Notes under the pieces: model-generated
Told to the model about the DNA's origin: nothing
Database searches by the model: none
Seen by the model: the letters and a program-made list of their open reading frames with translations, nothing else
Position numbers and translations under genes: made by a program
In this document: positions 1 through 32,499 of the stretch, piece after piece
How positions within the stretch are numbered: the stretch's first letter is position 1
Layout: the number at the start of each line of letters is the position of its first letter
NCBI GenBank assembly: GCA_030539935.1
Contig: JAUNXF010000007.1
Span: forward strand, 1 to 32,499
Reading direction: 5' to 3'
DNA length: 32,499 nucleotides
Origin: Methanobrevibacter sp.
GTDB taxonomy: Archaea; Methanobacteriota; Methanobacteria; Methanobacteriales; Methanobacteriaceae

Positions 1-158
1 AATTTTCCGTTTTTATCATTTTTAAGAATTTTCTATGCTTTTTCTCATAATAAGATAATTTATATAATAGATGAATCTTATTTTATTATAATTAGAACAA
101 TTTAAATAATTAAAACAATCAAACATGATTCTTAATAAGAAAATATTTGAGCGATAGT

Positions 159-341
159 ATGGTAGATAATGAAAATATTGATAAGAAAGAACAAAAAATA
201 GAAGTTTGTTATACTTGTGGAAAGGAATTTGATATGAATAGTGATGAAGGGGCCCATTATCATTATGGCAAGTATCCGATGTGCGGATATTGCACTAATT
301 TCTTTGGTTTTTATCAGGAAGACCTGATGGATAAAAAATAA
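159..341 (+). CDS. small zinc-ribbon protein, function unknown
   Basis: A 60-residue protein when started at the ATG at 159; an in-frame TTG at 147 would add four residues. No clear ribosome site separates the two, so the start is uncertain. It carries two Cys-x2-Cys knuckles (C17/C20 in CYTC and C42/C45 in CGYC) separated by 21 residues that include H33 and H35. That is the layout of a single treble-clef or zinc-ribbon fold. The first 15 residues are charged (Asp/Glu/Lys/Asn) and the C-terminus is short and aromatic (FFGFY). No signal peptide or membrane segment is visible. It stands alone, about 390 bp before topA, and is followed by a T-rich stretch that may end its transcript. I do not recognise the family. 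Zinc binding is an inference from the cysteine spacing. Confidence 0.65.
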   Translation: MVDNENIDKKEQKIEVCYTCGKEFDMNSDEGAHYHYGKYPMCGYCTNFFGFYQEDLMDKK

Positions 342-731
342 ATTTTCTTTTTTTATTTAATTTTACTTTAAATTCTATTTTTTAACTATTTCTTTATTAT
401 TTTAGAATTTTATTATAATTTCAATTCTTTTTAGATTTTTCACTTTTATTTTAATTTTCTTTTTTAATTTTAATATTATAATCATCTTGGAATAGGCATT
501 GTTCAAAAACGAAAATCTTAAATATAATGTTTATGTATAAAGTATTTATGATTTTAAACAATCTTCAAAATTGAAATTTTTCAATTTATCTCTTAGATTT
601 TATAAGAACTGGTATTAATACAATTATAAAAACTGGCTTATGATTTGTTATAATTGCGGTTTTTTATAGAATTCTATTTTTTTACATTCTTTTATATAGT
701 TTATTTTATAATTTTTATTATTTGTGATAAT
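342..731. other. gene-free spacer before topA
   Basis: Very AT-rich, with long T tracts just after the zinc-ribbon gene. A perfect 9+9 bp inverted repeat with a 2-bp centre lies at 568-587 (AAATTGAAA / TTTCAATTT). A TATA-like run at 623-632 (ATTATAAAAA) could be the topA promoter. An open frame runs into topA from a TTG at 654, but it only encodes a Phe/Ile/Tyr-rich stretch from T-rich DNA and is rejected as a start. Confidence 0.5.
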
Positions 732-2921
732 ATGCATGAAGTGATTATTTCAGAAAAACCAAAATCTGCTGAGAAGATAGCGAAGGCCCTCTCTTCAAAT
801 GCCAAAAAGAAAAGGTTTGCCAAAAAGATCAATTATTGGGAATTTGAGGATAATGGTAAAAAGACCACTGTTCTATCTGCAGTTGGACACCTTTACTCCT
901 TAACCTCTGCCACTTCAAAAGATAGATTAGGTTTTGATTTAACATGGGTTCCGGCATATGAGGTGGAAAAGAATAGCGCATACATTAGGGATTACGTTTA
1001 TGCAATAAAGCAACTTGCCAGAGATGCAGATAAATTTGTTCATGCCTGCGATTACGATGTAGAAGGAACTTTGATAGGATACAATGTTTTAAAATATGCC
1101 TGCGGCAATAATGCTGAGGCAAAGGCATCCCGTATGAAATTTTCCACATTAACCAAAAAGGATATTGTGGATGCATATAACAATATGATTGATATTGATC
1201 CCCATCAGGTTGACAGTGGTATTGCAAGGCATATGCTGGACTATTACTTTGGGATGAATATTTCCTCTGCATTGATGGATGCGGTTAAATCCGCCACCTA
1301 TAGGCGCATTAGCCTGTCTGCAGGACGTGTACAAACACCTACCTTATCCATTCTAGTGGATAGGGAAAAGGAAATTCAGGCATTCGTTCCGGAACCTTAT
1401 TGGCAAATCAAGGCCAAATCCGATTTTGACATTATAGCAAATCATGTTGAGGATAAGATCTTTGATGAGGAAAGGGCTAAAAGAATTTTTGATGAATGTC
1501 AAGGTGCTGATGCAACCGTAAGCAATGTAAACGTTAAGGAAACCATCAGGAAACCTCCAATTCCATTTAACTTAGGAGGCCTTCAGTCTGAAGCGCATGC
1601 CGCTTTTGGATTTTCCCCTAAAAGAACTCAAGTTGCAGCTCAGAATCTGTATGTTGGAGGATATACCTCCTATCCACGTACCTCATCTCAAAAGCTTCCT
1701 GAATCCTTAGGATTTAAAGAGATTTTTGCAGGGCTTGCTAAGGATGAGGAGTTTAGGAAACATGTCTTCGATTTGCCTGCAACATTAAAGCCGAATGAAG
1801 GTAAAAAGGATGATGCTGCACACCCTGCTATCCATCCAACTGGGGTATTGCCATCAAACTTGTCTCCTGATGAGGCAAAGATCTATCGTCTGATTGTTTA
1901 TAGGTTCATAAGTGTCTTCTCAGAGGACTCCAAACTGGAAACCATGAAGGTAAACTTGAATGTGAATAATGAAAAGTTCGTTTTCTCAAGAAAAAGGGTT
2001 TCCCATGAAGGATGGTTAAAGCATTACCCATTTAAGAAACAGGAAGCTGATGAATTCCCTCCACTTAAAAAGGGAGATTTCCTAAAGATTCATAAGATCA
2101 TCTCTGAAGAGAAGGAAACCAAGCCTCCTGCAAGATATAATGAGGCATCCCTCATTAAGGAATTGGAGAGAAGGAATCTTGGAACAAAGGCCACCCGCGC
2201 AGACATCATTGCCAAATTATATGACAGGAAGTATATTGATGGCAAAAAGATTGAAGTCAAGCCATTAGGCGTTCACATAATCGATACCTTAAAGCAATAC
2301 TGTAAGAATCTCACCAGTGAAGAGCTGACTCGTGAATTTGAGAAAGAGTTGGACAACTTATCTGCAGATAAGATTACCAAGGAGGAGATTCTTGCCAATG
2401 GTGAAAGGGAAGTCAGGTCAATCCTTAGGGATATTGATGACAATCAAAAGGAAATCGGTTCCAAGCTTTTTGAATCTTATCAGGAATCCAATATCATCGG
2501 TGACTGTAGCTGTGGCGGAAAACTGCTTAAGAAATATTCCAAAAGGAACAAGCAATACTTCATAGGATGTTCCAGATTCCCTACATGTAGAAATACCTAT
2601 TCCTTGCCTAAAAAGGCAAATATACTGAAATCCAAATGTCCAACTTGCGGATTGCCTATGATTTCCATTCCAAAGAAAGGTCAAAAAGGACGTGACCATG
2701 TTTGTCTTGATCCAAATTGTGGAAAGGATGTCAGCAAAAGAAGGGCACCGGAAGTTGTTGGAAAATGTCCGGAATGTGGCAGAGACTTATTAAAGCGTCA
2801 TGGCAGATATGGTGAATTTATAGGATGCAGCGGTTTCCCGCAATGTAGATTCACTTGCCAATTAAAGGATTTGGACAATTTAGGAAAAGAAAAATTAGAG
2901 GCTAAAGAGAATAATCAATAA
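732..2921 (+). CDS. topA: DNA topoisomerase I, archaeal type IA
   Basis: Type IA topoisomerase of 729 residues that relaxes negatively supercoiled DNA through a transient 5'-phosphotyrosyl break. The TOPRIM domain is at the N-terminus: EKPKSAEKIAKAL near residue 8 supplies the first acidic residue, and D107-Y-D109-V-E111 forms the DxDxE magnesium site. The catalytic tyrosine is Y314 in SYPRTSS. After the core, the last ~140 residues hold several four-cysteine zinc ribbons (CSCGGK, CPTCGLP, CPECGRD, with CSRFPTC and CSGFPQC partners) that bind single-stranded DNA. I chose the ATG at 732, preceded by GTGATAAT, because the protein then begins directly with the TOPRIM strand. The longer frame from 654 would add 26 hydrophobic residues unlike the family. 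Length and domain order match archaeal TopA. It appears to be a single-gene unit. Confidence 0.96.
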   Translation: MHEVIISEKPKSAEKIAKALSSNAKKKRFAKKINYWEFEDNGKKTTVLSAVGHLYSLTSATSKDRLGFDLTWVPAYEVEKNSAYIRDYVYAIKQLARDADKFVHACDYDVEGTLIGYNVLKYACGNNAEAKASRMKFSTLTKKDIVDAYNNMIDIDPHQVDSGIARHMLDYYFGMNISSALMDAVKSATYRRISLSAGRVQTPTLSILVDREKEIQAFVPEPYWQIKAKSDFDIIANHVEDKIFDEERAKRIFDECQGADATVSNVNVKETIRKPPIPFNLGGLQSEAHAAFGFSPKRTQVAAQNLYVGGYTSYPRTSSQKLPESLGFKEIFAGLAKDEEFRKHVFDLPATLKPNEGKKDDAAHPAIHPTGVLPSNLSPDEAKIYRLIVYRFISVFSEDSKLETMKVNLNVNNEKFVFSRKRVSHEGWLKHYPFKKQEADEFPPLKKGDFLKIHKIISEEKETKPPARYNEASLIKELERRNLGTKATRADIIAKLYDRKYIDGKKIEVKPLGVHIIDTLKQYCKNLTSEELTREFEKELDNLSADKITKEEILANGEREVRSILRDIDDNQKEIGSKLFESYQESNIIGDCSCGGKLLKKYSKRNKQYFIGCSRFPTCRNTYSLPKKANILKSKCPTCGLPMISIPKKGQKGRDHVCLDPNCGKDVSKRRAPEVVGKCPECGRDLLKRHGRYGEFIGCSGFPQCRFTCQLKDLDNLGKEKLEAKENNQ

Positions 2922-2927
2922 TTATTC

Positions 2928-2952
2928 AATCATTTGGATGATTATTTTTCAA
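2928..2952 (+). terminator. terminator after topA
   Basis: A 6-bp inverted repeat (AATCAT, TTGG loop, ATGATT) begins seven bases after the stop codon and is followed by a T-rich run that continues to about 2990. It fits a U-rich archaeal terminator with a weak hairpin. Confidence 0.5.
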
Positions 2953-3136
2953 GCTTTTTCTTCTCTTTTCTATTTTTTTAAATATTTTTCATTTTTTTAC
3001 ATTATTTTTTAAATATTTTTATTTGTATGTTTTCAAACTTTCATCGATTTGTATCTTCTTTATAAATGATATTAGAAAATTATATATGTATATAAAATGT
3101 ATATTTAATTATTATTAAATTTAGATTGATTTTTAT

Positions 3137-3161
3137 TAACATGATTTTAATAATCATGTTA
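3137..3161. repeat. inverted repeat, 10-bp arms, upstream of aglB
   Basis: TAACATGATT at 3137-3146 and its exact reverse complement at 3152-3161 flank a 5-nt loop (TTAAT). An outer 6-bp pair (ATTGAT at 3125-3130, ATCAAT at 3181-3186) encloses it, so a nested stem can form. It could be an operator or an RNA hairpin. Confidence 0.6.
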
Positions 3162-3204
3162 TCAAATGTTAAGTTTAATAATCAATTCAAAAATTATTAT
3201 TTAC

Positions 3205-3224
3205 AATATATTTTAAAATATATT
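3205..3224. repeat. perfect 20-bp palindrome upstream of aglB
   Basis: AATATATTTT is followed directly by its reverse complement AAAATATATT. The composition is pure A/T, so chance is more likely than for a mixed sequence, but the length and perfection are notable. Confidence 0.5.
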
Positions 3225-3384
3225 TTGATAATTTGTTATTACAAAGTCTTATGATGTTGTTTTATGAACTAGATATTTTAAGCGCTTATAAAATGGAATG
3301 TCCTTAAATAATCTTTTTTGAAGCTTATTGGGATTTTAGGATATTTCAAATAATTGTCTTTTCGTAAAATGATGGCGTATGGAC

Positions 3385-3397
3385 TATAAATTATATA
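3385..3397 (+). promoter_or_regulatory. TATA-like box for aglB
   Basis: TATAAATTATATA lies 38 bp ahead of the aglB ATG. Transcription would start near 3415, giving a leader of about 20 nt that contains the GAGG ribosome site at 3424-3427. It is inferred from position and composition only. Confidence 0.45.
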
Positions 3398-3434
3398 TTC
3401 GAATATTAATTTGTAAAATGTACGAGGATTTTTT

Positions 3435-6131
3435 ATGGAAAATCAGAAAGTTAAAACAATATTAAAATCTGTGGTTATCATAGCGATATTGTTTGTTTTA
3501 GTTTTTGCTCTAAGGGCTCAGGCTGCCGATATCGGTGGGGTTCCAAATGAGCTTAAGACAAATTATATGGATGCTGATGGTCTTCCTTACTTCAGTGAAA
3601 TGGACTCATACTTTAACTTAAGGATGACCCAGGATTATATGGATCATGGATATTTTGGTGATACTTTAGTAAATGGTTCCGGTTGGGATATGCATTCCTA
3701 CTATCCATCAGGAAGGGATGTAGGTTCGTATCAGCCGATGATTGCATATGTGACATCTTTCCTCTATGGAATAGTCAACATGTTCCAGGACATGTCAATT
3801 AAGGAGGTTGCATTCTGGACAGGGGCATTCATTTCATCATTTGCGGTAATTCCTGTTTACATCTTCACAAGAAGAATTACCAATGACTATGGTGCAATTG
3901 CAGCTACTTTAATCGTAGCTTTAGGCCCTAACTACATTTCACACACATTTGCAGGATTTTTCGATACAGATATGTTCAACATAACATTGCCTTTATTCTT
4001 TATACTCTTCTTTGTTGAAGCCGTAAAAAGTGATAAGTTGGCTTACAGGATAATATTCTCAATATTGTCTGTATTATCCATTGGAATTTATTCTCTTTCA
4101 TGGACTGGGTTTATGTTCTATCCTGCTGTAATGGTATTGGTTATGATAGTGTTCTTTGTATTATGCTTCTATCTCAACATTGATGTTATTGAACCATTCA
4201 AGAATTATGATAATAAGTTAAACTGGTTAATCAATCAAAAAGAATTGTTCTCTGCAGTGCTTATTTTTGTTTTAGGTATTATTGCATTATTGGGCACCAT
4301 TGGATTTGGTGGTATCTTAGAAGCTATCAATGGTCTTACCGGAGGGTTATCCCTTCAATCTGCAGCTAATGATGTATGGCCTAACGTATTTATTTCTGTT
4401 GCAGAGATGCAAGTTCCTAATCTTTTATATGGTGGACTTCCAGGGGCATTTTTAGCTAATACTAATGGTATTGTAAACGGTATTGGCGGAATAGTTGCCT
4501 TATTTGGTGTTTTATTGGTATTGTTCACCTTTGTTCAAAGATTGCTAAGATTAAGGTCTGTAAAGGTTAAAGGCGATTCTTCTAAACCACACAAATCTAA
4601 ACGTAAAGCCACTTCCTTAAGAAAGGAACATGACAGATACAGCATTTCACTTAAGGATATCGGATCTTTCGGTTCAGCTGATGAAATCAATAAAAGCAAA
4701 CGTCTCAATGTGCTTTACTTAAGTTTATTCTTTGTATGGATCTTTGCTTCTGCACTTGCAGTAACTCAAGGTACAAGGTTTATTCAGGTATTGGTTGTTC
4801 CTATGGGTATTTGTGCAGGTATATTTGTTGGATATGCAGTTGATTATGTTAAGGCCAATATCGAAGATGATAAGGTTTTATTGTTAATAGCAATTGTATG
4901 TGCTTTCCTAATCGCTTTCCCAATCACTCAGATTTATTATGGTCTTGACAATGCCTTAATGATAGGTTCAATTGTATTTGTTGCTCTAGTGGTCATTTCT
5001 GGAGTAGTGATCTATCTTAGAAAATCCATTAAGGATTCTGATGTTTCAATCAAGAAGGCATTGGTTGTCGTATTGATCACTTTAGCTTTAGTGTCTCCAA
5101 CTGTTTGTGGCGCTTACCAAACCACTGCTGCCACTGTTCCAGGTTCAAGTGACCCTATGTGGAATGCAATGGACTTCGTTAAGGAAAATTCTACTAATGA
5201 TACAGTCATTATTTCCTGGTGGGACTTCGGTTACCTATTCCAAATCGCCTCTGACCATCCGACTTCCTTTGACGGAGGTTCTCAGTCAGGGGATCGTGCA
5301 TATTGGGTAGGTAAGGCATTGACCACATCTGATTTAGCCCAATCTAAAGGAATATTGCAGATGTTGACTACCACTGGTAGCAATGCTTCTGATTTGTTAT
5401 GCAATTACACAGGAAGTAATGTAACTGCAGTTGATGCATTGGATAAGACTTTAGGAATGAGTAGGGCCGATGCAAAATCAACATTGATTAAAGATTATAA
5501 TTTAACTGAAAGTCAGGCAAATGCTGTAGTAAAACAGTCACACCCATCCAATCCAAATAATGTATCATTTGTTTTAAGTTCAGATATGATTGGAAAAGCG
5601 GGTTGGTGGTCTTACTTCGGTTCTTGGAACTTTGACACATTAAACAGTACAAACTATCAATACTACATGGCTTCAGACTATGTTACAATTAATCCTAACT
5701 CAAAAGGAAATATTACAGTCTTAAATGACAGCGGCATTTTATACAATGCGGAAGTCAAGAGAGGATCTGCAGTTGACAATACCAGCGTTAACAGTAGCAC
5801 TACTGCTCAAATGACAGCTGTTTGGGCTAATAACGGCAGTAAAGTTGACTTGAATGGTACTGAATACAACCCTCTCAAGGCAAGTAACCTTATCTGTATT
5901 GAAAATGGCTACTTGACTGCTAATAAAACCTTGGATAAGGAAGGAAATTATACAATTTACCTTTTAGGTTCTGGAAATGATTATACTGCCATATTGATGG
6001 ATAATAAACTTAAAGACTCAGTCTTTACCAGATTATTCTTATTAGGTGGTGTAGGCCAAGATACCTTTGAGTTAAGTAACATGCAAGATGGAGTATCCGT
6101 TTGGACTATTAATGAGGGATCTTCAAGTTAG
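3435..6131 (+). CDS. aglB: dolichyl-phosphooligosaccharide-protein glycotransferase (STT3/AglB)
   Basis: Membrane oligosaccharyltransferase of 898 residues that moves a lipid-linked glycan onto Asn of N-x-S/T sequons outside the cell. The N-terminal ~560 residues are strongly hydrophobic with about 13 membrane segments. Acidic motifs in outward-facing loops are visible: SEMDSYFNLR near residue 55 (metal and substrate site) and FFDTDMFN near residue 177. The C-terminal soluble domain carries the family signature W595-W596-D597-F598-G599, a Phe variant of the classical WWDYG sequon-binding motif. GAGG lies seven bases before the ATG. It has its own promoter region and terminator, so it is probably monocistronic. 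Likely acceptors in this window are the sequon-rich protein at 21739-22269 and the beta-helix protein at 30333-32378. Confidence 0.95.
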   Translation: MENQKVKTILKSVVIIAILFVLVFALRAQAADIGGVPNELKTNYMDADGLPYFSEMDSYFNLRMTQDYMDHGYFGDTLVNGSGWDMHSYYPSGRDVGSYQPMIAYVTSFLYGIVNMFQDMSIKEVAFWTGAFISSFAVIPVYIFTRRITNDYGAIAATLIVALGPNYISHTFAGFFDTDMFNITLPLFFILFFVEAVKSDKLAYRIIFSILSVLSIGIYSLSWTGFMFYPAVMVLVMIVFFVLCFYLNIDVIEPFKNYDNKLNWLINQKELFSAVLIFVLGIIALLGTIGFGGILEAINGLTGGLSLQSAANDVWPNVFISVAEMQVPNLLYGGLPGAFLANTNGIVNGIGGIVALFGVLLVLFTFVQRLLRLRSVKVKGDSSKPHKSKRKATSLRKEHDRYSISLKDIGSFGSADEINKSKRLNVLYLSLFFVWIFASALAVTQGTRFIQVLVVPMGICAGIFVGYAVDYVKANIEDDKVLLLIAIVCAFLIAFPITQIYYGLDNALMIGSIVFVALVVISGVVIYLRKSIKDSDVSIKKALVVVLITLALVSPTVCGAYQTTAATVPGSSDPMWNAMDFVKENSTNDTVIISWWDFGYLFQIASDHPTSFDGGSQSGDRAYWVGKALTTSDLAQSKGILQMLTTTGSNASDLLCNYTGSNVTAVDALDKTLGMSRADAKSTLIKDYNLTESQANAVVKQSHPSNPNNVSFVLSSDMIGKAGWWSYFGSWNFDTLNSTNYQYYMASDYVTINPNSKGNITVLNDSGILYNAEVKRGSAVDNTSVNSSTTAQMTAVWANNGSKVDLNGTEYNPLKASNLICIENGYLTANKTLDKEGNYTIYLLGSGNDYTAILMDNKLKDSVFTRLFLLGGVGQDTFELSNMQDGVSVWTINEGSSS

Positions 6132-6203
6132 ATAACGCAGATGCAAATACATAGTTAAATTATGTATAAAATTTAAATTAAGTTATTGGTTATAGGTGAA
6201 ATC

Positions 6204-6239
6204 CTTTAGGGAGGTTTTGTTAAACCTGCCTTAAGTTTT
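6204..6239 (+). terminator. hairpin terminator after aglB
   Basis: Arms at 6204-6217 and 6222-6235 pair at 12 of 14 positions around a TGTT loop; the inner stem is AGGTTT/AAACCT. TTTTG follows directly. It lies about 70 bp after the aglB stop and is the most GC-rich spot in this spacer. Confidence 0.65.
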
Positions 6240-6504
6240 GCTTATTATTCCATAACTTTTCTTTTCTTTTTTTATTTCAATCAGACTATTTTTTATAGTA
6301 AGATTATTTTTTTTATAAACTGACTATTTTTCATGATCTCCTATCACCTATTTTACCGCATATTTTATATGTTAATAATACAAAATTTATATTATAATAA
6401 AATATTTGCATTTTTTAAATATTTATCTAAATTTTAAATATACAATCTAAAATCATATTTAAAATACTTATCTTATTTCATAATAAATTGTTATTGGGGA
6501 GCTT
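6240..6504. other. rest of the aglB-GTPase spacer
   Basis: With the terminator before it, the aglB-GTPase spacer is 373 bp (6132-6504). This part is T-rich then A/T-rich with no gene. A run TATTTAAAATACTTATC near 6456-6472 could be the TATA region of the downstream GTPase gene, about 40 bp ahead of its start. I see no other structure. Confidence 0.4.
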
Positions 6505-7599
6505 ATGTCTATAGAAGAAAAAATAAAAGCTATTGAAGAGGAAATTCAAAAAACACCTTATAATAAAGCTACTTCTCATCATATAGGTAAATTAAAGGCT
6601 AAAATTTCAAAACTTAAGGAAGAACAGATTAAAAGAAGTAGTGGCGGGTCTAAAGGTGAAGGATTCCACATTAAAAAGAGTGGGGACGCTACGGCCGTTT
6701 TAGTAGGTTTTCCATCTGTAGGTAAATCTACATTGCTTAATGAATTGACCAATGCTGAGAGTAAGGTTGGAGCTTATCAATTCACCACTTTAGAGATTAT
6801 TCCAGGTGTAATGGAATACAACAATGCACAGATTCAGATTTTTGACATTCCTGGAATCATCACAGGTGCTGCTGGAGGTAAAGGTAGAGGTAAGGAAATC
6901 TTATCTGTAGCAAGAACTGCAGATTTGATCATTGTTGTGTTGGACACACTTAATCCACAGCATTTGAATGTCATTTTAAAGGAGCTTGACAATGTAGGTG
7001 TAAGGCCAAACCAAACCAAGCCTGACGTTAAAATCAAGAAGACACGAAAAGGTGGAATAAATGTTTCAACAACTGTTCCTTTAAGCCATCTGGATGAAAA
7101 GACCATCAGGTCAATTATCAATGAGTATGGAATCCACAATGCAGACATATTGTTTAGGGATGATGTGACAATGGACCAGTTCATTGATGTCATTGAAGAC
7201 AACAAGTCATATGTTCCAATGATGATTCTCTTGAATAAGGTTGATTTGGTTGACATTGATTACTTGAAGGAGCTTCAAAAGGAACTCCCTGAATTCATTC
7301 CGATTTCCGCTGATAAAGGGCTTAACATTGATGCCCTTAAGGAGGAAATATTTGATCGTGTAGATTTGATTAGGGTATATCTAAAGCCTCAAGGAAGAAA
7401 AGCGGACATGGAAGACCCATTGGTCATCAGAAGAGGATCTACAGTTATTGATGCATGTGGAAAGCTTCATAGGGAGTTTGTAAAGAACTTCCGCCATGCC
7501 AAGATTTGGGGAACTTCAGTAAAATTCCCTGGTCAAAAGGTAGGTCCGGACCATGTCTTGGAAGATGAAGATGTCTTGCGTATAATCCTTAAGAAATAA
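6505..7599 (+). CDS. DRG-family GTP-binding protein (OBG/DRG, TGS domain)
   Basis: A 364-residue translation-associated GTPase of the developmentally regulated GTP-binding (DRG) family. An N-terminal basic helical segment (residues 1-60) is followed by the G domain: G1 GFPSVGKST at 68-76, a Thr-rich switch I (FTTLEIIPG), G3 DIPGI at 114-118, G4 NKVD at 244-247, and G5 SADKG. An S5D2L-like insertion falls between G3 and G4 (about residues 170-235). A TGS domain closes the protein (about 287-364, with IRVYLKPQG and [14 protein letters not shown]), the usual ribosome-contacting end. GGGGAG sits five bases before the ATG. Length matches archaeal DRG proteins. The AK6-like gene starts 13 bp downstream, so the two are probably co-transcribed. 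The precise ribosomal role of archaeal DRG is not established. Confidence 0.93.
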
Positions 7600-7612
7600 T
7601 TGCAGTGTTAAC

Positions 7613-8224
7613 ATGTCTACTTTAAATGATTTATCAAGGGATATGGTTATTTTCATATCAGGAACTCCATGCACCGGTAAAACAACCGTTGCATCTAGCC
7701 TGAATGACTATTTGTCTCTAAATGGATTCAATTCAAAGCTGATTAAGGTCAATGATTTTGCATTTGAAAATGATTTGGTATTGGGTGAAGACCCTGAGAA
7801 GCTCTATAAGGTCATTGACATTGATAAATTAAACCAATGCCTTAATGAAGAGATCAAATCATTCAAGTCTTCTCTTAAGGGCAATGGTGAAACTTCTGTT
7901 CTTATTGTGGAAGGTCATTTGTCTCATCTCTGCGAAGGTGCCGACAAGATGATTGTTCTTCGCTTAAACCCATCAATTCTAAAGGAAAGGCTTGAAGAAA
8001 GGAGCTATTCCCCTTCTAAGATTCAAGAAAACCTGGAAGCAGAGGCATTGGCGGTTTGTTCTGCGGAGGCTTATGAAATTTATGGAGACAATGCCAATGA
8101 GATAGATGCAAGTGACAAGTCAATTGAAGAAATTCGTAATCTGATATTGGAAATTGCATCAGATAATCTGGAATCTCCTGTTGGTTCCATTGATTTTATG
8201 GATTGGATTTTGAATCAGTCTTAA
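7613..8224 (+). CDS. adenylate kinase-like NTPase (AK6/Fap7 family)
   Basis: A 203-residue P-loop kinase/ATPase. The Walker A loop G17-TPCTG-K23-T24 lies near the N-terminus, an internal VEGHLSHLC strand resembles the family's 'D.H' region, and the LID-like stretch RLEERSYSPSKIQENLEAEALAVC matches the AK6/Fap7 signature. Fap7 and AK6 act in small-subunit rRNA maturation with ribosomal protein uS11 in eukaryotes and in studied archaea. That fits the neighbours (RNase P protein, S19e, aIF6). The start is uncertain: ATG 7613 gives ten residues ahead of the first strand, whereas ATG 7643 has AAGGG just upstream and would start at MVIFISGTP, closer to relatives. It lies 13 bp after the GTPase gene. 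A hairpin and T run follow the stop. Confidence 0.85.
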   Translation: MSTLNDLSRDMVIFISGTPCTGKTTVASSLNDYLSLNGFNSKLIKVNDFAFENDLVLGEDPEKLYKVIDIDKLNQCLNEEIKSFKSSLKGNGETSVLIVEGHLSHLCEGADKMIVLRLNPSILKERLEERSYSPSKIQENLEAEALAVCSAEAYEIYGDNANEIDASDKSIEEIRNLILEIASDNLESPVGSIDFMDWILNQS

Positions 8225-8249
8225 TTTTCATAAAATTAATGCTTTTTTT
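8221..8249 (+). terminator. terminator overlapping the stop of the AK6-like gene
   Basis: TTAATTTT (8221-8228), CAT loop, AAAATTAA (8232-8239) form a perfect 8-bp stem that includes the stop codon. TGC and a seven-T run follow. Confidence 0.55.
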
Positions 8250-8272
8250 ATACTTTTTTTATAATAATATAT

Positions 8273-8312
8273 TATATAATAGAAAACCTTTTTATATAAT
8301 AAAAAACATATC
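8273..8312. repeat. 20-bp direct repeat holding TATA-like boxes
   Basis: TATATAATAGAAAAC (from 8273) and TATATAATAAAAAAC (from 8293) are head-to-tail copies at a 20-bp period. They may be duplicated TATA boxes for the RNase P protein gene, although they lie about 180 bp upstream of it. Confidence 0.45.
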
Positions 8313-8319
8313 TTATCAT

Positions 8320-8355
8320 AATATTCCTCTTGTACTATTATATTATAGGAATATT
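8320..8355. repeat. 9-bp inverted repeat upstream of rnp4
   Basis: AATATTCCT (8320-8328) and AGGAATATT (8347-8355) are exact reverse complements separated by 18 bp. It lies in the leader or promoter zone of the RNase P protein-YhbY gene pair, about 115 bp before the start. It could be an operator or a leader hairpin. Confidence 0.5.
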
Positions 8356-8469
8356 TATTTAATTACTTTATTTTTACATTGCTTTAAATTTGATTTCTCA
8401 TCAAAATCTACTTTTATTTAAGCAATAAGTTATTTTAAAGAGATTATATTGTGTATGAGAGGAGTATCT

Positions 8470-8841
8470 ATGGCTAGAGGAAAAAGACCTAATTGGATGA
8501 TTGATATAGCTCAAGAACGAATGAATATTCTTTTTAATCGTGCAGAAAAGGAATATAAAGAGCATCCTGAGAGATCTCATCGTTATGTTGAGCTTGCTCG
8601 AAAGATTTCAAAGAAGTACAATACAAAAATTCCTCAAGCGTGGGGACGAAGATATTGTAAAAATTGTTACAAGTTTTTGGTTCCCGGTCACAACTGCGCT
8701 GTCCGGCTAATTAATAATGAAATTAATATTTATTGTGGCGAGTGTGGCCATATCATGAAAATTCCTTACATCAGGGAAAAAAAGTTAAAAAGGAGAGCTA
8801 AAATTGACTCTTACACTTTCAAAAAAAGAGATTATGAATGA
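8470..8841 (+). CDS. rnp4: ribonuclease P protein component 4 (Rpp21/Rpr2 family)
   Basis: A 123-residue protein subunit of archaeal RNase P, which removes the 5' leader of precursor tRNAs and works with the Rpp29 subunit. The N-terminal half is basic and helical (IAQERMNILFNRAEKEYKEH). The C-terminal zinc ribbon uses C63-x2-C66 (RYCKNCYKF) and C89-x2-C92 (IYCGECGH), followed by a lysine/arginine-rich tail. The frame is open from a TTG at 8449, but AGGAG at 8460-8464 sits five bases before the ATG at 8470, which also gives the family's usual MARGKRP start. The downstream YhbY-like gene starts inside this gene (38-bp overlap), showing translational coupling. Confidence 0.93.
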   Translation: MARGKRPNWMIDIAQERMNILFNRAEKEYKEHPERSHRYVELARKISKKYNTKIPQAWGRRYCKNCYKFLVPGHNCAVRLINNEINIYCGECGHIMKIPYIREKKLKRRAKIDSYTFKKRDYE

Positions 8842-9070
8842 AGCTCGTTCCGCTATGACAATAAATATTGGAAAAGCTGGTGTTAATGACAATGTTATTG
8901 AAGAGATTAAACGTCAGTTAAAATCCAATCCTATTATTAAATTACGATTTGCAAAAAACGTTGCAAGAAATAAAGATGATTTAATAAGCAACATTGTTGA
9001 AGGCACTAAATCCCAACTTATTGACGTTAGAGGAAATGTTGCTGTTATTTATAAAAAGCAATCCAATTAG
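8804..9070 (+). CDS. YhbY-type RNA-binding protein (CRM domain)
   Basis: An 88-residue single CRM-domain protein. The family binds ribosomal or intron RNA, and bacterial YhbY associates with large-subunit precursors. Visible signatures are an N-terminal LSKKEIMNEARS helix, the NIGKAGVNDNVIEEIKRQL segment with the GxxG-like turn, KLRFAKN, and the closing strand IDVRGNVAVIYKK. The start codon is TTG at 8804 with a strong AGGAGAG site at 8791-8797, inside the upstream RNase P gene. The first ATG lies ten codons later and would cut the domain. Overlap with rnp4 and the run into S19e suggest one transcript for ribosome/tRNA maturation genes. The role in archaea is inferred. Confidence 0.88.
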   Translation: MTLTLSKKEIMNEARSAMTINIGKAGVNDNVIEEIKRQLKSNPIIKLRFAKNVARNKDDLISNIVEGTKSQLIDVRGNVAVIYKKQSN

Positions 9071-9151
9071 ATCATTCGCTTAGAGTTACAGACACCAGTC
9101 TTAGGTGAGTGAGAAGGTTGGATTAGAAACATATTAATTGGAGAAAATTAT

Positions 9152-9592
9152 ATGACAACTGTATTTGATGTTCCTGCAGAGTTATTAATTAACACTATTG
9201 CAGATGAATTTAGAGATAATAATGATAAAATTGTTGCCCCTGAATGGACAAAACTTGTTAAAACTGGTGTTCACAAAGAAAGAAAACCAGAAAACATCGA
9301 CTGGTGGTATGTAAGATGCGCTTCTATCTTAAGAAGAGTTTATATTGATGGACCAGTTGGAGTAAGAAGTTTAAGAACCTTCTACGGTGGTAAAAAAGAC
9401 AGAGGAGTTAACCCTGAAAAATTCAGAAAAGGTAGTGGCTCTATTGTAAGAGTAGCTTTACATCAATTAGAAGCTGCAGGTTATGTAGAAAAAGTCGATG
9501 CTGGAAGAATTATTACTCCGCAAGGTAGATCTTTCTTAGATAATACTTCTGCTGAATTAATTAAAGATATTCCAGAACTTTCAAAATATTAA
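9152..9592 (+). CDS. rps19e: 30S ribosomal protein S19e
   Basis: A 146-residue small-subunit protein, eS19. Recognisable blocks are PAELLINTIADEFRD at the start, APEWTKLVKTGVHKERKP, WWYVRCASILRRVYIDGPVGV (the conserved winged-helix core with the RxASILR motif), the GGKKDRG turn, and GSGSIVRVALHQLEAAGYVEK. In eukaryotes eS19 is needed for small-subunit rRNA maturation. GGAGA lies seven bases before the ATG. It follows the YhbY-like gene by 81 bp and precedes the PDCD5-type gene by 93 bp, an order usual for euryarchaeal S19e-PDCD5 clusters. Confidence 0.96.
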   Translation: MTTVFDVPAELLINTIADEFRDNNDKIVAPEWTKLVKTGVHKERKPENIDWWYVRCASILRRVYIDGPVGVRSLRTFYGGKKDRGVNPEKFRKGSGSIVRVALHQLEAAGYVEKVDAGRIITPQGRSFLDNTSAELIKDIPELSKY

Positions 9593-9685
9593 GTAAAATT
9601 TAAGATTAGAATTGATCATGGAATATTTTCAGATGTTTATTTATGATTGATTCAATGGAAATAATTTATATTAATGGGGATTATT

Positions 9686-10048
9686 ATGAGTGAACTTGAT
9701 GAAATACGCAAAAGACGTATGGCTGAATTACAACAGCAAGCGGCGATGAATGCTGACCCACAACAAATTGCACAGCAACAGATGGCACAGCAGCAAGCTG
9801 CTCAACAGCAAGCAGAAATGGAAGCGCAATTGAAACAGGCTATGAAGCAAATTTTGACTCCTGAAGCTCGTGGAAGATTGGACAATTTAAGATTGACCAA
9901 GCCAGATCTCGTTCGAAATATTGAAATTCAATTGCTTCAATCAGCTCAAGCAGGTTCTCTTAGAGGAAAAGTAACTGATGAACAACTAAAAGTCTTACTT
10001 AAAAATCTCATGGGTCAAAAAAGGGAGATTCATATTACAAGAAGGTAA
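9686..10048 (+). CDS. PDCD5-family DNA-binding protein
   Basis: A 120-residue homologue of human PDCD5 (TFAR19), a small helical-bundle protein with nucleic-acid-binding properties. The N-terminal MSELDEIRKRRMAELQQQ is followed by an Ala/Gln/Met-rich helix (residues ~20-50), then the conserved core ILTPEARGRLDNLRLTKPDL and the closing LLQSAQAGSLRGKVTDEQL. An upstream in-frame ATG (9674) exists, but GGGGA at 9677-9680 lies where a ribosome site for the ATG at 9686 should be, so 9686 is chosen. It is placed after S19e, as in other euryarchaea. The cellular function in archaea is unclear. Confidence 0.93.
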   Translation: MSELDEIRKRRMAELQQQAAMNADPQQIAQQQMAQQQAAQQQAEMEAQLKQAMKQILTPEARGRLDNLRLTKPDLVRNIEIQLLQSAQAGSLRGKVTDEQLKVLLKNLMGQKREIHITRR

Positions 10049-10118
10049 TTGGATCTTATAGAGCAAAGCTCAGACCCTTAAGTTTTTAAATGGCCCTTTA
10101 CTATCAAATTTTGATAAA

Positions 10119-10709
10119 ATGAAAGCTTGTGTTCTTTATAGTGGTGGCAAGGACAGCTCATTGATGGGATTTATTCTCAATCAGCTTGGTTTTGATGTTG
10201 AACTTGTTACTGCCAACTTCGGTGTATATGATTCATTTCATCCAGCTTTAAAGTCTGCAGAGTCCATTGGTTTAAAGCATAGGGTTTTAAACTTGGATGT
10301 TTCAATTTTGGAAAAGGCTGTGGATATGATTATGGAGGACGGATTTCCTAATGATGGAATAAAATATCTCCATGAGGCTGTTGTTGAAGAGGTTGCAAAT
10401 CATTACGATCTTGTTGCTGACGGCACAAGAAGGGATGACAAGACACCTAAACTCAATAGAAATCAGATTAGAAGTTTAGAGGATAGAAAAAATGTCCAAT
10501 ACATGAATTTGGACAGTTTTGGCTATAAGACCATCAAATATCTTGTAGGCAATCTTTTTGAATTGAAGCATGAGAAAAGCAATAAGGATACAAGTTCCGA
10601 TTATGAGGTTGAAATCCGCATTCTGATTGATAAGAAAGGAGGAAATTCATCTGAAATTTTTCCAGAGCATTATCAAACAAATGTGATTGGATTAAAAAAC
10701 AATGAATGA
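10119..10709 (+). CDS. PP-loop ATPase, predicted nucleotide- or tRNA-modifying (COG2117-like)
   Basis: A 196-residue protein opening with the PP-loop S8-G-G-K-D-S-S, which binds the pyrophosphate of ATP in N-type ATP pyrophosphatases (QueC, TtcA, MnmA, asparagine synthase relatives). Other conserved-looking parts are VTANFGVYDS, DLVADGTRRDDKTPKLNRNQIRSLEDR and a charged C-terminal third. No Cys-rich metal site for QueC or TtcA activity is present, so the substrate is unknown. The start is fixed by the PP-loop, although no good ribosome site precedes it. It lies 70 bp after the PDCD5-type gene and 75 bp before rpl39e, within the ribosomal cluster. A role in RNA modification is only an inference from context. 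Confidence 0.8.
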   Translation: MKACVLYSGGKDSSLMGFILNQLGFDVELVTANFGVYDSFHPALKSAESIGLKHRVLNLDVSILEKAVDMIMEDGFPNDGIKYLHEAVVEEVANHYDLVADGTRRDDKTPKLNRNQIRSLEDRKNVQYMNLDSFGYKTIKYLVGNLFELKHEKSNKDTSSDYEVEIRILIDKKGGNSSEIFPEHYQTNVIGLKNNE

Positions 10710-10784
10710 CTTTGTTCAAGGGTTATTAGAATTAATTAAATTATTTTTCAAAATATCAAATTTATAATTATTCGCGGTGAAAAA

Positions 10785-10940
10785 ATGAGTAGAAACAAAC
10801 CATTAGCTAAAAAATTAAGAATGGCTAAAGCTAATAAAAAAAACAGAAGAATCCCTATATGGGCTTATTCTAAAACTCAACGTAAATTAAGATACAGACC
10901 TAAACCTAGACATTGGAGAAGAAATGATCTTAAAATATAG
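10785..10940 (+). CDS. rpl39e: 50S ribosomal protein L39e
   Basis: A 51-residue, highly basic large-subunit protein (eL39) lying near the peptide exit tunnel. The sequence [19 protein letters not shown]..., then [17 protein letters not shown] and ending [13 protein letters not shown], is a full-length family match. GCGGTGA sits four bases before the ATG. The next gene, L31e, starts 11 bp after the stop, as is usual for the L39e-L31e pair. Confidence 0.97.
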
Positions 10941-10951
10941 GGGTGTTTAAT

Positions 10952-11212
10952 ATGGCAGAAGAATTAGAAAGAACTTATGTTATTCCACTTAGAAAAGTTA
11001 AAAATGTTAAAAGAACCATCAGAGCTCCTAGAGCTATTAGAGAAGTTCAAAACTTTTTAATGAAACATATGAAAGCGGAAGAAGTTAAACTTGACGCTTC
11101 TATTAATGAATTTATTTGGGAAAGAGGAATTCAAAAGATTCCATCCAAAGTAAAAGTAAACGCTGTAAAAGATGAGGAAGGTATTGTTAAAGCAACTTTA
11201 GCGGAAAACTAA
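10952..11212 (+). CDS. rpl31e: 50S ribosomal protein L31e
   Basis: An 86-residue large-subunit protein (eL31). The core [20 protein letters not shown], then [20 protein letters not shown] and [19 protein letters not shown] are family hallmarks, including the WxRG element. An upstream in-frame start at 10943 would add MFN, but GGGTG at 10941-10945 is the ribosome site for the ATG at 10952. It is translated with rpl39e. The aIF6 gene follows after 174 bp that contain a probable promoter. Confidence 0.97.
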
Positions 11213-11282
11213 TTTTGCTTCCACTATTTTTAATCATCTTTACAATATATTAAAAATATTTTATAAGAAGTATTCAATTCCC

Positions 11283-11345
11283 TATAAATGTTTAAGTGTC
11301 TTAGCTGTCCATGCTTATGGCTCTTAAGAATGTTTAATTGCATGG
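11283..11345 (+). promoter_or_regulatory. putative promoter and leader hairpin of the aIF6 gene
   Basis: A TATA-like box (TATAAAT, 11283-11289) is followed about 25 bp later by CCATGC (11309-11314), which can pair with GCATGG (11340-11345). If transcription starts near 11310, the aIF6 mRNA would begin with a stem whose loop is 25 nt. This is inferred from spacing only. Confidence 0.35.
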
Positions 11346-11386
11346 GATGAATATTTTTTAAATTAATCTTATAGAAGGAATAAATT

Positions 11387-12064
11387 ATGCTGAAAAGAAT
11401 AAATTTAACTGGAAATCCTAATTTAGGAGTTTACATATCCGTTAATGATGAAGTAGCTATTGTTCCTTTTAATCTTCCAACTGAAATGGAACCTGTGATG
11501 AAAGAGGCACTTGAAGTAGATATCATAAGGACCTCTATTGCAGGATGCAATTTGAATGGTGTTTTGTCCGCTGGAAATTCTAATGGTTTCGTTGTTTCCC
11601 CACATGCAACTGATAGGGAAATAGAAATCTTAGAGGATGCAGGATTGAATGTTGCAAGGCTTCCTGGAAAATATACTGCAGTGGGAAATATTCTTGCAGT
11701 AAACGATTATGGTGCTATGGCAGGTCCAAACATTAAGGAAGAAACTGTTAAAGTCATTGAAGATACTTTAAAGGTTCCTGTTGAAATTTATCAATTTGCT
11801 GACTCTAAAATAGTTGGTTCAGCAAGCATAGTTACTAATAAAGGTGCTCTTTTACACAGAGACACCTTATCTGACGAACTTGAACATGTTGAAGGGTTCT
11901 TTAAGGTAGAAGCCAATATTGGAACTGTATGCAAGGGCATGCCTCTTGTTGGAGCATGCGGAATTGCCAATTCTAATGGAGTTATGGTTGGCGAACACAC
12001 TACAGGTCCTGAAATGGCTAGAATTGAAGAGGCATTAGGCTTCTTGGATTTCGGTGATTTTTAA
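11387..12064 (+). CDS. eif6: translation initiation factor 6 (aIF6)
   Basis: A 225-residue homologue of eIF6, which binds the large subunit and stops it joining the small one too early. The pentein fold is visible as five repeats, each around a 'N.NG...S' turn: AGCNLNGVLSAGNSNGFVVSPH, VNDYGAMAGPNI, VTNKGALLHRDT, CGIANSNGVMVGEHTTGPEM. Length equals the archaeal norm. AGAAGGA precedes the ATG. The order L39e-L31e-aIF6-LX-prefoldin alpha-FtsY is conserved in many euryarchaea and places it in the ribosome biogenesis set. Confidence 0.97.
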   Translation: MLKRINLTGNPNLGVYISVNDEVAIVPFNLPTEMEPVMKEALEVDIIRTSIAGCNLNGVLSAGNSNGFVVSPHATDREIEILEDAGLNVARLPGKYTAVGNILAVNDYGAMAGPNIKEETVKVIEDTLKVPVEIYQFADSKIVGSASIVTNKGALLHRDTLSDELEHVEGFFKVEANIGTVCKGMPLVGACGIANSNGVMVGEHTTGPEMARIEEALGFLDFGDF

Positions 12065-12171
12065 TTCATCATTGTTTAAAGGATATGTTATGTATAATTG
12101 CTTATTATATTCATAATATCAATTATTATAGTTTAGATGATTAATTATAGTATTATTAGGAAGGGATTCTT

Positions 12172-12396
12172 ATGTTAACAAAAATTTATAGAATTAAAGG
12201 TAGCTTCGTAATGGGTAGTGAAACACAAGTTTTCACTAAAGAATTTAGAGCAGTCAAAGAAGAAGATCTTTATGAAAAACTTTATTCCATTTTCGGAAGT
12301 AAACATGGAATTAAAAGAAGTCAAATTAAAATTGACTCCATTGAAGAAATTTCTGAGGATGAAGTAGAAGATCACATTGTAAAAGCAATCATCTAA
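12172..12396 (+). CDS. rpl18a: 50S ribosomal protein LX (L18Ae)
   Basis: A 74-residue archaeal LX protein, homologous to one domain of eukaryotic eL20 (L18a). The blocks IYRIKGSFVMGSETQVFTKE, YEKLYSIFGSKHGIKRSQIKI and the closing IDSIEEISEDEVED match the family. GGAAGGGA lies six bases before the ATG. The prefoldin gene starts 29 bp downstream, so the two are likely on one transcript. Confidence 0.95.
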   Translation: MLTKIYRIKGSFVMGSETQVFTKEFRAVKEEDLYEKLYSIFGSKHGIKRSQIKIDSIEEISEDEVEDHIVKAII

Positions 12397-12425
12397 TTGC
12401 ACAATAAAAATCTTAAGGTGTTAAA

Positions 12426-12854
12426 ATGGAAGACCAGCAAAAATTACAACAGATTTTAGCACAGCTTGAAGTTTACAAATCCCAGTCTGAGTTATATCAA
12501 ACTCAAATTGATGCGGTTCAAACTTCCCTTGCTGAAATTAAAATTTTAGAATCTACATTAGATGATATAAGTGGTAAAGACACTGTTGAGACTTTAGTGC
12601 CTCTCGGTGCTGGCTCCTTCATTAATGCAGAGATTAAAAATGAAAATAAAGTTATCATGAGTCTTGGTTCTGGTGTAGCTGTATCTAAAACTTTTGAAGA
12701 AGCTAAAGTTACTACTGCTGAGCAGAAAAAAGAACTTGAAGATACCTTGGATAAATTATTTGCAGATTTACAACAAATCACTAATATTGTAGCTCAGCTT
12801 TCTCCTCAAGCTGAACAATTAATGCAAAAACTTCAATCTCAAGGAAGGATGTAA
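12426..12854 (+). CDS. pfdA: prefoldin subunit alpha
   Basis: A 142-residue subunit of the hexameric chaperone that holds unfolded proteins between coiled-coil tentacles. Two long heptad helices (about residues 1-45 and 95-140) flank a beta-hairpin core with LVPLGAGSFINAEIKN and VIMSLGSGVAVSKTFEEA, the alpha-subunit signature. GGTG lies six bases before the ATG (TAAGGTGTTAAAATG). It is the last gene before a spacer with a terminator-like hairpin, so it probably ends the LX transcript. Confidence 0.96.
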   Translation: MEDQQKLQQILAQLEVYKSQSELYQTQIDAVQTSLAEIKILESTLDDISGKDTVETLVPLGAGSFINAEIKNENKVIMSLGSGVAVSKTFEEAKVTTAEQKKELEDTLDKLFADLQQITNIVAQLSPQAEQLMQKLQSQGRM

Positions 12855-12860
12855 TTCATC

Positions 12861-12898
12861 CAAGCTTTTATGAAAAGTTCAAGCTTTTATGAGAAGTT
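12861..12898. repeat. 19-bp tandem duplication after pfdA
   Basis: CAAGCTTTTATGAAAAGTT (12861-12879) is repeated immediately as CAAGCTTTTATGAGAAGTT (12880-12898), one mismatch. Each unit begins with CAAGCTTTT, the same opening seen in the 44-bp element at 21498 and 26386. Confidence 0.75.
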
Positions 12899-12951
12899 TG
12901 TTTAAAATATTTGCACCGGTTGTTTTCATGGCTGCTGCTTAAATATTTTCT

Positions 12952-12984
12952 AAACTTTTTTAAAAGTTTCTTTTTTATTTTTTT
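12952..12984 (+). terminator. terminator downstream of pfdA
   Basis: AAACTTTT (12952-12959) and AAAAGTTT (12962-12969) pair perfectly around a TT centre. C, six T, A and seven T follow. It lies about 100 bp after the pfdA stop. Confidence 0.55.
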
Positions 12985-13273
12985 CTTTTTGATTTCAGAG
13001 CATATTCTCTATTTTTTTAGTTAAATTATCTTTTTTTATTTAATTTCTAATTTTTAACTGGTCGTATTGCTTTTAATTTTCAATGCTATTTTTTTAAAAT
13101 TTTAAAACGAATCGTATATTTCTTATTTAAAATAAGTAAGTTTATTAATTTTTAAATATAAAAATAATTATTGATATAAATATTCACAATATATTTGAGT
13201 AATATTTAAAGAATCTTTATGGAACTTTTTAAAGATTTTAAAACATAACACTTATTATTAGGCAGGGATAAAC
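12985..13273. other. rest of the pfdA-ftsY spacer
   Basis: The whole pfdA-ftsY spacer is 419 bp (12855-13273); its first part holds the 19-bp repeat and the terminator listed above. The remainder is T-rich then A/T-rich. A 7+7 inverted repeat at 13117-13131 (CTTATTT/AAATAAG) and a looser pair AATCTTT/AAAGATT near 13211-13235 lie upstream of ftsY. I see no gene. Confidence 0.4.
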
Positions 13274-14776
13274 TTGTTTGATTCATTAAAGAAAAAATTT
13301 GCTGATGCAAGTGGTAAATTAAGAAATAAAGTCGAAGATGATGCTAAAAAAGAAAATAATGTAGAATTGCTTGAGGAATCTATTGAAGAATCTGTTGAAG
13401 AGTCTTTTGAAGATATTGAGGAAATTCCTGAAAGCGAATCTTCAGAGTCTGAAGAGCTTGAAGGTGAATCTTCAGAACTTGAATCTGTTGAAGAGTCTGA
13501 AGAGCTTGAAGATGAAGATGAGTTTGATGATTCAGAAGAAATTTCCGAAGAGGAATTGGATGAAATGTTAGAGGCTTCCTTAGAGGAAGATTCTGAGGAT
13601 AAAAATAAAAAAGAAAAGTCTACCTTCTTCGGTTTCTTAAAAAGAGATAAAAAAGATGATGTAAAAGAGGTGTCTGAGGATCTTGAAGATGAAGAGGGAT
13701 TCGAAGACATTGAAGAATCTAAAGAAGAAACTGAAGATCTGGCTGAGGATGAATCTTCTGAGCTTGAATCTGTTGAAGAGTCTGAAGAGATTGATGAAGT
13801 GGAAGAGGAATCCAAGAAATCTAAACGTTCCCTATTCCGTCGTAAAAAGAAAGAGGATTCTGATGATGATTCCAAGGATGAAGAGAAAAAGGAAAAGTCT
13901 GGCGGATTCCTATCATTCATTAAGGAAAAATCCATATCTGAAGATGATGTGGAGGACATCTTGTTTGAATTGGAATTGGGCCTCTTGGAATCAGATGTTG
14001 CAATGGATGTTTCAAGCGTTGTAGTCGAGTCTGTTAAGAATGACCTTGTCGGTCAAAAAATCAAAAGAAGCAGTGACATTGAGGCGTATACCTATGAGGC
14101 ACTTAAAAATGCAGTGGCTAAGATTATAGACATTGAAGGCAAGTCAATGACTGAATTGCTTGAAGAGAAGGTTGCCCAAGGGGAACCTCTTGTTGTAATG
14201 CTTGTAGGTATTAACGGTACTGGAAAAACCACCACTATCGGTAAATTGGCTAACTATTACATTAAAAAAGGTTACACCCCAGTTATTGCTGCATCAGATA
14301 CATTTAGGGCAGGAGCTATTGAACAGGTGGCTTTCCATGCAGACAATTTGGATGTCAAGCTAATCAAGCATGAAAAGGGATCTGACCCTGCAGCTGTTGC
14401 GTTTGATGCCGTTCAGCATGCCAAGGCTAAAGGAAAAGAGCTTGTTCTAATTGACACTGCTGGAAGAATGCAGACAAACACCAACTTGATGGATGAGATG
14501 AAAAAGATTCGCAGAGTCTCTAAACCTGATTTGGTCATATTTGTAGGTGATGCATTAACAGGAAATGACGCAACTGAACAGGCAAGAAAATTCAATGAGG
14601 CCATTGATATAGATGGTGTCATACTTACAAAGGCAGATGCCGATTCAAAAGGTGGTGCTGCACTTTCCGTTGGCTATATAATTAAAAAGCCAATCTTCTT
14701 CTTAGGTATGGGACAATCTTATGATGACATTAAGGAATATGATGCTGATTGGATGTTAGAGCAGATATTCTCTTAA
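13274..14776 (+). CDS. ftsY: signal recognition particle receptor FtsY
   Basis: A 500-residue SRP receptor GTPase that docks SRP-bound ribosomes at the membrane. The start is a TTG at 13274 with AGGCAGGGAT upstream, giving MFDSLKKKFADA, a basic amphipathic helix typical of the FtsY N-terminus. Residues ~30-205 are an unusually long acidic Glu/Ser/Asp region, broken by basic patches (FLKRDKKDD, KRSLFRRKKK) and containing a near-exact internal duplication. The N domain begins near residue 210, then the G domain: GINGTGKTT near 312, DTFRAGA, DTAGRMQTN near 393, TKADADSKGG near 452, and the closing GMGQSYDDIKEYDADWM. Archaeal FtsY usually has a shorter acidic A region. It follows pfdA, as in other euryarchaea, but a 419-bp spacer suggests its own promoter. 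Confidence 0.96.
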   Translation: MFDSLKKKFADASGKLRNKVEDDAKKENNVELLEESIEESVEESFEDIEEIPESESSESEELEGESSELESVEESEELEDEDEFDDSEEISEEELDEMLEASLEEDSEDKNKKEKSTFFGFLKRDKKDDVKEVSEDLEDEEGFEDIEESKEETEDLAEDESSELESVEESEEIDEVEEESKKSKRSLFRRKKKEDSDDDSKDEEKKEKSGGFLSFIKEKSISEDDVEDILFELELGLLESDVAMDVSSVVVESVKNDLVGQKIKRSSDIEAYTYEALKNAVAKIIDIEGKSMTELLEEKVAQGEPLVVMLVGINGTGKTTTIGKLANYYIKKGYTPVIAASDTFRAGAIEQVAFHADNLDVKLIKHEKGSDPAAVAFDAVQHAKAKGKELVLIDTAGRMQTNTNLMDEMKKIRRVSKPDLVIFVGDALTGNDATEQARKFNEAIDIDGVILTKADADSKGGAALSVGYIIKKPIFFLGMGQSYDDIKEYDADWMLEQIFS

Positions 14777-15288
14777 ATCCCATTGTCTTCATTTTTTATT
14801 TTTAATTTTTAATTTTTCTATTTTTTTTCTTTTTTCTATTTTTAGAATTTATTTTTAATTTTTATCTTATACTTCAATAGGGGATTCTTTTTAAATTTGT
14901 ATTACTTTTTTATATTTTTTTATTTTCTATTTTTATTTTTCCTTAAATTCATTATTTGTTCGATAATATCAAAATAAATAATTTTAAATTAATTTTTATA
15001 CCTTTATTCTATTAATTGCTTAAATTTAATCAATTTTAAAGCGAAATTTAGATAATTTTAAAGTTAAATTTATATATTAATTTTATAAATATATAATATG
15101 TTACTAAGTAATAATTTTATTTAATATATTGTTTAATTTATTAAATGGAGTGTTTTTGCTTAATATATTATTGAACGATTTCTAATTTTTATTTTGATAT
15201 CTGAATGTTTTATTTTGGATTTTTTAAAAATAAATTATTTATCGTTTAAGTCGTATTTTTTAATTTTTTTTATAAAAATGGTGTGATT
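14777..15288. other. gene-free spacer between ftsY and the nhaC-type gene
   Basis: It starts with about 170 bp of T-rich DNA, with T runs of five to nine, that could end ftsY transcription without a hairpin. It then holds the 22-bp tandem repeat at 15022-15084. TTAATATATT occurs again near 15121 and 15160. No gene is supported. Confidence 0.4.
15022..15084. repeat. 22-bp tandem repeat upstream of the nhaC-type gene
   Basis: Unit 1 (15022-15043) and unit 2 (15044-15065) share AAATTTA, then A/T/C changes, then AATTTTAAAG; a third, degraded unit starts AAATTTA at 15066. The period of 22 bp is about two helical turns, so repeated protein binding on one DNA face is possible. Confidence 0.55.
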
Positions 15289-17010
15289 ATGGAAATTGAT
15301 AGAAATTTAAAAATTGGATTGATAGTAGCTATTTCTATAATAGCTCTTTTCGTATTATCCTTGCTAATTACCAATGCACCAGCTGGAGACGATAATGCAG
15401 TTCGTTTCGGAATCTTAACTCTCTTGCCACCTCTTGTGGCTATTGCTTTAGCATTCATAACCAAAGAAACAATTCTTTCTTTGTTCATTGGGGTATTCGT
15501 TGGAGAATTCATGGTTTCCGTTAACGATTTAAACATTGTCAACTCAGCTATCAATGCATTTTTAGCAATGGGTTCTCAAATTATTTCTTGTATGGCTGAT
15601 CCATGGAATGCAGGTATTATCCTTCAATGTTTACTTATTGGTGGTATCATCCAATTGGTAACTAAGATGGGTGGTGCAAAAGCATTGGCAGATGAATTTG
15701 CTAAACGTGCTGACACTCCAAGGAAAGCTCAATTATTCACTGAACTTTTAGGATTATGTGTTTTCTTCGACGACTACGCAAACTCCTTGATTGTAGGTCC
15801 TATAATGAGACCTGTTATGGACAAACTTCACGTATCCAGAGAAAAATTAGCATTTGTAGTAGACGCAACCGCTGCTCCTGTAGCAGGTATTGCTATTATT
15901 TCCACCTGGATTGGTTTAGAACTCAGTTTAATTACCCAAGGTTTCGAATCCATTGGAATGCATGTAAGCGGATTTGGTATATTCTTGCAAACCATTCCAT
16001 TCAGGTTCTATAACATTTTAATCTTGATTTTCATTGTGATTTCCGCACTTACCTACTACGAATTCGGACCAATGAAAGAGGCAGAGAAAAAGGCTCGTGC
16101 CAGAAAAGAATCTGAACCGGTTGAATCTCTTGCAGCAACCAGCTTTGATGATGTAAAACCAGTTGACGGCATCAAATTATCCATTTGGAATGCAATCATA
16201 CCTATTGGTGTATTGATTATCGGTGCTCTTATTGCATTCTACTGGAGCGGATACACCACTATCTTAGGTGGAGAAGACAAGGCATTAATCACCTTAATGC
16301 AAAATTCCCCATTATCCTTCCAAGGTATTTTTGAAGCATTATCACAATCTGATGCATCTGTAGCATTGTTCCAAGCAGCATTGCTTGCTTCCATTGTAGC
16401 TATTGTCATGGCAGTGCTCCAAAAGATCATGACCATCGAAGAAGCTATCAGCGAATGGGTAGGCGGTATGAAAACCATCGTTATCACTGGTGTAATCTTA
16501 CTTCTCGCTTGGTCCTTAGGTGGAGTTATCGGTGACTTAGGTACTGCTGACTACTTAGTGGGCGTATTGGCAGATACAATTCCTATATTCATCTTGCCGA
16601 CCTTGATTTTCGTTTTAGGTGCTTTGATTTCCTTTGCAACTGGTACTTCATATGGTACAATGAGTATTTTAATGCCACTCACCATTCCTCTTGCTTGGGC
16701 AGTTAACCCTGAAATGGGCTTTGTAATCGTATGTACCAGTGGTGTATTGACTGGTGCTATCTTTGGTGACCACTGTTCACCAATTTCAGATACCACAATT
16801 CTATCCTCTATGGGTACAAGCTGTAACCACATTGCACACGTAAGTACTCAGATATACTATGCAATATTCGTTGCAGTAATTGCTATCGTATTCGGTTACC
16901 TCCCAGCAGGATTCGGTATTCAATGGTACATCTCAATCCCAGTTGCTATTGTAGCAATGTATGTTGGATTAAGATTACTTGGTGAAAAAGTACCTTTTGA
17001 AGAAGCTTAA
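15289..17010 (+). CDS. Na+/H+ antiporter, NhaC family
   Basis: A 573-residue inner-membrane antiporter of the NhaC family that would exchange sodium for protons or act on related cations or organic acids. About 12-13 hydrophobic segments are visible. Two family blocks stand out: CVFFDDYANSLIVGPIMRPV (about residues 157-176), with acidic residues in the membrane, and FGDHCSPISDTTILSSMGTS (about residues 489-508). A charged loop at about 260-285 is cytoplasmic. The frame is open from a GTG at 15283, but GGTGTGATT is the ribosome site for the ATG at 15289. The last codons GAA GCT TAA are duplicated in tandem just after the stop. A hairpin terminator follows. The substrate cannot be set by sequence alone: some NhaC-family members carry malate/lactate. 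Confidence 0.9.
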   Translation: MEIDRNLKIGLIVAISIIALFVLSLLITNAPAGDDNAVRFGILTLLPPLVAIALAFITKETILSLFIGVFVGEFMVSVNDLNIVNSAINAFLAMGSQIISCMADPWNAGIILQCLLIGGIIQLVTKMGGAKALADEFAKRADTPRKAQLFTELLGLCVFFDDYANSLIVGPIMRPVMDKLHVSREKLAFVVDATAAPVAGIAIISTWIGLELSLITQGFESIGMHVSGFGIFLQTIPFRFYNILILIFIVISALTYYEFGPMKEAEKKARARKESEPVESLAATSFDDVKPVDGIKLSIWNAIIPIGVLIIGALIAFYWSGYTTILGGEDKALITLMQNSPLSFQGIFEALSQSDASVALFQAALLASIVAIVMAVLQKIMTIEEAISEWVGGMKTIVITGVILLLAWSLGGVIGDLGTADYLVGVLADTIPIFILPTLIFVLGALISFATGTSYGTMSILMPLTIPLAWAVNPEMGFVIVCTSGVLTGAIFGDHCSPISDTTILSSMGTSCNHIAHVSTQIYYAIFVAVIAIVFGYLPAGFGIQWYISIPVAIVAMYVGLRLLGEKVPFEEA

Positions 17011-17019
17011 GAAGCTTAA
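17002..17019. repeat. 9-bp tandem copy of the gene end and stop
   Basis: GAAGCTTAA occurs twice head to tail (17002-17010 and 17011-17019); the first holds the last two codons and stop of the antiporter gene. The second keeps frame and ends in another TAA, giving a back-up stop. Confidence 0.7.
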
Positions 17020-17062
17020 GAAACTGCTTGAATAGCTTTATTCTATTTGAGTTTCTTTTCTT
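17018..17062 (+). terminator. hairpin terminator after the nhaC-type gene
   Basis: CTTGAATAG (17027-17035) pairs with CTATTTGAG (17043-17051), two of nine as G-U. An outer AAGAAA/TTTCTT stem adds six pairs with a three-base bulge. A long C/T tract then follows. Confidence 0.6.
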
Positions 17063-17179
17063 CTTTTTCTTTTTTATTTTATTTTTATAATCATTTAGTT
17101 TGATTAATGGCTCTCTTTTTTATGAAATTAGATTTATTGAAGGGCATTATGCATTTATTGATTATTTAACCTTATTAAG

Positions 17180-17228
17180 TTTAAATTAATTAATAAAATA
17201 TGTTTTTGATTTTATTAATTAATTTAAA
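17180..17228. repeat. 20-bp perfect inverted repeat upstream of the NSS gene
   Basis: The left arm (17180-17199, starting TTTAAATTAA and ending TAATAAAAT) is the exact reverse complement of the right arm (17209-17228). The 9-nt spacer is ATGTTTTTG. It sits 70 bp before the ATG of the first NSS transporter and can form either a long RNA stem or a dimeric operator. Confidence 0.7.
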
Positions 17229-17298
17229 TTATTTTCATTTAGTTTGAATTTAAGAATTTTATTGTATTATTGTTTATTATTTAATTTGTAGTGATTAT

Positions 17299-18780
17299 AT
17301 GGCATCTAGTAAAAGATCTGAGTGGAATAGTAATATTGCTTTTGTAATGGCAATGATCGGTTCTGCTGTTGGCTTAGGTAATATTTGGCGTTTCCCAAAT
17401 GTTCTGTATTCCAATGGTGGAGGATCATTTATGATTCCTTATATAGTATCATTATTCTTATTGGGAATCTCATTTGTATTGGTGGAATATGCAGTCGGAT
17501 TTAAATTCAAATCCTCTTTAATCAAGACATTATTCAGAGTCAAGTCTAATTTAGAGCCTGTAGCTTGGTTCATTGCACTTATTGTGTTTTTGATTACAAC
17601 CTATTACATCTGTGTAGTGGGCTGGGACTTAATATATGTTGTCTTAAGTTTCACTAAGGCATGGGGTTCAAATCCTGATTTGTTCTTTTCAAATAATGTA
17701 TTGCAGGCCTCCGATTCACTTTCAGGTATTTTTACTATTGTTCCATGGGTCTTCCTATCAGTGCTTGCCATTTGGGCAGTCGGATGGTTTATTGTGCAAA
17801 AAGACTTGAATGAGGGTATTGGTAAGGTAAGCAAGATTCTGCTCCCTATTCTCTGTGTCATTGTTGTTATCATTGTTGCATTTTCATTGACATTGCCTGG
17901 CGCTTCAATTGGTTATACTCAGATATTCACTCCAGATTGGTCTGCATTGACTAATCTTAATGTTTGGTTGGCTGCATTTGGCCAAATTGTATTTTCCCTT
18001 AGTTTAGGAATGTCAATTGCACTTACCTATGCAAGTTACCTTCCGGAAGGTTCCGAATTGACTAACAATGCTCTGATTGTAGCATTCTCCAATTCAGGAT
18101 TTGAAATATTCAATTCAATAGGAATATTTTCCATCCTTGGATTCATGACTCTATCAAGCGGCATTCCATTTAATGAATTGGTGACTGAAGGAACAGGCTT
18201 GGCATTTGTCGTTTTCCCAAAGGTCTTCAATATCATGGGTCCTTGGGCATCTGTAATTGGGCCATTGTTCTTCTTATGTATCTTATTTGCAGGCATTACA
18301 TCTGTAATGGCTCTGCTTGAGGTTGTGTGCTATTCAATCTCCGAGAAGTTTGACTTTTCAAGAAGGAAATCAGCAACAATTGTATGTGCTGTTGGATTCT
18401 GCATATCCTGCTTATTTGCAACAGCTTCTGGAAGCACACTCCTTGGAATATTTGATGCATTCTTGAATAACTTCGCCTTATTGTTTGCAATATTGATTGA
18501 GTGCATAATATTCGGTTGGATCTACAACTTCGACAATCTTGTTGAAACATTGAATAGGAATTCAACCATTAAGGTGGGCAGATTATGGAAAGCGGTGATT
18601 AAGTTCATTTTGCCAATCTGTATCTTTGGCTTATGGGCTCAAGGGGTTTACAACACTCTCTTAACTGGAGATTCTGTAAGTCATATAGTGATGCTCTGCT
18701 TGACTGTTGTTCTTATTGTAGTCCCTATTGTATTCACCAAATTGCCTGCCAAAAACAAGGATTTTTATAAAACAGACTAA
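17299..18780 (+). CDS. sodium-dependent transporter, NSS/SNF family
   Basis: A 493-residue LeuT-fold symporter expected to use sodium to import amino acids or similar solutes, with about 12 membrane helices. TM1 has the family signature GSAVGLGNIWRFP (residues 21-33), with N28 and R31 at the places of LeuT N27 and R30. TM6 has AAFGQIVFSLSLG. The region corresponding to LeuT N286 keeps Asn (AFSNSGFEI). TM8 has AGITSVMALLE, keeping the Thr/Ser pair of the Na2 site. By eye, therefore, both sodium sites look intact. Only a weak ribosome site (AGTGATT) precedes the ATG. The gene follows the antiporter after 288 bp with a large inverted repeat and has its own terminator, so it is probably monocistronic. 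Substrate unknown. Confidence 0.92.
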   Translation: MASSKRSEWNSNIAFVMAMIGSAVGLGNIWRFPNVLYSNGGGSFMIPYIVSLFLLGISFVLVEYAVGFKFKSSLIKTLFRVKSNLEPVAWFIALIVFLITTYYICVVGWDLIYVVLSFTKAWGSNPDLFFSNNVLQASDSLSGIFTIVPWVFLSVLAIWAVGWFIVQKDLNEGIGKVSKILLPILCVIVVIIVAFSLTLPGASIGYTQIFTPDWSALTNLNVWLAAFGQIVFSLSLGMSIALTYASYLPEGSELTNNALIVAFSNSGFEIFNSIGIFSILGFMTLSSGIPFNELVTEGTGLAFVVFPKVFNIMGPWASVIGPLFFLCILFAGITSVMALLEVVCYSISEKFDFSRRKSATIVCAVGFCISCLFATASGSTLLGIFDAFLNNFALLFAILIECIIFGWIYNFDNLVETLNRNSTIKVGRLWKAVIKFILPICIFGLWAQGVYNTLLTGDSVSHIVMLCLTVVLIVVPIVFTKLPAKNKDFYKTD

Positions 18781-18784
18781 TAAT

Positions 18785-18812
18785 TGATGGTTTTGATTAA
18801 CCATCATTCTTT
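18785..18812 (+). terminator. hairpin terminator after the first NSS gene
   Basis: TGATGGTT (18785-18792), a six-base loop and AACCATCA (18799-18806) form a perfect 8-bp stem four bases after the stop codon, followed by a T-rich run. Confidence 0.7.
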
Positions 18813-18835
18813 TATTTTCTTTATTTTTTATATTA

Positions 18836-18935
18836 TTCTATTTTAACTTTTTTTATTTTTTTTCATAGTTCAATTTTAACTTTTTTTATTTTTTTCATCG
18901 TTCCATTTTAACTTTTCTTAAATTTTTTCTTAAAA
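18836..18935. repeat. three ~33-bp tandem repeats between the two NSS genes
   Basis: Units start at 18836 (33 bp), 18869 (32 bp) and 18901 (degenerate end). Each opens TTC-x-ATTTTAACTTTT and runs into a T-rich tail; the first two end in CATAG and CATCG. They lie 3' of the first NSS terminator. Confidence 0.7.
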
Positions 18936-18967
18936 TAAGCAAATTTTTTAAATAATTAAAGCTTTAA

Positions 18968-18980
18968 TATAATTATATAA
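18968..18980 (+). promoter_or_regulatory. TATA-like region of the tailed NSS paralogue
   Basis: An AATTATATAATAA run at about 18970-18983, directly after a 14-bp palindrome (ATTAAAGCTTTAAT, 18955-18968), lies about 55 bp before the start codon. Transcription would begin near 19000, where CTTAC/GTAAG (19000-19004, 19015-19019) could make a small leader stem. Weak, positional evidence. Confidence 0.3.
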
Positions 18981-19032
18981 TAATAAAATTCTAAATTAAC
19001 TTACGAGATGTGATGTAAGATGGGTGATAATT

Positions 19033-21486
19033 ATGGTAAATAGATGGGATAATTCAACTGGCTTTTTAATAGCTATGATTGGAGCCATTATCGGATTGTC
19101 TGGGATTTGGAAATTTTCTTATCTCATGTATGAAAATGGTGGAGGAACATTCCTCATACCATATATTTTAGCTATTGTAGTCATGGCGATTCCTATTTTG
19201 GCATTGGAATTTGGAATAGGATTCAAATTTAAATCAAGCTTGCCTAAGATATTCTATAATATCAAATCTGAGTTTGAAATTATTGCTTGGTTTATTGTAT
19301 TCCTGATTTTCATAGTATTGATCTATTATACATGCATAATGTCTTGGGACCTTATCTACATCGTCCTTAGTTTATTTAAGGGATGGGGCGGCAATCCTAG
19401 TGTTTTCTTTACAACTACACTATTGCACAGCACCTCTAATCCATATGGTTTAACCTATCTTGTAGTTCCTATTGGAATAGGTCTGATAGTGGTATGGGGC
19501 TTGATTTATCTCTTCTCAAGAAAGGAAATCAATAAGGGAATATTGGCCATCAGCAAAATATCCCTAATATTGTCTTTTGTCTTGTTGTTGGGCATGCTTG
19601 TATTCTCTCTTCAATTGCCTGGGTCCCGCACTGGGATAATGGCGCTATTCAATCCGGATTGGTCTGTTTTATTGAATGTAAATGTTTGGCTGGCTGCATT
19701 TGGCCAACTGATATTCTCATACGGTTTAGGCTATGCAATAGCAAGCACATATTCCTCTTATATTCCAGAGGATGCCAAATTGATTGATTCTGCATGGATT
19801 ATTGTCTTGGTAAGCCTAATCTTTGAAGTGTTGGTTTCAGTTCTCCTATTTGCCATCATGGGCTATATGGCATTAGGAAGGAACATTCCTATAACCAGTT
19901 TGGTCAGCGACAGCTTTTCATTGATATTCGTTGTCTTCCCTAATGTTTTCAATATAATGGACCCATGGGTCTATATGGTGGCTCCAGCATTTTTCTTGCT
20001 TTTATTTGTTGGCAGCTTAAGCACCATTCTGGCCTTAATCGAGCCGTTGTCAAATGCAATCAGCGAGAAGTTTGGATGGAGCAGAAATAAGGCTGTCAGG
20101 CAACTTGTATTGGTCGGCTTATTCACTTCATTTATCTTTGCAACAGGTATGGGAGAATACCTTTTAAGAATCACAGACTCTTTCATAACTCAATTCGCAA
20201 TCATTTTAGGGGTTCTCCTTGAAATAATTGTTTTAGGTTGGGTTTATGACATTGAGGACATTCGCCTGTGCTTAAATGACAATTCATATATTAAGGTGGA
20301 CCAATCTTGGGTAATTACAATTAAGTTCATCATTCCAATCATTTTGACAATCATTTGGATTTTAGGGGTTTATGGCCTAATCCTTGTTGGAGATAGGCAA
20401 AGCCTGTTTGTCCAATCAATCATAGCTTCAATATTTGTCATTGTTCCTTTGGCATTAACTGTTATTCCATATAAGGTTGATTACTCTCTTGATTTATCAC
20501 AAGGGGGCAAGAATGGGGTCAATTACTTTAAAGAAAAGGAATATGTCGATAAAACCATGGATGATTATGCAGATGATTCTGATGAATCCAAGGAACATGG
20601 CTCATTGTTTGATAAAAATCCGTATAGTTCATTAAGGAACAGATTTAAAAGATCAGATAATGGGGATGATGAGATTGATGATGAAGATGATGAAGAATCT
20701 GACAGGAAATCAAAATCCAGACGTTTAAACAGGTTTGGAAGGTCTAAATCCAGTTCAGGTAAAAATGTGCTTAGAAATGTGGACCTGTCCTCTGAAGAAT
20801 TCGACTCCCCTTATGATGAAGATTTTGATGATAAGTACAATAATGGCAATTTTGATGAGTCACTCTCCAATTCCAGAAATCAATCAGACAATCCTAAAAA
20901 GAAATCAAAATCATTATTTGATAAGATAAACATGTTCAATAGGGATAAGGATGAGAATTTGGATGATGAATTCGATGATGACTTAAGCTTTGATGAGGAT
21001 TTCGGTGATGGGGATTATATCTCTCCTATCAAAGATAGAAAGTCCAATAGCCAAAGCAAGCCTAAGAAATCAAGGAATCATACATTCAAAAGTTCAGAAG
21101 ATGCAGATGTTTTTGATAATTTGGATTATTATGCTGAGGAACCTCAATCTAAAGCTCAGTCTAAAGCCCAATCCAAACCTAAATCTAAACCTAAATCCAC
21201 TTCTAAAAAACCTAAAGTTGAAGAGCCAATTGAGGAACCGGCTGAAGAGGACGAATATGATGACTTCAGTGATGATTTCTTTGATGATGGAGTATTTGGT
21301 GATGAAGGATATGAGTCACTATTGGATGATTATGTTGAAAAGCCTAAGAAAGCTAAGAAATCTTCCAGCAGTTCTTCTAAATCAAATTCCACTTCAAACA
21401 GGCCTAAAAGAAAATTGGATGATGAAGACGTATATTATGATTATGAAGGAAAAGGAGCAGATTCCGTTTTCAATTTGGATGAATAA
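19033..21486 (+). CDS. divergent NSS-family membrane protein with long acidic C-terminal tail
   Basis: An 817-residue protein. Residues 1-477 align by eye along their whole length with the upstream NSS transporter (about 12 helices). At the key places it differs. TM1 reads GLSGIWKFS where the upstream gene has GLGNIWRFP, so the LeuT N27 position is Gly, R30 is Lys and P32 is Ser. The N286 position is Ser (VSLIFEV), and TM8 reads VGSLSTI in place of AGITSVM, losing the T354 position. Residues ~480-817 are a cytoplasmic low-complexity tail rich in Asp, Glu, Ser, Lys and Asn, with SKAQ/SKPK repeats and a poly-Ser run. GGGTGATAATT precedes the ATG at 19033; an in-frame GTG lies at 19024. It may be a transporter of changed coupling or a nutrient sensor. 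Confidence 0.85.
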   Translation: MVNRWDNSTGFLIAMIGAIIGLSGIWKFSYLMYENGGGTFLIPYILAIVVMAIPILALEFGIGFKFKSSLPKIFYNIKSEFEIIAWFIVFLIFIVLIYYTCIMSWDLIYIVLSLFKGWGGNPSVFFTTTLLHSTSNPYGLTYLVVPIGIGLIVVWGLIYLFSRKEINKGILAISKISLILSFVLLLGMLVFSLQLPGSRTGIMALFNPDWSVLLNVNVWLAAFGQLIFSYGLGYAIASTYSSYIPEDAKLIDSAWIIVLVSLIFEVLVSVLLFAIMGYMALGRNIPITSLVSDSFSLIFVVFPNVFNIMDPWVYMVAPAFFLLLFVGSLSTILALIEPLSNAISEKFGWSRNKAVRQLVLVGLFTSFIFATGMGEYLLRITDSFITQFAIILGVLLEIIVLGWVYDIEDIRLCLNDNSYIKVDQSWVITIKFIIPIILTIIWILGVYGLILVGDRQSLFVQSIIASIFVIVPLALTVIPYKVDYSLDLSQGGKNGVNYFKEKEYVDKTMDDYADDSDESKEHGSLFDKNPYSSLRNRFKRSDNGDDEIDDEDDEESDRKSKSRRLNRFGRSKSSSGKNVLRNVDLSSEEFDSPYDEDFDDKYNNGNFDESLSNSRNQSDNPKKKSKSLFDKINMFNRDKDENLDDEFDDDLSFDEDFGDGDYISPIKDRKSNSQSKPKKSRNHTFKSSEDADVFDNLDYYAEEPQSKAQSKAQSKPKSKPKSTSKKPKVEEPIEEPAEEDEYDDFSDDFFDDGVFGDEGYESLLDDYVEKPKKAKKSSSSSSKSNSTSNRPKRKLDDEDVYYDYEGKGADSVFNLDE

Positions 21487-21497
21487 CCAAACTTTTG

Positions 21498-21541
21498 CCC
21501 AAGCTTTTTAGCCTTCGGCTAAAAACCTTGACCAAAATATT
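21498..21541 (+). terminator. conserved 44-bp 3' hairpin element, copy 1
   Basis: The copy starts 12 bp after the stop of the tailed NSS gene. Its structure is CAAG, a C·C mismatch, TTTTTAGCC, loop TTC, GGCTAAAAA, then CTTG, followed by ACCAAAATATT. CTTGACC (21527-21533) can pair instead with GGTCAAG (21558-21564), which would give an alternative fold. The same element is found on the other strand at 26386-26429. It is typed as terminator because of position, but no strong U run follows directly, so another 3' role is possible. Confidence 0.7.
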
Positions 21542-21738
21542 TTCATTGTTTGTGGTCGGTCAAGAATTGGTTTTCTTTTCTTTCATTTATTTTTATTTCA
21601 TTGCAACCACATCAGCGACTTGTTCTTCTTCATTTTTCTTTAAAAAATCTAAAATTATGCCTATTTTATTAAATTTTTTATAATAATATATATAAAGATA
21701 AAAACATAATTAATATTATCTTAAGAAAGGTGTATTAT

Positions 21739-22269
21739 ATGGATAAGAAAATGGCTATTTTAATGATTGCTATATTTTGTTTACTTTGTATCGGTTCATA
21801 TATGATATTTGAGCCTGGTAGGAATGTTACTTATCATCAGATCAATTTAACTAATTCCTGTTCCGCTGAGGTTCCGGTAACTGACAAGATATCCAATTAT
21901 ACGGATAATCTGGATATTCACTATTATTGTGACTATGACTACAATCTTAATATTACAAGTTTCAATAACGGATCTCCAGTTACAGCATCACAGGGGCTTC
22001 TTAGATTCAATAATATGAAGCAGGAAATTTTAGGCAAGGATAAGGTAACTGATGGCAATTTCACTTATTATAAAAACAATAATATAGGAACCTATACTGC
22101 TTTTGTTGAAGACCCATTGTCCAATAACTTTATTCTAATGTCTTCAAAGGATTTGACAATTCTACATAATGTCTATAACAGTCTGGAAGCTAGGATAATT
22201 GTTAGTGATTATGAATTGCAGGAGATGTACTCTGGAAATTCTTCCAATGATTCCTCTCACTATTATTGA
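21739..22269 (+). CDS. membrane-anchored extracellular protein, unknown
   Basis: A 176-residue protein with a short basic N-terminus (MDKK), one hydrophobic helix (about residues 5-25) that acts as an uncleaved anchor or signal sequence, and an extracellular domain of about 150 residues. The domain is Asn/Tyr/Ser-rich with at least six N-x-S/T sequons (NVT, NLT, NYT, NIT, NFT, NSS, NDS), so it is a likely substrate of AglB. Paired cysteines (NSCSAE and YYCDYDY) might form a disulphide. AAGAAAGGTG upstream supports the ATG at 21739 over the in-frame GTG at 21730. It lies alone between the tailed NSS gene and the ThDP enzyme. No family is recognised; the closing region with LMSSKDLTILHNVYNSL looks like small lipoprotein-like domains seen in methanogens. 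Confidence 0.7.
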   Translation: MDKKMAILMIAIFCLLCIGSYMIFEPGRNVTYHQINLTNSCSAEVPVTDKISNYTDNLDIHYYCDYDYNLNITSFNNGSPVTASQGLLRFNNMKQEILGKDKVTDGNFTYYKNNNIGTYTAFVEDPLSNNFILMSSKDLTILHNVYNSLEARIIVSDYELQEMYSGNSSNDSSHYY

Positions 22270-22342
22270 AATTCTTTGATTTTTATTTATTTTATTTATT
22301 CTTTATTTGATTATTTTATTTTATTTTATTTATGTGATTGAT

Positions 22343-24169
22343 ATGAATACTGCAGAAGCATTGGTTAAATTGCTTGAAGAAGATAGTGTTAGGCATATAT
22401 TTGGACACCCTGGAGAACAGATACTCCCATTCTATAAGGCTTTGAAGGATTCTTCAATTGAGCATATTCTCACAAGACATGAACAGGGTGCTGTTCATGC
22501 TGCAGATGCTTATGCCCGTTCATCAGGCAATTATGGATTATGCATTTCCACTGCAGGCCCCGGAGCTATGAATCTGGTTATGGGTTTGGCCACTGCATTT
22601 AAGGATTCAGTGCCTCTTCTCGTTATCACTGGAGATAATGACTACTCTAAAAAGGATGAGGATATCTTTCAAAACTCTCCAATCAATAATGTTTTTGAAA
22701 ATATCACCATCAGGAGTTTCCATCCATCCTCCGGCAAATCAGCTATTTTTAATTTAATCGAAGCTTTAGTCATACTTCGCAAATGCCCTAAAGGGCCGGT
22801 TCATATTAATCTCTCTAAGGATGTTCTCCTTGAAGGCATTGATCTTGATGCCATTGACCTTAATGAGATGATCGGTTCCTTTGATTATCCTATTTTTGAA
22901 GGCCTTGACTGTACTCTTGGTTCTGATTTGGAGATATTTGATAAAAAAATTTCCGGTTTTGATGACATTTACAGATTAGTGGATATTTTTGACAGATATT
23001 TCATTCATCATGATGGAAAACTGATTTTCAACAAGGGTCTTTATGTCAAATCTGATGATTCTAATAAAAATGCATTGGAAGATGTAGATAAAGGTATCAA
23101 ATTAGCTATTGAAAAAGTTAAGGTTGCAGAAAAACCATTAATCCTTGTAGGAAATGGCATAGTTTGGGGAAAAGCTATTAAAAAATTAAGCACTTTTGTA
23201 AGTAAAACATGGGTGCCTATTGCCACAACTTTTCACTCTAAGGGAATCATCAGTGAAAGCGATAAATTGAACCTTGGAATCGTCGGACTTCGAGGAACTT
23301 CACTTGCCAATTATGCATATGAGAATTCGGATTGCATTTTGGTTTTAGGTGCAAGATTGTCTGAGCGTACCATTGCATCCTGTGACTATGATATTGTTCG
23401 TGATAAGATCATTCATGTAAATGTTGATGGGAATTGTCTTAAGGGCAGTATTAATCTTTGTATGGATGCTTCTGATTTCTTGGATTTATTATTGGATGAA
23501 ATAGAGTCTAAGAATTATAAGGATAAGGATTACATATTGTATTCAGACTGGATCAATGAGATCTATTCCAATTATGAGGAATTGGTTGTTGATGGTATTG
23601 ATGAGATGGAGGAGAATTACATTCCATTAAGGCCTCCTTATGCAATCAATAAGATTGTAAATGCATTCAAAGGCAGCTATTTCCTATCAGATGCAGGTAC
23701 CCATACCACCTGGACAACCTTGCTTTCAAAGAATGATAAGTTTGGAAAGCTTTTGTTCTCTGGAGGATTTGGGCCTATGGGCTATGGTCTTCCTGCCTCC
23801 ATTGGTGTGGCAACTGCACACCCTGATGATATGGCGGTTGTCATCTGCGGTGATGGGGATATCCAAATGGTCATTCAGGAATTGGCAACTATTAGGGAAT
23901 ATGATTTGAATATAGTCATTTTCATTATAGACAATTCACAATTAGGCATCATTCGCCAATGGGAAGAGACAGTTTATGATATGGGCAAGTATCAGATAGA
24001 CTTGTCAAATCCAGACTTTGTAAAATTGGCAAATGCTTATGGCATTGATTCTATGAAGGTGGAGTCTCGAGAGGATCTTGAATTGGCTATTGATAAGGCA
24101 TTCAATTCCAATCATGCATTCTTGGTGGATGTTTGTGTATGTGAAGAGAATATTCCATTGCCTAAATAG
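22343..24169 (+). CDS. thiamine diphosphate enzyme, acetolactate synthase large-subunit type
   Basis: A 608-residue ThDP-dependent enzyme. The PYR domain has the catalytic glutamate E47 (TRHEQGAVHAADAYAR). The C-terminal PP domain has the cofactor motif G503-D-G-D through N531, followed by SQLGIIRQW. The RQW tryptophan is typical of acetohydroxyacid synthases, which make acetolactate or acetohydroxybutyrate for branched amino acids. Between the PYR domain and the central domain (about residues 180-260) lies an extra acidic stretch of about 70 residues not usual in IlvB. No small regulatory subunit (ilvN) or ilvC is adjacent. The reaction is therefore not certain, and another 2-oxoacid decarboxylase is possible. 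The frame is open from 22307; the ATG at 22343 is chosen because TGTGATTGAT precedes it and the family starts at MNTAEAL. Confidence 0.85.
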   Translation: MNTAEALVKLLEEDSVRHIFGHPGEQILPFYKALKDSSIEHILTRHEQGAVHAADAYARSSGNYGLCISTAGPGAMNLVMGLATAFKDSVPLLVITGDNDYSKKDEDIFQNSPINNVFENITIRSFHPSSGKSAIFNLIEALVILRKCPKGPVHINLSKDVLLEGIDLDAIDLNEMIGSFDYPIFEGLDCTLGSDLEIFDKKISGFDDIYRLVDIFDRYFIHHDGKLIFNKGLYVKSDDSNKNALEDVDKGIKLAIEKVKVAEKPLILVGNGIVWGKAIKKLSTFVSKTWVPIATTFHSKGIISESDKLNLGIVGLRGTSLANYAYENSDCILVLGARLSERTIASCDYDIVRDKIIHVNVDGNCLKGSINLCMDASDFLDLLLDEIESKNYKDKDYILYSDWINEIYSNYEELVVDGIDEMEENYIPLRPPYAINKIVNAFKGSYFLSDAGTHTTWTTLLSKNDKFGKLLFSGGFGPMGYGLPASIGVATAHPDDMAVVICGDGDIQMVIQELATIREYDLNIVIFIIDNSQLGIIRQWEETVYDMGKYQIDLSNPDFVKLANAYGIDSMKVESREDLELAIDKAFNSNHAFLVDVCVCEENIPLPK

Positions 24170-24240
24170 TGGTTTAGAGAGAATATTTTATTGCCTAAAT
24201 AGTGGTTTAGATTGGATATTTTATTGCCTAAATGGTGTTA
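24144..24240. repeat. 33-bp tandem repeat copying the 3' end of the ThDP gene
   Basis: Three units: 24144-24176 (spans the last codons and stop), 24177-24209 (33 bp) and 24210-24240 (31 bp). All share ATTGCCTAAAT-x-GTG and a following TTTAGA or TTAGA step. They fill the whole 68-bp gap between the ThDP gene and the convergent ORF, whose stop codon lies in the last unit. Confidence 0.85.
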
Positions 24241-24594
24241 GAGGGAACATTTCTCTATGAACTGTTCCAATAATCTGTTTTTGTTTTTTTCTACAAATGA
24301 ATCATATCTTTCATCAATTGATTCGATTCTGCAATCATTTTCATTGTCTGTTTTGGTCTCCAACAGGTAAGCTATTGGCTCTATATCCAAATGGGAGATG
24401 AAGTTTTCACTGTTGCTGTTATATTTTATAAATTCTTTTAACTTGTCTATTCTGCTTTTAGATGGATTTGCTTCAATTGAAATAATGTCCACCTTGAAAA
24501 TGAAGTAGATATTATCGCCAAATACTGGAATAGCTTCGCTAAATTCGTATATTGTTTCTTTATTGAAGCTATTTATTATTTCCATTCCATCCAT
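24238..24594 (-). CDS. hypothetical protein, third gene of the GerW/DUF2953 set
   Basis: A 118-residue soluble, acidic protein with no signal peptide. An N-terminal half of alternating strands (TIYEFSEAIPVFGDNIYFIF, then KVDIISIEANPSKS) is followed by a helical half (RIDKLKEFIKYNSNSENFI and IDERYDSFVEKNKNRLLEQF). No family is recognised. The frame also contains a GTG at 24603, but the ATG at 24594 has GTGATTGAT just upstream, the same site as used by the ThDP gene, and is preferred. It begins 12 bp after the stop of the DUF2953 gene on the same strand, so it is almost certainly translated from the same mRNA. Its 3' end enters the 33-bp tandem repeat. Confidence 0.65.
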   Translation of the reverse strand: MDGMEIINSFNKETIYEFSEAIPVFGDNIYFIFKVDIISIEANPSKSRIDKLKEFIKYNSNSENFISHLDIEPIAYLLETKTDNENDCRIESIDERYDSFVEKNKNRLLEQFIEKCSL

Positions 24595-24605
24595 ATCAAT
24601 CACTT

Positions 24606-25457
24606 CTAATTGTTTTCGCTTTCATTGACTACTTCTTCTTCAACAATAGTAGGTTCCTGTTCTTTTACAGCTTCCTCTTCTTCTTCATTCCCTTTATCTT
24701 TAGCTTTCTTTTGCCTATAAAGTTCTTTAATTAATTCTATAATGTTCTTTTCAGTCAATAGGAGTAAGCTGTAGATTATTATAAGCAGCAAATTTATTTT
24801 TAGTTCTAGTATTCCCTCAAAATCAATTATAACTTCATTAAATCTAGGTTCTACAGTGAGCAGTGTTGGCTTTTTGCTGTTTACAATGGCGCCTATTGAC
24901 CAGATCCAACTTGCTATCTTTACAGTTGTTGTGTGGTCGCTAAGGCCGAGTATTAAGTGGCCTTCAAGCTTCTTTAGATTGATTGCCTTTAGAAGCTTAT
25001 TCAGGTAAGCCTTCAATTCCCTTTTAGATTTTTTCAGTTCCTTTAGTATTGGCTTATATTCCCTATACTTTTCTCTTAAGCTTTTTTCCTCTTCTTCCTC
25101 TTCAGGTTCTGAAGTTTTGTCATCTTCTGCCTTATCTTTTGAACTTTTGCCGGTTTGTGCCTTATCTTCAGATTTTGAACTTTTCTCTTCTGATTTGGCA
25201 TTTTTATCCTTAGATTTGGAGTCATCCTCTTCAGATTCTTCGGAATCTTCATCTGGATTGGACCTGATGATGTTGATTATTCCTTCATTTCCTGCTCTCT
25301 TAAAAATAGGTATTTTCAGTATGGTCACTTTAAATTCATATTTGACCATACCCTTTTCCTTTCCAACAGCCAAAAAGATTCTTATGCCGTTGTAAAGTAT
25401 GATGCAAAATATGAGAATTAAGGCGATTAATATAATTAAAAAAAGATTAAAGTTCAT
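24606..25457 (-). CDS. DUF2953 membrane protein (YtfI-like)
   Basis: A 283-residue protein with an N-terminal hydrophobic helix (residues 4-28), an amphipathic region (KYEFKVTILKIPIFKRA), a low-complexity Ser/Lys/Glu/Asp segment (about 67-125), a helical basic stretch, and the DUF2953 core (GLSDHTTTVKIASWIWSIGA, then TVEPRFNEVIIDFEG). A second hydrophobic helix (about 220-240) and an acidic tail follow. In Bacillus the DUF2953 protein YtfI is encoded beside YtfJ/GerW, the same pairing as here (98-bp gap to the GerW gene upstream). Their molecular function is not known. AAGGCGATGAAAA precedes the ATG. The long acidic linker interrupts the usual spacing between the first helix and the core. Confidence 0.78.
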   Translation of the reverse strand: MNFNLFLIILIALILIFCIILYNGIRIFLAVGKEKGMVKYEFKVTILKIPIFKRAGNEGIINIIRSNPDEDSEESEEDDSKSKDKNAKSEEKSSKSEDKAQTGKSSKDKAEDDKTSEPEEEEEEKSLREKYREYKPILKELKKSKRELKAYLNKLLKAINLKKLEGHLILGLSDHTTTVKIASWIWSIGAIVNSKKPTLLTVEPRFNEVIIDFEGILELKINLLLIIIYSLLLLTEKNIIELIKELYRQKKAKDKGNEEEEEAVKEQEPTIVEEEVVNESENN

Positions 25458-25539
25458 TTTTCATCGCCTTTTCATATTTTTGGGTTTAATTTGATTTTAA
25501 ATTTTAAATTTGTTAATGTGTTTAATGTTTTTTTATCGT

Positions 25540-25570
25540 ATAGATGATGCATTATTTATTCATCATCTAT
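25540..25570 (-). repeat. 10-bp inverted repeat across the GerW stop codon
   Basis: ATAGATGATG (25540-25549) and CATCATCTAT (25561-25570) are exact reverse complements with an 11-nt loop that contains the GerW stop codon. On the transcribed strand it is followed by A, not U, so it is not a classic terminator. It may protect or pause the mRNA between GerW and DUF2953. Confidence 0.55.
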
Positions 25571-26038
25571 TTCAATGTCCAATTCCTCTTCCACTTCATC
25601 AATGATATCATCAACTTTTTCCTTAATTTCTCCATCTTGGATTTCAACTTCAGTAACATCCTTTACATTGATGTATTCGTCATCATCCTTTTTTGATGGA
25701 AGGACATCTTTTAGGACATCAGTTAAGATTAATCCTAATTCGTTTAAGGTCTTGTTGGCCTTATCCCCTTTTGTTAAGTTGATGGTTCTGATTCCTTCAA
25801 CTCCCTTGTTTCCTTTTGATACGACAACCATTGTGACAGGTTCAACACTTACACCAGCACCAGTTGCAGCTATGGACTGTTCTGCCTTATGTTCTCCTAT
25901 TCCGAAACCTACTGCAGCTTTGGTTACAGGGATTAGTATTTTGTCTTCGCTTTCAATTGGTTCTCCAACATAGTTGCTGATGTGGATAAGTTTTCTTAAT
26001 TCTTCTACAGTTTCTTTGATTGGTGCGTTTTCCATCAT
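25556..26038 (-). CDS. GerW (YtfJ) family protein
   Basis: A 160-residue member of the GerW/YtfJ family, named for a Bacillus spore-germination protein but also found in non-sporulating microbes including methanogens. Core features are VGEPIESEDKILIPVTKAAV near residue 19, then GFGIGEHK, a Gly-rich turn and the strand GAGVSVEPVTMVVV. The last ~45 residues are an acidic tail (EVEIQDGEIKEKVDDIIDEV and on to DDE). There is no signal peptide or membrane helix, so it is cytoplasmic. GGAG is eight bases before the first of two adjacent ATGs. It is first in the three-gene minus-strand set with DUF2953 and an unknown ORF. The biochemical function of the family is unknown. Confidence 0.88.
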   Translation of the reverse strand: MMENAPIKETVEELRKLIHISNYVGEPIESEDKILIPVTKAAVGFGIGEHKAEQSIAATGAGVSVEPVTMVVVSKGNKGVEGIRTINLTKGDKANKTLNELGLILTDVLKDVLPSKKDDDEYINVKDVTEVEIQDGEIKEKVDDIIDEVEEELDIEIDDE

Positions 26039-26122
26039 TTTTTTAGCTCCTTGTTTTTCAAATCTATAAAATGTTTGGTTATTGTTAACATATAATATAT
26101 ATCTTCATTTTGATATAACTTT

Positions 26123-26140
26123 TTGCTATTCCCATAGCAA
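26123..26140. promoter_or_regulatory. inverted repeat in the GerW upstream region
   Basis: TTGCTA and TAGCAA (6 bp each) flank a TTCCCA centre, about 85 bp upstream of the GerW start. Its position fits an operator near a promoter; no regulator is identified. Confidence 0.35.
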
Positions 26141-26247
26141 TATGTTAAAAATACATTCCATATGTAAAATATACATTACATAATATATAAATGTTTCTAC
26201 ATTTTGACTTAAATTCTTAAAGAAAGGAGTAGTTTTGTTTTGAAAAT

Positions 26248-26351
26248 AAGAAAGTTAATTGGATAGTATGGTAAAAAAGTAAGAAAAGGTAATTGGAAAG
26301 TATAGTGAAAAAAGTAGGAAAACTTTGATTGAAAAGCATAGTAAAAAAAGT
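26248..26351. repeat. three degenerate ~35-bp tandem repeats
   Basis: Units at 26248-26280, 26281-26315 and 26316-26351 share the order A-rich start, (A/G)ATTGGA/ATTGAAA, AG-TAT-(G/A)GT and a closing run AAAAAAGT. Lengths are 33, 35 and 36 bp. They contain no reading frame of note. Confidence 0.65.
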
Positions 26352-26385
26352 AAAATGTCAAGAGTAATCACTCCTGACTGTTGAT

Positions 26386-26429
26386 AATATTTTGGTCAAG
26401 GTTTTTGACCGAAGGTCAAAAAGCTTGGG
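26386..26429 (-). terminator. conserved 44-bp 3' hairpin element, copy 2
   Basis: Read on the minus strand, this copy lies 27 bp beyond the stop of the aminotransferase gene. It is identical to copy 1 at 40 of 44 positions. The four differences turn AGCC/GGCT into GACC/GGTC, leaving every base pair intact. A second, weaker pairing (CCTTGAC with GTCAGG, one bulge) repeats the alternative stem seen beside copy 1. Confidence 0.7.
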
Positions 26430-26455
26430 TTCAAAAGCTTGGTTTTAAAGCTTGT

Positions 26456-27598
26456 TTATATGTAATGATCAGCAAGAGCTGCTACACCTACACCTGCATC
26501 CTCAACTAAGCCTAATCCTTTTAAGGTTAATCCTAATGCAGTGAATGTTATTGCCAGTTCTTTGTAGCTGATTACACCCATGTGTCCAATTCTAAAGATG
26601 TTTCCTTTAAGGTGGTCTTGTCCGCCAGCTAATTGGACGTAGTATTTGTCAAGCATGGTTCCTCTGATTTGTGCATCAGTTGCCCCTTCAGGCATTTTAA
26701 CTGCGGTTACGGTTGCAGAGGATACTGCTTCATCTGGGAAGAGCTCAAGACCTAAAGCCTTAACTGCATCTCTTGTTGCAGCTGCTGCTTGGTGGTGTCT
26801 TGCAACTCTGTTTTCAAGACCTTCCTCTTGGACGATTTCAAGAGCTGCCTTCAATGCATAGATCAATGATACTGATGGGGTGTAAGGAGTTTGAGCAGGG
26901 TCCTTATTACCGTTTGCTCTGTATTTAGGCATGTTCAAGTAGTAGTTGTTAGGTTCAACCTTTTCACATGCTGCCCATGCATCATCATTGAAGGTGATTG
27001 CTGCAAGGCCTGGTGGTGCAGCGAGACATTTTTGGGATCCGGTTACACATGCGTCAATATGGAACTTGTCTACATTCACATGGTCTCCACCTAATGAGGA
27101 TACGGTATCTACAATGAATAATGCATCGTAGTTTTTCATGACTTCCCCTACTTCTTGAATAGGTGCAGCCACACCGGTGGAAGTTTCGTTGTGGATCATG
27201 GTAACAGCCTTAATGTCTTCGTCAGCTTCCAATGCTTCTTCGATTTGGTCAGGGGTTACAGCAGTTCCCCATTCAACATTTAAAGGCACTGATTCGATTC
27301 CATGCATTTTTGAAATGTCTGCAAACCTTTCTCCGAATTTTCCGCCTACAACATTTAATATTTTGTCTCCTCTGTTTACAAGGTTGGAAACTGCTGCTTC
27401 CATTGCAGAAGTTCCTGAACCGGTAAGGATGTAAGAATCATTTTCAGTTTGGAAAGTTTTTGACATCAATTGAGTGGTTTCAGTATAGATTTCTCCGAAT
27501 TCATCTCCTCTGTGGTTTACAACAGCTTTTCCCATTGCTTGCAATACTTTTGGGTCAGCGGTTGTTGGACCTGGGAGCATCAATAATATTTCGTTCAT
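26456..27598 (-). CDS. class V aminotransferase (alanine/aspartate/serine-glyoxylate type)
   Basis: A 380-residue fold-type I PLP enzyme of the alanine-glyoxylate/serine-pyruvate aminotransferase group. The N-terminal LLMLPGPTTADPKVLQAM is the family opening. GSGTSAMEAAVSNL (about 60-73) binds the cofactor phosphate, VDTVSSLGG (about 163-171) supplies the Asp that contacts the pyridine nitrogen, and K190 in VTGSQKCLAAPPG is the Schiff-base lysine. The C-terminus has FRIGHMG, the usual end. Related methanogen enzymes act as broad-specificity aspartate, alanine or phosphoserine aminotransferases, so the exact amino donor is open. GGAGGAG sits six bases before the ATG. The gene diverges from the metallophosphoesterase gene and is followed by the 44-bp hairpin element. 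Confidence 0.92.
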   Translation of the reverse strand: MNEILLMLPGPTTADPKVLQAMGKAVVNHRGDEFGEIYTETTQLMSKTFQTENDSYILTGSGTSAMEAAVSNLVNRGDKILNVVGGKFGERFADISKMHGIESVPLNVEWGTAVTPDQIEEALEADEDIKAVTMIHNETSTGVAAPIQEVGEVMKNYDALFIVDTVSSLGGDHVNVDKFHIDACVTGSQKCLAAPPGLAAITFNDDAWAACEKVEPNNYYLNMPKYRANGNKDPAQTPYTPSVSLIYALKAALEIVQEEGLENRVARHHQAAAATRDAVKALGLELFPDEAVSSATVTAVKMPEGATDAQIRGTMLDKYYVQLAGGQDHLKGNIFRIGHMGVISYKELAITFTALGLTLKGLGLVEDAGVGVAALADHYI

Positions 27599-27822
27599 TT
27601 ATTCTCCTCCAATATAATAAGAATCATGCTTGATGAAAAATTTAATTTTGTAATTTTTAATGTTTATAGTTAATTTAAATTTATTAAATAATTCAAGCTA
27701 TATATAAATTATTCTTTTTATATTTATTAAATATTTTGCCGGCACTTTGTTTTCTTATTATTTTTATGGTTTTTAAATATTTTCTTGGCAATTCATTTTC
27801 TTTATTGGCTTAAGTTTATGGG

Positions 27823-27837
27823 CAATTTTTATAAGTG
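27823..27837 (+). promoter_or_regulatory. TATA-like box before the metallophosphoesterase gene
   Basis: A TTTTTATAAG run near 27824-27835 lies about 40 bp before the ATG. A second TTTATAAAG run near 27839 lies too close for a leader holding the AGAGGT ribosome site. On the other strand, TATA-like runs near 27662 and 27700 could serve the divergent aminotransferase gene. Positional evidence only. Confidence 0.3.
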
Positions 27838-27870
27838 ACTTTATAAAGAATAATAATAGAGGTTTTTCTT

Positions 27871-28947
27871 ATGAGCTTTAGAACACGAAGAGTTATTCTT
27901 TCATCTCCCTTGATACTGATTTTAGTATTTTTTGTAATGAAGTATTTGTTTTTGTTATTCGGGGGTTTAGATGATTCATATCTTATTTTATTGACTGGGA
28001 TATTTGCAGTATTTCGCATTGGTTCTATGCTCTTGGAAGAGAAGAAATCTAGAAGATTCACTCGTATTTTAGATGAGATATCTCAGATTTGGCTTTGGTT
28101 GTCTTTCTTCTTTGCAATGGATCTGGCGCTTATTTACATTATTGGCTCTTTTGTGGAGATTCCATTCGGAATCCTTGTTATATTGGTAGCTATTGTTCCC
28201 ATAATTGCAGTTTACAGTTATTATAATGCTCATAATTTGGTTGTTAATGAAGAAACTATTTATTTGGACAATATTTATGAGGATATAAATATTGTTCATT
28301 TGTCTGATGTTCATTTTGGTTCAATTAGGCACAGTAAAATTATTAAGGACATCTGCGATAAGATTAATGAGATAAATTGTGATTTGGTTGTTATTTCAGG
28401 AGATTTGGCAGATGGATCTTCTGTAGTTGAAGAAGATGATTTTTCAGATTTTAAAGGGGTGAATGTTCCAATAATATTCACATCAGGAAACCATGACTAT
28501 TATCCTGGAATTGAAAATGTCTATAATGCTTGCAAGAAGGCAGGAATCATTATTTTAGAGAATAAGGGAATGGAATTTAAGGACTTGAACATTTTTGGTA
28601 TTCCATTCAGCTTTGATGATGTGGACATTGTAGGAGCTGATGAATTGAAATCATTTATTCGCCAAGATAAGGTAAATGTAATCAATTTCCATGTTCCTCA
28701 AAATTGGGATGAGTTTTCCAGATTGGGCTTTGACATTCAATTGTCTGGCCACACTCATGGAGGCCAGTTCTATCCCGTTGTCAATATTGGGGATAGGATT
28801 TGGTACAATAGAGGCTTATTTAAGGCAAATATTGGTGGAAAGGATCGGTATTTGCATGTTACAACAGGTGTGGGGTCAATGGATTTCCCTTTCAGATGGG
28901 GAACTGACAGTGAACTTGTTGTATTGAAATTAAGGGGCAGTAGATAG
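27871..28947 (+). CDS. membrane-bound metallophosphoesterase
   Basis: A 358-residue protein with about four hydrophobic helices in the first 125 residues and a calcineurin-like phosphoesterase domain behind them. The two-metal site is complete: D146-V-H148 (SDVHFG), G177-D178-L (GDLADG), G206-N-H208-D209 (GNHDYY), a His in VINFHVP, and G293-H294-T-H296-GG. Membrane anchor plus this domain resembles the YkuE/YaeI-type lipid-A-like or UDP-sugar/lipid phosphohydrolases, but the substrate is unknown. AGAGGT precedes the ATG. The aldo/keto reductase gene begins eight bases after its stop, with its ribosome site inside the gap, so the two are co-transcribed. Confidence 0.88.
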   Translation: MSFRTRRVILSSPLILILVFFVMKYLFLLFGGLDDSYLILLTGIFAVFRIGSMLLEEKKSRRFTRILDEISQIWLWLSFFFAMDLALIYIIGSFVEIPFGILVILVAIVPIIAVYSYYNAHNLVVNEETIYLDNIYEDINIVHLSDVHFGSIRHSKIIKDICDKINEINCDLVVISGDLADGSSVVEEDDFSDFKGVNVPIIFTSGNHDYYPGIENVYNACKKAGIIILENKGMEFKDLNIFGIPFSFDDVDIVGADELKSFIRQDKVNVINFHVPQNWDEFSRLGFDIQLSGHTHGGQFYPVVNIGDRIWYNRGLFKANIGGKDRYLHVTTGVGSMDFPFRWGTDSELVVLKLRGSR

Positions 28948-28955
28948 GTGCTAGT

Positions 28956-30218
28956 ATGGTAAAGAGAGTAGTAAAAAAGAATGGTGATGAACTGTTTCCA
29001 CTTGGATTGGGGGCTATGAGGCTTCCCACCAAAAACAATTCCATTGATAGGGAAGTGGCAAAGGAATATATTCTATATGCAATCGACAATGGAGTGAACT
29101 ACATTGACACCGCTTATGCCTATCATGGCGGAGAAAGCGAATCATTTTTAGGTGAGATATTAAGCTTGGCTGATGATGATGGAATTAAATATAGGAATAA
29201 GGTTAAGTTATCCACCAAATCACCTTCTTGGATGGTAAGGTCCAGAGAGGATTTTGATGCATTCTTAAATGAACAGTTAAAAAGACTTCAAACAGATTGC
29301 ATTGATTACTATTATCTTCATAGCATTGATTTAAGCACCCTTAATAGATTAAAAGAATTAGGGGCTTATGAGTTTTTAAAAAAGGCAAGAGCAGATGGCA
29401 AGATCAGGAATATAGGCTTTTCATATCATGGGGCTCCCAATGAGTTTAATGATTTGATTGATGATTTCGATTGGGACATGGTTCTTGTTCAGTACAATTA
29501 TCTGGATGTCAATGCACAGGCAGGAATCAGAGGGATTAGATATGCATATGAAAATGATGTTGCAGTATTTGTCATGGAGCCATTAAAGGGAGGAATCCTT
29601 GCAGGGGAACTGCCTAAGGAAGTTGATGATCTCTTTTTCACTGTTTCCAATAAATCTTCAGTGGATTGGGCCTTAAGTTGGATATTTAATCAAAAGGAAA
29701 TCACCTGCGTATTGTCTGGAATGGGTTCTCTTGATGAGATTAAGGAGAATATGGCAATTGCAGAGAGAGTTGAAACAGGTTCCTTATCTGATGATGAGCT
29801 TGATGTATTGAATAAGGCTCAGGCCATTTTTGATTCAATGATGAAAATAAACTGCACAGGATGTGGCTATTGCCTTCCTTGCCCTAAAGGTGTAAATATT
29901 CCAGACTGCTTTAATGTCTATAATGAGAAATATCTCTTTAATAAGAAGGTATTTGGCATAATCCCTCATGCCATGGTCAATTATTATATGGTTGTAGGGG
30001 GAATAACCAATAAGCAGTCAAGTGCAGGACTTTGCAACCATTGTGGAAGATGCAAGAGATTATGTCCACAGTCCCTTGACATTCCAAATGAGTTGGATAG
30101 GGTAAAGTCAGAGTTTGAACTTATTGGATTCAATTATCATATCAAGTTCATTAGAAACATTGCAATGCCTTCAATAACCAAGATTTCTAAGGTATTTGAC
30201 TTTTTTAAGCATTTTTAA
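28956..30218 (+). CDS. aldo/keto reductase with C-terminal ferredoxin-type clusters
   Basis: A 420-residue fusion of a TIM-barrel aldo/keto reductase (residues ~1-285) and an Fe-S domain. Barrel motifs are LPLGLGAMRLP-like (FPLGLGAMRLP), DTAYAYHGGESE (catalytic Asp and Tyr), KLSTKSPSW (Lys) and YYYLHS (His). Cysteines C300-x2-C303-x2-C306-x2-C309 and C360-x2-C363-x2-C366-x3-C370 fit two [4Fe-4S] clusters or one cluster plus a structural site. The family, common in strict anaerobes, is thought to take electrons from ferredoxin. The substrate is unknown. TAGGTG precedes the ATG by five bases. It is the second gene of a two-gene unit with the phosphoesterase and converges on the adhesin-like gene. 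Confidence 0.9.
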   Translation: MVKRVVKKNGDELFPLGLGAMRLPTKNNSIDREVAKEYILYAIDNGVNYIDTAYAYHGGESESFLGEILSLADDDGIKYRNKVKLSTKSPSWMVRSREDFDAFLNEQLKRLQTDCIDYYYLHSIDLSTLNRLKELGAYEFLKKARADGKIRNIGFSYHGAPNEFNDLIDDFDWDMVLVQYNYLDVNAQAGIRGIRYAYENDVAVFVMEPLKGGILAGELPKEVDDLFFTVSNKSSVDWALSWIFNQKEITCVLSGMGSLDEIKENMAIAERVETGSLSDDELDVLNKAQAIFDSMMKINCTGCGYCLPCPKGVNIPDCFNVYNEKYLFNKKVFGIIPHAMVNYYMVVGGITNKQSSAGLCNHCGRCKRLCPQSLDIPNELDRVKSEFELIGFNYHIKFIRNIAMPSITKISKVFDFFKHF

Positions 30219-30260
30219 TTTTTAAAATCAGTTTAAAGTGAAAATGATAAGTTTTATTTA

Positions 30261-30321
30261 AATAAAAAAAGAAATGAAAGAGTTTAATATATTAATAAAA
30301 AAAGAAATAAAAGAGTTTGAT
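30261..30321. repeat. 28-bp direct repeat with a 33-bp period
   Basis: AATAAAAAAAGAAAT, then G/A, AAAGAGTTT, then A/G and AT appear at 30261-30288 and 30294-30321, two mismatches in 28. The second copy forms the left arm of the bidirectional terminator; the first copy lacks the matching right arm. Confidence 0.75.
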
Positions 30322-30333
30322 TCAAACTCTTTT
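30309..30333. terminator. bidirectional terminator between convergent genes
   Basis: AAAAGAGTTTG (30309-30319) and CAAACTCTTTT (30323-30333) form an 11-bp perfect stem with a 3-nt loop. T runs follow on both strands. The right arm touches the stop codon of the adhesin-like gene. Confidence 0.75.
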
Positions 30334-32378
30334 TAATTAACTATTTTTAATTTTTTAGCTGTGGCATAGTCTACTTTTCCAGTGACTTTAAGCTTTTTGT
30401 CCTTTTGGAATTCTTTGACTGATCTTTCGGTGCAGTCATGGTAAATTCCATCTATTTTTAGGTAGTGTCCTTTGTATGTGAGGTAGTATCCGTTGTTCTT
30501 TAAAGCCTTTTGGATTTTCTTGACTGTTGCCTTGTCTTTGCTGCCTTTGGATACGGTATTCCATGCAGGAGCTTTTATAGTTACTTTAGCCTTTTTGCTT
30601 ATTTTGTTGTAGTATTTGTCTCCTGCATAATTGACAACTGCAGTGAAGGTTCCTTTTTTGGTCAATTTGGATAGTTTGAATGTTGCTACCCCTTTGCTGT
30701 TGGTTGTTGCGGTGTAGGTCTTTCCATTGACCTTTAAGGTGACTTTCTTGTTTTTCAACACTTTTCCTTTGTTGTCTTTAAGGGTTACTGTGTATTTTTT
30801 GGTCTTGTCCTCAAACTTGAAGGATTTTGCACTTGCAGTTAATTTTGGAGTTGCCTTTTTGACTGTAACTTTAGCAGTTGTTGAAGAAGCCTTATGGATG
30901 GCATTTCCAGCAAAGCTGATTTTTGCAGTATATGTTTTAGGAACCAATTTGCCAACAGCCACTTTAACTTGACCGTTCTTATCTGTGGTGTACTTTTTAG
31001 TACCATTCAAGTCAACAGTTACTTTAACACCACTTATTGGATTTCCAGCAATGTCTTTTAATGTAATTATAAGGTTTTTATTGACATTATAAGTTGCTGT
31101 TACTTTTGTTGCAGTCAATTTAGTTGCAGTCTCTACTAATATGCTTATATTCTTCTCAATACCCCAAACACTTAAAGTGGCATTATATATTCCTTTTGGT
31201 AAATTTACAGGCCATCCTTCACCTGTTAAGGCATAATTTTTGTCAAAGAATTTACCGCCTTTCCAGAGAGTTATTGTAACATTGATTCCATCAAAATACT
31301 CATAGGCATTGCTTCCATACTCAAAAATTCCCACTTGTAATGGTAATATATCTCCAGAATTAACTTTGGTTTTAAAATTGGAAGCATTTATGATGACATT
31401 TTTATAAAATTTACAATTGGTGCATTCAGTGCGGAATGTATTTTCATTATCTTCATTGAATTGTGCAGGATTATTAATGAAGACACAATTGTTTGCAATA
31501 CCATAGATCATTGCTCCACCGACACCAGCATGTCCAATTGGGTTAGAGACGTCATCCCAACTGGCATATTCGCCTGCCTCGATACTGTTTTGAACAAAGC
31601 TGCAATTGTAGGCATCAGTGCTGTAGGTTGCTCCTCCCATGGCAATAGCCCCTTTAGCACAATTTTTAATAAATGTGCAGTTGATTGCAGTACCATAAGT
31701 CATTGCTCCACCACAGCTGGCAGGGTCTCCTGAAGCTTGATTTCCAATAAAGGTACAGTCGATTGCAGTACCAAGGCACATTGCTCCAGCATATATGGCA
31801 GTGTTATTGATAAATGTACAGTTCATGACGGTGTAGTCTCTATATGCATCTCCTAAATAAACGGCACCCCCTTGAAGATCATCACCGGCATTACCGTTTA
31901 TGAAGTTAATGTTTTTAATTGTAACTCCATTGGTATCTCTAATATAAAAAATACGTGAAAGATTATTTCCATTCAATGTGCATCCTTGACCGTCTATGGT
32001 TACTGGGCGATTTATTACAATACCCTTTTTAAAGGCAGTATCATGATCGTCAACGCCATCATAGGTATAGTTGCGTCTCAAAGTAACTGTATTATCTGAA
32101 TTGCCGTTAATGGCATCATTCAAATCAGTAAATGTGCCTGTTGATGTCCCTTCACCTAATTTTGCCTTATCTTCGACATTGTTTTCTTTAAGATTTAATT
32201 CATCATTCTCATCATTCGTTAAAACATCATCATTGATGTTGTCTTCTAAAATAAATTCTTGATTGGCATTGGCATCATTAATATCATTTAGAGAGTCATC
32301 TGCAGCACTCACTGCAGAGATGCTAATCATGCAAACAAGAAATATCAGAATTATATGCAGATATCGCTTAGTATTCAT
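30333..32378 (-). CDS. adhesin-like secreted beta-helix protein with Ig-like and PG-binding-like domains
   Basis: A 681-residue exported protein. A signal peptide (residues 1-25, cleavage after AVSA) is followed by an acidic Asp/Asn/Glu region (26-75). A right-handed parallel beta-helix of polymorphic repeats follows (about 80-330, with recurring 'NCTFINN', 'DCTFIGN', 'NCSFVQN' turns and GGAMxYG steps). One or two Ig-like domains come next (about 420-610, TATYNVNKNLIITLKD and the TVTLKDNKGKVLKNKKVTLK type), with Lys/Thr-rich linkers. The last ~70 residues (from SKGSKDKATVKKIQKAL to the end) look like a PG_binding_1 domain, with YLKIDGIYHDCTERSVKEFQ. Many N-x-S/T sequons make it a likely AglB substrate. 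GGGGA lies eight bases before the ATG. It converges on the reductase gene. Confidence 0.88.
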   Translation of the reverse strand: MNTKRYLHIILIFLVCMISISAVSAADDSLNDINDANANQEFILEDNINDDVLTNDENDELNLKENNVEDKAKLGEGTSTGTFTDLNDAINGNSDNTVTLRRNYTYDGVDDHDTAFKKGIVINRPVTIDGQGCTLNGNNLSRIFYIRDTNGVTIKNINFINGNAGDDLQGGAVYLGDAYRDYTVMNCTFINNTAIYAGAMCLGTAIDCTFIGNQASGDPASCGGAMTYGTAINCTFIKNCAKGAIAMGGATYSTDAYNCSFVQNSIEAGEYASWDDVSNPIGHAGVGGAMIYGIANNCVFINNPAQFNEDNENTFRTECTNCKFYKNVIINASNFKTKVNSGDILPLQVGIFEYGSNAYEYFDGINVTITLWKGGKFFDKNYALTGEGWPVNLPKGIYNATLSVWGIEKNISILVETATKLTATKVTATYNVNKNLIITLKDIAGNPISGVKVTVDLNGTKKYTTDKNGQVKVAVGKLVPKTYTAKISFAGNAIHKASSTTAKVTVKKATPKLTASAKSFKFEDKTKKYTVTLKDNKGKVLKNKKVTLKVNGKTYTATTNSKGVATFKLSKLTKKGTFTAVVNYAGDKYYNKISKKAKVTIKAPAWNTVSKGSKDKATVKKIQKALKNNGYYLTYKGHYLKIDGIYHDCTERSVKEFQKDKKLKVTGKVDYATAKKLKIVN

Positions 32379-32499
32379 TTGACTTTCCCCTGTTCAATTA
32401 TTTTTTAAGTTAACATCCCTTTTTCATCTAATCATTTAATTATAGCAATTAATTAAAATTTATAGTTCTATTAATTATTAAAATTTTTAGTTTTTATTA

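Follow-up and report, generated by a model that had tools for sequence, protein, structure and literature searches.

Transporters that also act as receptors have been studied in depth in fungi, whereas few are found among prokaryotes. The protein described here, NSS2, is closest to the NSS/SLC6 family (PF00209; LeuT, MhsT and the neighbouring NSS1), with which it shares common ancestry, the 12-helix LeuT fold and mostly retained gates; it departs from that family in the loss of the Na1 ligands and of the GX9P proline, in relaxed TM5 and TM6 helices, in a tail of ~340 residues and in a score below the Na_transp cut-off. CbrA, the SLC5–histidine kinase transceptor of Pseudomonas, resembles NSS2 in that a LeuT fold without the usual Na+ dependence is combined with a long cytoplasmic output part (PMC13022988). 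CbrA belongs to SLC5, however, transports histidine and carries folded STAC, PAS and kinase domains, whereas NSS2 is an NSS equipped only with a motif-bearing tail that is predicted to be disordered. The yeast transceptors Gap1 and Mep2 (PMC6597760) are comparable solely in their manner of working, a transporter-type protein signalling through its cytoplasmic termini. They come from other families and transport their substrate, which sets them apart from the reading of NSS2 preferred below. To our knowledge, no tail sequence is common to NSS2 and Gap1 or Mep2. Eukaryotic SLC6 members such as DAT also combine an NSS core with long cytoplasmic extensions, which are implicated in regulation and interactions (PMC6597760 and general knowledge). 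DAT differs from NSS2 in that it keeps both Na1 and Na2 and transports. We know of no homology between the tails of DAT and NSS2. Literature searches for Methanobrevibacter NSS yielded no description of NSS2, nor was any mention of it found in the M. ruminantium M1 papers by the terms used.

The window (the whole stretch of DNA that was analysed, 32,499 nt) makes up one 32.5-kb contig in the draft genome (completeness 75%) of a Methanobrevibacter-type methanogen, the named relatives of which include M. olleyae and rumen MAGs. Four NSS genes in total are present in this genome, and the following features of the window frame the analysis:

17299..18780, forward strand: NSS1, an intact NSS with canonical Na1 and Na2 residues, used as comparator (PF00209 match and LeuT alignment)
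18925..18995, forward strand: conserved AT-rich block 5' of NSS2, putatively promoter-like (intergenic alignment)
19033..21486, forward strand: NSS2, an NSS-derived protein of 817 aa with a cytoplasmic tail (ORF and PF00209 match)
19033..20463, forward strand: 12-helix LeuT-fold core of NSS2, residues 1–477 (AlphaFold2 pLDDT about 90+ over most of it)
20464..21483, forward strand: predicted disordered tail of NSS2, residues 478–817 (AlphaFold2 and composition)

The open reading frame, its coordinates and the intact tandem NSS neighbour, all reported in a first-pass annotation of this DNA, were confirmed. NSS2 matches PF00209 with 210.5 bits (gathering score 27, E 5.9e-62); with NCBIfam NF037979 (Na_transp) it reaches 46 bits, below the curated cut-off of 50, and NSS1 reaches 73.9. 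Translation probably starts here at the ATG at 19033, which is preceded at a distance of 5 nt by GGTGAT, a sequence resembling a methanogen ribosome-binding site. The start in relatives is an ATG equivalent to 19020 (window region 19020–19035), which is out of frame here by way of a 2-base difference (ATG GGT GAT AAT TAT GGT AAA TAG); this difference could alternatively be an assembly error.

The AlphaFold2 model was built from a 62-sequence alignment (a 17-row alignment gave a pLDDT of 61.5). Its core gave Foldseek TM-scores of 0.83–0.86 to LeuT entries, and the best PDB matches were NSS structures, in agreement with the 12-helix NSS framework that the annotation had described as kept. NSS2 is an NSS by descent and fold; it is 41% identical to NSS1 over 479 residues without a gap. 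Functional sites were compared by alignment of 18 NSS2 and 59 other NSS sequences to LeuT, the sequence of which was verified against PDB entries:

19087..19104, forward strand: Na1 changes in TM1, I19 (LeuT A22) and G24 (LeuT N27), from the LeuT alignment
19111..19113, forward strand: K27 at the position of LeuT Arg30 in the extracellular gate (among 18 NSS2, 13 have K, three Q and two R)
19567..19569, forward strand: I179 at the TM5 GX9P proline (LeuT P200), Pro in 59/59 other NSS and lost in 14/18 NSS2
19717..19725, forward strand: unwound region of TM6 with S229 (T254) and G231 (S256), from the LeuT alignment
19813..19815, forward strand: S261 at the Na1 residue Asn286, Ser in 18/18 NSS2 and Asn in 59/59 others
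20011..20025, forward strand: Na2 region of TM8 with G327, S330 and T331 (LeuT A351, T354 and S355), hydroxyls kept

The canonical Na1 set (A22, N27, T254, N286) is absent from NSS2, which has I, G, S and S at these positions. Across all 18 orthologues A22 is replaced by I or V, N27 by G or S and N286 by S, whereas N27 and N286 are unchanged in the 59 other NSS; at 18/18 against 0/59 for N27 and N286, the loss is more than chance. The substitutions A22I, N27G and N286S proposed from the window were thus borne out, and the LeuT alignment likewise confirmed R30K. The change of Pro32 to Ser is present as well (S29), but it is not diagnostic, as many intact NSS have Ser there. For Na2 (carbonyls of G20, V23 and A351, hydroxyls of T354 and S355) the corresponding residues are G, I, G, S and T; the earlier reading, with Val at A351 and Leu at T354, was off by one position, the true changes being A351G, T354S and S355T. 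Because the gapless alignment to NSS1, the alignment to LeuT and a HMMER alignment to fly DAT agree, the Na2 hydroxyls are taken to persist in NSS2. Oxygen donors thus return at Na2 as Ser and Thr, and at Na1 Ser stands in place of Asn286, so that the claimed loss of sodium-site donors holds in part. The hydroxyls are kept in 15/18 NSS2 and lost in G003, G013 (both G/G/A at the A351/T354/S355 equivalents) and G012 (A/V/A), and the Na2 residues are conserved no better than random TM positions. Judged from these alignments, the clade is one in which Na1 is lost throughout and Na2 is drifting.

The TM5 GX9P motif has been described as completely conserved in NSS, and SERT P288L, the equivalent of the proline lost here, has a Vmax of ~1% and a 15-fold lower Km (PMC11988846); NSS2 keeps G169 of this motif and has I179 for the proline. 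Among family-invariant positions, 8/17 of those serving ion, substrate or gate were lost in NSS2 versus 7/73 of the others (Fisher p 0.001). The gates Y108, F253 and D404 are mostly kept, and the NSS2 main clade retains L25, F253, E290 and, in most members, Y108. Because two of the tested family features, Na1 and GX9P, are lacking, the name sodium symporter should be avoided for NSS2.

Median pairwise dN/dS values of 0.091 for NSS1, 0.065 for the NSS2 core, 0.053 for the tail motifs and 0.20 for the tail linkers were obtained; in view of the low ratio of the core relative to NSS1, NSS2 is under purifying selection and is not decaying. The distribution of constraint was compared between NSS2 and NSS1 in the same 17 genomes, each protein relative to its own mean. 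TM6 and TM5 were found relaxed in NSS2 (p <0.005), whereas EL2 (p 0.0005), EL5 (p 0.014) and TM12 (p <0.0003), and also IL1 and TM4, were tightened, these permutation p-values being approximate because the tests assume independent sites and the sequences share ancestry. Three of the tightened regions are:

19378..19464, forward strand: EL2, residues 116–144 (relative entropy 0.44 in NSS2 versus 1.17 in NSS1)
20137..20151, forward strand: EL5, residues 369–373, invariant in the 15 main-clade genomes
20395..20463, forward strand: TM12, residues 455–477 (relative entropy 0.85 in NSS2 versus 1.92 in NSS1; 0/4000 permutations as low)

Of the 15 positions of the substrate pocket, NSS1 has all 15 invariant, the NSS2 main clade 10 and NSS2 as a whole 2. 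Within the 15-member main clade the conservation of the pocket modestly exceeds that of random TM positions (p 0.04), and the pocket differs throughout between the main clade and a subclade from horse faeces. Such a shift of constraint is expected if the job of NSS2 is no longer set by the transport pathway but by its outer loops and by the helix that runs into the tail.

The tail of about 340 residues, noted previously as acidic and disordered-looking, was confirmed as such by its composition (57 D, 50 S, 42 K and 31 E in 333 residues) and by a pLDDT <50 over nearly all of residues 492–817; each of its 60-residue windows also falls below the Uversky boundary. Relatives carry a conserved tail in the same frame, so that an origin by frameshift does not apply. 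Six near-invariant short motifs recur in it in fixed order, separated by low-complexity linkers of variable length and content. The motifs, all defined by orthologue comparison, are:

20761..20811, forward strand: motif 1, KNVLRNVDLSSEEFDSP, residues 577–593
20908..20940, forward strand: motif 2, KSLFDKINMFN, residues 626–636
21013..21030, forward strand: motif 3, DYISPI, residues 661–666, main clade
21079..21096, forward strand: motif 4, HTFKSS, residues 683–688, with an invariant Phe
21256..21333, forward strand: motif 5, YDDFSDDFFDDGVFGDEGYESLLDDY, residues 742–767, the most conserved of the six
21433..21483, forward strand: motif 6, YYDYEGKGADSVFNLDE, residues 801–817, C-terminal

In a divergent subclade, where core identity falls to about 48%, motifs 1, 2, 5 and 6 persist; outside the main clade motifs 3 and 4 are not clear, except for the invariant Phe of motif 4. 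All six look like docking motifs. A search of the other proteins in five genomes gave no match to the motifs. The tail contains no Pfam domain, and no signalling or catalytic domain, STAC and histidine kinase included, is fused to NSS2. Kinship with the N-terminal region of the FtsY gene was considered and set aside, the similarity being weak and taken as one of composition only. That gene (window 13274–14773) encodes an FtsY-like SRP receptor GTPase with a region of about 200 residues before its SRP54_N domain. In a membrane protein at 24606–25457 of the window, the N-terminal helix is followed by an insert rich in Glu, Ser and Lys, the composition of which resembles that of the NSS2 tail; no match to the tail motifs was seen in it.

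An NSS2 orthologue was found in 18/19 searched genomes of its Methanobrevibacter genus, with the tail included except in G004, where a contig end cuts the gene before the tail. In the remaining genome (G018) only 213 bases of contig follow NSS1, so that NSS2 may lie beyond the contig end. The ORF is intact in every complete copy. The 18 sequences form one clade (SH-aLRT 100, stem 0.67 changes per site, in a quick tree in which deep placement is uncertain), which is consistent with a single origin. Family- and phylum-level searches outside the genus with the protein, a core profile and a tail profile returned ordinary short NSS only; tailed cores scored 729–911 bits with the core profile and the next NSS 544. 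Over the 139 genomes of the family the tail profile matched the same genus only, apart from one weak match (G042, E 0.008), which sits in a large open frame of 1639 aa and was treated as chance. Searches with four tail segments in one or five genomes gave no convincing second carrier. One further candidate, on a contig labelled Actinomycetes (pig4.14; L112 3881–5516), was rejected: an AI-2E-like permease is joined there to the tail at FDDKYNR, and since these letters could belong to both sides, the contig is most likely an assembly chimera of a bacterium and Methanobrevibacter. Separately, a run of six consecutive NSS genes, all of the same orientation, was observed in another genus of the family (G119, L079 1436–11602).

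NSS1 is the preceding neighbour of NSS2 in 17/17 genomes showing both. The expectation that the pair would be conserved as neighbours thus stood, but the adjacency lies in a long block of conserved gene order, together with the FtsY-like gene, an NhaC-like antiporter and an acetolactate-synthase-like enzyme. In the divergent genome G009 the order FtsY–antiporter–NSS1–NSS2 is kept and the downstream genes differ, and in another genus the NSS1 orthologue occurs alone in a different gene setting. The gap between the two genes measures 231–1257 nt, with T-rich runs after NSS1 and the conserved promoter-like block before NSS2. In G012 only, a 176-aa ORF with a J-domain-like start (MAEINYYDILMVNGNTSKDQIKKSY) lies between them (L058 9160–9690). 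In G003, a single contig of 2,937,203 bases, NSS1 (L053 7736–9073) is broken off upstream of TM12 by a TGA in frame behind residue 446, past which its homology continues (a real lesion or a sequencing error), and NSS2 is intact.

The reading that we prefer, to which we give slightly better than an even chance on the strength of sequence comparison, is that NSS2 is a neofunctionalised NSS that is not coupled to Na+ and whose tail gives it the role of a receptor or docking scaffold in the membrane. The fuller version, a non-transporting archaeal NSS-derived receptor or scaffold of one gut-methanogen clade that signals through a disordered tail of conserved docking motifs, is offered tentatively, with odds somewhat short of even. 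The 12-helix core would be a membrane-embedded, probably oligomeric unit without normal Na+-coupled alternating access; either a residual pocket or the outer face would sense a ligand and shift the state of the core, or the core would merely serve for anchoring and oligomerisation. TM12, leading straight into the tail, would relay this state, and the tail motifs, placed in the cytoplasm because the number of helices is even, would bind cytosolic partners. The annotation's reading of a sensor or uncoupled carrier is partly supported: the loss of Na1 coupling, the fold and the disordered tail agree with it, the loss of both sodium sites does not stand for this protein, and "sensor or altered carrier" is still the right class of idea.

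Against the preferred reading, the Na2 hydroxyls in 15/18 orthologues and the modest conservation of the main-clade pocket leave room for ligand binding or transport. NSS2 might accordingly still be a carrier with altered coupling (Na2-only, H+ via Glu290, or uncoupled) that the tail regulates or localises; Glu290, Leu25 and Phe253 are kept in the main clade, and other LeuT-fold proteins work without Na+, CbrA having Lys in the Na2 site (PMC13022988). The loss of the GX9P proline in 14/18, the relaxation of TM5 and TM6, the loss of Na2 residues in three orthologues together with their conservation at no more than the level of random TM positions, and pockets that differ between main clade and horse-faeces subclade make such a carrier unlikely, though it is the main rival. 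That NSS2 is an ordinary transporter with tolerated site changes and a non-functional low-complexity extension would suit its strong fold and PF00209 match and the variable linkers; this is very improbable given near-invariant tail motifs at a dN/dS of 0.053 and the concerted, clade-wide loss of invariant residues. A decaying pseudogene would account for the lost functional residues and is refuted by purifying selection, with intact frames in all complete copies and a core evolving under a lower ratio than NSS1; its probability is practically negligible.

A regulatory subunit in a heteromer with NSS1 is suggested by the constant adjacency and by LeuT crystal dimers, which use TM9, TM12 and EL2 (PMC7893171), two of which are constrained in NSS2. 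EL2 and TM12 are, however, among the more variable regions of NSS1, without matching constraint, TM9 is unconstrained in NSS2, synteny extends over the entire block, NSS2 has a promoter-like block of its own, and in G003 the NSS1 frame stops short of TM12 although NSS2 is intact. On these grounds the functional pairing with the active neighbour that had been proposed was not upheld, and the heteromer is considered improbable; with EL2 and TM12 constrained in NSS2 and not in NSS1, an NSS2 oligomer or another partner is likelier than an NSS1–NSS2 dimer.

The GX9P loss, the shift of constraint and the conservation of the motifs go beyond the first-pass annotation and lend further support to its idea of a sensor or altered carrier. 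If the preferred reading is true, an archaeal NSS would have been stripped of some of its transport parts by evolution, with constraint moved to loops, TM12 and tail, and NSS2 would offer an experiment of nature on what transport requires of the fold. It would also represent a signalling-type use of the neurotransmitter-transporter fold that is specific to one clade of gut methanogens. The tail motifs, being short and near-invariant, are suited to peptide pull-downs, and the hosts of NSS2 are rumen methanogens, which are of interest for methane mitigation.
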